Positions 1-64,000 of a stretch of DNA of 64,000 nt are shown piece by piece. The translations under genes and the position numbers were made by a program. Source of the stretch: Bacillota bacterium (GTDB taxonomy: Bacteria; Bacillota; DTU030; DUMP01). Position 1 is the first letter of the stretch, and every line of letters starts with the position of its first letter. The notes beneath the pieces were generated by a model, which was not told where the DNA came from, searched no databases, and saw only the letters and a program-made list of their open reading frames with translations. Location of the stretch: assembly GCA_030154105.1 (NCBI GenBank), contig JASKKP010000001.1, positions 1 to 64,000 on the forward strand, in the 5' to 3' direction.

Positions 1-125
1 CTACCGTTTGATTTCCTGCATCTTAAACTGACGACTCTGCACATTACCTTGTCCTACTGTCTCTTGCCCTTCGGTAAACGAATTATGCAAGACCCTCAAT
101 TAAGAAAACCAAGCGAATTGCTGAT

Positions 126-1583
126 GTGAACAGGGAAATGAAGTACCAACTGCTTACTATAATCAACTCTGTTCACGATGGAATCATCGCTTTCGATGCA
201 GCAGGTAAAGTGTCAGTGCTTAACCACGTGGTAGAACAGGTGCTAGGAGTATGCCCGGAAGAACTGCTCGGGCTAAGGCTAGAAGAACTACCATTCAAAG
301 ACCTGGCAGCAGCTTTGGAAAACGTATCGGGGGATGGGGAAAAACTGGCGGTATTGAATGGACGGCAGTTTGTTGTCAAAAGCTCGGCAATTAAAGATGG
401 CGATGTGGTTACCGGAACGATTTTTACTCTAAAAGACGTTACGGAAATCCAACGATTGGAAACGGAATTGCGGAGAAAACTTAGAGGCCAAAACCACACT
501 GCCCGGTACACATTTGATGATATTGCTGGAGCTAGTACAGTGATAAAGGAGGTGAAAGAGCTGGCGCTAAAACTGGCGAATTCGTCGTCGCCGATTCTTA
601 TCCAGAGGGAAAGTGGTACAGGGAAGGAGCTGTTTGCTCAGGCTATACACAACGCCTCGCCAAGAAAACACGGTCCCTTCGTAGCCATAAATTTTGCGGC
701 TCTGCCCGAGAGTTTGCTCGAAAGCGAGCTTTTTGGTTATGACGAAGGAGCCTTTACCGGCGCCAAAAAGGGCGGCAAACCTGGGCTATTTGAGCTGGCC
801 CACGGAGGTACGATTTTCCTTGATGAAATTGGCGATGCTCCGCTTTCTTTCCAAGTGCGGCTGCTTCGAGTGATACAAGAAAAGGAAATCCGCCGTGTCG
901 GGGGATCCAGAGTTGTACCCATTGACGTAAGGGTGATCGCGGCTTCCAACAAGGATTTGCTTTCCATGACAGCCGAAGGCCGGTTCCGGCAGGACCTATA
1001 TTATCGGCTGAATGTACTACCTTTAAGGATACCGCCTCTCAGAGCACGGCCGGACGACATTATGTGCCTGGCACGCTTATTTTACGCTGAATACTTTCAG
1101 CATAAACCGCCAATGGATCCGGAACGTTTCTTCGAAAAAGTCGAACCGTACTTTATTGCCTATCATTGGCCGGGTAACGTCCGTGAGCTCCAAAATGTAG
1201 TTGAATACTTGTCGAATATTTGCCCAAACCAGCCGCCCGACTACCACCAGCTGCCCGCAGCTTTAAAGGCAACCTTGTTGGGACCGCTTGAGCGAGATAA
1301 GCTGTCGTCAGAAGAGAAAAAGGCATTATCAGTAATTGCAGAATGCAATGAAAGAAAAATACCAATTGGGCGTAGATCCCTAGCCAGACATTTAGGTCTT
1401 TCGGAGAACCGTGTCCGGTATATTATAGAAAAACTAAAGCGCAAAGGCCTAGTTACAGTCGGCCGAGGTGTTCGAGGAATAGAGATCACTGAAAGGTCTT
1501 TCCTCCAGGAAAGCGATAATCCAACAATGGGTGGTAATGGGAAGAAAAATGGGAAGGACATTTTCCTTCCCATTTTTCTATAG
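126..1583 (+). CDS. sigma-54 dependent transcriptional activator (PAS + AAA+ + C-terminal winged-helix-like DNA-binding region)
   Basis: AAA+ sigma54 interaction motif GAFTGAKKGG, Walker-like RESGTGKELFAQAIH, PAS-like N-terminus; C-terminus SLARHLGLSENRVRYIIEKLKRKGLV. Confidence 0.93.
   Translation: MNREMKYQLLTIINSVHDGIIAFDAAGKVSVLNHVVEQVLGVCPEELLGLRLEELPFKDLAAALENVSGDGEKLAVLNGRQFVVKSSAIKDGDVVTGTIFTLKDVTEIQRLETELRRKLRGQNHTARYTFDDIAGASTVIKEVKELALKLANSSSPILIQRESGTGKELFAQAIHNASPRKHGPFVAINFAALPESLLESELFGYDEGAFTGAKKGGKPGLFELAHGGTIFLDEIGDAPLSFQVRLLRVIQEKEIRRVGGSRVVPIDVRVIAASNKDLLSMTAEGRFRQDLYYRLNVLPLRIPPLRARPDDIMCLARLFYAEYFQHKPPMDPERFFEKVEPYFIAYHWPGNVRELQNVVEYLSNICPNQPPDYHQLPAALKATLLGPLERDKLSSEEKKALSVIAECNERKIPIGRRSLARHLGLSENRVRYIIEKLKRKGLVTVGRGVRGIEITERSFLQESDNPTMGGNGKKNGKDIFLPIFL
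1545..1578 (+). terminator. Rho-independent terminator overlapping the 3' end of the sigma54 activator CDS
   Basis: Perfect 14-bp inverted repeat AAAAATGGGAAGGA-cattt-TCCTTCCCATTTTT. Confidence 0.75.
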
Positions 1584-1645
1584 AGCTAGATTCCACAAAT
1601 GCTTCTAGGCCGGCAATCAAGGGATGTGAGTTGTGGAAGAGGGGG

Positions 1646-1662
1646 TGGCATAGAAGTTGCAT
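1646..1662 (+). promoter_or_regulatory. sigma54 (-24/-12) promoter upstream of nhaC-like gene
   Basis: TGGCATAGAAGTTGCAT: GG and GC elements separated by 10 nt as in TGGCAC-N5-TTGCW; lies directly downstream of a sigma54 activator gene. Confidence 0.8.
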
Positions 1663-1701
1663 GAGTTAGATAAGTAGATAAGCAAATGCAATCAGGAGGC
1701 G

Positions 1702-3108
1702 ATGCCAATGAGTCAAAGGGAGAAGAAAGAAGCAACCTTGGGAATTGCGCTGCTTCCTATCCTGGTGGCCATGGTATTATTGGTGTGGGGCGTGGGAATT
1801 CTTAGAGCGAATGCTGCCGTCATGCTGCTCCTCATTTCCATGTTTGTGACTTTTATAAGCGTCTTTGTGCTTGGCTACAGCTGGGACGAATTGCTGAACA
1901 ATGGAATTCGGCCGACTATAGACCGAGCTATGGGAGCCATTCTCATTCTGATCATGGTAGGACCACTAGTTGGTTCTTGGTTAATCTCCGGAACTATTCC
2001 GTATTTCATTTATCTTGGATTGCAGATTTTGACTCCAAAAACTTTTCTTGTTTCGGCAACGCTTTTGTGTTCTATAGCATCCATCATGACCGGAACTTCG
2101 TGGGGCACGGTGGCGACCATAGGGGTGGCATTAATGGGGGTAGCTTATGGGTTGGGCATCCCGGTCGAAGTGGCCGCAGGCGCTATTGTTGTTGGGGCTT
2201 ACTTGGGGGATAAGTTGAGTCCAATATCCGACACCACAATTTTGGCTGCGGCAACGGCAGAAGTAGATATATTTGACCACATTAAGTCCATGCTCTATAC
2301 TACCTTGCCTGCTTATCTCGTGTCTCTAATTGTTTACCAAGTATTCAGTTTTCGTGTGGCCGGAGCCATCGACTACACTCGCATCAGCCAACTATTAGAC
2401 GGTATTGCAGCCACCTTTAAGCTAAACCCCATTCTCCTTCTGCCGCCGCTGGTGGTATTCTATTTGTCTTACAAGAAAGTACCCAGCATTCCGGCCCTTT
2501 GGATTGGCACGGTGTTGGCTATGATCCTGGCCTTAACAGTACAGGGAGCAGATTTTAAGGCTGTAATCACAGCTATGTACAGCGGTGGCAACTTCAAGAC
2601 TCCGATCCCAGAGCTTAATAATCTCCTAAATCGCGGTGGTATTACCAGTATGGTGGGGTCCATCGCTACCGTTTTTATGGCGTACGTGTTCGCGGGCGAA
2701 ATGGAGTATACAGGGATGCTAAATAGAATTATCGAGGCGATCAAGGGAGCTTTTATTAAGGGTAGGGTAGGTAACTTAATTCTATCCACTTCGCTAACCG
2801 GGATACTTACTGGGTTAGTTACAGGCAACTCTTATCTTTCCATTATCGTGCCCGGCCGACTATATTATCCTCTCTTTAATGACTTTAAGATTAAACGTAA
2901 TGTGCTGTCCAGGACTACAGAGGACTCGGGGACTGTAGTGGTGCCGTTAATTCCCTGGAGTGCAGCTGGAGTTTACATGACGGCTACTCTGGGAGTGCCA
3001 ACGCTGTCGTATGCTCCATGGGCCATCATGTGTTATATAGGTTTCGTGATTGCTTGGCTCTACGGGTACACCGGGAAGGCTATTTGGAAAGTGGAAGACG
3101 TGAAATAA
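1702..3108 (+). CDS. NhaC-family Na+/H+ antiporter-like transporter
   Basis: Multi-TM protein with NhaC-like segments (TGTSWGTVATIGVALMG, GAYLGDKLSPISDTT). Confidence 0.9.
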   Translation: MPMSQREKKEATLGIALLPILVAMVLLVWGVGILRANAAVMLLLISMFVTFISVFVLGYSWDELLNNGIRPTIDRAMGAILILIMVGPLVGSWLISGTIPYFIYLGLQILTPKTFLVSATLLCSIASIMTGTSWGTVATIGVALMGVAYGLGIPVEVAAGAIVVGAYLGDKLSPISDTTILAAATAEVDIFDHIKSMLYTTLPAYLVSLIVYQVFSFRVAGAIDYTRISQLLDGIAATFKLNPILLLPPLVVFYLSYKKVPSIPALWIGTVLAMILALTVQGADFKAVITAMYSGGNFKTPIPELNNLLNRGGITSMVGSIATVFMAYVFAGEMEYTGMLNRIIEAIKGAFIKGRVGNLILSTSLTGILTGLVTGNSYLSIIVPGRLYYPLFNDFKIKRNVLSRTTEDSGTVVVPLIPWSAAGVYMTATLGVPTLSYAPWAIMCYIGFVIAWLYGYTGKAIWKVEDVK

Positions 3109-3138
3109 ACCAGGCTTCAAGCAAAGGAGGACGGGCAG

Positions 3139-4311
3139 TTGTTTCTCATCCTGAAGGGCGGTCATGTTCTGACGCCGCAAGACATTGGAACAAAGGATGT
3201 TCTTGTTGCCGGGAAAGTTATTGCCAACATCGCTCCCCAAATAGATCCTGCTCCTGACTACGGAGAGACAGAAGTGATTGATGTAAGCGGGAAGTACGTG
3301 GTTCCAGGCTTTATCGACCAGCATGTTCACCTGATCGGCGGGGGAGGAGAAGCCGGTTTTGCTTCGCGTACGCCGGAGGTAATGCTGAGTCGGGTGACAC
3401 GTGCAGGAGTAACGACGGTGGTCGGTTGCCTGGGTACAGACGGCACCACACGTCATATGGCCGCGTTGTTGGCCAAGGCGCGGGGATTGGAGGCAGAAGG
3501 AATAACAGCTTTTATCTACACTGGAGCTTATGAGGTGCCGACAAGAACGTTAACTGACAACGTAAGGAACGACATTATCTTGATCGACAAAGTGCTTGGC
3601 ACAGGCGAGATAGCCATTTCTGACCACCGCTCAGCTCAGCCGACAAAAGATGAACTTAAACGACTGGCAGCGGAAGCCCGAGTGGGTGGAATATTAAGTG
3701 GGAAAGCCGGTGTGGTGCATTTGCATGTAGGCGACGGCCGCCGTAAGCTGGAGCAAATTTTTGAGATTCTCAATGAGACGGAAATCCCCATTACTCAGTT
3801 TACCCCTACACATCTTAACCGGAACCCCGACCTACTCGAAGAGGCAATAAGGTTCGGCCTTATGGGCGGGATGATCGATATTACTTCCGGTGTTAGTCCG
3901 GCCACAGGAGCGAAGCATGCTATTAAACCGTCCAAAGCCATTAAGTACTGTTTGGAACGCGGTGTACCTATAGACAACATTACAATGAGTTCTGATGGCA
4001 ACGGAAGTATGCCTGTTTTTGACGAACACGGACAGCTTGAGGGTTTATTGGTAGCTGATCAAGCTTCACTACACCACGAGTTTAAGGCTCTAGTGCTGGA
4101 GGAAGGAGTGGATATTGGTCGCGCCTTGCAAATACTTACTCTTAACGTTGCCCGTTCGCTAAAACTATACCCCCAAAAAGGAACGCTGCAGATTGGTAGT
4201 GATGCTGACATTCTCGTGCTGGATCAGGAGCTGAATATCGAGTATGTTTTTGCACGCGGGCACGCCATGATCAGAAAAGGCGAGGTTGTGGTAAAAGGAA
4301 CTTTTGAATAG
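3139..4311 (+). CDS. iadA: beta-aspartyl (isoaspartyl) dipeptidase
   Basis: Amidohydrolase motif PGFIDQHVHLIGGGGEAGF, C-terminal SDADILVLD; IadA-like throughout; TTG start. Confidence 0.87.
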   Translation: MFLILKGGHVLTPQDIGTKDVLVAGKVIANIAPQIDPAPDYGETEVIDVSGKYVVPGFIDQHVHLIGGGGEAGFASRTPEVMLSRVTRAGVTTVVGCLGTDGTTRHMAALLAKARGLEAEGITAFIYTGAYEVPTRTLTDNVRNDIILIDKVLGTGEIAISDHRSAQPTKDELKRLAAEARVGGILSGKAGVVHLHVGDGRRKLEQIFEILNETEIPITQFTPTHLNRNPDLLEEAIRFGLMGGMIDITSGVSPATGAKHAIKPSKAIKYCLERGVPIDNITMSSDGNGSMPVFDEHGQLEGLLVADQASLHHEFKALVLEEGVDIGRALQILTLNVARSLKLYPQKGTLQIGSDADILVLDQELNIEYVFARGHAMIRKGEVVVKGTFE

Positions 4312-4342
4312 TTGTTATGTGGCTAAAGTAGGAGCTTGTCTT

Positions 4343-4372
4343 TAGGCCGGGCTTTACCCGGCATTTCTTTTA
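4343..4372 (+). terminator. Rho-independent terminator after iadA
   Basis: GCCGGGctttaCCCGGC followed by ATTTCTTTT. Confidence 0.6.
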
Positions 4373-4476
4373 CCGCTTCAACCGGGGCGTTTCCCTGGGG
4401 CAATCGTTCCAGCGCGGTCTAAAGCCTTTCCCGCGCGAGTATGTTTTAGCAGGTAGCCCCGCCTTTAGACGGGGCC

Positions 4477-5217
4477 GTGCAGGGAGGGTTAGGGGTGCGG
4501 GAAGGCACGAGGAACGCTTACCTAAAAAGCACGCGGCGGTGGCTGGCGGCGGCATTTCTTTTGGCCGTTTCTCTGGCCGCGCTGGCCACACCCGAGCGCC
4601 GGGCGCGGGAGCGGGTGTTTGCGGAGGCACGCGTTCTGGCGCCGCAGGTGATCGTACTGGACCCGGGGCACGGAGGCATCGACACGGGCGCGGGCGGTCA
4701 ACGAGGCGTGTTGGAAAAGAACATTACCCTGCCGATTTGTGAGTACCTCAAAGAATATTTCCGGCTGAGCGGTGCGCGGGTCTTGCTTACGCGCCAAGAC
4801 GACCGGGAACTTTCCGAGGACCTGGTGGAAGACCTTAAAGCGCGGGTCCGGCCGGCCCAAGAGGCCGGGGCGACGGTTTTCCTCAGCATTCACGGCAACA
4901 GCTTTCCTTCCGCCTACGAGTACGGGGCACAGACCTTCTATTACCACAACCATCCGGAGAGCTACAGGCTGGCCCGCTGCATCCAGGATGAGCTCGTTAA
5001 GATCACCACCCCCCTGGGGGAGAATTACCGCGACGTGGAAGAGGGCGATTTTTACGTGCTGAGGAACTCTCCCTGCCCGGCCGCTTTGGTGGAGGTAGGG
5101 TTTCTCTCCAATCCCAAGGAGGAAGCGCTTCTGGCCGATCCCGAGTACCAAAGGCAGCTGGCCTGGCACATCTTTGCCGGTACGGTGGCCTTCCTGCGCG
5201 GCCGAGGGCGCCTCTAG
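4477..5217 (+). CDS. cwlD: N-acetylmuramoyl-L-alanine amidase CwlD
   Basis: IVLDPGHGGIDTGA, LSIHGNSF, ALVEVGFLSNPKEE amidase_3 motifs with N-terminal TM segment; exact start uncertain. Confidence 0.88.
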   Translation: MQGGLGVREGTRNAYLKSTRRWLAAAFLLAVSLAALATPERRARERVFAEARVLAPQVIVLDPGHGGIDTGAGGQRGVLEKNITLPICEYLKEYFRLSGARVLLTRQDDRELSEDLVEDLKARVRPAQEAGATVFLSIHGNSFPSAYEYGAQTFYYHNHPESYRLARCIQDELVKITTPLGENYRDVEEGDFYVLRNSPCPAALVEVGFLSNPKEEALLADPEYQRQLAWHIFAGTVAFLRGRGRL

Positions 5218-5223
5218 CGTTTC

Positions 5224-5252
5224 TTGACACTCCCCGCGGGCCCTGTTACAAT
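5224..5252 (+). promoter_or_regulatory. sigmaA promoter of birA
   Basis: TTGACA-N17-TACAAT (5224-5229 / 5247-5252), 20 nt before the GTG start at 5272. Confidence 0.8.
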
Positions 5253-5271
5253 CGGGAGGAGGTGGTGCAGA

Positions 5272-6234
5272 GTGGATCAGGATTCCCTGCTTCGGCTCCT
5301 GGCGGCGGGAAACGGTGGATACATATCGGGAGAGGAAATCAGCCGATCTCTCAGGGTTTCTCGGACGGCGGTGTGGAAGTCCATCAGCGACCTAAGGCGG
5401 CTCGGGTACGAGATTGAAGCGCATCCGCGTCTCGGCTACCGCCTTTTGGCGCGACCGGACAAGCTTCTACCTGCCGAAGTGCGCCTGGGGCTAAAGACGG
5501 CCCGCTTTGGGCAGGTGGTGCACCACTTCAATTCGATTACCTCAACGAACGACGCGGCCCGGGAGCTCGCCGAGCGGGGCGCACCGGAGGGTACGCTGGT
5601 GGTGGCGGAAGAGCAGAAAAGCGGGCGTGGGCGGCGGGGAAGGGCGTGGTCTTCGCCGCCGGGCGTGGGAATTTGGGCCTCGCTGGTTCTAAGGCCGCCT
5701 CTTCTTCCCGTCCAGGCCCCGCTTCTTACCCTGACGGCGGCCGTGGCCGGAGCCGAAGCCATCTGGAGCGTGGCCGGCCTGCCGGCCGGGATTAAGTGGC
5801 CGAACGACCTCCTTATCGGCGGGCGCAAGGTGGCCGGCATTCTTACGGAGATGAGGGCGGAGCTGGATCAGGTAGTGTACGTGGTTCTCGGCATCGGTAT
5901 CAACGTCAACACCCCGTCCTTTCCCACCGAACTGGAGGCGACCGCCACATCGCTCTACCGGGAAGGCGGCAAGCAGGTTTCGCGCCGCCTGCTGCTGCAG
6001 GCCTTTCTCGAACGGTTTGAGTTTTGGTACGACCGGCTCCCCCAGGAGGCGGAAGAGATGCGCAGCCGCTGGCGCGAGCTTTCCTTGACTTTAGGGCGTC
6101 GCGTTACTGTAATTTCCCCTAATTTTACCGTGAGCGGTTTGGCCAAGAACATCGACCGGGAAGGAGCCCTGCTTCTAGAGACGGAAAACGGAGACCTCGT
6201 CCGCATTCTGAGCGGGGACGTAAGCCTCCGGTAG
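5272..6234 (+). CDS. birA: bifunctional biotin operon repressor / biotin-[acetyl-CoA-carboxylase] ligase
   Basis: N-terminal HTH (GEEISRSLRVSRTAVWKSISDLRRLGYEI), ligase motif GRGRRGRAWSSPPGVGIW, KWPNDLL; start moved from 5224 because promoter elements occupy 5224-5252. Confidence 0.93.
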   Translation: MDQDSLLRLLAAGNGGYISGEEISRSLRVSRTAVWKSISDLRRLGYEIEAHPRLGYRLLARPDKLLPAEVRLGLKTARFGQVVHHFNSITSTNDAARELAERGAPEGTLVVAEEQKSGRGRRGRAWSSPPGVGIWASLVLRPPLLPVQAPLLTLTAAVAGAEAIWSVAGLPAGIKWPNDLLIGGRKVAGILTEMRAELDQVVYVVLGIGINVNTPSFPTELEATATSLYREGGKQVSRRLLLQAFLERFEFWYDRLPQEAEEMRSRWRELSLTLGRRVTVISPNFTVSGLAKNIDREGALLLETENGDLVRILSGDVSLR

Positions 6235-6277
6235 TTTCAGTGCCTGCCAAATAAGACCTAATCATGGAGGACGGGGC

Positions 6278-6649
6278 ATGAACGTCCGAGATTGGTTCCT
6301 GCTCATCGGCTCGGTGGCGCTAAGCTCGGCGGCCCAGCTTATGATCAAGATCGGGCTTAAGGGAGCGGGCGGGCTGGAGTTTTCGCCCGCAGGCTTAAGG
6401 ACGCTTCTCACACGTATTGTGGAGAGCGGCTGGCTCATAGCCGGGTTTGCTGCTTTTGTGGCCAGCGCTCTGCTGTGGCTTCTCGTGCTGTCCCGCACGG
6501 AACTCAGCCGGGCCTACCCACTAGTCAGCTTAGGGTACGTGTTTGTACTTCTTCTCGCGCATTTCGTATTAGGGGAGACCATACCCGCCCGGCGGCTGGC
6601 CGGTGTGGCCGCTATCGTCGCCGGCGTAATTCTTATTGGCGGCTCTTGA
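6278..6649 (+). CDS. small EamA/SMR-like membrane transporter
   Basis: Four-TM DMT-type protein, RTELSRAYPLVSLGYVFVLLLAHFVLGE. Confidence 0.75.
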   Translation: MNVRDWFLLIGSVALSSAAQLMIKIGLKGAGGLEFSPAGLRTLLTRIVESGWLIAGFAAFVASALLWLLVLSRTELSRAYPLVSLGYVFVLLLAHFVLGETIPARRLAGVAAIVAGVILIGGS

Positions 6650-6697
6650 AAAGGCGAGCCGGCCTTGCCGCCTCTTTCTTGGTCGCCCGGCAGCCCT

Positions 6698-7960
6698 TTA
6701 AAGAATCACCGCCGGGAAGAAGAGGGGAACGTAGGTGAGCGTGAGGAGGGCCAGGATGAGCCCGAGAAGGAACGGCGCTACCGCCTGGCTGATTTTTTCC
6801 AGCGGAAGCCCTGTGACGGTGCTGGCCACGTACAAGTTGATGGCTACGGGCGGCGTGATCATGCCGATGGCCAGCCCAACCACGACGATCAGCCCGAAGT
6901 GAAGGAGATTAATCCCCAGCTGTTCTACGAGAGGTAAGAAAACCGGCGTGAGGATGATCAGGGCAGAGGCTGTTTCCATAAATACGCCAGCGATGAGGAT
7001 GATGCCGTCGATAAAGAAAAGGACCACGTACTTGTTCCGCGATAGGGCTAGGATATGGCGCGCGATGAGGGTGGGGATCTGCCAGTTGGCGAGAACCCAG
7101 CTTAAGATGCTGGAGGTGGCGATGATGAACATCACAACCGACATGGTGATGGCGGAACCTACGATGATGCGGTAGATATCGCGCCAGGTAAGGTCGCGGT
7201 AGACGAAAAGGGCGACGAAAAGGGAGTAATCCACGGCGATTACCGCGGCTTCAGAAGGGGTGAAGTACCCGGAGAAGATGCCGCCTAGGATGATGGCCGG
7301 GGTGAGAAGCCCCCAGAAAGCGCCTTTGAAGGTTCGCCAAATATTGCCCAGCGAAAAAGCGGCACCGCGCGGGTAGTTGTTTCTGTACGCTTGATAAAGG
7401 GCAATGCCGATTAGGGTAAGCCCCATGAGCACTCCCGGGGCAAAGCCGTTAAGAAAAAGCCTGGCTACCGATTGGTCGGCGATAACGGCGTATAACACCA
7501 TGGGCACGGAAGGCGGTATGACGACGCCGATGGTACCGGCCGCGGCGATGAGGGCGGCGGATACGGCTTCGTCGTACTCCTTTTTCTTTAACTCCGGCAC
7601 GAGCGGCGTGCCGACGGCAGCCGTAGTGGCGGCTCCGGAGCCGGAGATGGCGGCGAAGAACATGGCGGCCACCACGGAAACCAGCCAGAGGCCGCCACGG
7701 AGGAAGCCGAGTACGGCATCCCCGAACTCCACCAGCTTCTCCGAGACCTTCCCCTTGGCCAGAAGGTCGCCGGCCAGGATAAAGAAGGGCACGGCCACGA
7801 GAGGGAAGGAGTCGGCGCCGGCGAACATGCGCTGGGCGATGAGGACGAGGGGCATGTGCTGTCCCCGGAGGACCAGATAAGAAGCCAGGCCCACGGAGAC
7901 GGCGATGGGGACGCCCAAGAGAAGAAGGACGGCGAAACTGCCGAAAAGAAGGCCGATCAT
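6698..7960 (-). CDS. TRAP transporter large permease (DctM family)
   Basis: PFFILAGDLLAKG, SGSGAATTAAVG, GVVIPPSVPMVLYAV motifs. Confidence 0.94.
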   Translation of the reverse strand: MIGLLFGSFAVLLLLGVPIAVSVGLASYLVLRGQHMPLVLIAQRMFAGADSFPLVAVPFFILAGDLLAKGKVSEKLVEFGDAVLGFLRGGLWLVSVVAAMFFAAISGSGAATTAAVGTPLVPELKKKEYDEAVSAALIAAAGTIGVVIPPSVPMVLYAVIADQSVARLFLNGFAPGVLMGLTLIGIALYQAYRNNYPRGAAFSLGNIWRTFKGAFWGLLTPAIILGGIFSGYFTPSEAAVIAVDYSLFVALFVYRDLTWRDIYRIIVGSAITMSVVMFIIATSSILSWVLANWQIPTLIARHILALSRNKYVVLFFIDGIILIAGVFMETASALIILTPVFLPLVEQLGINLLHFGLIVVVGLAIGMITPPVAINLYVASTVTGLPLEKISQAVAPFLLGLILALLTLTYVPLFFPAVIL

Positions 7961-8463
7961 GCGGCTTCACCTCTTAAAGCCCGGCGGCAGCAGGCGACAA
8001 ACTCCGCCAGGGCGTGAAGGGCCATGGTACTGAAACCAAAGGGCAGGGCCAGGTATACCAAGCGCATGGGCAGGCCGAGGGCCGGAGAAGTTTGGTAGAT
8101 TTGCATGCTGATCAGCTGGATGCTGGAGCGGATGGCAATGGCGAAGAAGAAAAGGCAGAAGAGCTGCACGACGGCACCCAAAAGTTCGCGCAGCCGCCCG
8201 CGCGCGAGTCCAATGAGAAAAGTTACGGCGATGTGGTTGCCGCGTTTGTAGGCCAAGCTGGCTCCACCGAAGGTGGCAAAGACGAGGAGATAGCGGGAGA
8301 GCTCCTCCGTCCAGGGCAGGGCGTCGAAGAAGATGCGGGCCGCAATCTGCAGGGTGATGGTAAGGGTAAGGGCGGCCACGGCCAAAAAGACCAGGCGGCA
8401 CATCACCCGGTCGGCGAGGTCGCTGAGGCGGGAGAGAAAAGAGACAAGAGGCACAGGTTTCAC
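7957..8463 (-). CDS. TRAP transporter small permease (DctQ family)
   Basis: Four-TM small protein, LPWTEELSRYLLVFATFGGASLAYKRGNHI; overlaps DctM gene. Confidence 0.9.
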   Translation of the reverse strand: MKPVPLVSFLSRLSDLADRVMCRLVFLAVAALTLTITLQIAARIFFDALPWTEELSRYLLVFATFGGASLAYKRGNHIAVTFLIGLARGRLRELLGAVVQLFCLFFFAIAIRSSIQLISMQIYQTSPALGLPMRLVYLALPFGFSTMALHALAEFVACCRRALRGEAA

Positions 8464-8553
8464 TCCCTTCAGGGATAGGCAGCATTAAGTTGGATCGGGT
8501 GGGGCCGCAAGCTTTAGCCTGCGGCTTCCACCCGGAGCGGCCTTCTCGGCTTT

Positions 8554-9627
8554 TTACTTTAGCGCCTCCCGGATCTTTGCTACCAGGGCTCCGTACTTAT
8601 CCTTGTTCTTTTCATATACAGGCTGCACGGCGGCCTGGAAAGGCGCGGTGTCGGGCTCGGAAATCTCCATGCCCTTGTCTTTTAGCTCCTTGAGCTGGCC
8701 TTCTTCCTGCTCCGCGTTCCACCGGCGCTCGTAGGCCGCAGCTTCCTTGGCGGCGTCCACCAGCACCTTCTGTACGTCGGCCGGGAAGGAGCTCCACACC
8801 TGCTGGCTCATGATGATGGTGGCCGGGGCGTAAGTGTGGCGGGTGAGGGAGAGGTACTTCTGCGTTTCGTAGAGCTTAAAGGCGTAGATGACGTTCACCG
8901 GGTTTTCCTGGCCGTCGATAGTCCCTTGCTGCAGCGCAGTGAGGGCTTCGGTCCAGGCCATGGGAACGGCGTTGGCCCCCAAGGCTTTAAAGGTATCGAT
9001 GTAGACGGGATTTTCCATGACGCGGATCTTCAGGCCCTTTATATCTTCCGGTTTGTTTACGGCGCGCTTGGAGTTGGTCAGATTCCGGAAACCTCGCTCG
9101 GCGAAGGCCAGCCCTTTGAGGTTAACCTTGGAGAGGTTGTTTAAGACTTCCTGGCCTATCGGCCCGTCCAGCACCTTATATGCTTCCTCGCGGGATTTAA
9201 AGAGGAAGGGGAGCTCGAAGGCGGCGATCTCCGGCAGGAAGTTGGCAATAGGGCCGTTGGTGATGACGCCCATATCTACCGTCCCCATCTGCATTCCCTC
9301 GAGGAGGGTACGCTCGTCGCCTAAGGTGGCGTTGGGGTAGATCTCGATTTTAACCTTGCCGCCGGTCTTTTGCTCGACGAGCTCTTTAAACTTGGTCGCG
9401 GCGACGTGAAAGCCGTCCTTTTCGTTTACCACGTGGGCCAGGCGTAGGGTACGGGGCTGGTCGGCGGCCTGGCCTTGACCGCCCTGGTTTTGCGCCGGCT
9501 TTTGCCCGGCGGGTTGCCCGGGCGAGCTGCAGCCGGCAATAAGGAATAACAGGACGAGGGCGAGGACTCCCAGGACGACAAAACGGCTTTTCCTCTGCTC
9601 TTTCAAAGTGTACTCCTCCTTTACCAT
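8554..9627 (-). CDS. TRAP transporter substrate-binding protein (DctP family)
   Basis: Lipoprotein signal (LFLIAGCSSP), GFRNLTNSKRAVNKPEDIKGLKIRVMENPVYIDTFKALGANAVPMAWTE. Confidence 0.94.
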   Translation of the reverse strand: MVKEEYTLKEQRKSRFVVLGVLALVLLFLIAGCSSPGQPAGQKPAQNQGGQGQAADQPRTLRLAHVVNEKDGFHVAATKFKELVEQKTGGKVKIEIYPNATLGDERTLLEGMQMGTVDMGVITNGPIANFLPEIAAFELPFLFKSREEAYKVLDGPIGQEVLNNLSKVNLKGLAFAERGFRNLTNSKRAVNKPEDIKGLKIRVMENPVYIDTFKALGANAVPMAWTEALTALQQGTIDGQENPVNVIYAFKLYETQKYLSLTRHTYAPATIIMSQQVWSSFPADVQKVLVDAAKEAAAYERRWNAEQEEGQLKELKDKGMEISEPDTAPFQAAVQPVYEKNKDKYGALVAKIREALK

Positions 9628-9674
9628 AGCCTCTGAGCAAATTCTTCAGGTGGCCGTCTTCGCCGGCGGTCCGG

Positions 9675-11345
9675 CTACTCTCCCGATTTGAGCACGGCGC
9701 CCGTGCTGGCCGAGGAAACGAGGAGAGAGTAGCGGTAGAGATAGCCGGACTTTACCTTAGGTGCCGGCGCCTGCCAGGCGGCGCGGCGGCGCGCCAGCTC
9801 TTCTTCGCTGAGCTTCACGTCCAGGCGCCGCTCCGGTATGTTGATGCTCACCACGTCGCCCTCTTCCAACAGGGCAATCGGGCCGCCTTCCTGTGCTTCG
9901 GGTGAGACGTGGCCGATGCTCGCGCCGCGGCTGGCTCCCGAGAAGCGCCCGTCGGTGATGAGGGCCACGTCCTTGTCCAGGCCGATGCCGGCGATGGCCG
10001 CGGTGGGGCTCAGCATCTCCCGCATACCCGGCCCGCCTTTGGGGCCTTCGTAGCGGATGACGACTACATCGCCTTTTTTAACCCGGCCGCCCAGGATGGC
10101 CTCGACGGCCTCTTCTTCGGAGTTAAATATCCTGGCCGGCCCTTCGTGGACCAGCATCTCCTCCGCCACGGCCGCCTCCTTGACTACGGCCCCTTCCGGA
10201 GCCAGGTTCCCGTAAAGGATGGCGATGCCGCCCGTTTTGCGGTGCGGGTTCGTGAGCGGTCGAATTACCTCGGGCCTAAGCACTTTGGCGCCGGCGATGC
10301 GCTGGCCCACGGTTTCGCCGGAGACGGTAAGGCAGTCGGTGTGGATAAGGCCGAGTTCATTAAGTTCGGCCATGAGGGCGGGAAGGCCGCCGGCTTCGTG
10401 CAGATCTTGGACGTGATAAGGCCCGGCGGGACTTAAGCTGGCGAGGTAAGGCGTGCGCCGGCTGAGGGCATCGAAAGTGGCGAGGTCCAGCTTGACCCCG
10501 GCTTCGCGGGCGATGGCGGGAAGGTGGAGCACCGTGTTGGTGGAGCCGCCCACCGCCATGTCCACGGCGATGGCGTTTTCGAAGGCTTCGCGGGTGAGAA
10601 TGTCGCGCGGGCGGATGTTGTGGCGCACGAGCTCCACCACCTGCATGCCGGCGCGCTTGGCCAGGGCGGTGCGGGCGCCGGAGAAGGCGGCCGGGATGGT
10701 GCCGTTGCCGGTAAGGCCCATGCCTAGCGCCTCGGTCAGGCAGTTCATCGTGTTGGCGGTGAACATGCCGGCACAGGAACCGCACCCGGGGCAGGCCGCG
10801 TGCTCCATGGCGGCAAGTTCCTCAGGAGTGATGCGCCCTGCCTCCAGCGCCCCGGCAGCCTCAAACATCTGCGTCACGCTGATGTCGCGCCCCTGCCAGC
10901 GCCCGGCCAACATGGGCCCGCCGGAGACGACCACCGCCGGCAGGTTGAGGCGGGCGGCGGCCATGAGCATGGCGGGGACGATTTTGTCGCAGTTGGGGAT
11001 AAGGACGAGCCCGTCGAATTGGTGCGCTTCGGCCATGGCTTCGATGGAGTCGGCGATGAGCTCGCGGCTGGGCAGGGGGTACTTCATACCGGAGTGCCCC
11101 ATGGCGATGCCGTCGCAGATCCCGATGGCCGGGAACTCAATGGGAGTGCCTCCGGCCATGGCCACCCCCAGCTTCACCGCCTGGGCGATGGTATCCAGGT
11201 GGACGTGGCCGGGGACGATCTCGTTCTGGGCATTCACCACCCCGATGAGCGGCCGCCGAAGCTCTTCTTCCGTGTAACCTAAAGCGTAGAAGAGCGAGCG
11301 GTGGGCGGCCCGCGTCGGTCCCAACTTTACTTCGTCGCTGCGCAT
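9675..11345 (-). CDS. ilvD: dihydroxy-acid dehydratase
   Basis: [61 protein letters not shown]. Confidence 0.97.
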
Positions 11346-11373
11346 GGCTTTTCTCCTCCCTCCTTTAGTTAAG

Positions 11374-11412
11374 CAAAACCCCGTCCCCTACTTCGGTAAG
11401 GGACGGGGTTTT
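11374..11412 (-). terminator. T-box terminator hairpin upstream of ilvD
   Basis: Minus strand: AAAACCCCGTCCCttaccgaagtaGGGGACGGGGTTTTGCTT. Confidence 0.88.
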
Positions 11413-11689
11413 CTCCGTGGTACCACCCTTCTTTGCCTTTAAGGCCTCGGCGAGATGGGTATACTTCACCCCCATCTCCAGGGGATAACGGCCCCGACCG
11501 TCTGCTCCTACCGGCTTCCGCTTTCAGGCAGCTGCTCCGGGATGATCTTTCGGGCCGGTCCGGCGCCGGGTTGCACCAACCCCCGGCTCTCTTAGGCCGA
11601 AAACCTGCCTTACTCTTCCCTTCCTCGCCTTTTCTTCCGTCCGGGGCCACGGCTAAGCTGGGTTTCGGCCCCGGCCGGGTGTTATGTTG
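11374..11689 (-). ncRNA. T-box leader (tRNA-sensing riboswitch) of ilvD
   Basis: Minus strand: T-box motif AGGGTGGTACCACGG (11413-11429), AGAGAGCCGG element after GAAGAGTA, followed by terminator; precedes ilvD. Confidence 0.88.
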
Positions 11690-11695
11690 GCTCCC

Positions 11696-11724
11696 ATTAT
11701 AACCGTTTTTGAACCGGCTGTAAA
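11696..11724 (-). promoter_or_regulatory. sigmaA promoter of the T-box/ilvD transcript
   Basis: Minus strand TTTACA-N17-TATAAT. Confidence 0.75.
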
Positions 11725-11819
11725 GAGCAAGTTTTCGGCTAAAGATACCGCCCGCGGCGTTTCCTACGTGCTATAATCTGGGATAAGGGGAAAGAATAAG
11801 GGCAAAAGGGGGAGCGAAC

Positions 11820-12710
11820 TTGCGGGTTGAGATCATCGGTGTGCCGCAAGATCTGGGGGCAAATCGCCGCGGCGTGGACATGGGGCCGAGCGCCATCCGT
11901 TACGCCGGGGTCCGGGAACGCCTGGAAAGCCTGGGATATACGGTGCGCGACCGCGGCAATATTCCCGTGGCCCTGCACGAGCCGCGCACGCGAGATGACG
12001 AACGCCTACGCTACCTGCCGGAAATTCAGGCTACCAGCGAACTTTTGGCCCAGGCGGTGCGCGAGGTGGTGGAAGCAGGGGACCTGCCCCTCGTGCTGGG
12101 GGGCGACCACAGCATCGCCATTGGCACCCTGGCCGGGGTGGCGGCGGTCAAGGAGTGCGGCGTGCTTTGGATCGATGCCCACGGGGATTTTAACACCCCG
12201 GAGACGACGAGAAGCGGTAACATTCACGGGATGCCGCTTGCAGCCTCGCTCGGCCGGGGCGACGAACGGCTCGTAGGCTGCGGCGGCTTTGTGCCCAAGG
12301 CCAAAGAGAAAAATGTGGCCCTCATCGGTGCGCGCGACCTGGACCCGGAGGAACGCGATGCCCTGCGGCGCTCGCGCATTTCGGTTTTTACCATGCAGGA
12401 TATTGACGAGATGGGCATGAAGCGGGTCATGCAGCAGGCCATCGCGGCGGCCCTGGACGGGACGGAGGGGATTGCCGTGAGCCTGGACATGGACGCCCTC
12501 GACCCCCTGGTGGCCCCGGGGGTAGGTACGCCGGTACGGGGCGGACTCACCTACCGTGAGGCGCACTTGGCGATGGAGCTTATCGCCGAAACGGGTGCGC
12601 TCCTTTCCCTGGAGGTTGTGGAGGTTAACCCCATCTTGGACTACCGGAACCAGACGGCCGAACTCGCCGTAGAGCTCATTGCGTCGGCCTTAGGCAAGCG
12701 AATCATTTAG
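11820..12710 (+). CDS. rocF: arginase
   Basis: Ureohydrolase motifs GGDHSIAIG, DAHGDFNTPETTRSGNIHGMP, SLDMDALDPLVAPGVGTPVRGG. Confidence 0.88.
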   Translation: MRVEIIGVPQDLGANRRGVDMGPSAIRYAGVRERLESLGYTVRDRGNIPVALHEPRTRDDERLRYLPEIQATSELLAQAVREVVEAGDLPLVLGGDHSIAIGTLAGVAAVKECGVLWIDAHGDFNTPETTRSGNIHGMPLAASLGRGDERLVGCGGFVPKAKEKNVALIGARDLDPEERDALRRSRISVFTMQDIDEMGMKRVMQQAIAAALDGTEGIAVSLDMDALDPLVAPGVGTPVRGGLTYREAHLAMELIAETGALLSLEVVEVNPILDYRNQTAELAVELIASALGKRII

Positions 12711-12713
12711 GGG

Positions 12714-14126
12714 GTGGAGAACGTGAGCGTAATCTGGGCGGGAATCGCGCCCCATCCTCCCATTATCGTGCCGGAAGTGGGAGGGGAAGAGACCAAGAAG
12801 GTTGCCGCCACCTGCGCGGCCATGGAGTCTTTGGCTCTGGACTTCCAGGCAGCAAACCCCGAGGCGGTGGTGATCACCAGCCCCCACGGCCCGGTATTCC
12901 GCGATGCGGTGGCCGTGTCGCTCATTCCGGAACTTACGGGGAGCCTGGCCGCCTTCGGCGCTCCTGGAGTTCGCCTGGTGCGGAAAAACGACCTGAAACT
13001 CGCGCAGGCCATTATCCGGCATTGTGCCGAGCTAAAGGTGCCGGCGGTCGGCCTGGGGCCGGCCGAGGCACGTCGCTACCAAACCGGGTTAGATCTCGAC
13101 CACGGGGTGCTGGTGCCCCTTTACTACCTGGACCGGGCAGGGGCGGCGGTGCCGCTCGTTTGGGTGGGGATGTCGTTTCTGCCGCCCGAAGAGCTTTACG
13201 CCTTCGGCGTCGCCGTGCAGCGGGCCGCCGAAGAGTGCGGGCGGCGGGTGGCGTTTTTGGCCAGCGGTGACCTTTCGCACCGGCTCACGCGCGAAGCCCC
13301 GGCGGGGTACCACCCCGAGGCGGCACGGTTTGACGAGCTCCTGGTGGCCAAGGTGCGGGAGGGCGACCTGGAGGGCCTTCTCAAGTTGGACCCGGTCCTG
13401 GCGGAAAAGGCGGGTGAGTGCGGCTGGCGGAGCTTCATGATGATGGCCGGAGCTCTGGACGGGCGCGTGGTAAACCCGGAGGTGCTTTCGTACGAAGGCC
13501 CGTTCGGCGTAGGATACCTGGTGGCCAAGCTTAAGCCGGGCCCTGCCCTGCCCGAGCTAAGGCGCCTAGAGCGCCTAAGGAGTGCGCGGGAACAGGAAGT
13601 AAAGGAACGGCGGGCGAGGGAGAGCATCTATGTCCGCTTGGCGCGGGAAAGCCTGGAGAGCTACGTGCGCACCGGGAAACGCCTGGCCGCGCCGGATCCC
13701 CTGCCGCCTGAGCTGCAAGGGCGAGCCGGTGTCTTCGTCTCTCTGAAAAAGCATGGGCAGCTTAGAGGGTGCATCGGGACCATAGAACCCACGCAGCCCA
13801 ACTTGGCGGAGGAAATTATCGAAAATGCGATCAGCGCCGGTACGCGCGATCCGCGCTTTTGGCCGGTTCGGCCGGAAGAACTCCCTGAACTCGTCTACTC
13901 GGTAGACGTGCTTTCCCGGCCGGAACCGGTAAGCTCGCCTGCGGAGCTTGACCCGAAGCGGTACGGGGTCATCGTCCGGGGGCGGGGGCGGAGCGGCCTG
14001 CTCCTTCCGGATTTGGAAGGCATTGATACGGTGGAAGAACAAGTGCGGATTGCCAAAGAAAAAGCCGGCCTCGGACCTAACGACGAAGTGCGCCTGGAGC
14101 GGTTTGAGGTAAAGAGGTATTACTAA
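12714..14126 (+). CDS. AmmeMemoRadiSam system fusion protein (Memo/extradiol-dioxygenase-like + AMMECR1)
   Basis: N-terminal Memo-like (APHPPIIVPEVG, ITSPHGPVF, ASGDLSHRL), C-terminal AMMECR1 motif GVFVSLKKHGQLRGCIGT. Confidence 0.9.
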   Translation: MENVSVIWAGIAPHPPIIVPEVGGEETKKVAATCAAMESLALDFQAANPEAVVITSPHGPVFRDAVAVSLIPELTGSLAAFGAPGVRLVRKNDLKLAQAIIRHCAELKVPAVGLGPAEARRYQTGLDLDHGVLVPLYYLDRAGAAVPLVWVGMSFLPPEELYAFGVAVQRAAEECGRRVAFLASGDLSHRLTREAPAGYHPEAARFDELLVAKVREGDLEGLLKLDPVLAEKAGECGWRSFMMMAGALDGRVVNPEVLSYEGPFGVGYLVAKLKPGPALPELRRLERLRSAREQEVKERRARESIYVRLARESLESYVRTGKRLAAPDPLPPELQGRAGVFVSLKKHGQLRGCIGTIEPTQPNLAEEIIENAISAGTRDPRFWPVRPEELPELVYSVDVLSRPEPVSSPAELDPKRYGVIVRGRGRSGLLLPDLEGIDTVEEQVRIAKEKAGLGPNDEVRLERFEVKRYY

Positions 14127-14207
14127 GGCATGACCATGGACCGATCAAGAACAGTCCGGCTGAGAACAAGAGGTTTGTGAGAGGCAACTTCAGGGGAGGA
14201 TGCTCTT

Positions 14208-14438
14208 ATGCGCAGGCGCTTCAAGGTTCTCTTGGAATGGGATGAAGATGTTGGGGCTTATGCTGTCAGCGTTCCGGCCCTGCCTGGTTGTGTTACCCAT
14301 GGTAAGACGTTGGAAGAGGCTATGGAACGAGCGCAAGAGGCCATCACCGGGTATTTGAAAGCCATGGCCAGAGAAGGTGAGACTATTCCAGACCAAGATC
14401 CGCGGATGCTTTTTGGCGAAGTTGAGGTAGTCGTATGA
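14208..14438 (+). CDS. hicB: HicB-family antitoxin
   Basis: YAVSVPALPGCVTHGKTLEEAMERAQEAI; followed by HicA with 4-nt overlap. Confidence 0.88.
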   Translation: MRRRFKVLLEWDEDVGAYAVSVPALPGCVTHGKTLEEAMERAQEAITGYLKAMAREGETIPDQDPRMLFGEVEVVV

Positions 14439-14662
14439 CGCGGTTACCGAGAGTTACAGGCAAAGATGTTCTCAAAGCTCTTCTCAGGCTTGGCTTTACT
14501 GTAGATCATATTGAGGGCAGTCATCACTACCTTCGCCCGAAAGGGGGCGGGCGGTTAGTGACCGTACCAGTACATGCAGGAGAAATTCTACCTCTGAAAA
14601 CGCTAAAAACCATTTTAGATCAAGCTGCTCTTACGGTAGACCAATTGAAAGAGAATCTTTAG
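14435..14662 (+). CDS. hicA: HicA-family mRNA interferase toxin
   Basis: VLKALLRLGFTVDHIEGSHHYLRPKGGGRLVTVPVHAGEILPLKTLKTIL (dsRBD-like fold with catalytic His). Confidence 0.88.
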   Translation: MTRLPRVTGKDVLKALLRLGFTVDHIEGSHHYLRPKGGGRLVTVPVHAGEILPLKTLKTILDQAALTVDQLKENL

Positions 14663-14705
14663 CGGCCGTCTTTTGGCCTTTTTCCCTCGTAGGGGAGGCG
14701 AACGT

Positions 14706-15701
14706 GTGAAAGAAGCGCTCTATTGGCATCGTGTGGAAGAAGACAAGATCCAGTGTGAGCTCTGCCCGCAGGACTGCCGCATTGCGCCGGGGCACGCGGG
14801 CGCCTGCCGGGTGCGGCGGAATGTGGGCGGCGTGCTCTACGCCACGAACTACGCCCGCGTAAGTTCTCTCGCCCTTGATCCGGTGGAAAAAAAGCCCCTC
14901 TACCACTTTTACCCCGGTCACACCATTTTATCGCTCGGCACCATCGGCTGCAACCTGAAGTGCAGCTTTTGCCAGAACTGGGAGATCGCCCATGAGGACG
15001 CGCCGACCAGCGAGCTTACGCCGGAACAGGCGGTGGCGTTGGCGGAGCGCGAGCGCGGCAACTCGATCGGCATCGCCTATACCTACTCCGAGCCCCTCAT
15101 GTGGTACGAGTACGTTCTGGACACGGCGCGCCTGGCCCGCGAGGCGGGGGTTAAAAATGTGCTGGTGACGAACGGTTTCATTCAGCCGGAGCCCCTGGCC
15201 GAGCTTCTTCCCTTCATCGATGCCCTCAATATCGATGTTAAGGGCTTCACCGGCGAGTACTACCACAAGGTGTGCCGCGGGGACCTGGAGCCGGTACTAA
15301 AAACGGTGGAAACGGCGGTGCGCGCCGGCTGCCATGTGGAGCTGACTACCCTCCTAGTCCCCGGGCTCAACGATGCTCCTGAAGAAATCCGTGCCCTTTC
15401 CAACTGGGTAGCGGAACTTTCGCCCTTCATCCCCCTACACCTTACGCGTTACTACCCGCAGTATAAAATGGAGCTTCCCCCCACCCCCCTGGCCACGTTG
15501 GAACGCGCCTGGGAGATTGCCCGGGAGAAGCTCGCTTACGTCTACATCGGCAATGCCCTCACCAAAAAGGGCCAAAACACCTACTGCCCGGCCTGCGGCG
15601 CCCTCCTCATCGAGCGGCGTGGCTTCAGCATCCGCTTGGTGGGCCTCACGGACGGGCGCTGCGCGGCCTGCGGGCGCGCGGCAGAAGTGGTATGCCGCTA
15701 A
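14706..15701 (+). CDS. amrS: AmmeMemoRadiSam system radical SAM enzyme (AmrS-like)
   Basis: CELCPQDCRIAPGHAGACRVR, radical SAM CNLKCSFCQNWEIAH, NGFIQPEPL, NIDVKGF; GTG start. Confidence 0.92.
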   Translation: MKEALYWHRVEEDKIQCELCPQDCRIAPGHAGACRVRRNVGGVLYATNYARVSSLALDPVEKKPLYHFYPGHTILSLGTIGCNLKCSFCQNWEIAHEDAPTSELTPEQAVALAERERGNSIGIAYTYSEPLMWYEYVLDTARLAREAGVKNVLVTNGFIQPEPLAELLPFIDALNIDVKGFTGEYYHKVCRGDLEPVLKTVETAVRAGCHVELTTLLVPGLNDAPEEIRALSNWVAELSPFIPLHLTRYYPQYKMELPPTPLATLERAWEIAREKLAYVYIGNALTKKGQNTYCPACGALLIERRGFSIRLVGLTDGRCAACGRAAEVVCR

Positions 15702-15905
15702 TTACATTGCTGCTCGTTCCTGCATGGGCCCCAGCACCGGCTTCAAGAGCTGCGAAGCGTTCAGCATCTCCAAGCCGATAAGCTCACCATTTTTGTCCAG
15801 TTCCAAAATTATACCCGGGTATATTTCCCATGCTTCTTCTTCTTCGCCTTCTGTACCAAGGTAGAGGGCATCTACTTCCGGGTCGTAATGAACCTTAAGG
15901 CTCAT
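15702..15905 (-). CDS. DUF2283 family protein
   Basis: VHYDPEVDALYL...PGIILELDKNGELIGLEMLNAS. Confidence 0.85.
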   Translation of the reverse strand: MSLKVHYDPEVDALYLGTEGEEEEAWEIYPGIILELDKNGELIGLEMLNASQLLKPVLGPMQERAAM

Positions 15906-16182
15906 ACTTTACCCACCTCCCATGCTTAACACGGTTTTCCATCTGGCCTTGCTTTAGTGGATGAATTGTAACAAATATCACTGTATTGTTTTTTATGGTG
16001 TATGTCAGCGCCACATCGCGGTTTTTGCCCGCAATCGGCACATGCTTAACCGCTATGAACATACCCGTCAATACGTCCCGAAAACGTTCGTCAGCTTCCA
16101 GAAACACGGTTTCGGCGAGCCCGTCGGGGATACCTCGAATACGCTTTCGGTTGATAAAATGTGCCGAAAAACTAATGTTCAT
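15895..16182 (-). CDS. DUF4258-like small protein, putative partner of DUF2283 protein
   Basis: FSAHFINRKRIRGIPDGLAETV...YTIKNNTVIFVTIHPLK; overlaps the DUF2283 gene by 11 bp. Confidence 0.65.
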   Translation of the reverse strand: MNISFSAHFINRKRIRGIPDGLAETVFLEADERFRDVLTGMFIAVKHVPIAGKNRDVALTYTIKNNTVIFVTIHPLKQGQMENRVKHGRWVKYEP

Positions 16183-16220
16183 TTTCTTATTGCCCTCGTA
16201 TTGTTGCTATTATACCATAA

Positions 16221-16895
16221 TTAAGCTGTGCTTCTCTCTACCAACTCCAGGAAGTTCTTCAGAATCCTGGCCGTAAGCCCCCAGATGATGCGGCCTTCGG
16301 CTTCATAGAAAACCTCTGGCAAGAGGCCGGTGCGCCAGGGGTAGGCACGGCCGCCCGGGATCTTGTCGAAAGGGAAATCGGCCGGCGGCACGGCTTGCAC
16401 ACGTATGTGGTGGGTCGTTGGGCGAAGGGTTTTAAGCACCGCCAGGGGAAGGGTGAAAACTTCCTGCACTTCGGCGGGGTTGGGCCTCAGCGCCGCACCT
16501 TGCTTGATCTCGCCGACGAAAGGGTAAAGAAGAAGATTAAACGGCGTGATTATGTAGTCGAGTTCACCCCAGATGCTCACCGCCTCCGGGGGGAGGCCCA
16601 GCTCTTCGGCCGTCTCCCGGCGGGCGGTTTCTTTTGCGTCGGCGTCACGCGCCTCCACCAGGCCGCCGGGGAAACAGATCTCCCCCGGTTGGCGGGCTAG
16701 ATGAGCCGAGCGGACCTCAAAAAGCACATGCCAGGCGCCGGCTGCATCCTTAAAAAGCGGCAGCAGCACGGCGGAGCGGGTAAAAAGTTCTGCATCGAGC
16801 AGCCTTCCCTGCCGTTCCCAAAAAACAGGCAGGAGATCGTTTGGCTTATTCAGACCCATTCCCCCCATCCGGCTTTTCGTTCGGGCCGGCACCAA
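16221..16895 (-). CDS. NUDIX hydrolase (CoA pyrophosphatase-like)
   Basis: NUDIX box GGLVEARDADAKETARRETAEELGL. Confidence 0.92.
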   Translation of the reverse strand: MVPARTKSRMGGMGLNKPNDLLPVFWERQGRLLDAELFTRSAVLLPLFKDAAGAWHVLFEVRSAHLARQPGEICFPGGLVEARDADAKETARRETAEELGLPPEAVSIWGELDYIITPFNLLLYPFVGEIKQGAALRPNPAEVQEVFTLPLAVLKTLRPTTHHIRVQAVPPADFPFDKIPGGRAYPWRTGLLPEVFYEAEGRIIWGLTARILKNFLELVERSTA

Positions 16896-16896
16896 G

Positions 16897-19047
16897 CTAT
16901 TCTTCCCAAGTAAGCTGAACTTCGTCGCCGTCGTGAAGCGGGGTGGTAAAGTCGGCCGGCTCGCCGTTTACAGTCATCACCAGGCGGCCGCCGGGGCGGG
17001 CGTTCTTTTTCACGTCCACCAGGGTAAACAGGTCGCTCAGTATTGCCGAATTCCGGCCCGGAACCAGGGTTATTTCCGCACCGCGGGGGAGCGGGTCTTC
17101 CGGCTTTGCTTCGCGCCCATTGACGAGAATGGTGGTGCCGCTTCCTGGAAGGCGCAGCTTCTGGCCGTTGACGCTGACGGTTACCGGCGCGCTGGGCAGC
17201 ACATGCCCGGCCAGGGCTGCGGCCACGCTGGGTCCGGTTTCTTCCAAGACATAATCCAGAGAGTCACCCGGACGCACCAGATCCTCGGGCCGGGCAGGAC
17301 GTCCGTTAATGGTCAGGCGGCACGGCGCGAAGGTGATGGTAAAGCGTCGGCCACCCAGGGTGAAGGGGTATTCCTCTTCGCTGAGAAGGCTTGCCGGCAC
17401 GCCGGCGATAAGCAAAAGCTCGCGCGCCGGGCGTTCCCACCGTATCTCCACCTTAGCGCGGTCGGGAACCGGTGTTTCCGGCGTAGCCGGTTGCCCGTTC
17501 ACGCTCAGGCGCGGCGGGAAGGGCGTCTCCACACCGTTCAACCGGTAAAAGCGGGGCGGGCCGGCTAGGTCGCCGGCGGTAGCGCTGGCATCTTTTCCGT
17601 CGGCCCCCGGCCGGAATTCAACCATATCCCCTTCCGAGAGGGGGGTATCCAGATCGGCCGGCCGGCCGTTTACCAAGATCGAGGCGGGCCGGCCCTGCTC
17701 TCCTGGTATGACGGTCAGCTGCCCGTTTACTTCCACAGAAAGGGCCAGCCCCGGCCGGCCGAACAGCCGCTTCCAGGTCGTTCCCGCCGCCAGGAGCGCC
17801 GCGGCCACCGTCTGTCCCGCCTCGTTCCACAGGTACACCGGCTGGCCGTTGACGCTGGCCTTGAGGAAGTGGAGGGGGCGGCCACTCAGGGCCGTCACGG
17901 CGATACCGATGGGGGTTACAGCCTGGGGACCGCTCAGCTTTTTCGCCTGCCCGGTAACTTCCGTGATGGCTTCCCGGCCCCTTAAACCCACCCGGTTCTC
18001 CGGCAAAGCCAGTGCCCTGGCCAGAGCCTGAGGTAGGGTAGGGGTAAGGCTACCGCCGCCGACGAGAAGCACTGCGTCGGGCGGGCGGCCGTTTAAGTTC
18101 AGGATTTCCGCGGCCACCTGCTCGGCCAGACTTTCGATGGCCGGCGTAAGCTCCCTTATGATGCTCGCGGCTTCCTCTTCCCGCCTCTGCCCTAAAATGT
18201 CGGTAAAGGTCACCGGCCCGCCTGCGGTCAGGCGGCGCTTCACGGCTTCACCGCCGGCGAAGTCCAGGAGGTAGCGTTGGCAAAGGGCATCGGTAATCTC
18301 GTCACCGGCCACGGGTACCATCGCGTAGGCATAGATGTGCCCGTGGCGGACGAGGGCGATATCGGAAGTTCCGGCGCCGATGTCTACTAAAGCCAGGTTG
18401 AGTTGGCGCATGCCGGGCGGGATGCTTACCTCGAGCGCCGCAATGGGCTCCAGGGTAAGACTGGCCGCCTCCAGGCCGGCGCGGCGAAGTACGGCGAAGA
18501 GGCTGTCCACAACGACGCGCGGGAGAAAAGTGGCAATGACGGAGAGCCCGATTTCCTGCCCGAACTGTCCTACGAGTTCCGTGATGGGGGCTCCTTCCAG
18601 TATGTACCCGGTAACGCTATAGCCCACGCAGAAGTAACCGGCTGCGGCTATTTGTCCCTGCTCACGCGCCAGGGACTCCTGAGCTGCGCGCAGCGCTTCA
18701 AGCTCCAGAGCGCGTACGTCCTGCTGCGTGACTTCTTCGGCCGCCGCCTTCTCGCGCCGCGCCTCGCCGCGCGCCGTCTTCAAAGCTCGGCCCGCAGCGG
18801 CTACGGCCGCCCGGGTAAGTTTTTGGCGGGTGCGGCGCTCCAGGGCCTCTTTTACTTTCAGCACTCCTTGCGCCACCGCCGCCACATCGTGCACCTGGCC
18901 GTCGTACATGGCCCGACTTTGGTGTTCGTAAACTTCGGCCGCGCGGATGTGGTAGCCGCGGGCCGTGCGCTCCATGATCAACCCTACAATGGTGCGCGTG
19001 CCGATATCCAGGGCGAAGATTTGCTGCGCCGGCGCTTCAGCGGGCAT
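16897..19047 (-). CDS. FtsA-like actin-fold ATPase with long C-terminal tandem beta-grasp-like repeats
   Basis: N-terminal FALDIGTRTIVGLI, DIGAGTSDIALVRHG, LLVGGGSLTPTLPQALA; C-terminal repeats VNGxPxxxxTPLxxGDxVxx. Confidence 0.85.
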   Translation of the reverse strand: MPAEAPAQQIFALDIGTRTIVGLIMERTARGYHIRAAEVYEHQSRAMYDGQVHDVAAVAQGVLKVKEALERRTRQKLTRAAVAAAGRALKTARGEARREKAAAEEVTQQDVRALELEALRAAQESLAREQGQIAAAGYFCVGYSVTGYILEGAPITELVGQFGQEIGLSVIATFLPRVVVDSLFAVLRRAGLEAASLTLEPIAALEVSIPPGMRQLNLALVDIGAGTSDIALVRHGHIYAYAMVPVAGDEITDALCQRYLLDFAGGEAVKRRLTAGGPVTFTDILGQRREEEAASIIRELTPAIESLAEQVAAEILNLNGRPPDAVLLVGGGSLTPTLPQALARALALPENRVGLRGREAITEVTGQAKKLSGPQAVTPIGIAVTALSGRPLHFLKASVNGQPVYLWNEAGQTVAAALLAAGTTWKRLFGRPGLALSVEVNGQLTVIPGEQGRPASILVNGRPADLDTPLSEGDMVEFRPGADGKDASATAGDLAGPPRFYRLNGVETPFPPRLSVNGQPATPETPVPDRAKVEIRWERPARELLLIAGVPASLLSEEEYPFTLGGRRFTITFAPCRLTINGRPARPEDLVRPGDSLDYVLEETGPSVAAALAGHVLPSAPVTVSVNGQKLRLPGSGTTILVNGREAKPEDPLPRGAEITLVPGRNSAILSDLFTLVDVKKNARPGGRLVMTVNGEPADFTTPLHDGDEVQLTWEE

Positions 19048-19416
19048 GCCTTGACCACCTCACCCACAAAAGTTCGCCGTCTTTCGCCGAGTTTCCTGCC
19101 GCGTCTTTGGCCTTCAGACGTCCGGATAGTTGGGACGGTGGTTCCGCGTATTGCGGAAAGCGCAAGAGAAGGAAATATGTTCAAAGCAGACAATTTTCTC
19201 CTCATGTTTTCTCCTCATGCGCTGATAAGAACGAAAGCGGTGGCGAGATGAGAAGGGGCATCTGGTTGGCCTTGCGCGACAATGCGGCATTATATTTACT
19301 CGGCTGGTCGGGTTCATCTTCCTCAAGCTCCCTTGCTCCTTCGCCTGCCTATCTGGTAGCAGGAATTCTGCCGGAAAAAGAAGAAAGTTAAAGATGAAAG
19401 CGAGGTGCTTACGGGT

Positions 19417-20466
19417 ATGCGGCAGCCTTCTGCCCTGGACATCGAACGGCACAGCCTGTTTCGCCTGCACAAGATCGACCAGCTCATTCGCCAAAAAACG
19501 TATCCCAATGTTCCGCTTCTCAGCCGCTACCTGGAGGTGAGCACCCGTACCATTGAGCGAGACTTGGAGTTTTTGCGCGATCGCCTGGGCGCACCACTTA
19601 AGTACGACGCCAAACGGCGCGGCTATTTCTATACCCATGATGGTTTTTCTTTGCCCCGCCTTAAGCTTACCGAAGGCGAGCTGGTCGCCCTTTACTTGGG
19701 GCATAAACTCCTCAGCCAGTACAAAGGCACGCCGTACGAAGCGGCCATCGCCCAGGCCTTTGCCAAACTGCGGATGTTTCTTCCCGATAGTGTAGAGGTG
19801 GACTTTGCGGAGGTCGACGGGTTTCTTTCTTTTGCCGTGGAGCCGCTCAGAGGCGATGAGGAACTCCTGGCGGCCCGCTTCCAAGAAGTGATACAGGCGA
19901 TCCATGAACATGAGACCTTGGAGATCACTTACTATACGGCCAGCCGCAACGCCCAGACCGAGCGCCTGGTGGACCCATACCACCTGCGCTCGTACCATGG
20001 GGCCTGGTACCTGATCGCGTACTGCCACAGCCGGCGCGAAGTGCGCATCTTTGCTCTGGACCGGGTGCGCTCGCTGCGCCGCACAGGCCGGCATTTTAAA
20101 ATCCCCGCAGGGTTTTCTCTGGAAGAGTATCTGGGCTACAGCCTGGGAATCGAACGGGGGCAGGAGCCGCGGGAGGTAGTTATCCGCTTCGACGCCGAGC
20201 AGGCGCGGTGGGTTAGAGAACGCCAGTGGCACCCTAGCCAAAAACTCACGCCGCTTCCCGACGGCTCGCTCCTCTTTAAGGTTACGGTAAGCGGCCTGGG
20301 CGAAGTAAAGCGCTGGGTGCTCGGTTTCGGCTGCCATGCCGAGGTACTGGCTCCGGAGGAACTGCGGCAGGCCGTCGCCCGCGAAGTGGCCGAGCTGGCC
20401 GGTAAGTACGGGGAATACCGGCCGACGGGACAAAGCCCAGGGCGCCCGGCAGCAGGCACCATTTAA
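19417..20466 (+). CDS. WYL-domain helix-turn-helix transcriptional regulator
   Basis: HTH YLEVSTRTIERDLEFLRDRLGAPLKYD, WYL region YHLRSYHGAWYLIAYCHSRREVRIFALDRV. Confidence 0.9.
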   Translation: MRQPSALDIERHSLFRLHKIDQLIRQKTYPNVPLLSRYLEVSTRTIERDLEFLRDRLGAPLKYDAKRRGYFYTHDGFSLPRLKLTEGELVALYLGHKLLSQYKGTPYEAAIAQAFAKLRMFLPDSVEVDFAEVDGFLSFAVEPLRGDEELLAARFQEVIQAIHEHETLEITYYTASRNAQTERLVDPYHLRSYHGAWYLIAYCHSRREVRIFALDRVRSLRRTGRHFKIPAGFSLEEYLGYSLGIERGQEPREVVIRFDAEQARWVRERQWHPSQKLTPLPDGSLLFKVTVSGLGEVKRWVLGFGCHAEVLAPEELRQAVAREVAELAGKYGEYRPTGQSPGRPAAGTI

Positions 20467-20521
20467 GAGCGGGGAGAATAGAGTAGGCGTGGAAAGAACC
20501 CTGGAAAAGGGGGCGAGTCCT

Positions 20522-20746
20522 ATGGCCGAAAGGTACGGCCCGGCTTACGAAGCGTACGGTTCGGCCGACCCGGTCTTTGCCGGCCACATGCAAGCCCTTG
20601 TGGGGCAAGTGGTAGATGCCGCCACTTGGGCCGGTACCGTGCAGGGCACCCTGGTCGACGTCTTTCCCGACCATCTCCTGATCCAGACGCCTTCGGCCCG
20701 CTACCACGTGCGGCTTAAAGCCATCGCCTTTGTGCGGGCCATGTAG
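20522..20746 (+). CDS. small DUF2642/YuzF-like protein
   Basis: VGQVVDAATWAGTVQGTLVDVFPDHLLIQTPSARYHVRLKAIAFVRAM; internal start in ORF 20336..20746. Confidence 0.6.
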   Translation: MAERYGPAYEAYGSADPVFAGHMQALVGQVVDAATWAGTVQGTLVDVFPDHLLIQTPSARYHVRLKAIAFVRAM

Positions 20747-20749
20747 ATA

Positions 20750-20785
20750 CGGCCCGGGGTTTCGGCGAAACCCCGGGTTTTCTGC
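20750..20785 (+). terminator. Rho-independent terminator
   Basis: GGCCCGGGGTTTcggcGAAACCCCGGGTTTTC. Confidence 0.7.
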
Positions 20786-20975
20786 TGCTTCGAGGAGAGG
20801 GGCGGGCGCAGCCGGGTGGGGGCCCTGGCGACTGGATTGTCTTACCGGGCGCCGCATTACAATCTGGCCCGCCAGGAGGTACGGGCAGAGAAGGGCGGCA
20901 TACATACGTAGGTGTCAGGAGGAGGGACGAAAATGGCTGTTGGGAACGGCCAGGCACTAACGAAAAAGCAACCGA

Positions 20976-21389
20976 TCACGGCTGCTTTTCGCTTATTCCC
21001 AAATATTGCTTCAGAGCACTTTGCAGTAAGTGAGAGAAATTTACGTTGTGCGCCTGGGCCAGGTCGTCGAGCCATTTGGGTATGGTCAAGGTTTTCTTGA
21101 CGGCCCGTTGCTCCATTTCGTCTCGGAAAGGCGGCATCCACACTTCGACGAGCACGACGACCTGATTGGGCTCCACTTTTATTTTGCCGGCGGGAGTAGG
21201 CTCTGGAATAGGGTAGCCGTTCTGTTCTAAGCCGTAGAGGTGAAGGGCCAGTGCTTCTTTAGCCATGCGCAGCGCTTCTTCGTCATTGTCGCCACACGTA
21301 AAGCACCCTGGAAGGTCGGGAAACTCTACCGAGATGCCGTCCTCGGCGTAATCAAAGATTGCAGGAAAGATGTATCTGTCTTTTGCCAT
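20976..21389 (-). CDS. hicB: HicB-family antitoxin with C-terminal RHH-like domain
   Basis: IFDYAEDGISVEFPDLPGCFTCGDNDEEALRMAKEAL plus TLTIPKWLDDLAQAHNVNFSHLLQSALKQYL. Confidence 0.88.
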   Translation of the reverse strand: MAKDRYIFPAIFDYAEDGISVEFPDLPGCFTCGDNDEEALRMAKEALALHLYGLEQNGYPIPEPTPAGKIKVEPNQVVVLVEVWMPPFRDEMEQRAVKKTLTIPKWLDDLAQAHNVNFSHLLQSALKQYLGISEKQP

Positions 21390-21421
21390 GACCTGGGCCT
21401 CCTTTCTCAGAATGAGAGGCA

Positions 21422-21616
21422 TTACTCCTCCAAACCTGCTTGTTTAAGTATGTTCCTAACTGTCTTGATCGGCAGGTTTTTTCTTGGGTGAGGGATGGTC
21501 ACTAAGCCCTGTTTTGTCGGGTGCTTAAATTGATGGTGGCTGCCACTGATCCTATCAAGCACCCAACCAGCTTTTTGGACCATGCGGATTAGCTCCCTCG
21601 ACGAGTATGTTTTCAC
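21422..21616 (-). CDS. hicA: HicA-family toxin
   Basis: SSRELIRMVQKAGWVLDRISGSHHQFKHPTKQGLVTIPHPRKNLPIKTVRNILKQAGL. Confidence 0.9.
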   Translation of the reverse strand: MKTYSSRELIRMVQKAGWVLDRISGSHHQFKHPTKQGLVTIPHPRKNLPIKTVRNILKQAGLEE

Positions 21617-21637
21617 TCACCCTCACCTCTCAACCAG

Positions 21638-21666
21638 ATTATAATACGTATGAATACACGTATCAA
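21638..21666 (-). promoter_or_regulatory. hicAB promoter with overlapping palindromic operator
   Basis: Minus strand TTGATA-N17-TATAAT; spacer carries ATACGT-N8-ACGTAT inverted repeat (21644-21663). Confidence 0.75.
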
Positions 21667-21898
21667 TAAAGAAGGCAAGGTTATGTGAATCGGGAGTTCT
21701 TCCACACCCCTGAGGATTCCTGGTCTGGCGGTCCCCGAGGATTACCCGGGGCCGGCTCAGCGGTACAGCTACAACCCTGGGCCGCTAAAACCCAGAAACT
21801 TCTGGCGGGGAGAGGAGGATTTCCTTCCCTGCGTGTGGAAATCTGTATCAAAATCTCGAAAAGAGGTCCGGCCCAATAAACCAAAGGGGGTTGTACGG

Positions 21899-22219
21899 GT
21901 GGCCCTGGCTGACCTGGACGTGCAAGTGAACCTCTATCGGGACGGGGAGAAGTTTTTCGACCTGCTAAAGGCCGTGCTGCGCGAGTGGCACAAATCTCCC
22001 TGGCCCCATGAGCAAGAGCGTGCGGAGTACGCCAAAACTCTTTTTGCCGAGGCGCTGGCGGTGTACCAAAATTACCTGGCCCGGGCACGGGAAAAAGTGG
22101 CCGGTGGGTATGCCACGCCGGCCGATCAAAAACTCTTGGAGCGCATGGAGGAACGTTTTAACTACTGGCAGGGGAAGTTCCAGGAGCTGACCGGCCAAAA
22201 AGAGCCTACCTGTTCCTGA
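21899..22219 (+). CDS. hypothetical helical protein
   Basis: GTG start preceded by AAAGGGGG; charged coiled-coil-like sequence; clean intergenic placement. Confidence 0.6.
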   Translation: MALADLDVQVNLYRDGEKFFDLLKAVLREWHKSPWPHEQERAEYAKTLFAEALAVYQNYLARAREKVAGGYATPADQKLLERMEERFNYWQGKFQELTGQKEPTCS

Positions 22220-22220
22220 T

Positions 22221-22253
22221 GAGACGGCCCGGAAAGCCCGGGCCGTCTTTGCC
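22221..22253 (+). terminator. Rho-independent terminator
   Basis: GACGGCCCGGaaagCCCGGGCCGTCTTT. Confidence 0.65.
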
Positions 22254-22287
22254 CTCGGCGCTAGAGGATGGAGGTTTGTTAGGCGTG

Positions 22288-22863
22288 ATGGATGCAGGTC
22301 GAGAACTGGAAAGGGACGCGGAACTTACGGAATTGGTGCGGGCCGCCCATGCGGCCGGGGCAACGCAGGCCGTGCTCATTCCGGCAGCGGCGGTAGAAGT
22401 TGACGAGCGGGTGCGGCTCAAGTGCCAGGTACCGCTTTGCGCGAATTACGGGCGGCGCCTCCTCTGCCCGCCTAACCTGCCGCCGGTGGCTGTTGTGCGG
22501 GAAATCGTCCGGCGCTACCGGGAGGCCCTTCTTCTAACCGTCCGTACTCCTCTTACGGGGAGCGAGGCGGAAAAACGTCGGGCCGCCCATGCGGCCGCGC
22601 TCCGGCTGCACCGCGCCGTGAATGCCGTGGAACGGGCGGCTCTACCGCACTTTCCCTTGGCCGCAGGCTTCATCGGCGGGGAGTGCTGGTTGTGCGAGGA
22701 GTGCGTTGGACCCGGCGGCACCTGCCGCCATCCCTTCGAAGCGCGCCCGGCCATGGAAGGAATGGGGATGGATGTGGTTGCCCTTTGCCGGAAGGCCGGC
22801 GTGCCGCTCAAGTTCCCCGTGGAGGATGAAGTTACCTGGGTGGGACTGGTGTTGGTAAGGTAA
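22288..22863 (+). CDS. DUF2284 predicted metal-binding protein
   Basis: Cys-rich: CQVPLCANYGRRLLCPPNLPP...GECWLCEECVGPGGTCRHP; start placed after the terminator at 22221-22253. Confidence 0.82.
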   Translation: MDAGRELERDAELTELVRAAHAAGATQAVLIPAAAVEVDERVRLKCQVPLCANYGRRLLCPPNLPPVAVVREIVRRYREALLLTVRTPLTGSEAEKRRAAHAAALRLHRAVNAVERAALPHFPLAAGFIGGECWLCEECVGPGGTCRHPFEARPAMEGMGMDVVALCRKAGVPLKFPVEDEVTWVGLVLVR

Positions 22864-22879
22864 GAAGGGAGCGAAAGAA

Positions 22880-23173
22880 ATGCGCCAAGGTGCGTGGGCG
22901 AAATTCTGGGAGACGGTGCGCGGCGTTTTTCAGGGCTCTTTTGATTTTGGCGAGCGAGCAGTGGCCGTGCTGCGCAAGGAGGCTTTTGAGGAAAACGACA
23001 CCTTTCTCCTCCTCTGTTTTGCCGACCTCATCGGTATACCGGTGCCCACCTCTTATTACAGTATCGAACTTCTTCCCTACCTGGCTGAAGAGCTCGAGGG
23101 CTGGGAGAAGCGTATCTTGGAACGGAGGAGCGTGGTGGCGGAGAAGTTCGGCAAGCACGATTGGTGTTGCTGA
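22880..23173 (+). CDS. small protein ending in Cys-Cys-stop (cory-CC-star-like)
   Basis: Ends ...KFGKHDWCC*; IPVPTSYYSIELLPYLAEEL; directly upstream of ArsA-like ATPase. Confidence 0.6.
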   Translation: MRQGAWAKFWETVRGVFQGSFDFGERAVAVLRKEAFEENDTFLLLCFADLIGIPVPTSYYSIELLPYLAEELEGWEKRILERRSVVAEKFGKHDWCC

Positions 23174-23231
23174 GGGCTTGGGGAGGGGGAACACTCCGCA
23201 AGGGAATGCTGACAAGAGGAGGCTTTTTACC

Positions 23232-24194
23232 GTGGCGGCATCCTTATGGGATAAGAAGGCCCTCTTTTTCGGCGGTAAAGGCGGCGTGGGCAAAACTACC
23301 TGTGCGGCGGCGTTCGGGCTCCTGGCAGCGCAGCGCGGCCTGAAGACCCTGGTAGTTTCGACCGACCCGGCCCACAACTTGGGCGACATCTTTGCCGTCC
23401 ACATCAACGAGGAGGGCGAGCTTGCACCCAACCTTTGGGGCTACGAGATCGATCCGGCCAAGGAGAGCAGCCGCTATATTGCCCAGATCAAAGAGCAGCT
23501 CAAAAACGTGGTCAGCCCGGTAATTATGGAAGAAATAGAGCGGCAGGTGGAAGCGGCCTATTCTGCTCCCGGCTCGGAAGAGGCGGCCGTCTTCGACAAG
23601 TTCATCGATATGTTGGAGCGCCTGGACCGGGAGTTCGACCTCCTGATTTTCGACACCGCACCTACCGGGCACACCCTACGCCTGCTTTCCCTCCCGGAGC
23701 TTCTTGCCGCCTGGATCGACCGCCTGATCAAGCAGCGGGAAAAGGCCAACCGGCTGCTGGCCATGGCCGCCGTGGGTGCGCCGGACCTAAAAGATAGGGC
23801 GAACAGGGAAGATCCGGTTCTTTCCACCCTCAAACGCCGCCAGGAGCGTTTCGGCCGGGCGCGGGATTTCCTGGTGGACAGCCAGCAGGCGGCTTTTATC
23901 TTTGTCTTGAATGCGGAGAAGCTCCCCATACTGGAAACGAAGAAGGCGCTTTCGGTTTTAAAAAAGAATCACATTCCGGTGGGCGGCATTATCATCAACC
24001 GCCTCCTTCCCGAGACGGCCGCCGATGCGTTTTGGAGCCAGCGCAAAAGGCGCGAGGCCGAGTGCCTGGCCGAGATTGAAAGAAGCTTCGGCGACCTCAT
24101 CCTGGCGCGCCTGCCGCTTCTTCCGGACGACATCTACGGCCGGGCCGCCCTGGATCAGGTGGTGGCGCTGCTGGCCCGGCAATTAGCGGCGTGA
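23232..24194 (+). CDS. ArsA/GET3-family ATPase
   Basis: P-loop FFGGKGGVGKTTCAAAFGLL, STDPAHNLGDIF, FDTAPTGHTLRLLSLP; GTG start inside ORF 22890..24194. Confidence 0.92.
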   Translation: MAASLWDKKALFFGGKGGVGKTTCAAAFGLLAAQRGLKTLVVSTDPAHNLGDIFAVHINEEGELAPNLWGYEIDPAKESSRYIAQIKEQLKNVVSPVIMEEIERQVEAAYSAPGSEEAAVFDKFIDMLERLDREFDLLIFDTAPTGHTLRLLSLPELLAAWIDRLIKQREKANRLLAMAAVGAPDLKDRANREDPVLSTLKRRQERFGRARDFLVDSQQAAFIFVLNAEKLPILETKKALSVLKKNHIPVGGIIINRLLPETAADAFWSQRKRREAECLAEIERSFGDLILARLPLLPDDIYGRAALDQVVALLARQLAA

Positions 24195-24248
24195 GCGCGG
24201 TAGATGAGGAGAACCCATGGGCGGAACTACACCGAGGAGGAAAGCAAC

Positions 24249-24950
24249 GTGGAGATCGCCGAGCTTTTGCCGCCGCTTATCAAAGGGCGTTTCATCGCCC
24301 GCCCGAACCGCTTTCTTGCCCTGGTCGAGCTGGCCGGGCAGGAGGAGCGTGCCCATGTGGCGGACCCGGGGCGTCTTAAAGAGCTTTTGGTGCCCGGAGC
24401 CGGCGTGTATGTGGCGCCGGCCGAGCGGCCAGGGCGCCGCACCGCATATGACCTGCGCCTGGTGGAGGGGCCAGCGGGGTTGGTGGCGGTGGACAGCCGG
24501 GTGCCCAACCGCCTGGTGGGGCGGGCGCTGGCCGCCGGGATATGGCCCGAGTTCGCCGGTTATGCCTGCCTGAAGGAGGAGCCCCACGCGGGCGGCGGCC
24601 GTTTCGACTTCCTGCTTACGGGTGGCCGGCGGCCGGACTGCTATATTGAGGTGAAGGGCTGTACCTTGGTGGCCGGTGGTACGGCCCTTTTTCCCGATGC
24701 GCCTACGGCCCGGGGTGCGCGCCACATGCGCGAACTGGCGGCGCTGGCCCAAAGCGGGCGGCGAGCGGCGGTGGTCTTTGTCATCCAGCGCGCTGATGCC
24801 ACCGCCTTCCGCCCCCACGCGGCGCTGGACCCGCTATTTACTGCGGAGCTCCGGGAAGCGGCGGCGAAAGGAGTAGAAGTCCGGGCCTTTCGCTGCCGCG
24901 TGAGCACTGCTGCCATCGCCCTAGACCGGGAAGTGCCCATCTGCCTTTGA
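24249..24950 (+). CDS. sfsA: DNA/RNA nuclease SfsA (sugar fermentation stimulation protein)
   Basis: RFIARPNRFLALVEL, HVADPGRLKELLVPGAGVYV, DFLLTG, YIEVKGCTLV..FPDAPTARGARH. Confidence 0.94.
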   Translation: MEIAELLPPLIKGRFIARPNRFLALVELAGQEERAHVADPGRLKELLVPGAGVYVAPAERPGRRTAYDLRLVEGPAGLVAVDSRVPNRLVGRALAAGIWPEFAGYACLKEEPHAGGGRFDFLLTGGRRPDCYIEVKGCTLVAGGTALFPDAPTARGARHMRELAALAQSGRRAAVVFVIQRADATAFRPHAALDPLFTAELREAAAKGVEVRAFRCRVSTAAIALDREVPICL

Positions 24951-25110
24951 GGCCGGTGCCCTCGCTTTCTCCGCCGGCCCATGCGTTGCCGAGGGAAGCT
25001 CTTCATCGGCCTTAGGAGAATGCCTCCTCCGGGGGAGGAATTTACGGCCCGGGCGTCTAAATCTACCGAGGCTGGTTACGAACGGCAGGGCCAGAAAGGA
25101 GACCTCGGAC

Positions 25111-28100
25111 GTGCCGAAGGGCGCCGTTTTCCGCTTTATTTTAGGGCGCGCCGGAACAGGCAAAACCTACACCTGTCTCAAGGCCATTGAGGATGTGCTC
25201 TTAAAGGAGGGCGAAGAAGGGCCTCCCCTTATTCTCTTGGTGCCGGAGCAGGCCGCCTTCCAGATGGAATATGCCCTTCTGACCGGAGGGCGGATTCAGG
25301 CTACCCACCGGGCGGAGGTTCTTAGTTTCCGCCGCCTGGCCCGGCGGGTGTTGACCGAGGCGGGTGGTGCCGCCCGGCCTTGGCTGGGCGAATTAGGGAA
25401 GCGCATGGTGCTCCGGTCCTTGATCCAGAAGCATAGGGAAAAACTTCTTCTTTTGGGGCACAGCGCCTCTACGCCCGGCTTTACCGAACGGCTGGCCCAG
25501 GCCTTAGCCGAGCTCAAACTCTACCGTATTTCCCCGGAAATGTTATCTATGTACCTTGCCGACCTTATCGCCCGGGGCGAAGGGCAGGGTCCGCTGGCGG
25601 GGAAGCTCCACGACCTGGCACTTCTGTACCGGGAACTGGAGGCTTTTCTTAAGCCGCGCTACACAGATCCGGAAGGTTATTTGTCCTATTTGGCCGCCCG
25701 CCTACCTGAGGCGGCTTCGCTCTACGGGGCGCGGGTGTGGGTGGACGGCTTCACCGGATTTACGCCGGAGGAGTACCGGGTACTGGCGGCCCTCCTCGTA
25801 GTGGCGGCACAGGTAGAGGTAACCCTCTGCCTCGATGCCGCGGAGCTCAACCGGCCGCCGGCCGAGACGGACCTCTTTTACCCCACGCGCGAAACCTATG
25901 ACAAACTGCTGGAGGTGGCCCACACCCAAGGAGCGCAGGTCTTACCGCCTCTGATCCTGGACGACCCCACGGCACTCCCGCCCCGCTTTGCCCAGGCCCC
26001 TGAGCTGGCCCATGTAGAGCGGTATTTCTTTTGCTACCCAACCCGGCCATGGGTAGGGGTTGCTCCCGGCCTCAAAGTGGTGGCGGCTGCCAACCGGCGG
26101 GCGGAAGTAGAGGCCGCCGCCAGGGAGATGCTGCGCCTGGCCCGGGAGGAGGGCCTGCGCTGGCGGGAGATGGCGCTGGTCGTGCGCGACCTAGAGCTCT
26201 ACCACGAACTAATTTCCACCGTGTTTGCCGATTACGGCATACCCTGCTTCATCGACCGCAAACGCCCTGTTCTGCACCACCCCCTGGCGCAGCTGGCGCT
26301 GGCGGCCTTCGAGGTGGTAACCGGCAACTGGTCCTATGAGGCCGTGTTCCGCTGTCTCAAGACCGACCTCTTCCCCTTCACCAGGGAAGAGGTGGATCGC
26401 CTGGAGAACTACGTTCTGGCCTTCGGCGTGCGCGGGCAAAACTGGCTCAAGGCCGAGCCTTGGGACTTTCACCTCAAGTTTGCCGAAGGAGAAGGAAGAG
26501 CGGCGGTTTGGGGCGACGTGGATTCCCTGCGCCGCCAGGTGGCGGCCTACTTTATGCCTCTTTGGCAGGAGTGCACCCGCGGCTCTACTACCGGTGTCTC
26601 CCTTACCACGGCCCTCTGGCGTTTCCTCGACGGGTTAAAGGTCGGCCAGACCCTCGAACGCTGGGCCGAGATGGCGCAGGAACAGGGAGATCTCACCGCT
26701 TTTCAGGAGCACAGCCAGGTTTGGGCGCGCTTCCTCGGCCTTTTAGACGAACTCGTCCTGGGCCTGGGCCAGACGCCGCTTACCCCCGCGGAGTACACGG
26801 AAATTCTGGCCAGCGGCCTGGAGAGCCTGCGCCTGGGATTGGTGCCGCCCAGCCTTGATCAGGTACTGGTAGGCGGCCTGGAGCGGTCTCGCCATCCCAA
26901 CGTACGCGCGGCCTTCGTCCTGGGGGTGAACGACGGTGTGCTTCCCGGGCGGGCCGGCGAGGATGCCATATTTACCGACCGGGAGCGGGAAGAGCTGGCC
27001 CAGGCCGGCCTGGAGCTTGCTCCTACCAGCCGCCGGCGGCAGTTTAGCGAGCAGTACCTTACCTATGTAGCCCTTACTCGGGGTAGCGAACGGCTCTGGG
27101 TGAGTTTTCCCCTGGCCGACGAAGAAGGCCGTGCCCTGGCCCCCTCCCGCATCCTTACGTGGCTGCGCGAGCTTTTCCCGGGCGTCAAGGAGACATACGC
27201 GGCGGCCGGGCCTACGGGGGACGTGGCTGAGGACTTGGATTTTCTTACCTCACCTGCGCAGGCCGCGGCGCACTTGGCCGGCCAGCTGCGCCTGGCACGG
27301 GCCGGCCGGCCCTTGAGTGCCGTTTGGCGGGCGGTTTACCAGTACCTTCTTTCTACGCCGGAAACCAGGGAGGCGGCGGAGCTGGCCCTCGGCGGCCTAA
27401 AACACCGAGGGCAGGTGGGGCCGCTCCCGGCGACCGTGGCGCGCCGCCTGTACGGCAACCCCATCCGTACCAGCGTTACCCGCCTGGAGGAATTTGCCAG
27501 CTGCCCCTTCAGCCACTTTGCCGTCCACGGGCTTAGGCTGGAAAGGCGGGCAGAGTTCGGGCTGGACCTCCCTTCTTTGGGGCTTTTCACCCACGGCATT
27601 CTGCGCGCCGTCACCGAACGCCTCCTCGCCGAAGGGCGCGACTTTTCTGCCCTGGACGCCGAGGAGGCGGCGGCCCTGGTAAAAGAAGAGGTGGAAAAGG
27701 CCGTGCCGGCGTTTGCCGGCGGCGTGCTCCTGAGTTCGCCGCGCTACGCCTACCTTACCCGGCGCCTTACCCGCTTGCTGAGCGGAGCGGTAGCCATCCT
27801 CGCCGAACAGACAAGGAAGGGATGGTTTCGTACCCGGGCGACCGAGCTCAGGTTTGGACTTCCAGGCGGCTTTCCCGGCTTGACCTTCACCCTTCCCGAC
27901 GGTACGGAACTCACCCTGGTGGGGCAGATCGACCGGCTGGATGTGGCTACCGGGGCGGACGGAAGGGTGTACGTAAGAATTGTGGATTATAAGAGCAGCG
28001 AACGGGCCCTGTCCCTTCCCGAGGTGTACCACGGCCTTTCCCTCCAGCTCTTGGTGTACCTCTTGGCAGTTCTGGCCGGAAGTGAGGCACTGGGACTGGC

Positions 28101-28617
28101 CGAGCCGGTGCCGGCCGGCATCTTCTACTTTACCTTGGGGGAACGCTTCCTCCGCGCGCGCGGGCCGCTTACGGCTGAGGAGGCGGCAGAGGGGCTCCTT
28201 AAAGAATTCCGGCTGGAAGGCTTGGTGCGGGGGGAAGAGGCGGCCGTCGAGCTCTTGGACCGGGATGCAGCTTGTGGGCGGCCGAGCATCATCTCTGCCG
28301 CTTTAAACAAAGACGGCACGCTGCGCCGGAGCGCCGGCACCATCGCCGCCGAAAACTTCGACCTGCTCCTTCGCTTTATCGGGGAAAAAGTCAAAGAACT
28401 GGGTACGGCCGCTCTGGCCGGCGAGGTGGCGGCGGCGCCGGTGAAGGCGGGGGGAGAGGCGGCGTGCCGGTACTGCGGCCTCCACGCCGTGTGCGGGTTC
28501 GACCCGCTCCTTCCCGGGAACTCCTACCGCGTGCTGCCCAAGCTTTCGGAGGAAGAGATCTGGCGGCGGGTTGCGGAATTTGTGGGAGGACGGGAGATGA
28601 AGCATGAAGGCCCCTAA
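25111..28617 (+). CDS. addB: ATP-dependent helicase/deoxyribonuclease subunit B
   Basis: GRAGTGKTYTCLKAI, LVPEQAAFQMEYAL, C-terminal nuclease VDYKSSE and Fe-S cysteines CRYCGLHAVC. Confidence 0.96.
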   Translation: MPKGAVFRFILGRAGTGKTYTCLKAIEDVLLKEGEEGPPLILLVPEQAAFQMEYALLTGGRIQATHRAEVLSFRRLARRVLTEAGGAARPWLGELGKRMVLRSLIQKHREKLLLLGHSASTPGFTERLAQALAELKLYRISPEMLSMYLADLIARGEGQGPLAGKLHDLALLYRELEAFLKPRYTDPEGYLSYLAARLPEAASLYGARVWVDGFTGFTPEEYRVLAALLVVAAQVEVTLCLDAAELNRPPAETDLFYPTRETYDKLLEVAHTQGAQVLPPLILDDPTALPPRFAQAPELAHVERYFFCYPTRPWVGVAPGLKVVAAANRRAEVEAAAREMLRLAREEGLRWREMALVVRDLELYHELISTVFADYGIPCFIDRKRPVLHHPLAQLALAAFEVVTGNWSYEAVFRCLKTDLFPFTREEVDRLENYVLAFGVRGQNWLKAEPWDFHLKFAEGEGRAAVWGDVDSLRRQVAAYFMPLWQECTRGSTTGVSLTTALWRFLDGLKVGQTLERWAEMAQEQGDLTAFQEHSQVWARFLGLLDELVLGLGQTPLTPAEYTEILASGLESLRLGLVPPSLDQVLVGGLERSRHPNVRAAFVLGVNDGVLPGRAGEDAIFTDREREELAQAGLELAPTSRRRQFSEQYLTYVALTRGSERLWVSFPLADEEGRALAPSRILTWLRELFPGVKETYAAAGPTGDVAEDLDFLTSPAQAAAHLAGQLRLARAGRPLSAVWRAVYQYLLSTPETREAAELALGGLKHRGQVGPLPATVARRLYGNPIRTSVTRLEEFASCPFSHFAVHGLRLERRAEFGLDLPSLGLFTHGILRAVTERLLAEGRDFSALDAEEAAALVKEEVEKAVPAFAGGVLLSSPRYAYLTRRLTRLLSGAVAILAEQTRKGWFRTRATELRFGLPGGFPGLTFTLPDGTELTLVGQIDRLDVATGADGRVYVRIVDYKSSERALSLPEVYHGLSLQLLVYLLAVLAGSEALGLAEPVPAGIFYFTLGERFLRARGPLTAEEAAEGLLKEFRLEGLVRGEEAAVELLDRDAACGRPSIISAALNKDGTLRRSAGTIAAENFDLLLRFIGEKVKELGTAALAGEVAAAPVKAGGEAACRYCGLHAVCGFDPLLPGNSYRVLPKLSEEEIWRRVAEFVGGREMKHEGP

Positions 28618-31600
28618 TTGGACTAAAGAACAACAAGCGGCCATTCTGGCCCCGCCGGGAAACATCCTGGTAACGGCAGCTGCCGGAGCCGGGAAGACGG
28701 CCGTCCTCGTAGAACGCGTCGTCCGGCGCGTGCTGGATCCGGCCCGCCCGGTAGACATCGACCGCCTGCTGGTGGTTACTTTCACGGACGCGGCGGCGGC
28801 CGAGATGCGCCAGCGCATCGGGGCTGCCCTCGAGGCCGCCTTGGGGGCGGCGCCGGGGAACGCCCACCTGGAGCGCCAACTGGCCCTTCTGGGGCGGGCC
28901 AGCATCTTTACCCTGCACTCTTTTTGCCTAAAGGTTGTCCGCCGCTACTTCTACGAACTGGGGCTGGACCCTTCCTTCCGGGTAATGGATGAAACTGAGG
29001 CAGCGCTCTTGGCCCAAGAAGTGCTGGAGGAGCTGTGGGAAGAAAAGTACGCCCAGGAAGCCGAAGCCGAGGGGGCCTTTACCTATCTCTTGGATTGTTA
29101 CAGCAGCGCCGTAAGCGACGACGACCTGAAGGAACTGGTGCTTAAGCTGCACGACTTCAGCCGGAGCCAGCCCTGGCCGGAGGTATGGCTAAAGCAGGCC
29201 GGGCAGGCCTTTACGCTTTCGCCCGGCACCGAACTCAAAACTACGCCTTGGGGGGGAAAACTTCAGCAGCACGCCCGACGCAAGCTGGAACAGGCCGCCC
29301 ACTGTCTGGAACGGGCCGCCTGCCTTGCCGCCTTGCCGGGCGGGCCCGATCGCTACCTACCGGTCCTGGAGGCGGAGCGGGAGGCCCTTAAAGAAATGGC
29401 CCTTCGGGCTCAAGAGGGGTCCTGGGAGGAGCTGCGACAAAGATTGGCCTTCTCCTTCACGCGCCTTCCGCCCGTCCGGAAGAATGAAGAGGTGGACCCG
29501 GCCATCAAAGACCAAGTAACTCGCCTGCGCGACGAGGCCAAGAAAATCGTGGCCGATCTGGCCACGGACGTTTTCGGCCGTCCGGAAAAGGAGCTCCTTA
29601 CGGAGCTTACCCATCTTGCCCCGGCCGTGCACGCCCTTACCGAGCTGGCCCTCGCTTTTAGCCGCCGCTTTGAGGAAGTCAAGCGGGCGCGGGGTCGGCT
29701 CGACTTTGCCGACCTGGAGCACTATGCCTTGAGGCTCCTCCTCGCCCCGGACGCGCGGCCGGGGTTCCTCAAGCCTTCCCGCCTGGCCGAAGAGATGGCC
29801 GAAGAATACGCCGAGGTCCTGGTGGACGAATACCAGGACATCAACCCGGTCCAAGATGCCATCCTCAGCCTCATTTCCCGCCAGGACACCTCTCAGCCCA
29901 GGCTCTTTCTGGTGGGCGACGTCAAGCAGAGCATCTACCGCTTTCGCCTGGCCGAGCCGCGCCTTTTCCTCAGCAAGTACGCGGCCTACGCGCCCCGGGC
30001 CGGTGGGAGAGGACGGCGGATCAGCCTAAGAGAAAACTTCCGCAGCCGGGCCGAAGTGATCGGCGCGGTAAACTTCCTATTTCGGCAGCTCTTTACCCCT
30101 GAGGTGGGCGGGCTGGCCTACGACGCCGAGGCCGAGCTAACTCCCGGTGCTCCCTACCCGGAGCCCCCGGCGGGGGTTAAGGGTGCTGGCGGGCCGGTGG
30201 AGGTGCACCTCATCGAGCGGCAGGTACCGCTGCCGGACAGGGAAGAAGAGGCGCAAGACGACCCTGCCGCCCTGGACCTCAGCGCGCTGGAAAGGGAAGC
30301 ACTGCTTATCGGGCGGCGCATCCAGGCCATAGTGCGCGGAACGCCGGAGCGCCCCGGCCCGGAGTTTTGCGTCTGGGATAAGTCGGCCCAGAGCTACCGG
30401 CCGGTGACCTACCGCGACATCGTCATCCTCCTTAGGACGGTGCAGGGAAGGGCGGAGACGATGCTGGAAGTCCTCCGCAGGCTCGAGGTCCCGGCTTATG
30501 CGGATCTGGGGACCGGCTACTTCAATGCCCCGGAAGTGGCGACGATGCTCTCCCTGCTGGAGGTCATCGACAACCCGTATCAGGACATCCCGCTGGCTGC
30601 GGTGCTCCGTTCACCGCTGGTTGGGCTGAGCCCCGAAGAGCTGGCCGAAGTGCGCCTCTTAGCACCCGAAGGCCAGTTTGCCGAGGCCGTGCAGAAGGCG
30701 GCCGCAGGTGCGGTATCTTCTTCCTGCCAAAAGAAGCTTGCCGCGTTCTTTGGGCGCCTCGAAGAGTGGCGCACGGCGGCTCGGCGGGGAACTGTGTCCG
30801 ACCTTATCTGGCGCATCTACCGAGAAACCGGCTACCTGGCCTACGTGGGCGGTATGCCGGCGGGAGCGCAGCGGCAGGCCAACCTCAGGGTACTTTACGA
30901 CCGGGCCCGCCAGTTCGAGAGCTACGGGCGGCCGGGACTCTTTCGCTTTCTCCGCTTCCTCAAACGCCTTCAGGCGCAAGAGGGCGATTTGGGTACGGCC
31001 CGTGCCCTGGGCGAAAACGAGAACGTGGTCCGCATCATGAGCATCCACAAGAGCAAAGGCCTGGAATTCCCGGTGGTGTTCGTGGCCGATTTGGGCAAAA
31101 AATTCAACTTCGACGACCTTAAGGGCGACATCCTTCTCCACCGGGACCTCGGCCTCGGGCCTCTGGTGGTGGACCTCCATCTGCGCCTTAAGTATCCCAG
31201 CCTGGCCCACCGCGCCATTCAAGTGGCCGGGCGCGAAGAGGTTCTGGCCGAAGAGCTCAGGATTTTCTATGTGGCGCTCACCCGGGCGCGCGAACGCCTG
31301 ATCCTGGTGGGTTCGGTGCCCAACCTTAATGGCCAGTGCGAGCGCTGGGCGCGGACCGCGGGCGTCAAGGGCTGGACGCTGCCGGCCGGGGACATCCTGA
31401 ACGCGCGCACCTACCTCGATTGGTTGGGAGCGGCCCTGGCCCGCCACCGGGATGGTGCGGCCTTGCGCGCGGCCGGCCCCGAGCCGCCCCTGGACCCCAA
31501 TCCCCGCGACGACCCTTCCCGCTGGGAGGTCCACCTTTACCCTGCGGCGGAAGTGCTGACCTGGGCCGGCGCCCAAGAAAAAGAGGGGGCGGACGCTTCC

Positions 31601-32410
31601 GGCCCGGGCGCCGAAGGAGAAGAGGTGGAACCGGAGCTTCTGGCTTGCGTCCAAAACAGGCTCAGTTGGCGTTACCCGTACGGCCGGGCGAGCCGGCTTA
31701 CGGCCAAAGTAAGCGTGAGCGAGCTCAAACGGCGGCCCCTGGTCGGACTCCCGGGCGAAGAAGAGGAAGCGCCCGGGCGCGAGTTTTACCCCGTGCGCCT
31801 GGCGGAGCGGCCGCGTTTTGCGCAGGCGGCGGGGGAACTCGTAGGGGCGGAGCGCGGGAGCGCCGTGCACCTGGTTCTGCAGCATCTGGACCTCACCCGC
31901 GACCTGACGAGGGAAGGCATTGCGGCCCAGGTCAGGGAACTCACCGCCCGCGAGCTCTTAAGCCCGGAGCAGGCATCCAGCGTGGACGTGGAAGGCCTGG
32001 CTGCGTTCTTCGCCGGGCCGCTCGGCCGGCGGATCATTGCCCGGCCGGAGGCCGTGCGGCGCGAGGTGCCTTTCAGCCTGCGCCTGCCGGCCCGTATGGT
32101 ATATCCGGACTTTTCGCTCACCGGCGCCGAGGCGGAAGAACCCATCCTGGTGCAGGGAATCATCGATTGGTTGGTGCGGGAGGAAGGCGGCTGGCTCCTT
32201 CTCGACTTCAAAACCGATGCCGTAAGTCCGGCCGCCCTCAAGGAGCGGGAGAAGCTCTACCGCAGGCAGGTGGCCATCTACGCGCTGGCGGTCGCCGCCT
32301 GGAGCGGCCGGCCGGTGAAGGAAGCCTACCTGTACTTCCTGGCCTTGGGCGAGGCCCTGCCCGTCCCCGTAGCTAAAGAAAACCCCCTCTTCTCCGCCCG
32401 AGACGCCTAA
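28604..32410 (+). CDS. addA: ATP-dependent helicase/nuclease subunit A (UvrD-like)
   Basis: WTKEQQAAILAPPGNILVTAAAGAGKTAVLVERVV, VDEYQDINPVQ, nuclease LLLDFKTD; 14-nt overlap with addB. Confidence 0.97.
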   Translation: MKAPNWTKEQQAAILAPPGNILVTAAAGAGKTAVLVERVVRRVLDPARPVDIDRLLVVTFTDAAAAEMRQRIGAALEAALGAAPGNAHLERQLALLGRASIFTLHSFCLKVVRRYFYELGLDPSFRVMDETEAALLAQEVLEELWEEKYAQEAEAEGAFTYLLDCYSSAVSDDDLKELVLKLHDFSRSQPWPEVWLKQAGQAFTLSPGTELKTTPWGGKLQQHARRKLEQAAHCLERAACLAALPGGPDRYLPVLEAEREALKEMALRAQEGSWEELRQRLAFSFTRLPPVRKNEEVDPAIKDQVTRLRDEAKKIVADLATDVFGRPEKELLTELTHLAPAVHALTELALAFSRRFEEVKRARGRLDFADLEHYALRLLLAPDARPGFLKPSRLAEEMAEEYAEVLVDEYQDINPVQDAILSLISRQDTSQPRLFLVGDVKQSIYRFRLAEPRLFLSKYAAYAPRAGGRGRRISLRENFRSRAEVIGAVNFLFRQLFTPEVGGLAYDAEAELTPGAPYPEPPAGVKGAGGPVEVHLIERQVPLPDREEEAQDDPAALDLSALEREALLIGRRIQAIVRGTPERPGPEFCVWDKSAQSYRPVTYRDIVILLRTVQGRAETMLEVLRRLEVPAYADLGTGYFNAPEVATMLSLLEVIDNPYQDIPLAAVLRSPLVGLSPEELAEVRLLAPEGQFAEAVQKAAAGAVSSSCQKKLAAFFGRLEEWRTAARRGTVSDLIWRIYRETGYLAYVGGMPAGAQRQANLRVLYDRARQFESYGRPGLFRFLRFLKRLQAQEGDLGTARALGENENVVRIMSIHKSKGLEFPVVFVADLGKKFNFDDLKGDILLHRDLGLGPLVVDLHLRLKYPSLAHRAIQVAGREEVLAEELRIFYVALTRARERLILVGSVPNLNGQCERWARTAGVKGWTLPAGDILNARTYLDWLGAALARHRDGAALRAAGPEPPLDPNPRDDPSRWEVHLYPAAEVLTWAGAQEKEGADASGPGAEGEEVEPELLACVQNRLSWRYPYGRASRLTAKVSVSELKRRPLVGLPGEEEEAPGREFYPVRLAERPRFAQAAGELVGAERGSAVHLVLQHLDLTRDLTREGIAAQVRELTARELLSPEQASSVDVEGLAAFFAGPLGRRIIARPEAVRREVPFSLRLPARMVYPDFSLTGAEAEEPILVQGIIDWLVREEGGWLLLDFKTDAVSPAALKEREKLYRRQVAIYALAVAAWSGRPVKEAYLYFLALGEALPVPVAKENPLFSARDA

Positions 32411-32514
32411 AAACCGTTCAAAGAAGTAATGTTTTTTTGCCGGGCAGACATTCATGCCGCTGGCGGCATCAGCAGAGGGATGAAAACTTCGGCCTTCGGG
32501 TATCCCCTGTGGCG

Positions 32515-32543
32515 CGAACGACCTGAGGACGAACGAACTCGGC
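32515..32543 (+). repeat. dispersed repeat, copy 1 (core)
   Basis: cgaacgacctgaggacgaacgaactcggc, exact reverse complement of 63951-63979; similarity extends on one side. Confidence 0.8.
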
Positions 32544-32620
32544 TCGCTCGGGGCGCGGGCAGAACTCTTTTGGCCTCAAACACCGCCCGCGCTTTCCCTC
32601 GCTCGCCTGCGTTCTTCTAA

Positions 32621-32690
32621 TGGCGGTACGTAACGCGCCCTGCGGGGAATATCCCTCGGCCTCAGTTTGCGCTGAACAGCTGTGCCCACG
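32621..32690 (+). repeat. dispersed repeat type 2, copy upstream of sbcD
   Basis: TGGCGGTACGTAA...GCGCC...CCCTCGGC...GAACA.CTGTGC, about 80% identical by eye to 33926-33995. Confidence 0.75.
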
Positions 32691-32711
32691 AAAGGAACGG
32701 AAGGTGGCAGG

Positions 32712-33938
32712 ATGCGTATCTTGCATACGGCGGACTGGCATTTGGGGCGCACCCTCGAGGGACGTTCCCGCCTGCCAGAGCAACGCGACTTCCTTAACGA
32801 GCTCTGCGACTTGGTTGACGACGAAGGCGTGGATCTGGTGCTTGTGGCCGGTGACGTCTTCGACAGCGGCAATCCACCGGCAGAGGCGGAAAACTTGTTC
32901 TACAGCGCGCTCGAGCGCCTGGCGGCGGGCGGCAGGCGGGCGGTAGTAGTTATCGCCGGCAATCACGACAGTCCGGAACGCCTGCGGGCGGCGAGCCCCT
33001 TGGCCCTGCCCTTTGGGATCTGCCTTTTGGGATATCCGGCGGAGGAGCTCCCGGCGGACGAACGGGCCAACGGAGTACGCCGGCTAGACTCAGGGCCGGG
33101 CTGGGTGGAGCTGGCCCTGCCCGGCGGTGAAGCGGCCGTGCTCGCCACGCTGCCTTACCCCTCGGAGGCGCGACTCGGCGAGCTTCTCAGCCGGTCGCTG
33201 GGGGAAGCCGAGCTGAAGGCGGCGTACTCTCAGCGCGTCGGGCAGGCGCTGGCGGCAGCCGCTTCCCATTTCCGGCCGGATACGGTCAACCTGGTGGTGA
33301 GCCACGTTTACCTGCGCGGCGGGCGCACCTCGGACTCGGAACGGGACATCCAGCTCGGCGGGGCCCTGGCGGTGGAACCGGCGGTCCTTCCGGCCGGAGC
33401 CCAGTACGCAGCCTTAGGCCACCTGCACCGGCCCCAAGCTGTAGCCGGCGCCCCCATCCCCTGCCGGTACGCCGGTTCCCCTTTAGCCTACTCCTTCTCC
33501 GAGGTGGATCAAGAAAAAGTAGTAGTGCTGGTGGAGGTCCAGGCGGGGCAGCCGGCCAAATGGCGGCCGATCCCTATTCGGGCCGGCTTCCCGCTCAAAA
33601 CCTGGTGCGCGGACAGCCTGGAGGAGTTTTTTGCCTGGGCCGCCGACGAGCGTAACCTAAGGGCCTGGGTAAACCTGGAGGTGCGCGTTCCAGAACCCCT
33701 GACCCCCGCGCAGATGGCGGAGATCCAGCGCCGCCACCCGCGCGTGGTCCAGATACGCGCGCGGCTGCCGGAGGCCGAGGCCATATCCGACCGGCCGGAA
33801 CGCGCCTCCCTTCCCCTGCGCGAGCAGTTTCGGCTTTTTGCCGCCCGTGAGCTGGGCGGCGAGCCGGATCCGGAGCTCATCGACCTTTTCCTGGAGCTGG
33901 TGAGCGGGGCGCCGGGCGAAGGGGCTGGCGGTACGTAA
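32712..33938 (+). CDS. sbcD: exonuclease SbcCD subunit D
   Basis: MRILHTADWHLGRTLEG, VAGDVFDSGNPP, VIAGNHDSPERL, ALGHLHRPQ. Confidence 0.96.
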   Translation: MRILHTADWHLGRTLEGRSRLPEQRDFLNELCDLVDDEGVDLVLVAGDVFDSGNPPAEAENLFYSALERLAAGGRRAVVVIAGNHDSPERLRAASPLALPFGICLLGYPAEELPADERANGVRRLDSGPGWVELALPGGEAAVLATLPYPSEARLGELLSRSLGEAELKAAYSQRVGQALAAAASHFRPDTVNLVVSHVYLRGGRTSDSERDIQLGGALAVEPAVLPAGAQYAALGHLHRPQAVAGAPIPCRYAGSPLAYSFSEVDQEKVVVLVEVQAGQPAKWRPIPIRAGFPLKTWCADSLEEFFAWAADERNLRAWVNLEVRVPEPLTPAQMAEIQRRHPRVVQIRARLPEAEAISDRPERASLPLREQFRLFAARELGGEPDPELIDLFLELVSGAPGEGAGGT

Positions 33939-33995
33939 TGCGCCGTGCCGAGGATGTCCCTCGGCTTCGGTTGGCGCGGAACAACTGTGCGTGTC
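33926..33995 (+). repeat. dispersed repeat type 2, copy overlapping the sbcD stop codon
   Basis: Direct repeat of 32621-32690; supplies the GGT ACG TAA end of sbcD. Confidence 0.75.
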
Positions 33996-34041
33996 CGTGT
34001 TTTCAAAGTGCCCGTGAATTGCAAGATGGGGGAGAAGCCAG

Positions 34042-37000
34042 TTGAAACCGCTCAGGCTCAGCTTTTCCGGACTACATAGCTACCGGACGAGGCAGGAGGT
34101 GGACTTTACCGTTCTCGGCGCCGCCGGCCTTTTCGGCATTTTCGGGCCCACCGGCGCGGGAAAGTCCACGATTCTCGATGCCATCACCCTGGCCTTATAC
34201 GGCAGCGTGGAACGGGCCAAAGGCGGGAAGGCGGGGATCATCAACCAGCTGGAGCAGAGCCTCTCCGTCTCCTTCACTTTCGCCTTGGGCGAAGAAGTCT
34301 GGCGGGTGGAGCGCGAGTACCGGCGGGATAAAAACGATCCGACGGCGGTGCGCGTGCAGCAGGCGCGCCTGGTAAAAGTGGAGCCGGGCGGGGAACAAGT
34401 GGTGGCTTCCACCGCTTCCGAGGTCGATGCCAAGGTGGTGGAGATCCTCGGCCTGCGCCGCGAAGACTTTACCCGCGCCGTGGTCATTCCGCAGGGAAAG
34501 TTCGATGCTTTCCTGCACCTTACGGCCGGGGAGCGGGCCCGGATGCTGGAGTACATTTTTAACCTGGGGGACTACGGCGATGCCCTGGCCGAACGCGCCC
34601 GCGAGGTAAAGGCGGCTTGCGAAAAAGAGCTCGAAGCGGTGCTCGGGGAAGAAAAAGCGCTGGGCGATGCCTCGCCGGAAGCGGTGGCCCGGGCGAGAGC
34701 GGCCCTCGAGGAGGCCGGGGGAAAGCTGGCCCGGCTGGAGGAAGAGGTTCGGGGGCTAAAAGAGCGCTTTAACGCCCTGGAGGAAGTGCGCCGCCTCTTC
34801 GAAGAGCACGAGAAGGCCCTGGCTCTTCTCACCGCGCTCGAGGCCGAGCTTCCCGAGCGGGAGAAAAGGCGGGCGGCGCTTATTGCGGCGGAGAAGGCGG
34901 AACCTTTGCGCCCAGCCTTGGAAAGGGAAAAAGAGCTGGCGGAGGAGATCCGCGCTCTCGGCGACAAGGTAGAGAAGCTCACGGCCGACCTGGAAGCCGC
35001 AGAAGCGGCGGCCGAAGCGGCCGAGCGTGCCCGAACGGCAGCCGAGACCGAGCGGGAGGCGCTCCTTCCCGAGCTCATCATGCGGGAGGCAGCGCTGGAA
35101 GAGGCCCGACGGCAGGCGGTGGAGCGGGCCCGGCTCCTTAAAGAGCAGGAAGAAGCGCAAAAAGAAAAGCGAGCTTGGGAGGCTGAGCTTAGGGAGGCCA
35201 GAAGGGAAGTCGAGGAGCACGAAGCGGCGTTCAGGCGGCTGCGTGAGGCTTGGCAGAAGATTACGGACGAACGCGCCCGGCTTAAGTTCAATCCGGAGCT
35301 CAGGGCGCGGCTGCAGCAGGCCAATACCGCCCTCCTTACCCTCGAGGAGCGGGAGAGGCAGCTCGGTGCTTGGGAGGAGAAGCGGCGCCGGGAGGAGGTG
35401 CGGGTACGAGGGTTGGCCGAGAAACTGCGCGCGCTTCTTTTGGCACGGCTGGCCCCGGAGGCTGTGGCCGACGCCGAACCCGTGGCGGCGGCGGAAGCGG
35501 AGGTGCGGCGGGCGGAGGAGGTATGGCGCGCCCGCCGCAAGGAGCGGGACGAGGCGCTTTTCAGGCACCAGGCTGCAGCCCTGGCCGCTACTCTGGTACC
35601 GGGTGAGCCGTGCCCGGTATGCGGCTCGCGGGAGCACCCTGCTCCGGCACTGGCTGCGGCTGACAGTGGAGAGCTCATGCGCCTGGAGGAAGAGGTCGCG
35701 GCGGCGGAGGCGGACTTGAACCAAGCTCGGCGCTGGTATGAACGGGTGCAAACTCTGGCCGTGGAAGTTGAAGCGGCCCGGCGCACCTTGGCCGACGCGG
35801 CGGCGGAGCGGGAGCGCGTCTCCGGCGAGGTGAACGCCCTGAATGCCCGCTTTGCCGAGCTGGCGGGGACCCTGGGACGGGACGAAGTACGCCGGCGCCT
35901 GGAGATGCTCGCGCGTGAGGATGAGGTGCGGGCCGCTTTGGACAAGCGGCAGGCCGCCCTGGAAGAAGAACGGGCGGAGCTCGAGGCCCGGGGGAGGGAA
36001 CTTACGGCCAAGGTCGGCTCCCTCGAGGTGCGCCTGAGCGGACTTGTCGGCGAGATGAACGCGCGGGCGGCGCAGATCGCCGCCCTGGAAGCCGAAATCC
36101 GGCGCGTGTGCGGCAGTGCTCTTCCCGAAGTGCTCCTCGCTAAGGTGCGCCGGGAGATGGCCGCTTTAGAGGAGGCGGCTAAGGCGGCGCAGGCGGCCGA
36201 ACGGGAAGCAAAGGAAAAGGTGGTGCGCCTGGGGCGAGAGGTGGCCGCGGCCCGAAGTAGCCTGGAGGCCCGACAGGTTGAGGCACGTCGCTTGGAGGTA
36301 GAACTTCAAAATAACCTTATGGAAGCCGGCTTCCCGCACCGGGCGGCGGCAGAAGCCGCGCTTCTTCCGGCCGATGTCCGGAAACGCTTGAAAGAAGAGC
36401 TGGAGCGTTTTGACCGGGAGATCTACCGGGTCCGGGCCGACTGCGAGCGGCTCAAGCAGGATTTGGCCGGGCGTAGCTTTAGCGCCGAAGAGTGGAGCGC
36501 GTGCCGGGAGGAGCTCGAGCGCAAGGAGGAGGAGAAAAACGCGGCCCATGGCGCCTTAGCGGTTCTGAGAAACGAGCTTTCGCGCCTTGAAACCAACGCG
36601 AAGCGTTTTAAGGAGCTCGAAGAGAAAAGGCGCCGCCTGGAACGGCGGCGCGACTTGGCGACGGTTTTAAGCCGCCTCGTCAGCGGACGTCGCTTCGTCG
36701 AATTTCTGGCCGAGGAACACCTGGCCGACCTGGCGCTGGAGGCGTCCCGGCGGTTGGGGGCGCTCACGGGCCAACGCTACGCCTTGGAACTGGGCGAACG
36801 CTGTGAGTTTGTCCTGCGCGACGATTTTGCCGGCGGTCAGCGGCGCCCGGTGACCTCGCTATCCGGCGGCGAAACCTTCCTTACTTCCCTCGCCCTGGCC
36901 TTGGCCCTCTCTTCCCAACTCCAGCTGAAAGGCCGTTATCCTTTAGGGTTCTTTTTCCTAGACGAAGGGTTTGGTACCTTAGATGCCGAGAAGCTCGAGG

Positions 37001-37158
37001 TAGTGCTCCAGGCGCTGGAGAAGCTGCGCCGGGGAGAGCGCCTGGTCGGCGTGATCAGCCACGTACCGGAACTACAGGAGCGTCTCCCCGTGTACCTGGA
37101 GGTTTTGCCGGCCCAGCCCGACGGGACGGGAAGCAGGCTGCGCCTGGTGCACACGTAA
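34042..37158 (+). CDS. sbcC: exonuclease SbcCD subunit C (SMC-like ATPase)
   Basis: GIFGPTGAGKSTILDAITLALYG, zinc hook GEPCPVCGSREHPAP, SGGETFLTSLALALALS, FFLDEGFGTLD; TTG start. Confidence 0.96.
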   Translation: MKPLRLSFSGLHSYRTRQEVDFTVLGAAGLFGIFGPTGAGKSTILDAITLALYGSVERAKGGKAGIINQLEQSLSVSFTFALGEEVWRVEREYRRDKNDPTAVRVQQARLVKVEPGGEQVVASTASEVDAKVVEILGLRREDFTRAVVIPQGKFDAFLHLTAGERARMLEYIFNLGDYGDALAERAREVKAACEKELEAVLGEEKALGDASPEAVARARAALEEAGGKLARLEEEVRGLKERFNALEEVRRLFEEHEKALALLTALEAELPEREKRRAALIAAEKAEPLRPALEREKELAEEIRALGDKVEKLTADLEAAEAAAEAAERARTAAETEREALLPELIMREAALEEARRQAVERARLLKEQEEAQKEKRAWEAELREARREVEEHEAAFRRLREAWQKITDERARLKFNPELRARLQQANTALLTLEERERQLGAWEEKRRREEVRVRGLAEKLRALLLARLAPEAVADAEPVAAAEAEVRRAEEVWRARRKERDEALFRHQAAALAATLVPGEPCPVCGSREHPAPALAAADSGELMRLEEEVAAAEADLNQARRWYERVQTLAVEVEAARRTLADAAAERERVSGEVNALNARFAELAGTLGRDEVRRRLEMLAREDEVRAALDKRQAALEEERAELEARGRELTAKVGSLEVRLSGLVGEMNARAAQIAALEAEIRRVCGSALPEVLLAKVRREMAALEEAAKAAQAAEREAKEKVVRLGREVAAARSSLEARQVEARRLEVELQNNLMEAGFPHRAAAEAALLPADVRKRLKEELERFDREIYRVRADCERLKQDLAGRSFSAEEWSACREELERKEEEKNAAHGALAVLRNELSRLETNAKRFKELEEKRRRLERRRDLATVLSRLVSGRRFVEFLAEEHLADLALEASRRLGALTGQRYALELGERCEFVLRDDFAGGQRRPVTSLSGGETFLTSLALALALSSQLQLKGRYPLGFFFLDEGFGTLDAEKLEVVLQALEKLRRGERLVGVISHVPELQERLPVYLEVLPAQPDGTGSRLRLVHT

Positions 37159-37214
37159 CAACAAGGCCACCCCATGCAGGGTGGCCTCTCTGAGCCGGGG
37201 AGCCCTTCGGCTTT

Positions 37215-38513
37215 TTACTGCTCATTGCCGTCGTCGAAGAACTCCTCCAGGAAGAGGTTGTGGGTGTGTTCATCATAACCGATTACCTCGGCGTAGCGCC
37301 CCCAGTCCACCAGGGTTTCCAGCTGGCGCTGGGCTTCTGAGGCGCCGAACTGGCGCTCCAGGATCTCGAGGAGGAACTCGCGGGGCAGACGGCGGTTGGA
37401 TTTAGACTTGATCACGTGGATGATGCGCTTAAGGGCCGGCACGCGCTCCAGCACCTGCTGGCGGAAGATGTCTTTGCGCTCCAGCACCGAGGCTTCGGCA
37501 AAGGCCATGCCTTTGGGGGTAAGCTCGATGTCGCCGGCTTCCACGCGGGCGAACCCCAGAAGCTCTACTCCCTGCACGATGGGGAGGAAGTCCTCCACGT
37601 CGAGGACTAGATCGTCGGCCAGGCGGTAGAGATCGGCTTTGCCGTCCATGTCCTCCAGCATTTCGATGAGCCCGGTCATGGCCCCGGCCCGCACGGGCGG
37701 GACGGGAGTAAACCTTTTTTCTTCCGGGACCACCGGGCGGTGCTCCACTTCCCGCTCTTTGCGGGTAAGGACGCGGTACAGTTCGTCAACCCGGGCCATG
37801 AAGGCCGGATCTTCCCGGTCGCGCCAGTGGGGAAGGTCGATCGCCACGTCGGCCACCACATGCGCCGGGTGGCCGGAGAGGACCACGGCCCGGTCGGCCA
37901 TGTACACCAGCTCTTCGATGCCGTGCGTTACCAGAATCACGGCCTTGGTGGGAAGCTTCTTTTCCAGCCAGAGCTCGAGGAAATCCCGGCGCAGGTTTTC
38001 CGCGGTGAGCACGTCCAGGGCGGAAAAGGGCTCATCCATAAGGAGCAGGTCGGGTTCTACCGCCAGGGCACGTCCGAATCCTACGCGCTGGCGCATGCCG
38101 CCGGAAAGTTCCTTGGGGTAGGCATTTTCAAAGCCGTCTAGGCCGACGATGTCGATGGCCTCGAGGGCCTTTTTGCGCCGCTCGGCCGGCGTCAGATTCT
38201 TCTGTTTCAAGCCGAGCTCGACATTTTCCAGCACGGTCAGCCAGGGGAAGAGGGCGAAGGTTTGAAACACGAAGCCGACGCCTGGGTTGACGCCCGTGAG
38301 CGCTTGGCCGCGGTAGAGGACGGTGCCGCTTGTCGGCTTTACCAGCCCGGCGATAATTCTAAGCAGGGTGGATTTGCCGGAACCGGAGGGGCCGAGGATG
38401 CCTAAGAACTCTCCCTCGCGTACGGTGAGGTTGATATCCTCCAAAACAGTGACTTCCTGGTCCCCAACTTCGTAGCGCTGGTAAATGTGTTTGAGCTCGA
38501 TGAGTTCGGCCAT
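37215..38513 (-). CDS. ABC transporter ATP-binding protein with C-terminal AAA-associated domain (nitrate/sulfonate type)
   Basis: Walker A LGPSGSGKSTLLRI, signature LSGGMRQRVGFGRAL, long C-terminal extension. Confidence 0.93.
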   Translation of the reverse strand: MAELIELKHIYQRYEVGDQEVTVLEDINLTVREGEFLGILGPSGSGKSTLLRIIAGLVKPTSGTVLYRGQALTGVNPGVGFVFQTFALFPWLTVLENVELGLKQKNLTPAERRKKALEAIDIVGLDGFENAYPKELSGGMRQRVGFGRALAVEPDLLLMDEPFSALDVLTAENLRRDFLELWLEKKLPTKAVILVTHGIEELVYMADRAVVLSGHPAHVVADVAIDLPHWRDREDPAFMARVDELYRVLTRKEREVEHRPVVPEEKRFTPVPPVRAGAMTGLIEMLEDMDGKADLYRLADDLVLDVEDFLPIVQGVELLGFARVEAGDIELTPKGMAFAEASVLERKDIFRQQVLERVPALKRIIHVIKSKSNRRLPREFLLEILERQFGASEAQRQLETLVDWGRYAEVIGYDEHTHNLFLEEFFDDGNEQ

Positions 38514-38524
38514 ACCTTCACCCC

Positions 38525-40255
38525 CTAGAAGCTATACTTTTCTTCGGCAAGCCTGTACAGGCGCCGCCAGAAGAGGCGATTTACCGTTACCACAAAGAGC
38601 GACATCACCAGGATGCCCCAGATAATTTGGCCCCAATTGCCGGCACGGGTGGCCTGGGTGATGTACGCGCCCAGCCCGCTGGCTATGAGCTCCCGGCCCT
38701 TGAGGTCTAGTACCTCCGCTACGATGCTGGCGTTCCAGGCCCCACCGGCGGCGGTAACGCCGCCGGTGACCAAAGCGCGCAGGATGCCCGGGAGAATCAG
38801 CACCCGCCACGTATCCCAGCGCGAGAGCTTGAGGATCACTGCGGCCTCCTTGAGGTCCGAAGGCAGAGCCGAAGCGCCGGCGATGACGTTAAAGAGGATG
38901 TACCACTGCGTACCGAGCATCATGAGCGGAATGGCCCCGAGCTCAAAGCTCAAACCGTAACGCAGGTAGAGGAGGCCGAAAAAGGGAAAGAGCATGTTGG
39001 CCGGGAAAGAAGCGGCGATTTGCGTCAGCGGCTGGGCAATTTGGTTCAGGCGGGGGTTGAGGCCGATGGCTACGCCTACGGGCACCGTCCAGAGGGCGCC
39101 CAAAAGAACGGCGGCCGAGGTGCGCAGCAGGGTGTAGAAGCCGAGGACGACCACGTGCAGGAGCTCCGCGGGGCCTAGGGAGGCAATCAGCGCGAGCCCG
39201 GTGCGGGCGTAGGGGAGGAGAAAGAGGAATAAGAGCCCGGCGGCCCCGGGGACGATCCACTTGGCCCAGCGGTAAGAGGGTACCCTCTTTGACCGGTAAA
39301 CTCCGGCCCGCGGCGGGGCCAGTAGCCGCTCCAGACCCTCTTCCAGCGGGCGCAGGACGTGCTCACCCAACCAGTTCAAGACCAGCGAGCGGCGCAGTAT
39401 TTCCAGGAGCCAGGACGTGGGCCGGTCTCCGCCAGCCGTCTCCTCCAGCTTAAAACGCTGCGACCAGGCCACAAGGGGACGCCAGAAGACCTGGTCCACC
39501 AGGACGATTAGGACGGCCATGGTGAAGAGTGCATAGAAAAGCGCCGGCATATTCCCCTCGCCGATGGCCGTGGCCAAGTAAGAACCGAGGCCGGGCAGCC
39601 GGATGTCCTGCCCCAGCACGGAAATGGCCTCGCTGGCGGCCAGGAAGAACCAGCCGCCGCCGAAGGACATCATGGTGTTCCATACCAGGGGAATCGCGGC
39701 AAACGGCAGTTCCACACCGGTCAAGCGCCGCCACCAGTTAAGGCCGTAGACGGCGCTGGCTTCTCTGAGGTCCCGCGGGATGCTCCGCAGGGAGTAGTAA
39801 AAGCTAAAGGTCATATTCCAGACCTGGCTGGTGAAGATGGCGAAGATCGAAGCCAGCTCGACACCCAACATGCTGCCGGGGAAAAGAGCCATGAAGCCGG
39901 TTAAGCTTACGGAAAGGAACCCGAGCACCGGGACCGACTGCAGCACGTCGAGGAGAGGAATGAGGATCTTGTCTGCTCCGGGGACGTATGCCGCTATATA
40001 GCCATAGACGACGGTAAAGATGAAAGAGAGGACCAGCGCGATAATCATGCGCAGGAGCGAACGCGCTGCGTAGTACGGCAGGTAAATTGGCTCTAAAGAT
40101 AAGCTGGGGCCGAGCGCCTCATTCAGGGGTGCCCCCATCTCCCGGCCCAGGTGTACCAGCAAGTAGAACAGACCCACGATGGCAATGAGCACAAAAAGAT
40201 CGATCCAGCCCGAGTGGCGTTTTTTAGGCAGGTCCGGGCGGACAAAAACCGGCAT
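38525..40255 (-). CDS. ABC transporter permease with two tandem BPD permease domains
   Basis: Two EAA-like segments (DLREASAVYGLNWWRRLTGVELPFAAIP; DLKEAAVILKLSRWDTWRVLILPGI). Confidence 0.92.
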   Translation of the reverse strand: MPVFVRPDLPKKRHSGWIDLFVLIAIVGLFYLLVHLGREMGAPLNEALGPSLSLEPIYLPYYAARSLLRMIIALVLSFIFTVVYGYIAAYVPGADKILIPLLDVLQSVPVLGFLSVSLTGFMALFPGSMLGVELASIFAIFTSQVWNMTFSFYYSLRSIPRDLREASAVYGLNWWRRLTGVELPFAAIPLVWNTMMSFGGGWFFLAASEAISVLGQDIRLPGLGSYLATAIGEGNMPALFYALFTMAVLIVLVDQVFWRPLVAWSQRFKLEETAGGDRPTSWLLEILRRSLVLNWLGEHVLRPLEEGLERLLAPPRAGVYRSKRVPSYRWAKWIVPGAAGLLFLFLLPYARTGLALIASLGPAELLHVVVLGFYTLLRTSAAVLLGALWTVPVGVAIGLNPRLNQIAQPLTQIAASFPANMLFPFFGLLYLRYGLSFELGAIPLMMLGTQWYILFNVIAGASALPSDLKEAAVILKLSRWDTWRVLILPGILRALVTGGVTAAGGAWNASIVAEVLDLKGRELIASGLGAYITQATRAGNWGQIIWGILVMSLFVVTVNRLFWRRLYRLAEEKYSF

Positions 40256-40323
40256 CTTTTCGCCTCCCTGGGGCCCGGCACTATACTCACCATGCCCAGA
40301 GAGCGAGGCTTCTATGAATTGGC

Positions 40324-40395
40324 TTACGGCCGGTGGTGCGGGCGTATGTGGCTGCCCGCGGCAATGCCCGCATAAAGGGCCTTGACGCAGTGCAC
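40324..40395 (-). CDS. possible 23-aa leader peptide between riboswitch and ABC permease
   Basis: GTG start preceded by AAAGGAGGGATCGCC; MHCVKALYAGIAAGSHIRPHHRP*. Confidence 0.3.
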   Translation of the reverse strand: MHCVKALYAGIAAGSHIRPHHRP

Positions 40396-40504
40396 GGCGA
40401 TCCCTCCTTTAGAGTATGGTTGGGGTACTGGGTTGTTTGGTAGGGGGAATCTAGTTGGGGTCCGGGATCGGCATCCACAGCACGCACCACCTCCTTTGCC
40501 ACAA

Positions 40505-40533
40505 GAAAAGCCCCTCTCAACGCCTGAGGGGGC
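40505..40533 (-). terminator. M-box intrinsic terminator
   Basis: Minus strand GCCCCCTCaggcgttgaGAGGGGCTTTTCTT; CGTTGAG competes with CTCAACG at the aptamer 3' edge. Confidence 0.8.
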
Positions 40534-40550
40534 ATACACCCTGCACCCTC

Positions 40551-40703
40551 CTCGTTGAGCTTTGGCACTGTACGACTTTGGCAGAAGCCAGCCACATTAG
40601 GTAAAACCTTAAGCCGGTAATACCTGCTTACCCCGTTGGTGTCTTTCGACATTTCCGGGCAGTGGCCTGTATTCGTACAGGAACCTCGCCTAACAGGGTG
40701 TAT
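40551..40703 (-). ncRNA. M-box (ykoK) Mg2+ riboswitch
   Basis: Minus strand: GTTAGGCGAGGTTCCTGTA...CAGGCCACTGCCCGGAAATGTCGAAAGACACCAACGGGGTAAGCAGG...AAGG...TGTGGCTGGCTTCTGCCAAAG...CAGTGCCAAAGCTCAACGAG, matching recalled M-box conserved segments. Confidence 0.92.
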
Positions 40704-40719
40704 TCGCTTTTCCTACTCT

Positions 40720-40748
40720 AGTTTAGGCCTTGTCGCGCCGCCTGTCAA
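40720..40748 (-). promoter_or_regulatory. sigmaA promoter of the M-box transcript
   Basis: Minus strand TTGACA-N17-TAAACT. Confidence 0.75.
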
Positions 40749-40786
40749 CCAGGGAAGAGCCATTCTTTGTGAACGTGCTGGGATAT

Positions 40787-40841
40787 TGTCACCCTGAAAC
40801 TCCTCTGAGAAAATGTCGCCTATGAGGGTGATGGTGACATT
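40787..40841. repeat. inverted/direct repeat cluster, possible insertion-sequence end remnant
   Basis: TGTCACCCT ... AATGTCGCC-N12-GGTGACATT with AGGGTGATGGTGACA. Confidence 0.4.
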
Positions 40842-40955
40842 AGCCTGGACCTCTTCTCCGAAGGACGCTCTCCCGGTTGCATGACAGGCGTACGGCAGAG
40901 GGGGCGCGGAAATGGGCGCAGGACGTCTCGCAGGTAGGCCTGGTGTGGGGCCTTC

Positions 40956-42119
40956 CTACTCCCGGCGGTTGTTCCCGTCCTGAGATGAGTCTTCATACAC
41001 GCTACCGGTCGCGGGCTCTATGTCTGGCTTCTTTTCCGGTTTGGCGGCGGGAGCGGAAAGAGAAGCGCGAGTGAGTAGGACCTTCAGGTAGCCGTAGGTA
41101 AGGGCGCCTATGAGGAGGAGCCCGGCGAAGCCAGCCGCGGGGTAGAGGGTGCTGACGATGGTGGAAAAGCCGAAGCGGGCCAGAATGAAGGCGGCGATGC
41201 TGGCCAGGATGGCCAGGGCGCGGTAGGCGCGGCTGTCTGGTTTAGTAAGCCTGGAGGTGAAGCCATACAGGCCGGCCACCGCCGTGGTATACACCTCGGC
41301 AACGAGCACCAAACTGTAGAAGATGCGCAAATAAGGCGAAATGAGTCCGGCCACGGCGATCATCGGCACTTCCAAGCCGGCCACCTGCGGCGCTACCGTG
41401 AGGATGGCGGCGGCGATAGCCAACACCCCTACCCCCAGGCTCAGCCCGCCCCAAATGGCGCCCCGGCGGAGTGCTGCCAGGCTGCCGAGCGCTCCGAGCG
41501 GGGCGAGCACGGCTACAGAAAGAATGAGATTGTACGAGGCATAAAGGAGCGCGGCCAACGGCCAGGAGGGCACGGCCGCCTTGGCCGGGTCCACCCAGGC
41601 CAAGTTGGCGACCAGTCCCTGGGGCTGGGCCAGAATCGTAATAAGGCTGAGGCTGAGCACGGAGGTGAGGAGGACCGGGGCAACGAAGCTGATGGATTCA
41701 ATTACCCTAAAGATGCCGAGGAGCACCGTGACCAGCGTGAGACCGAGGAGCAACATGCTTCCTACCGGGCCCGGCAGGCGGAATTCTTCGACGAAGATGG
41801 CCCCGGAGCCGGCCGCCATGGTTACCAGGGCGCCGAAGAGGAAAAAGGTTATGATGAGATCCATTATCGCTCCGGCCCAGCGCCCTCCTGCTGCCTGGAT
41901 CACCGGCAGGTGCGACTCGGCTTTGAGCGCATGTCCGAGCTCCATAATGGCCAGGCCGAAAAAAACAAAGAGACCGGTGGCCAGGGCGATACCGACAAAC
42001 CCCCACCTGCCGAAGGCCGAAAAAAACTGCAGCACTTCCTGCCCGGAAGCGAACCCTGCTCCGACTACGGTTCCCACGTAGGTTGCGGCAATGGTAAAGG
42101 GCGAGAGCTTCTCCGCCAT
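40956..42119 (-). CDS. YkvI-family membrane protein
   Basis: FTIAATYVGTVVGAGFASGQEVLQFFSAFGRWG; multi-TM. Confidence 0.88.
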   Translation of the reverse strand: MAEKLSPFTIAATYVGTVVGAGFASGQEVLQFFSAFGRWGFVGIALATGLFVFFGLAIMELGHALKAESHLPVIQAAGGRWAGAIMDLIITFFLFGALVTMAAGSGAIFVEEFRLPGPVGSMLLLGLTLVTVLLGIFRVIESISFVAPVLLTSVLSLSLITILAQPQGLVANLAWVDPAKAAVPSWPLAALLYASYNLILSVAVLAPLGALGSLAALRRGAIWGGLSLGVGVLAIAAAILTVAPQVAGLEVPMIAVAGLISPYLRIFYSLVLVAEVYTTAVAGLYGFTSRLTKPDSRAYRALAILASIAAFILARFGFSTIVSTLYPAAGFAGLLLIGALTYGYLKVLLTRASLSAPAAKPEKKPDIEPATGSVYEDSSQDGNNRRE

Positions 42120-42184
42120 ATCGCGGCTCCTTTGCGGCTTGTTATCGCAGAAGCCCTGTGCGTAAGCAACAGGGCTTCTCCCGG

Positions 42185-42436
42185 TTATGCTTTCATTACA
42201 TCATCTTGGCGTTCGCGGCCGCTACCTTTAGGTATGAAGGTTTTGCAGCAGGTCTCCATGCAGCTTCTGGTCGGAGTGGGAGTTATGGTTGCGGCCATCG
42301 GGGCGTCGATGCGGTCGGGGGCCTGATTGGCAAAGCTGTCGGCAGTTACCATAATCATGTTGGCGTCGCAGCGGTTGCCGCTCTTCCAATAGTGGCAGCT
42401 GTTTACGCTGCACATGATTTGTTGATTTTGCGCCAT
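42185..42436 (-). CDS. DUF1540 Cys-rich small protein
   Basis: QQIMCSVNSCHYWKSGNRCDANMIMVTADSF...SCMETCCKTF; ATG at 42436. Confidence 0.82.
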   Translation of the reverse strand: MAQNQQIMCSVNSCHYWKSGNRCDANMIMVTADSFANQAPDRIDAPMAATITPTPTRSCMETCCKTFIPKGSGRERQDDVMKA

Positions 42437-42735
42437 ACTATCACCTCCGCTCTCTAGCATGGGAAGGGCCGGGAAAAATTATGCAGCAAAAAACTCTTTC
42501 CCCGAGGCGTTTTTCCCTAAAGCCCCCTCATACCCGGCAGGAAAAGGGGCAGAGGCGCCTAATTACTTAAAAGTGATGTTCCTCGCTCGCTATCCTCGCT
42601 AGTGATTATGCGCGCCTCCGGCGGAAGTGCCCGTTCAACGGCTGCGGCGCCGGCCGGAGGTTTTTCGCCCATTTTTTCCACGGCACGGGGAAAAGTGATC
42701 CTGCCGCGGTTTGATACCGGAAGGGGAGCCAAGGT

Positions 42736-45060
42736 ATGGATGTCGAGAGGATCCTGCGGGCAATTACCACGCACCCATGTTATCAGGGTCAGATAACCTA
42801 CCGGCGGCACCTGCCCGGGCGGTCGGCGGCCTACGCCGAGCCGGCCGGACCGCTGCCGCCCGAGCTTCAGGCCAGCCTGGAGCGGGCCGGGGTCAGGCGC
42901 CTTTACACCCACCAAGCGGCGGCGCTCGACGCCGCCCGGCGAGGGGAGAACATAGTGGTGGTGACGCCTACGGCCTCCGGCAAAACGCTCTGCTACAACC
43001 TGCCCGTTTTGGCGGAGCTTCTCACCGACCCGCTTGCCCGCGCCCTGTATATCTTTCCTACCAAGGCCCTCACCCAAGACCAGCTTAAGGCGGTGCAGCG
43101 CTTCGGCCTTGTGCCGGCTGCCGTCTATGATGGAGATACCCCGGACACGGTAAAGGCGGAGATCAGGGAGACCGCCCGCATCGTTCTCACCAACCCGGAC
43201 ATGCTGCACCTGGGGGTTTTGCCCAATCATCTCAAGTGGCACGATTTTTTGGCCCACCTAAAGTTTGTAGTCATCGACGAGATCCACGCCTACCGGGGCG
43301 TATTCGGCACGCAGGTGGCGCACATCCTGCGCCGGCTGCGGCGCCTAGCGGCGCACCACGGCGCGAACCCGCAGTTCATCCTCACTTCGGCCACCATTGC
43401 TAACCCGGCCGAACATGCCGAGCGCCTAACGGGGCTGCCGGTGACGCTCATCGAAGGAAGCGGTGCCCCGCAGGGCGCGCGGGACTTCCTCTTTTGGCGC
43501 GTCCCGCAGCATACCACCTACCTGCGCGAAGTAGTGTGGCTCCTCGAGGTGCTCCTTCAGGAGCAGGCGCGCACCATTGCTTTTGCCCGTGCCCGCCAGG
43601 TGGTGGAGCGTATCCTGCGCCAGGTGCGCCGCGAGCTTGCGCCTCCTCTGGCGGCCAGGCTCACGGCCTACCGTGGCGGCTACCTCGCGGTGGAGCGGCG
43701 CGAGATTGAACTTGAGCTTTTTTCCGGCCGGCTTTTGGGCGTGGTGGCTACCAACGCGCTGGAGCTCGGTATCGACGTGGGGGAGATGGAGGTCTGCCTC
43801 ATTGCAGGCTACCCGGGAACCATCGCTTCCACCTGGCAGCAGGCGGGGCGGGTGGGCCGGCGCGAGCGCGATTCTTTGATTATCTTTATCGCCGTGGCCA
43901 ACCCCTTGGACCAGTACTTCCTGCGCCACCCGGAGGCGTTTTTTGAGAAGCCAACAGAGAGCGCCCTGATCGACACGGCCAACCCTTACCTCCTCCTGGG
44001 GCAGGCCCGCTGCGCCGCCCAGGAACTGCCCCTCACTCCGGCCGACCTTGCGCTCTGGGACCCGGTGCTGGTAGATCTGCTTACCATCTTGGAGGAGGAC
44101 GGCCAGGTGACGCGCGCCGACGGCCGCTGGTTTTACACGGGTCAGGACTACCCGGCGGAAAAGGTGAACCTGCGCACTACCGGGCGCACCTTCCAGCTGC
44201 GCGACCGGGGGGAGAAGAACCGGCTGGTGGGTACCATGGACGGACACACCGCCTTCTCCGAAGCTTATCCCGGGGCCATCTACCTGCACCAGGGCGAGAC
44301 GTACCGGGTGGAGGAACTGGACATTCCCGGCGAGACGGCTTATCTTCGCCGGGTAGACGTGGATTACTACACGATGGTGGGGCGCGAAAAGAGCACGGAA
44401 ATCCTGGAGACGCTGGCGGAGAAGGAACTTTACGGCCACCGCTTCGCCGTGGGGAGGCTCCGGGTACGCACGCGCGTCACCGGATATATTAAGAAGCACG
44501 AACTCACCGGCCAGGTGCTGGGCGGGGAGAGTTTATCTTTGCCCGAAGAGGTTCTGGAGACGGTAGGCATGTGGTTTTCGCCGAGCGCAGAGCTTACGGC
44601 CAGGGTCCGGGCGGCGGGGCTCGACCTTATGGGCGGACTGCACGCCGTAGAGCACGCCGCCATCGCCCTTCTTCCCCTCTACGCCATGTGCGACCGGGGT
44701 GACGTAGGCGGGCTTTCCACCATCCTCCACCCTCAAACGGGGGAACCGACGGTGTTTATTCACGATGCCTACGAGGGCGGGGTAGGTTTTGCCGAGAAGG
44801 GCTACGAAAAGGCCGAAGAACTCCTCGCCGCCACGCTGGAGGCGGTGGCGGCCTGCCCGTGCGAGAACGGCTGCCCGAGCTGCATTCACTCACCAAAATG
44901 CTCCAACTTCAACCGTCCGCTGGATAAAGAAGCGGCGATCTGCCTTTTACACGGTCTCTTGGGCCGCACGTACGAGCCGGCGGCCCCGGCCGGGATAAAG
45001 GCCCTGAAGCGGGCGAACTTAACCCGCCTCTTGGGGCGCCTGAAGGGGGCGACGGTATGA
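42736..45060 (+). CDS. mrfA: DEAD/DEAH helicase with C-terminal DUF1998/zinc-binding region (YprA/MrfA-like)
   Basis: TPTASGKTLCYNLPVL, IDEIHAYRG, QQAGRVGRRERDS, CPCENGCPSCIHSPKC. Confidence 0.92.
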   Translation: MDVERILRAITTHPCYQGQITYRRHLPGRSAAYAEPAGPLPPELQASLERAGVRRLYTHQAAALDAARRGENIVVVTPTASGKTLCYNLPVLAELLTDPLARALYIFPTKALTQDQLKAVQRFGLVPAAVYDGDTPDTVKAEIRETARIVLTNPDMLHLGVLPNHLKWHDFLAHLKFVVIDEIHAYRGVFGTQVAHILRRLRRLAAHHGANPQFILTSATIANPAEHAERLTGLPVTLIEGSGAPQGARDFLFWRVPQHTTYLREVVWLLEVLLQEQARTIAFARARQVVERILRQVRRELAPPLAARLTAYRGGYLAVERREIELELFSGRLLGVVATNALELGIDVGEMEVCLIAGYPGTIASTWQQAGRVGRRERDSLIIFIAVANPLDQYFLRHPEAFFEKPTESALIDTANPYLLLGQARCAAQELPLTPADLALWDPVLVDLLTILEEDGQVTRADGRWFYTGQDYPAEKVNLRTTGRTFQLRDRGEKNRLVGTMDGHTAFSEAYPGAIYLHQGETYRVEELDIPGETAYLRRVDVDYYTMVGREKSTEILETLAEKELYGHRFAVGRLRVRTRVTGYIKKHELTGQVLGGESLSLPEEVLETVGMWFSPSAELTARVRAAGLDLMGGLHAVEHAAIALLPLYAMCDRGDVGGLSTILHPQTGEPTVFIHDAYEGGVGFAEKGYEKAEELLAATLEAVAACPCENGCPSCIHSPKCSNFNRPLDKEAAICLLHGLLGRTYEPAAPAGIKALKRANLTRLLGRLKGATV

Positions 45061-46112
45061 GCCTGTTTGAGCGGCTGGCCAGGCTTCGCGCGGAACGGGC
45101 CGAGGCTACAAGGACGCCGGAGGCCGATAGCGCGCCCTCGGTAGCCTGCTCCGCGCCGGAAAGCTTCAAAGCGCAGATGGCAACCCCAGAACGGGTGCCG
45201 GACGAAGGGACCTTCGCGCGCCGGCCGCCGGTACCGGCCGCCCGTTTCGGGGCCTCGGAGGTCCAAACCGCCTGCGGTTCCTTCTGCCGCCGGACGCGCC
45301 CGCTGGCTGCAGCTCTCCCGGCCTTCCTGGGCCGGCCGGAGCGGATTCTGGCCAACCTTAAGCTTATCTGGGGCATAGGACCGGTCACGGAGGCGGCCCT
45401 TAAAGCTCAGGGGGTAAGGAGCCTCAGCGACCTTACGGAACACCCGCGCTGGGGGGAAGAGGCGCGGCGCGTGCTGGCGCTCGTCGATGCCCGCCGGGCG
45501 GCAGAGCTCAGGCGGCGCGGAGCGAGCGACCAAGAGCTCCTCGGCCTCTTTCAACCGCACGAGGTGGCCTGCCTGGACATCGAAACTACTGGCCTTTGGG
45601 GCAACCAGCCGCTCTTTCTGGTCGGGCTTTTGCGCCTGGAGGGGGGACGGCCCGTGCTGGAACAGCTCCTGGCCCGCCACTACTCGGAGGAGAAGGCCCT
45701 CTTGACCTACCTGGCAGAAGTCCTGGCCGGGGTGAGGGCGGTGATTACCTTCAACGGTAAGCGCTTTGACCTTCCTTATATCGAGCAGCGCTTTATCTAT
45801 CACGGCCTGCCGCAGCCTAAGGAACTCTTCCATGTGGACCTTTATTTTCATGCCCGGCGCCTGCCGCAGGCCTTGCCGAACCACCGCCTGGTTACGCTGG
45901 AGGCGTATCTCTTAGGGACAGAGCGCGAAGGGGATGTACCGGGGTACCTGGTTCCTACCATTTACCACCGTTTTGTGCGCACGGGCGAACCGGAGCTGCT
46001 CCTGCCTGTTCTGGAGCACAACGCCCAGGATGTGCTCTCCCTGGCCCGATTGCTTTACCTGGTAGGGCAGGAAGGGGAGGGAGGTTGCGGCGATGTCGTC
46101 CGCTCAGGTTGA
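45057..46112 (+). CDS. mrfB: DnaQ-like 3'-5' exonuclease (YprB/MrfB-like)
   Basis: ACLDIETTGLWGNQPLFLVG, HNAQDVLSLARL; ATGA overlap with mrfA. Confidence 0.9.
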   Translation: MSLFERLARLRAERAEATRTPEADSAPSVACSAPESFKAQMATPERVPDEGTFARRPPVPAARFGASEVQTACGSFCRRTRPLAAALPAFLGRPERILANLKLIWGIGPVTEAALKAQGVRSLSDLTEHPRWGEEARRVLALVDARRAAELRRRGASDQELLGLFQPHEVACLDIETTGLWGNQPLFLVGLLRLEGGRPVLEQLLARHYSEEKALLTYLAEVLAGVRAVITFNGKRFDLPYIEQRFIYHGLPQPKELFHVDLYFHARRLPQALPNHRLVTLEAYLLGTEREGDVPGYLVPTIYHRFVRTGEPELLLPVLEHNAQDVLSLARLLYLVGQEGEGGCGDVVRSG

Positions 46113-48330
46113 GCGCTTAAAGGCGGCCTTAAGCGCGGCGCTCGCCGGCTTAGAAAGAGAGCGCCCCTACGGTGAGGCCCTGGCGGCGCTGGCCCAGGGC
46201 CTTTTTCTCTGGCGGCTCAAATTAAACGTGGGTCCTGAAGAGCTGACTAGCTGGGGCGGTCCCTTTGCCGCGCCGGTTTGGTGCGGCCGTGCCCCGCAAG
46301 CGGTACGCACCCTACAGGCGGAACTTACGGAGCTCGCTCCGTCCAACGAGGACCTCGGCCTGGCCTTGGAGGCGCTGCATTGGGAGCGCGGGGGCGGGAG
46401 CAACAAAGAGCGGGGGGTGTTCTATACCCCACCCCAGTTGGCCCGTTTCATGGCGCGCCTCGCAATTCGACTGTATTTTCAGGAACTGGCCCAGCCCCGT
46501 AGCTCCGGCCGGCAGCCGGGTTCACCGGTGCATCTTGCGCCGAGTTTTCGCCTGGCCGATCCGGCGGTAGGGGCCGGGGCCTTTCTCGCCGCCGCCCTGG
46601 CCGAACTGGCCGCCCTTCCCGCCGACTTAAGGGGCGGACGGAGCGCGCTGGAGCTTCTCTCTTTCCTGGCGGGGCGGGACCGCGATCCGGAGGCGGTGTA
46701 CCTTACGCGCGTGCGCCTCTGGCTCCTGGTGGCGGAGGAAATAGCCCGGCACCGCTTTTTCCCGCCCCTTGCCGCCGTCCGCCCGGGGGACAGCCTGCGC
46801 GAGGAGCCGGAGCCGGCCGACATCATCCTGGAAAACCCGCCTTACCTCCGCCAGGAAAGCTTGAGCGCCGAAGAAAAAGACGCCCTGGCGGCGCGCTTCG
46901 GCCGCATCGTGCCCCGGCAGTCCGACCTTTATGCCTATTTCCTGGCCAACCTCAAAAATGAACTTAAGCCGGGTGGGGTGGCCGTTTTGGTGACGCCGGT
47001 GGCCTGGCTGGAGGTGGACTACGGGCGGGCGCTCCAAGAGGAACTCCTTAGAAATTTTGAGATCCCTCTCATCATCACTTCGGCCTGTGAGCGCTGGTTC
47101 AGTCAGGCGGCGGTCCACACGGCGGTGAGCGCCTTCATCCGGCCGGAGGAGGCGGGCCGGCGGCCACGGCCGCGGCGCCCGACGGCTCTGGTGAATCTAA
47201 ACCGGCCCCTTGCCGTGGCGGCAGAGGAAGTAGTGGCGACCGGCGGCCGATTTCCTCCGGGGTGGAACGTGGGTGAGACCTTCCGGGTGGTAAGCGTGCC
47301 GCGGACGGAGCTCGCCACCCTTACCCGGCGGCAGCGGCCGGTGCGCGCCCGCTGGGGAACGCTCCTCAGGGCGCCGGGGGCCTATTTTGCCCTTCACGCC
47401 GCCGCGCCGGACGCCTGGGTGAGCGCAGGTGAAGTGGCCGAGGTTACGCGGGGTTTTACCAGCGGAGCCAATGCCTTCTTCTTCGTGCGCGATGTAACGG
47501 CGGAAGTGGAACCACGTGTTCTGGCGGAACTCGGAGTCACTGCCGGAAGCGGCCTCCGGGTTATTGCGGCGCGGGGCGGGCGCCGGCACTTCGCCGTGGA
47601 AGAGCGTTTTCTTTTTCCCCTAATTAAATCGCCGCGGGAGGTAGCGGGATATACCATCCGCGAGGAGGAACTCACGTGGCGGGTGCTCCTCCTACCGCCG
47701 GATGAAGAATACGTACGGGGCCTGCGGGTCGCGGACTACATCCGCTGGGGGGAAAGGGAGGGCTTCGGCCGGCGGGCCACTACGCGTTCCCGCTCCTTTT
47801 GGTGGAGCCTGCCCAAACTCCTGCCGCCTCAGGTTTTGGCGCGGCAGTTCTACGACCGGCGCTTTAACTTTCCCTATAACCCCAGCGCTGCGCTCTGCGA
47901 CCATACCTTTTATTACCTCACCGGCTGCGCCGACCCGGAGCTTTTTGCGGCGCTTTTAAACAGCACCCTGACCTATTTCCACGTAGAGCTTTGGGGCCGC
48001 TCCAACATGGGAGACGGAGTCCTCACCTTTTACGGCCCGGAACTTTCCGACCTGCCGCTGCCTAAGCCGGGGCTTTTTGAAGGAGAGCGTGCCGGTGAGC
48101 TGAAGCGCCTCTTCCGCCGCCTTGCGGCGCGGGCGGTCCTTCCCATAGAAGAAGAAGTAGAAAGGAGCGACCGGCGCGACCTGGACCTCATCGTCCTGGC
48201 CGGTATGGGACTTACGGGCCTTAGTGCGGTTTCCCTTCTGGCCGAGGTGTACACCGCCCTTACCAAGCTTGTAGCCGAGCGCCTGGAGCGCTCGCGCGGC
48301 GGCCCGGCGCCCGGGGACGAAGATCGATGA
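46093..48330 (+). CDS. Eco57I-type N6-adenine DNA methyltransferase with TaqI-like C-terminal specificity region
   Basis: Motif I LADPAVGAGAFLAAAL, catalytic ENPPYLRQESLS; 20-nt overlap with mrfB. Confidence 0.88.
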   Translation: MSSAQVERLKAALSAALAGLERERPYGEALAALAQGLFLWRLKLNVGPEELTSWGGPFAAPVWCGRAPQAVRTLQAELTELAPSNEDLGLALEALHWERGGGSNKERGVFYTPPQLARFMARLAIRLYFQELAQPRSSGRQPGSPVHLAPSFRLADPAVGAGAFLAAALAELAALPADLRGGRSALELLSFLAGRDRDPEAVYLTRVRLWLLVAEEIARHRFFPPLAAVRPGDSLREEPEPADIILENPPYLRQESLSAEEKDALAARFGRIVPRQSDLYAYFLANLKNELKPGGVAVLVTPVAWLEVDYGRALQEELLRNFEIPLIITSACERWFSQAAVHTAVSAFIRPEEAGRRPRPRRPTALVNLNRPLAVAAEEVVATGGRFPPGWNVGETFRVVSVPRTELATLTRRQRPVRARWGTLLRAPGAYFALHAAAPDAWVSAGEVAEVTRGFTSGANAFFFVRDVTAEVEPRVLAELGVTAGSGLRVIAARGGRRHFAVEERFLFPLIKSPREVAGYTIREEELTWRVLLLPPDEEYVRGLRVADYIRWGEREGFGRRATTRSRSFWWSLPKLLPPQVLARQFYDRRFNFPYNPSAALCDHTFYYLTGCADPELFAALLNSTLTYFHVELWGRSNMGDGVLTFYGPELSDLPLPKPGLFEGERAGELKRLFRRLAARAVLPIEEEVERSDRRDLDLIVLAGMGLTGLSAVSLLAEVYTALTKLVAERLERSRGGPAPGDEDR

Positions 48331-48417
48331 CGGGCTGGGAGGATTTGTACCGCTACTGAGCGAATGGAACATTCCAGAGGAACGCACCGCTAAAGCATAT
48401 GACGAGGGGGATGAAAG

Positions 48418-51400
48418 GTGTTATCCGTGCTGGAGACATGCCGACTGCGGCCGGAGATCGAGGCCGGTACATTTAACCCGGAGGTATTTACGGCAGCACT
48501 TGGACCGGTGATTGAATTTTATCGTACCGGCCGGAGCGTCATCGACAAGATTTACACCGATGCCCACCTCTTCTTCCGTGAAGCTACATACCCCACTCAG
48601 GGCCTTCGCTTGACGTTGGGCGAAGTGTTTGCCCGAATTGCCGGGGATATGCTCGTGCCCGCCATCCACCGGCTGGAGACGGCTTTTGGTGGCGGCAAGA
48701 CTCATACCCTTATAGCCTGCACCCACATCGCCTTCCGGGGAACGGAACTTCAAGACGTTACGGCCGACCTAATCGACCCGAAGCTTCTTCCAGCGCCCGG
48801 CTCCGTGGCCGTGGTCGGCGTTGCGGGAGAGGAGATTCCGGTCCACAAGCCTAAGGGGGACGTATTGGTACCCTATACTCTTTGGGGTGAAATTGCCTAC
48901 CAAATTGGCGGTGAAAGCCTCTACCGTCAAGTCGAAGACGAGGCGACCTCTTACGCCGCCCCGGGCAAAACATATTTTGACACCGTGTTCGGGGGCAGGA
49001 AGGTTCTCATCATGCTCGACGAGCTGGCCCAATACGCAGCGCGCCTTGAAGCGGCCCGGCCAGATGGGGCGAACCAACTGGCTGCTTTCTTGATGGCCCT
49101 ACATGGCTATGCCCGCAGTCACCCTGGTATCGCCATTGTGCTGACCCTGGCCAGTGCTACAGATGCCTTTGCCAAGCAGACGCAGCGTTTGGCGGAGCTT
49201 TTAAGCCAAGTGCGCGGCGACGAAGTCGGCGAGGACGATGCTTTAGCCTTGGGGGAGAGAGCCGTACAGGGGGTGACCAGCGTGGTAGCGCGGGATGCCG
49301 TGCAGGTGATACCGGTTCAGGCCGCGGAGATTTCTTCCGTACTGGCAAAACGGCTTTTCCTTGCCATAGACCGTCAGGCAGCCCGTGAAACTGCCGCGGA
49401 ATACATGGAGATGTACCGGCGGAACACAGCCCTCCTCCCGGAGGAAGCCTGCCGCGAAGACTTTAAAGAGCGTATGGTGGCGACCTATCCCTTTCACCCT
49501 ACCCTGCTCGACTTTCTGAACGAAAAGCTGGCGGAAGCCGAGACTTTCCAAGGGACGCGGGGGGTCTTGCGGGTTTTGGCTGCGGCGGTCCAGAGCCTGT
49601 GGCAAAAGCGGCAGGCCGTGCCGATGATCCATACCTGCCATCTGGACCTGCGTTCGGAGCGAGTGGTAAACGAAATTTTCGGGCGCACTGGTTCCTCCGA
49701 CCTTCTTCCAATTCTAAATGCCGATGTCGGTAGTGTAGATACCGGCAAACTAGAAGGTGGCCAAAGCAATGCCGAGCTCGCCGACCGGCACAACCCGCAC
49801 CCGCAGGGCCATCCCTATCACGAATACACCTGGAGAACGGTCTTCCTTCACAGCTTGGTGGGCCGCGAAGAGGGATTGGATTCGAAGATCTTCGGCCTCA
49901 CCGAGCCCGAGGCTCTCTTTGCCGTGTCCTTCCCGGGCCTTACGCCGCCGCAGGTACGCATTGCGCTGGAGAGGATTAACGATGAGGCCTTTTACCTCCG
50001 GTGCGAAAAGGGAAGATACTTTGCCAGCCCTGAGCCCACGCTGAACAACGTTCTGGCCCGCATCCGCAAGACGGTTACCGAAAGGCAGATCAAAGAGCTT
50101 CTAGAGGAGATGGCGCGAAAGATTATACAAGGGCGGGTGGATCTCTTCCACGTTGAACACGATGTTACGCTGCCGGAGCACCTGCCTGATGGGCTGGGAA
50201 AACCCGCACTGGGAATCGTTCCTCCTACAGCCGAAGCTATAGATGTTGAGGCTGTGGTGACGACTAAAGGTTCCAACAAGCCACGCCTGGAGCAAAACTT
50301 GGTTTTCCTCCTTGTGCCGGAAACCGTAAGGGTGCAAAATTTTGAGCAGCAAGAAGTAATATCCACCTCTACTGTCCAGACGCAGGACCTTCGCCGTCGC
50401 ATCGAAGATTTAGCCCGGCAGGTCGAAGCTATTCGCCTTTTAACGGAAAACCCGCGAAAATACGGGGTGAATCCGGCGCGCCTGAGCGAAGACGAGTTCC
50501 GAGAGCGGTACGGAAGTCGGGGCAACGACTTAGAAACTGCCGTTGCCGGCCTGTATAACAGCCTTTATTACCCTGCCGGAGGCCAAATCGTGCGCCGGGA
50601 GATCAAGTCCGGAAGCGGTGAAAGCGGCGTGGCCTTCATCGAGCAAATTCGCCAAATACTTCTTCAGGACGGCGAGCTGATCACGAGCGGCAGTACCACC
50701 AAAGCTGACCTTACGAACCTGAGCAAACTGTTCTTTGAACAGGGAGACGTTATCAGCCTGGAAAAACTGCAGGAGAACTTCTGCCGCATTAGGAGCTGGC
50801 CGATTCTCGAGAACCCGACAGTCCTGGAGCAGATTGTCCGCGCCGGCGTGCAGCAGGGCTTTTGGTGTGTTTTCCGTATGGATGATCCGCTCAGCGCCAG
50901 GCCGACCGAATTCTATCACCAAGGGCACGAAATTCCTCTGGGCGCCGACCTTACTCAAAAAGGCTACAGTTTGGTGACCGCGCAGGGAGCTAAACAGCGG
51001 GGCTGGCTAGAAACGAGGAAAATTGATCCTCGCGAATTGGAAGAAGGCGTGATTTACGCCGTAGCCAGTGAAGATGCCGCCACCGTCGAAAAGGTAGCAG
51101 AGAGAGTTGCGGAAAAGTATGGAGACGTGCCGGCGGAAGATGTGGAAGAGGCTATAGCTACGCTTGTCCGGACCGGGCGCGTATACCTCTACCAGGGGAT
51201 GCCGGACGAGAAGGAGAAGCCGAACCTGATCTACGGGGCCCGGGCAACTCTTTATACCCTGCAACCCGGCGACGTCCTTATCACTCCTGCCCAGGCGGCT
51301 GCGCGCGGCTGGACGAATTCCGAAGCACGCCGGCTTATTCTCACGGGACAGGAAGGAGCGAAGAAATTTCTTCCTCTCCTTCGCCGCCTCGGCAGCATTT

Positions 51401-51639
51401 ACAACCGGGGAGCCCGGTCGGCCATCGAGGCTCTAGACTTAGCCAACCTGGAGCTTCCCGCGGGAGGCACGCTGCGCCTCCAGCTCAGCAACGTTACGCC
51501 GGAATCGATGAAGGCCCTGGGTGAGCTCTTCGAGGTGCTAAACGGTGTAGCGAAAGAAGGCGACGACACGGAAGTTTTCTTGGAAATAGCAGATCCTGAC
51601 GAGTCATGCCCGCTGATTCAGGAACTTAAAAAAGAGTAA
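48418..51639 (+). CDS. DUF499 family ATPase (anti-phage-associated)
   Basis: Walker A ETAFGGGKTHTLIA, Walker B KVLIMLDELAQYAARL; adjacent to DUF1156 methylase and helicase. Confidence 0.88.
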   Translation: MLSVLETCRLRPEIEAGTFNPEVFTAALGPVIEFYRTGRSVIDKIYTDAHLFFREATYPTQGLRLTLGEVFARIAGDMLVPAIHRLETAFGGGKTHTLIACTHIAFRGTELQDVTADLIDPKLLPAPGSVAVVGVAGEEIPVHKPKGDVLVPYTLWGEIAYQIGGESLYRQVEDEATSYAAPGKTYFDTVFGGRKVLIMLDELAQYAARLEAARPDGANQLAAFLMALHGYARSHPGIAIVLTLASATDAFAKQTQRLAELLSQVRGDEVGEDDALALGERAVQGVTSVVARDAVQVIPVQAAEISSVLAKRLFLAIDRQAARETAAEYMEMYRRNTALLPEEACREDFKERMVATYPFHPTLLDFLNEKLAEAETFQGTRGVLRVLAAAVQSLWQKRQAVPMIHTCHLDLRSERVVNEIFGRTGSSDLLPILNADVGSVDTGKLEGGQSNAELADRHNPHPQGHPYHEYTWRTVFLHSLVGREEGLDSKIFGLTEPEALFAVSFPGLTPPQVRIALERINDEAFYLRCEKGRYFASPEPTLNNVLARIRKTVTERQIKELLEEMARKIIQGRVDLFHVEHDVTLPEHLPDGLGKPALGIVPPTAEAIDVEAVVTTKGSNKPRLEQNLVFLLVPETVRVQNFEQQEVISTSTVQTQDLRRRIEDLARQVEAIRLLTENPRKYGVNPARLSEDEFRERYGSRGNDLETAVAGLYNSLYYPAGGQIVRREIKSGSGESGVAFIEQIRQILLQDGELITSGSTTKADLTNLSKLFFEQGDVISLEKLQENFCRIRSWPILENPTVLEQIVRAGVQQGFWCVFRMDDPLSARPTEFYHQGHEIPLGADLTQKGYSLVTAQGAKQRGWLETRKIDPRELEEGVIYAVASEDAATVEKVAERVAEKYGDVPAEDVEEAIATLVRTGRVYLYQGMPDEKEKPNLIYGARATLYTLQPGDVLITPAQAAARGWTNSEARRLILTGQEGAKKFLPLLRRLGSIYNRGARSAIEALDLANLELPAGGTLRLQLSNVTPESMKALGELFEVLNGVAKEGDDTEVFLEIADPDESCPLIQELKKE

Positions 51640-51654
51640 CGTGAGGCACAGAAC

Positions 51655-52260
51655 ATGGCAAACCATACTACGGCGTTAGAGTTGGAACGAGACCTTCAGC
51701 ACCGGATCCGTTCATTTCTGGCTCGTGCTCCGTGGGTGCTGCGAATAACCGAATATAAGGATAAACCTGCACCGGTTCTCGTAGTCAAAGAAAGGGTTTA
51801 TTCCGGACCGGCACAAACGGAGAACCGGGAGAGAATTGAGAAAACCGTACTTAAAGACCGCGGGCTGCTGTATGGCCAGCCCCTTCGTCGTTGTCTGCCG
51901 GTAGTGAGCACTATTGTAAGTAGCGTTTGCGATGAGGCCCGTATCCCTTTGGGGCTGGAACGCTTCTTGAGCCCTGGGCGCATCACGTTTCGCGGGAACC
52001 TTCCTCTGGACGAGGAGGCCGGGGCTAAGCTTGCGCTCATCTTTAAGCTGAGAGAAGGCGTCCAGGATATGGACCGGGTGGAGCTCATGGCCTGGCGTGT
52101 GCAGCGCTTCAGTAAAGAGGAGGCAATTTACTGGCTGGCGCGCGCGACCTTGTACGGCGAGGCTGCCAGCCGCTGGGCACGGGCCGGCATGCGGATCATG
52201 CTGGGAGGGCAACCCGGAGATAAGGCCATACTCCAGATGCTGGAGAAGCTGCGCAGGTAG
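51655..52260 (+). CDS. uncharacterised small protein of DUF499/DUF1156 locus (DUF7680-like)
   Basis: Position between DUF499 and DUF1156 genes; LELERDLQHRIRSFLARAPWVLRITEYKD. Confidence 0.6.
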   Translation: MANHTTALELERDLQHRIRSFLARAPWVLRITEYKDKPAPVLVVKERVYSGPAQTENRERIEKTVLKDRGLLYGQPLRRCLPVVSTIVSSVCDEARIPLGLERFLSPGRITFRGNLPLDEEAGAKLALIFKLREGVQDMDRVELMAWRVQRFSKEEAIYWLARATLYGEAASRWARAGMRIMLGGQPGDKAILQMLEKLRR

Positions 52261-52276
52261 AGAGGGCGATCAAGTA

Positions 52277-55200
52277 ATGGACGAACGTAGAAGCAAGAGT
52301 GACCTTCGGCTCATTGAGGCGGGGTTTCCTTGCCATCAGGTAGGTGCTGAAACCAAACGAGAACGAGATACAGGGAAGGCACCGCCGACCCATAGGCTTC
52401 ACGTCTGGTGGGCGCGCCGGCCGCTGACGGCCAGCCGTGCTGCGGTTCTCGCCTCCCTGCTCCCTGCCGGAACGGATCCGGATTGGTTTTTACGGCAGCT
52501 GGGGATCGAGAAAGTGCAGGCTATAGTGAACGGGGAGCCGTGGACGCTGGACGAAGGGCTTATCGATTGGATCAAGAAAGACATTTCGGCAAGGGAAATA
52601 TTGGAAGTGGATTCTTTTGTTGCAAAGGCGCTTCAGCGAGAACAGGAGAACCGGAAGACCATCAGAAACCTGGTTCAAATGGTTATCCGCAAAAGACCTT
52701 TCCTTAGCGAGCATTCTGTTATCCAGCGACTGGCACAGCTTGGCAAGCCACTTCCCGAGCCACTGCCCGGTGAGGGCGAAGCCCTGTGTGTTCAGCGCGT
52801 GGCTGCCGATCCAGCGTGGTTCAAAGATCTATTGGAGATTGCGTCAAACGTAGGCATCCGTGTTCCAAATCTGTATGGATATGCACGCGCTTACAGGCGC
52901 CAGCCCGAATGGCAGTCACAAGACATAATCGTGCTAGATCCTACGGCTGGCGGGGGCTCAATTCCGTTCGAAGCGTTACGGCTTGGATGCCGAGTGATCG
53001 CAAATGATCTCAATCCGGTCGCCGTTGTGATTCTGCATGCTACCCTGGACTATCCTGCCCGTTACGGTCCCGACCTAAAAGACGAGATCAAAAAGTGGGG
53101 GCACAAGCTGGTTACTGCCTTAGATGAAAAGGCCGAATGCATATTCCCCCGTACTTTTCCATTACCACAAAGTGAACGGCGGGTCTTAGAAGCACATTTA
53201 AGCAAGTGTCCCGCCCTAGTCCCCTTGTATGACCGAGAGGATACGACCACATATTTGTTCGCTCGCCAAGTCACCTGCCCGCATTGTGGCGGAGAAGCCC
53301 CGCTCCTCAACACGTGCTGGCTGTCCAAAGAAGGCGCGAAGTGGGGCGTGCGCATTGTCACCGACGGCCGGCAGCGCGGCGGCAAGGTTCGCTTTGAGAC
53401 CTACCGCGTCCATGGTGACCGGGGACCGAACGGGGAGGACCCGAACTTTGCCACGGTAAATGGCGGGGTCGGCATTTGCGTTCACTGCCGCCAGGCCATT
53501 TCGGCTGAAGAAATCAAGGCCCAGGCCCGGGGAGAATCGCCACATGGGCGCTGGCAAGACCGGCTGTATGCGGTGGTGGCCGTTCGCTACCAACCTAAGT
53601 TGGACAAGAACGGAAGACCGATGCGTTACAAAAGCGGCGAGCGGGCCGGCGAGATTATAACGGAGAAGGTGCGCTTTTTCCGGCCGCCCAATGAGCAGGA
53701 CCTCGCCGCCTTGGCCGAAGCCGAAAGGCGCCTTAAAGAACGCTGGCCGGAGTGGGAGCGGCAGGGACTTATACCGACCGAGAACATCCCTAAGGGGCAC
53801 AAAACATTGGAATTGCTTCGCGTGGGGGTGACCCGCTGGTGCGACCTCTTTACTCCGCGCCAGCTCTTGGGACACCTGATCCTGGTAGAGGAGCTTAACC
53901 GCCTCAAACCCCAAATTCTAAAGGAACTGGGTGAGGAGCGCGGCCGGGCGGTGGTAACGTATCTGCAGTTTGTGATTGATAAGTGCATAGATTACAACAG
54001 CAAGCAGACCAGGTGGATACCACAACGGGCGATCGTTTCTGGAACTTTTGGACGACATGACTTTTCCTTGAAGTGGACCTTTGGCGAGATGATATTCACA
54101 GGTCCCCACTCCGGCGCTGCCTGGGCATTATCAGAGGTGCTTGATGCATACGCGGGGATAGCCGAGCTACTGGCACCCCTGCGCGAGAAGTTAGACGGTG
54201 CTCCACCCCCGGTAAAAATACTTTGTGGTACGGCTGCTCACCTGGAACTACCTGCAAAGTCAGTAGACCTGGTTTGCATTGATCCTCCTTATTACAACAA
54301 TGTGCAGTATGCTGAGCTTTCAGACTTCTACTATGTGTGGGAGAAGCGTACCCTTCAAGATCTGTATCCTACTCTTTTTCAGCGGAGGCTGACCAACAAA
54401 ACCGATGAGGCTGTGGCTAACCCTGCTCGAGACGGTTCGCGTTCTCAAGCCTCTCGCAGATACGAGCAACTGATGAATGAAATCTTCAGCGAATGCCGGC
54501 GGGTGCTCAAAGATGACGGCATTATGACAGTTATGTTCACTCACAAGACGCAGGAAGCATGGGAAGCACTTATTCGTTCCCTCATTGAAGCTGGTTGGGC
54601 CGTTACCGCTTCGTTTCCGGTAGAATCGGAATTCGAGCACTCCCAGCACATTATGGAAAATGCTGCGGCCGCAAGTTCCATCTTTCTCACTTGTCGTAAG
54701 CGAGAAGAAAAGGGCAACCAACCGGCTACCTGGATCGCTTTCGCCGGTTCGGGGGTCGCCCAGAAGGTGCGTGAGGCGGTACGCGAAGGCTTAAAGGAAT
54801 TCGAGTTACTGCACCTGAATCCCGTGGACGAGATGGTGGCGAGCTATGGCCGGGCGCTACGCGTGCTTTCTGAGCATTGGCCGGTTTTGGACGGCGACGA
54901 GCTGGTAAGCCCGACGCGGGCCATGAACGAGGCCAGCGCTGTCGTGGCCCAGTACCAAATCAGCCGGCTCACCGGGGGGCGCCTTAGAGTGGACGACCTT
55001 AATCCCGAAGCGGCCATGGCGCTGACCCTCTACGGCATCTTCGGCTTGGCCGACTTCCCGTATGACGAAGCTCTTAACCTTTCGCGGGCGCTGAACATCA
55101 CCCTGGTGGGTGCGGCCGGCAATTACCGGGTAAACGGCCGGATGATCGGCATTAGCGAGGAGACAGGGGGCAGGCGAAGCAAGGAAAGTAAGCCTGAAGA

Positions 55201-55489
55201 AAGCGGATACTATGCCCCGGTTCTTCGCAAGGGTTCTCGTCTGCGTCTGGCTCTGCCCGAGGAACGCAGTGTAAGGCGTCTCGAGGCTCCGCAGACGGAG
55301 TGGGATGTCCTCCAGGGGCTCATTATGGCCTTCCGTGATGGCGATGTCCCGGTTGCCCGGAGCTATTTGGAGCGGCACGCGGAAGGAAAGCAGCAAGTGA
55401 TCCTCGATCTTCTTTCGGTCTGGGCCGCGAAGGCGAGCGACGAGAAGTTACGCCAAGAAGCAGAGGCCATGCTCTTTGGGCTAAGGTGA
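52277..55489 (+). CDS. DUF1156 domain DNA adenine methyltransferase
   Basis: DUF1156 N-terminus RHLHVWWARRPLTASRAAV-type, LDPTAGGGSIPFEALRLG, DPPYYNNVQYAELSDFYYVW; start ATG 52277 within ORF 52097..55489. Confidence 0.92.
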   Translation: MDERRSKSDLRLIEAGFPCHQVGAETKRERDTGKAPPTHRLHVWWARRPLTASRAAVLASLLPAGTDPDWFLRQLGIEKVQAIVNGEPWTLDEGLIDWIKKDISAREILEVDSFVAKALQREQENRKTIRNLVQMVIRKRPFLSEHSVIQRLAQLGKPLPEPLPGEGEALCVQRVAADPAWFKDLLEIASNVGIRVPNLYGYARAYRRQPEWQSQDIIVLDPTAGGGSIPFEALRLGCRVIANDLNPVAVVILHATLDYPARYGPDLKDEIKKWGHKLVTALDEKAECIFPRTFPLPQSERRVLEAHLSKCPALVPLYDREDTTTYLFARQVTCPHCGGEAPLLNTCWLSKEGAKWGVRIVTDGRQRGGKVRFETYRVHGDRGPNGEDPNFATVNGGVGICVHCRQAISAEEIKAQARGESPHGRWQDRLYAVVAVRYQPKLDKNGRPMRYKSGERAGEIITEKVRFFRPPNEQDLAALAEAERRLKERWPEWERQGLIPTENIPKGHKTLELLRVGVTRWCDLFTPRQLLGHLILVEELNRLKPQILKELGEERGRAVVTYLQFVIDKCIDYNSKQTRWIPQRAIVSGTFGRHDFSLKWTFGEMIFTGPHSGAAWALSEVLDAYAGIAELLAPLREKLDGAPPPVKILCGTAAHLELPAKSVDLVCIDPPYYNNVQYAELSDFYYVWEKRTLQDLYPTLFQRRLTNKTDEAVANPARDGSRSQASRRYEQLMNEIFSECRRVLKDDGIMTVMFTHKTQEAWEALIRSLIEAGWAVTASFPVESEFEHSQHIMENAAAASSIFLTCRKREEKGNQPATWIAFAGSGVAQKVREAVREGLKEFELLHLNPVDEMVASYGRALRVLSEHWPVLDGDELVSPTRAMNEASAVVAQYQISRLTGGRLRVDDLNPEAAMALTLYGIFGLADFPYDEALNLSRALNITLVGAAGNYRVNGRMIGISEETGGRRSKESKPEESGYYAPVLRKGSRLRLALPEERSVRRLEAPQTEWDVLQGLIMAFRDGDVPVARSYLERHAEGKQQVILDLLSVWAAKASDEKLRQEAEAMLFGLR

Positions 55490-55522
55490 GCCTGTCTCTC
55501 GGCGCTTAGGGGGAATGCGTGA

Positions 55523-58500
55523 GTGGCTTCAACCGATGTCTCTTCTGACCAGGGACTGCGCTCCAGGAACTGGCTTCTCTCTTACCGTACTTCTTCAACC
55601 ATCATCGATGGGCGTCCGGTGGACATCCTGCACGATTTCTACGTGCCCGCCCTGAGCCTCGCAGTACAGTACGATCGCGTTGCCGGTTACTTTCGTTCCT
55701 CTTCCCTGGCAGCGGCTTCACAGGGCTACTCGGCCTTTGTTGGCAGGAAAGGGAAGATGCGCCTTATCGTTGGCACCGACCTGGACCCAGAAGACGTGCG
55801 CGCCATCCTTGCCGGCGATGCTGAACGGCTGGCGGCCAGGCTGCGCGGCGAGCTGGAAAGCCCTGAAGCTTGGCCGAAAAACGTTAAGAATGGGGTTACG
55901 TTACTCGCCTGGATGGTGGCGCACGGATATCTAGAGGTGCGTGTGGCCTTTCGACTTCACCGCATAACTGGCGAGCCGCTCCCATTTGATGCGGTTGATG
56001 ACGGCTATGTTCATGAGAAGTGGTTTATACTTCGCGACGAGTTTGGCAATCGGCTTTATGGCACGGGAACGCTCAATGAGTCGAAGACGGCGCTCGTCCT
56101 CAATGCGGAAAACATCGACGTTCATTGCGACTGGTGGGGGGAGATGGAGTGCCGGAGAATCGATGAAGCCGAGCAGGCTTTCGAGAAGTTGTGGGAAGGA
56201 CGTGTTCCCCACCTGCCGGTTTTGACCCTTCCAGAAGCGGTTAAGCGGCACCTGGTAAGTTTGGCTGACGGCATCGACTACCCATTAGAGGTAGACGGTA
56301 CTAGTACCGTGCCGAGAAAGATGAGACCACCCGGGGCATTAGAACGTCTGCGTTTTGCCGTCCTGCGCGATGCCCCACGCATGCCGGGCGGCCGTTTCGT
56401 GGGCCTCGAGACAGCTCCCGTGGCGCCCTGGCCCCATCAGGCGATGGTGGCGCGCAGGCTGGTACGGACCTGGCCTTATTCGTACCTGCTTTGCGATGAA
56501 GTCGGCCTGGGAAAAACCATTGAAGCTGGCTTAGCCTTTCGCTCCTTGTATCTGTCAGGGCTGGCGAAACGTATTTTAATTGCGGCGCCGGCGTCCCTTA
56601 CAAACCAGTGGCAACGCGAGATGGCTTCCAAGATGTTGCTCTCCTTCGGTTTGGCGCGCGCTACGCCGGAAACCGTACATGAATATATTTTCCCCGTGAA
56701 GGCCAACCGGAAAGCACAGTCACTCTACGAGCCGGACCTGGTCATTATCTCCACAGGGCTTCTGGCCAGGCGCGAGCGGGCCATAGGGCTTCTGGCTTCG
56801 CCGCCGTTTGACATCGCACTGGTAGATGAGGCCCATGCCTTAAGGCGGAACAACCCAACGGCCGGCTGCAAGGCCAGCCCGCGCTACGGTGAGCTGTACA
56901 CCTCTGTCCGTGACTGCCTCCGCCCCAGAACGCGGGCCCTGTGGCTCGCGACGGCTACCCCCTTGCAACTTCATCCCGTGGAGGTATGCGACCTCCTGGC
57001 CCTAACCGACCGCGTTGGGCCGTTCCAGTTTGACCCGACACTGATGCTAGAGTACTATGAGATCCTCGGGAAACTTGTTCGGGGGGAGGAGCCGGAGAAA
57101 GAAGAATGGGAATTTCTTCGGCAAAGTATCCGCGCCCTCGAGGTTCAGGATAATGTGCAGTACAGGTTTATTCAGGAAAAGGTCGCGGAAAAGCGCATAG
57201 CCATTACGCTCCGCCAATGGCTAGAATACGGAATCATCCCTAGAGGCAAAGACCGCGAGCTTATTTACCGCGTGATCTTTAGCGCTTCGCCCTTAGGGCG
57301 GGTAAGGCTGCGCAACACCCGGGGCCTCTTGGAAATTTACCGTGAGGAGGGACAGTTAAAGGAGAATCTGCCGCGCCGCCATATTATGCCGCTGCGCCCC
57401 ATAGAATTTAGTCCCTTGGAGAGAGATATATATGAAAGCCTAGAGGAGTACTGCCGTGGCCTGGCGCGCCAGATCCGGCACCACGGGGACCGGCGGGCGC
57501 AGCAAATGGTAAGTTACCTGCTCAGCTTTTTGCGCTTACGCTTCGCTTCGAGCCTTTATGCCTTTCACGAAACCTTGCGACGCCGCCTGGAAAAGGTGGA
57601 AGCTACGCTTAGGTACGGGCTGCAAGAGGAGGTTGAAGAAGAAGCTGAGACAGCGGCAGATCTCCAAGATAAGGTTTTTGGCGGCGAGAGCGAAGGAGAT
57701 CAGGAAGTTTTCGGGTTGCTACTACGGAACCGAACCCCGGCCGATCTTGAATGGGAGCGAGCAGCGCTTCAGGGTATGCTAGAGAGAATGAAAGACCTTA
57801 CTGGGCCTTCATCTAAGATGACGGCACTTCTGGAGCTTCTCGAGAAGCGGCGGGATCGGAAGACGCGGCGCATTCGGCAAACGGTGATCTTTACTCGATT
57901 TTACGACACGCTGCAAGATATTGTTAGGCGGTTACGTCACGTTGATCAGGAAATGTTAATAGGTACCTACTCAGGGCAGGGAGCCGAGTATTACGATCCT
58001 CAGACTGGCTCCATGGTAAAAACGGAGCGCGAGAGGGTTAAGGAACGCTTTTTACGTGGGGAGATAGACGTACTCGTTTGTACAGATGCTGCGGCAGAAG
58101 GCTTAAACTTACAGACGGCCGACGTTCTTATCAACTTTGATCTGCCCTGGAACCCCATGAAAGTAGAGCAGCGAATTGGCCGTATTGACCGCATCGGGCA
58201 GAAACATGAGGAAGTCTACGTGTGTAATCTCTTTTATGCTAATAGCGCTGAAGAAGCGGTATACAGCACTCTGCTGCACCGTTTGAGCCAAGCTAATCTT
58301 GTGGTCGGTCCACAGCAGTTTTCGCTTCTCCCTGTTCTCCCGAATGAGTTTAGAGAATTGGCGGAGGGGTCCCTTAATCCGGAAGAACTATACCAACGAG
58401 CGCTGAAACGCATGGAGGAGCAGCGCCGCAATAACGAAAAAATGGAGATACCTCCCAGAGAGCTCTACCAGATTTACCTACGCGAGGCTCAAAAGGGCGA

Positions 58501-59431
58501 GCGGTGGCCGGCTCCGGTGAAGCTCGCAGACATCTGGGAGGCGCTTAGTAGTTCCCAATACTTAAGCCAGTTGGGATGTGAAGTAAAGGGCGGACCGGAA
58601 AGACCGATGCTGATCTTAAGAGGTGTTTCCGGCGTCCCGGATGGGGCGATTCTGACTACGTGTCGAAAGCTTTATGAAGAGGGCTTAGGCGAGGACGAGA
58701 GGCGAGTCCATTTTGCCTCGTATGGTGAACCATTTTTCGAGGCCGTGCTGGAAGAAATCGTGCAATTTGAGCTTCCGGCCTGCGTGCGGCGGGTGGCCGT
58801 ACCCGTTCCCGGGATCGAAAACTGTGAGCTGGTGGGCTATGCAGTAGCTTGCCGCGGAACCGGCGGCCTTCGGGAGATACGTTTTGTTCTTAAATGGAGC
58901 GATCTGAAAGGGTTGGAACTGGCCGAAGAGGAAGCATTGACGGAAGGGGAACTTGAGCCGCTGCGGGAAGAGCTTAAACGTGTGGCGCAGGAAGAATTTG
59001 AGCTCTGCAACGCGGCCGGCCGAATTGAACGCTTTAATGTCCGGGCGGCACGGGCCCAGGAGTTGCTTAACCTGCTGACGATAGAGAGCCTGTTAAAAGC
59101 ACGTGCTCCTTCCTTTGGTCAAGGGGCTCTCTTTTACCCGGTGCTGCGGGATGTTGAGTCGCTGCTTAATGATCGAAGCAAAATAATAGTAAGCGACGTT
59201 CCTGCCGATGAACTTAGGGCGATTGCTGAAGATGTATTGTTTGACTGCGAGGTGCCGGCAGTAGGGAGTAGGGCTTCCATAACTATAAATCGCATTTTGT
59301 TACACACATCCATGGACGCTGCCGAGCGAGTGGTGGACGGCATGAAGGAGCGCAGGAGTAAACTTCGTGTGGATAGGGTAATAAGCCGCCTGCGGCGGGA
59401 GATGCGCGCCAGGCTGCAACAACTTAGTTAG
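55523..59431 (+). CDS. SNF2-family helicase with N-terminal PLD-like (HKD) domain
   Basis: HEKWFILRDEFGNRLYGTGTLNES; CDEVGLGKTIEAGLAFR, VDEAHALRR, EQRIGRIDRIGQKHE. Confidence 0.92.
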   Translation: MASTDVSSDQGLRSRNWLLSYRTSSTIIDGRPVDILHDFYVPALSLAVQYDRVAGYFRSSSLAAASQGYSAFVGRKGKMRLIVGTDLDPEDVRAILAGDAERLAARLRGELESPEAWPKNVKNGVTLLAWMVAHGYLEVRVAFRLHRITGEPLPFDAVDDGYVHEKWFILRDEFGNRLYGTGTLNESKTALVLNAENIDVHCDWWGEMECRRIDEAEQAFEKLWEGRVPHLPVLTLPEAVKRHLVSLADGIDYPLEVDGTSTVPRKMRPPGALERLRFAVLRDAPRMPGGRFVGLETAPVAPWPHQAMVARRLVRTWPYSYLLCDEVGLGKTIEAGLAFRSLYLSGLAKRILIAAPASLTNQWQREMASKMLLSFGLARATPETVHEYIFPVKANRKAQSLYEPDLVIISTGLLARRERAIGLLASPPFDIALVDEAHALRRNNPTAGCKASPRYGELYTSVRDCLRPRTRALWLATATPLQLHPVEVCDLLALTDRVGPFQFDPTLMLEYYEILGKLVRGEEPEKEEWEFLRQSIRALEVQDNVQYRFIQEKVAEKRIAITLRQWLEYGIIPRGKDRELIYRVIFSASPLGRVRLRNTRGLLEIYREEGQLKENLPRRHIMPLRPIEFSPLERDIYESLEEYCRGLARQIRHHGDRRAQQMVSYLLSFLRLRFASSLYAFHETLRRRLEKVEATLRYGLQEEVEEEAETAADLQDKVFGGESEGDQEVFGLLLRNRTPADLEWERAALQGMLERMKDLTGPSSKMTALLELLEKRRDRKTRRIRQTVIFTRFYDTLQDIVRRLRHVDQEMLIGTYSGQGAEYYDPQTGSMVKTERERVKERFLRGEIDVLVCTDAAAEGLNLQTADVLINFDLPWNPMKVEQRIGRIDRIGQKHEEVYVCNLFYANSAEEAVYSTLLHRLSQANLVVGPQQFSLLPVLPNEFRELAEGSLNPEELYQRALKRMEEQRRNNEKMEIPPRELYQIYLREAQKGERWPAPVKLADIWEALSSSQYLSQLGCEVKGGPERPMLILRGVSGVPDGAILTTCRKLYEEGLGEDERRVHFASYGEPFFEAVLEEIVQFELPACVRRVAVPVPGIENCELVGYAVACRGTGGLREIRFVLKWSDLKGLELAEEEALTEGELEPLREELKRVAQEEFELCNAAGRIERFNVRAARAQELLNLLTIESLLKARAPSFGQGALFYPVLRDVESLLNDRSKIIVSDVPADELRAIAEDVLFDCEVPAVGSRASITINRILLHTSMDAAERVVDGMKERRSKLRVDRVISRLRREMRARLQQLS

Positions 59432-59496
59432 AGGAAGCCGAAGAGGCCAAGCACAGGAAGATCGAAAATGCCTCGCGAAGTGCCAGGATTCTCCAC

Positions 59497-59525
59497 TTGT
59501 TATACCCCCCGTTCGGGGGTATAAT
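59497..59525 (+). promoter_or_regulatory. sigmaA promoter of ImuB-like/dnaE2 operon
   Basis: TTGTTA-N17-TATAAT. Confidence 0.75.
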
Positions 59526-59533
59526 ATTATTAC

Positions 59534-59547
59534 CGAACATACGTTTT
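59534..59547 (+). promoter_or_regulatory. LexA (SOS) box
   Basis: CGAACATACGTTTT fits B. subtilis-type consensus CGAACRNRYGTTYC except final base; located just after the -10 and before the start codon. Confidence 0.82.
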
Positions 59548-59558
59548 GGGTGATGGTA

Positions 59559-60593
59559 ATGTGGGTGGTCCATGGGCACCTGGCCGGATTAGACCCAGGT
59601 AAATGGGAGGAACTCCTGGCTGACTGCAGCTTGTTTACGGAAAGGGTGGAGTATGGGGAGGGGCCAGAGTTTTTCCTCGACCTTACCCGCCTTCCGGAGC
59701 CGGAGGCGGCCGTAGGAGAGCTGAGGAAGCTTTTAGTGCCCCGTTTGGGCGAGCGCTTCTTAGCATCTCTGGCGGGAAACAAGCTGGTGGCGCGGGCGGC
59801 CACCTTAGCGCAAAGGGCCGGGCTGCTGCGCGGGGAAGACGGGGTGGTGGTCGTCCCGCCGGGGAAGGAGGCGGATTTCCTGGCTCCACTTCCCCTCGCT
59901 TATCTCTGGCCGGTGGAGCCGCGCCTGCGCGAGCGCTTGAGGCTTTTAGGGCTGAAAACCATCGGGCAGGTGGCGGAGCTTGCGGCGGAAGAACTTTACC
60001 GCTTTTTCGGGCCGGAAGGGTACCGGGTGGCGCAGCTCAGCCGCGGCCGCGACGGCAGCCGGGTGGAGGGCACGCGGCTTGCCTATCTAAAGTATCGCTC
60101 TCCCTGGGAAGGAGAGGCCGACCGGGAGCGCCTTATGGCCTGGTGCGCCGCCGCGGCCGTTTACCTGGCCCGGGAAGAGGAACGCTGCAGGTCTTGGGGG
60201 CGGCGCCTGGAACTCATCTTCTTTCCTGAGGACGGCCTGCCCCTTATCCGAAAGCGAGAATTCAACCGCCCGCTCCTTACGGCCGGTGACCTGCGCGCGG
60301 CCCTTGAGCGCCTGCTGCCGACGGCTCTTTCCGGGCGCCTGAACGCTGTAGCCGCCCGGCTCGGCCCGCTGGTGCCGCTCCTTCTCGGCCAGCTGAGCCT
60401 TACCTTCGTCGGCCTGCCGCGGGAGCGGGAAAGGCTGGAGAAGGTGCTGGCGCGCCTGGAGGAGCGCTATCCCGGCCGCATAAACTGGGGCGGCCGGTGG
60501 CCGGCCAGCCGCCGCGAGCGGATGTTGGCCTTTTTTGATCCTTTGCGTCGGTGGGAAAAGAGTGAAGGGGAGGAAAACCATGCGGCTGGTTGA
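59559..60593 (+). CDS. truncated Y-family polymerase-like (ImuB-like) protein, probably non-catalytic
   Basis: LSDLTRLP..LDLT palm remnant, ...GNKLVARAATLAQRAGLL, LLGLKTIGQVAELAAEELYRFFGPEG (HhH), followed by DUF6504 and dnaE2; start may be 59550 or 59553. Confidence 0.75.
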   Translation: MWVVHGHLAGLDPGKWEELLADCSLFTERVEYGEGPEFFLDLTRLPEPEAAVGELRKLLVPRLGERFLASLAGNKLVARAATLAQRAGLLRGEDGVVVVPPGKEADFLAPLPLAYLWPVEPRLRERLRLLGLKTIGQVAELAAEELYRFFGPEGYRVAQLSRGRDGSRVEGTRLAYLKYRSPWEGEADRERLMAWCAAAAVYLAREEERCRSWGRRLELIFFPEDGLPLIRKREFNRPLLTAGDLRAALERLLPTALSGRLNAVAARLGPLVPLLLGQLSLTFVGLPRERERLEKVLARLEERYPGRINWGGRWPASRRERMLAFFDPLRRWEKSEGEENHAAG

Positions 60594-60819
60594 CCGGCCC
60601 ATCATGGTCAAGACTTCCGGCGGCCTTCCGGCGGCCTTTACCTGGCGGGGGAACACCCTTACCGTTGCCGCCGTTTTGGAGGTTTGGGCGGATACGGGCG
60701 AGTGGTGGCGGGGCGAGCCCGAAAAAATCTTCTACCGCCTTACCGCCGCCGGCGGCCTCTACGAGCTTTACTACGAACCTTCCTCGGGCACTTGGCACCT
60801 CTACAAGATCTATGATTGA
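60580..60819 (+). CDS. DUF6504-like small protein
   Basis: PAAFTWRGNTLTVAAVLEVWADTGEWWRGEPEKIFYRLTAAGGLYELYYEPSSGTWHLYKIYD; typical neighbour between imuB-like and dnaE2 genes. Confidence 0.72.
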   Translation: MRLVDRPIMVKTSGGLPAAFTWRGNTLTVAAVLEVWADTGEWWRGEPEKIFYRLTAAGGLYELYYEPSSGTWHLYKIYD

Positions 60820-63800
60820 TACCTCGTCGGCGCGAAAGGAGGAAACGCCGTTGGCGCCGGGTTTTGCGCACCTGCACGTGCATTCGCCGTTTTCCTTCCT
60901 GGACGGGGCCAGCCGTATTGAGGAGCTGGTGCGGCGGGCGGCGGAGTTGGGGCAGCCGGCGCTGGCTCTGACGGACCACAACAACCTTTCCGGGGCGGTG
61001 CGCTTCACCCGGGCCGCCCGGGCGGCCGGGATAAAGCCCATTCTGGGGGTAGAAATAACCATGGCCGGCGGCTACCACCTAACCCTTCTGGCCCGGAACC
61101 GGCAGGGCTACAGGAACCTCTGCCGGCTTCTCACCCGGGCCCACCTAGGCAGCCCCCGCGGCCGCCCGAGCGTAACTTGGGAGGACCTGGCCGCGCACCG
61201 GGAGGGGCTGGTGGCCCTTTCGGGCTGCCGGCGCGGGGAAGTGCCCGCCCTAATCCTTAAGGGGCGCCTGGCGGAGGCGGAGGCGGTGGCCCGGCGCCTC
61301 AGGGATGTTTTCGGGCGTGAAGGCTTCTATCTGGAAATTATCCCCAATCTTCTCCCCGGCGACCGGGCGCTGCACCGGGCTTTGGCCGACCTCGGCCGGG
61401 CCTTAAACCTAAGGCTGGTGGCCACTGCTGACGTGCATTACGCCCGGAAAGAAGAATTTCATCTTCACGACCTTCTCACCTGCATCCGCACGCAGACCAC
61501 CGTCTCGGCCGTTCACCCGGAGCGGCCGCTCAACGCCGAGAACTACTTGAAAGCGGCCGAGGAGTTGGCCGCCTTGCTGCCGGCGGAGTGCCGTGAGGCC
61601 TTGGACCAGGCCGGTACCCTGGCGGAAGCTTTAGAGCCGGCTTTGCCGGAAGACGAGCCGCTTTTTCCCCGTTTTCCCGTGCCGCCGGGGGAGTCGGCAG
61701 AGGCGATGCTCCGGCGCCTCACCTGGGAGGGGGCCCGGCGGCGCTACGGCCGCCTCAGCGCGGCCTTGAACGAACGGTTGGAAAAGGAACTCGCGGTGAT
61801 CTGCCGCCTCGGCTTTACCGACTACTTCCTCGTGCTGTGGGACGTGGTGCGCGAGGCCCGGGCCCGGGGGATCCGCTGTGCCGGACGGGGTTCGGCGGCC
61901 GACTCGGTGGTGGCCTACTGCCTGGAGATCACCGAAGTTGATGCCTTCCGGCGGGAACTCCTCTTTGAACGCTTCCTGAGCGCCGAGCGGGCGGAACGGC
62001 CGGATATCGACCTCGACATCGATGCCCGCCGTCGGGATGAACTGGCCGCCTACCTGGGCCGTCGCTACGGCGAAGATAAAGTGGCGGCCGTGGCCACCTA
62101 TCAGACTTTTCAAGCGCGTTCGGCGGTGCGCGATCTGGGGAAGGCCTTGGAGCTGCCGGCAGCGGAGCTGGACGCCCTGGCCAAGCGCCTACCTTACTTC
62201 GTCCCGGCGGACGGCATTCGCGCCGCCCGCGCGCGGGTGCCGGAACTCAAAAATACCCCCCTACCCTGGGAGCGCTACGAGCGGCTGCTCGACTTCTGCG
62301 CTGCGGCTGCCGGCCTTCCCCGCCACCTAGGGACCCACCTGGGCGGCCTGGTGGTGGCCCGCGAGCCTCTGGCCGGCCTGGTGCCGCTCCAGTGGGCGGC
62401 CAAAGGAACGGTGGTCGCCCAGTTCGATAAGGAAGACGTGGAAGATCTGGGGCTGGTTAAGCTGGACCTCCTTTCCCTGCGCGCCTTAAGTGCGGTGGAG
62501 GAAACTTTAAAGGCGCTGAAGGCGAGCGGGCGACCGGTTGATTATGACCGGCTGCCCCTTAACGATAGGGCCAACTTTCAGATGCTGCGCCGGGCCGAGA
62601 CCGTCGGCGTCTTCCAGCTGGAGAGCCCGGCCCAGCGGGCGCTACAGGGCCGCCTGGGGGCGGACGACATGGAGGACCTGGTGGCCAGCCTGGCCCTCAT
62701 TCGCCCGGGGCCGATCAAGGGGAACATGGTGGAACCGTTCATTGCCCGGCGGCGCGGGGAAGAGCCGGTTAGCTACCCCCACCCCACGCTGGAACCCATC
62801 TTAAAGAAGACCTACGGGGTGGTGCTCTTTCAGGAGCAGGTCATTGCCATCGCCACGGCCATTGCCGGCTTTAGCGCCGGCGAGGCCGACCGGCTGCGGC
62901 GCGTCATGACCCACGCCCGCTCCCAGGCGGAGATGACGGCCATCGGGGCGGAGTTTGTGGCCCGGGCGGTGGAGCGGGGCGTGCCTTTGGCCACGGCGCA
63001 GGCCATCTTCGACATGATCGCCGGGTACGCCAGCTACGGCTTCTGCGAGGCCCACGCCGCCGCTTTCGCTACTACTGCTTATAAAACGGCCTACCTTCTC
63101 CGCCATTATCCGGCCCACTACCTGGCTGCCCTCCTAACCTGTCAGCCCATGGGCTTTTACCCGCCCTGGGTACTCATCGGCGAGGCACGGCGGCGCGGCG
63201 TAAAGGTGTTGCCGCCGGACGTAAATAAAAGCGGCGCCGCCTACAGCGTGGAGGAGGGCGCCATCCGGGTCTCTCTGCGCCAGGTGAAAGGTATGGAAGA
63301 AAAAGCGCTGAAAGCGCTCCTCACCGCCCGCGCCTCAGGCCCTTTTACCTCCCTGGCCGATCTTAAGAAGCGGGTGAACCTTCCGGCCGACGTGCGGGAG
63401 AACCTTATTCTGGCCGGCGCCTGCGCTTCCCTGGATCCAAACCGGCGCGCCCTTCTCTGGGAGGATAAGCTGGGGCGGGCGGCGCCGGGGGTACCCGATT
63501 TCTCGCCTGCAGAGAAGATTCTCTTCGAGTGGGACCTGCTCGGCTTTTCCCTGAGCGGGCATCCCCTAAGCTGCCTGCGGCCGACCCTTGAAAGGCAGGG
63601 AGTGCTGACCATCCGGGCGGCCAAGGGGCTTTTACCGGGGCGGGAGGTAAAGGTGGCGGGTCTTCCCATCCGTCCGCACCGCCCGCCCACCAGGAGTGGG
63701 CGTACGGTGGCCTTCTTCACTATGGAAGACGAAACCGGCCTTATCGATGTAACCGTGTTCGAAGACGTCTACCAACGCTACGGCCATCTGCTCTTCGGCG

Positions 63801-63922
63801 ATGCGGTGGGTGCCCTTCTGGTTTGCGGCCGCTTAGAGAAACGAGGTAATCTAGCGAGCATTACGGCGCTGGCCATTGAAGAGCTGGGCGGCAGGCCGGC
63901 GCGGATACCTGTTCCTTCTTAG
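60812..63922 (+). CDS. dnaE2: error-prone DNA polymerase III alpha subunit DnaE2 (ImuC)
   Basis: PHP HLHVHSPFSFLDGASRIEEL, GRGSAADSVVAYCL, RPDIDLDID, IRPGPIKGNMVEPFIARRRG (DnaE2-type); 8-nt overlap with DUF6504 gene. Confidence 0.92.
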   Translation: MIDTSSARKEETPLAPGFAHLHVHSPFSFLDGASRIEELVRRAAELGQPALALTDHNNLSGAVRFTRAARAAGIKPILGVEITMAGGYHLTLLARNRQGYRNLCRLLTRAHLGSPRGRPSVTWEDLAAHREGLVALSGCRRGEVPALILKGRLAEAEAVARRLRDVFGREGFYLEIIPNLLPGDRALHRALADLGRALNLRLVATADVHYARKEEFHLHDLLTCIRTQTTVSAVHPERPLNAENYLKAAEELAALLPAECREALDQAGTLAEALEPALPEDEPLFPRFPVPPGESAEAMLRRLTWEGARRRYGRLSAALNERLEKELAVICRLGFTDYFLVLWDVVREARARGIRCAGRGSAADSVVAYCLEITEVDAFRRELLFERFLSAERAERPDIDLDIDARRRDELAAYLGRRYGEDKVAAVATYQTFQARSAVRDLGKALELPAAELDALAKRLPYFVPADGIRAARARVPELKNTPLPWERYERLLDFCAAAAGLPRHLGTHLGGLVVAREPLAGLVPLQWAAKGTVVAQFDKEDVEDLGLVKLDLLSLRALSAVEETLKALKASGRPVDYDRLPLNDRANFQMLRRAETVGVFQLESPAQRALQGRLGADDMEDLVASLALIRPGPIKGNMVEPFIARRRGEEPVSYPHPTLEPILKKTYGVVLFQEQVIAIATAIAGFSAGEADRLRRVMTHARSQAEMTAIGAEFVARAVERGVPLATAQAIFDMIAGYASYGFCEAHAAAFATTAYKTAYLLRHYPAHYLAALLTCQPMGFYPPWVLIGEARRRGVKVLPPDVNKSGAAYSVEEGAIRVSLRQVKGMEEKALKALLTARASGPFTSLADLKKRVNLPADVRENLILAGACASLDPNRRALLWEDKLGRAAPGVPDFSPAEKILFEWDLLGFSLSGHPLSCLRPTLERQGVLTIRAAKGLLPGREVKVAGLPIRPHRPPTRSGRTVAFFTMEDETGLIDVTVFEDVYQRYGHLLFGDAVGALLVCGRLEKRGNLASITALAIEELGGRPARIPVPS

Positions 63923-63950
63923 GCAGCTACCGGAAAATGCAGACACTCAT

Positions 63951-64000
63951 GCCGAGTTCGTTCGTCCTCAGGTCGTTCGTGCCGAAGGGGGATGCCCGAG
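63951..64000 (-). repeat. dispersed repeat, copy 2 (truncated by window edge)
   Basis: Reverse complement of 32496-32543 region, 29 nt exact (63951-63979). Confidence 0.8.

Follow-up and report, generated by a model that had tools for sequence, protein, structure and literature searches.

A probable restriction-modification-like, BREX-related gene block with DUF7680 in place of DUF3780, and solitary copies of its small gene on phage and mobile DNA

Four large genes follow one another on the forward strand between positions 48418 and 59431 of the window, the whole stretch of 64,000 nucleotides from a Bacillota bacterium analysed here, and they raise the question whether they form a self-contained defence system and, if so, of which kind. 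A preliminary description had proposed a methylation-linked phage-defence locus made up of four co-directional open reading frames (ORFs), all of which were recovered in place. The combined evidence of ORFs, Pfam, PADLOC and NCBIfam gives the order DUF499 ATPase, DUF7680 protein, DUF1156 methylase and HKD-SNF2 helicase, and profile searches assigned each of the four proteins to a family.

The first gene (48418-51639, forward strand) encodes a HmaC/BrxC-like STAND/AAA+ ATPase of 1073 aa with a C-terminal DUF7744, which matched PF04465 (E 1e-29, 103.5 bits against a cut-off of 23), PF24897 (E 5e-42) and, in PADLOC, HmaC (232 bits) and DUF499 (122 bits). Its Walker A motif GGGKTH (residues 91-96), noted earlier, and its Walker B motif IMLDEL are both intact. 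The 201-aa product of the second gene (51655-52260, forward strand) had been listed as an unknown of DUF7680-like character; the gene is real, and the protein is a full-length member of PF24728 (DUF7680; E 5e-35), predicted by AlphaFold2 to be a small alpha+beta accessory subunit. The third gene (52277-55489, forward strand) encodes a DUF1156 amino-methyltransferase of 1070 aa (PF06634, E 1.5e-16, 60.7 bits against a cut-off of 24; PADLOC HmaB, 236 bits). Motif I (DPTAGGG) and motif IV (DPPY, residue 669, as previously read) are present, together with two CxxC pairs within the target-recognition insert. Its start had been placed at an overlapping GTG (52097), but relatives align at ATG 52277, 16 nt past the DUF7680 stop codon, which is the likely start. 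The fourth gene (55523-59431, forward strand) encodes a HKD(PLD)-SNF2 helicase-nuclease of 1302 aa, whose earlier reading is borne out by an HKD motif (HEK...GTGTLNES, residues 164-187), a Walker A motif DEVGLGKT at residue 325 and a motif VI QRIGRIDRIGQ at residue 883. The PbeA and PLD models align to it from about residue 33. It scored 322 bits against NCBIfam phospholipD_antiphage, under the equivalog cut-off of 1100, and 215 bits against PADLOC PLD_Helicase; none of the three core proteins reached an NCBIfam equivalog cut-off. A palindrome upstream of the DUF499 gene, TGGAACATTCCA, was set aside, as it is not conserved across 12 relatives.

Comparison with a genome of the same genus (G138) defines the limits of the block. 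By BLASTN, G138 matches the window up to position 48341 and again from 59481; in G138 the two matches are separated by about 91 bp. Since both sides of a nearly empty site are matched, the 11.1-kb insert (48342-59480) corresponds to exactly the four-gene block. The G+C content is about 0.55-0.60 within the block and 0.65-0.67 in the flanking 2-kb bins. An Eco57I-type methylase gene directly upstream (46093-48330) had been considered a fifth component. This assignment was ruled out by the empty sites: the gene is present in eight of eight family genomes, and in three of them (G021, G243 and G218) it adjoins the imuB-like gene while the block is absent. It is consequently part of the vertically kept chromosomal background and lies outside the system.

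The neighbours of the insert are genes of DNA repair, MrfA/MrfB-like upstream and ImuB-like and DnaE2 downstream. A position between MrfA/MrfB-like genes with an Eco57I methylase on one side and an SOS-type imuB-dnaE2 operon on the other could indicate that the block is an accessory of DNA repair or replication restart working with these neighbours. The empty sites largely refute this reading: in three other family genomes the repair neighbours adjoin each other with no block between them, and in G138 they lie next to the imuB promoter region; moreover, homologous blocks elsewhere have unrelated surroundings and the G+C content of the block differs from that of the neighbouring DNA. A repair accessory is thus very improbable. 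Instead, gene families, motifs, gene order and insertion support the proposal of a methylation-linked, restriction-modification (R-M)-like locus, and the block is likely to be a whole R-M-like phage-defence system that was acquired horizontally and belongs to the DUF499-centred (BREX-related/Hma) kind.

Two features of the surroundings were observed in addition. The MrfA-like DEAD/MZB helicase, the MrfB-like RNase_H_2 exonuclease and the Eco57I-type methylase genes overlap as a single run (42736-48330), and as the methylase is conserved in eight of eight family genomes, the mrfAB repair operon may here include a DNA methylase. The block is inserted just upstream of the imuB-like/dnaE2 promoter region, which contains an SOS (LexA) box-like sequence, CGAACATACGTTTT, at 59534-59547; closely similar sequences occur in four family genomes.

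The kind of system to which the block belongs has been described before. The name Hma was given to the DUF499/DUF1156/SNF2 trio in 2021 (PMC8565338), and a later study classed it as BREX-related Types 1-3 (Rakesh & Krishnan 2026, PMC12839542). The Type-2 plan comprises DUF499, a DUF1156 methylase, an HKD-SNF2 protein and, in 98% of cases, a stand-alone DUF3780 (PMC12839542). The block agrees with this plan in its DUF499 ATPase, its DUF1156 methylase, N6-type by motif and with a CxxC-bearing insert, its N-terminal HKD domain fused to SNF2, and a single small additional gene between those of the ATPase and the methylase. However, this small gene is DUF3780 there and DUF7680 here, the core proteins fall on a separate branch, and the helicases measure 889-924 aa in DUF3780 systems and 1265-1377 aa in complete copies of the long DUF7680 form. 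The 201-aa protein gave no Pfam match to DUF3780 even at E 10, and none was found elsewhere in the genome.

Other known kinds are further removed. The ATPase and methylase are HmaC- and HmaB-like, and the PADLOC Hma models outscore those for DUF499 and DUF1156, but the published Hma/Type-1 system has three genes without DUF7680 or DUF3780 and a helicase that lacks an N-terminal HKD, whereas four genes and an HKD helicase are found here. In BREX Type 3, a BrxC-like ATPase, a methylase and a SNF2-type helicase are proposed homologues (PMC12839542); the insert, however, contains no PglZ, BrxA, BrxB or BrxF-type gene, and the lack of a PglZ match among its four genes separates it from Type-3 BREX-related systems as well. 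Similarity to DISARM is confined to the helicase, which matches the DrmD models (about 204 bits in PADLOC, 235 bits in NCBIfam) under the cut-off of 610, and neither DrmB nor DrmC was detected. The earlier exclusion of DISARM and of PglZ-bearing BREX therefore holds. Judging from its gene families, the system appears to be R-M-like and close to Type-2 BREX-related systems, with DUF7680 in the place of DUF3780.

The view that the locus is poorly described is accordingly right in one part. While the trio is already named, the literature searched describes neither the DUF7680 branch nor the solo copies on phages discussed below: no paper on DUF7680 was among the matches listed, DUF7680 is absent from the main text of Rakesh & Krishnan (PMC12839542), and DUF3780 was met in a single paper only. 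With the block, a widespread defence class gains a branch that appears to have no label yet. A four-gene restriction-like cassette was reportedly tested experimentally by Gao in 2020, and may correspond to the DUF3780 form of the system.

How DUF7680 relates to DUF3780 was approached through predicted structures. The AlphaFold2 model of DUF7680 (pLDDT 91.6, pTM 0.88) begins with an alpha element, strands 27-32, 41-50 and 63-72, helix 74-89 and a short helix, and continues with strand 114-118, helices 120-133, 139-150, 154-165 and 169-184, and a further alpha element. The DUF3780 model (pLDDT 84.7) consists of strands 15-20, 28-33 and 46-52, helix 54-74, strand 85-90 and helices 91-104, 109-121, 124-138 and 147-157. 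Read element by element, both models contain nine elements in the same order, beta-beta-beta-alpha-beta followed by four helices, which fits the four-stranded sheet and five helices already described for DUF3780 (PMC12839542). Gene order is likewise the same in nine DUF3780 loci as in DUF7680 systems. Common predicted topology and identical gene position indicate that DUF7680 is probably the counterpart of DUF3780. Sequence homology is only suggestive, as the profile-profile match was not significant, either directly (E 0.17) or with the group of short DUF7680 proteins as a bridge (E 0.011), reversed decoys giving 0.08-0.36. No match to the DUF7680 model was found at E<=0.001 in the PDB or among viral structures (BFVD). 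DUF3780 has no definitive homologue according to the published study (PMC12839542), and DUF7680 would be a probable structural relative for it.

Trees of the methylase, DUF499 and helicase proteins bear on whether the system is simply an ordinary Type-2 BREX-related one in which DUF7680 is a very divergent DUF3780. In all three trees the systems with long DUF7680, those with DUF3780 and the Type-1/3-like systems each occupy one side of a branch with 100% bootstrap support; the trees are unrooted and contain several long branches, so the branching order of the groups is not fixed. Every DUF7680 and DUF3780 helicase in the set, that of the block included, has an HKD motif, and none of the eight Type-1/3-like helicases sampled has one. 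This shared HKD helicase, gene order and predicted topology speak for an ordinary Type-2 system. In contrast, the separate, fully supported groups with long branches between them and the lack of a significant sequence match between the small proteins make this assignment somewhat doubtful, although a real possibility, and the choice between a subtype and a new type is partly a matter of naming. Systems with a short DUF7680 of 139-168 aa (L029, L034, L035 and L036) form their own branch in the three trees (84-99% bootstrap); this short form was also seen on the viral contigs L196-L199. The relationship between the short and the long DUF7680 group is clear (97.5%).

In the phylum, to which Moorella and Selenomonas genomes also belong, 398 genomes were sampled and 19 gave a PF24728 match; the positive loci examined there keep the order DUF499, DUF7680, DUF1156 and HKD-SNF2 as far as the contigs extend. 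An alignment search of one genome per species across 84,980 species yielded 56 DUF7680 loci, 53 of which have a DUF499 and/or methylase partner adjoining in the same order, and the remaining three are solo. This conservation is far above chance. By their record titles, the 53 partnered loci come from Bacillota, Desulfobacterota, purple sulfur Gammaproteobacteria, Verrucomicrobia, Synergistetes and others; one of them, in Thiobaca trueperi (L082), has no helicase within 6 kb downstream. Presence of the system is patchy within a single genus and in this resembles that of mobile defence genes. Moorella thermoacetica DSM 21394 carries one DUF7680 system and one DUF3780 system. In other lineages, six loci (L071, L074, L080, L083, L087 and L090) have differing extra genes between the core genes, read from their translations as Abi_2-like, OLD-like ATPase, HKD and toxin-antitoxin-like pairs; variable cargo has also been reported for BREX-related systems (PMC12839542).

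The families to which the four proteins belong suggest a division of labour in defence. The DUF1156 methylase would mark host DNA, the probable mark being N6-methyladenine at a single motif; the DUF499 ATPase would assemble a surveillance or scanning complex on DNA, and the HKD-SNF2 protein would translocate along unmarked DNA and cut it. DUF7680 would probably act as a small adaptor or reader that couples modification status to the effector or licenses it, a role already proposed for DUF3780. A lone DUF7680 made in excess by a phage could then occupy the binding site and leave the complex idle.

Solitary DUF7680 genes do indeed occur on phage and mobile DNA. In IMG/VR, one copy (L039, 64% identical) lies among Erf, helicase and VRR-NUC-type genes and another (L040/L097, 49% identical) has phage methylase, RuvC and MazG genes and a tail-spike-like gene around it. 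Two bacterial assemblies, of Thermoactinomyces daqus (L066) and of a MAG labelled Armatimonadetes (L062), carry DUF7680 without partners amid phage or plasmid-type genes; elsewhere, both also contain the system or, where a contig breaks off, its DUF499-DUF7680 end (L072 and L057). A Desulfobacterales MAG supplies a further solo copy (L084). On the DUF7680 tree, these five solo copies require five label changes, and well-supported branches make at least four of them unavoidable. L066 clusters with system copies from Thermoactinomycetaceae (100/99) and L039 with Pelotomaculum (98/89); the clade that contains L097 and L084 consists mostly of deltaproteobacterial and purple-sulfur copies. The tree is consistent with four to five independent captures, its pattern being that expected from repeated capture from hosts. 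Beyond these collections, tblastn searches of INPHARED (phages) and PLSDB (plasmids) gave no DUF7680 match, PHROGs holds no family for DUF7680 or for the solo DUF3780 of L162, and a survey of the Moorella class revealed no genome with a second, separate DUF7680 copy.

DUF3780 also stands alone on five viral contigs, two of which (L162 and L169) carry it beside terminase and portal genes, while L167, L168 and L171 are viral by database label only. As a control, the DUF499 (24 loci) and methylase (20 loci) genes of DUF3780 systems in the same collection were never solo, barring fragments and contig ends. Solo DUF3780 (5/16) thus differs from solo partners (0/~40) with a Fisher p of 0.001, a rough value since the loci lie partly on the same contigs.

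These solo genes could be passive, functionless remnants of whole phage-carried systems. Whole systems do occur on some viral contigs, and on L202 (9361-10375) and L203 (8838-10350), both viral, an intact DUF7680 is followed by a DUF1156 stub of the first 75-115 residues and then by unrelated sequence. Elsewhere, on L039, L040/L097, L162 and L169, genes of phage replication or packaging surround the solo gene, and no partner gene is traceable within the stretch examined; the solo copies retain intact reading frames and the invariant residues of the family at 45-65% identity, and in DUF3780 systems it is the small gene that is found alone and not its partners. Passive remnants are therefore unlikely. 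Alternatively, the solo gene may serve another phage function. The distribution rather suggests that phages carrying a lone DUF7680 may use it to disarm the system. We tentatively propose, as a plausible reading, that DUF7680 and DUF3780 constitute one licensing or reader subunit family of HKD-type BREX-related systems, repeatedly captured by phages and mobile elements as an anti-restriction decoy. Such a decoy, captured from hosts, would switch off host restriction or win immunity from it. We know of no earlier anti-defence strategy against DUF499-centred systems, and the decoy, if true, would be the first. The phage solo copies suggest that the system may be controlled through a single small subunit, and they would provide ready-made reagents for testing this.

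Further fragments of the system were noted on viral and phage-like contigs. DUF1156 fragments on L204 and L205 were discarded, as they overlap larger antisense ORFs and look degenerate. The DUF7680 gene of L202 sits just after an endolysin gene. L201 (9992-12364), a phage-like contig with a RecA-like gene, encodes a lone DUF1156 methylase that is full-length and belongs to the short-DUF7680 type, possibly a self-protection methylase.
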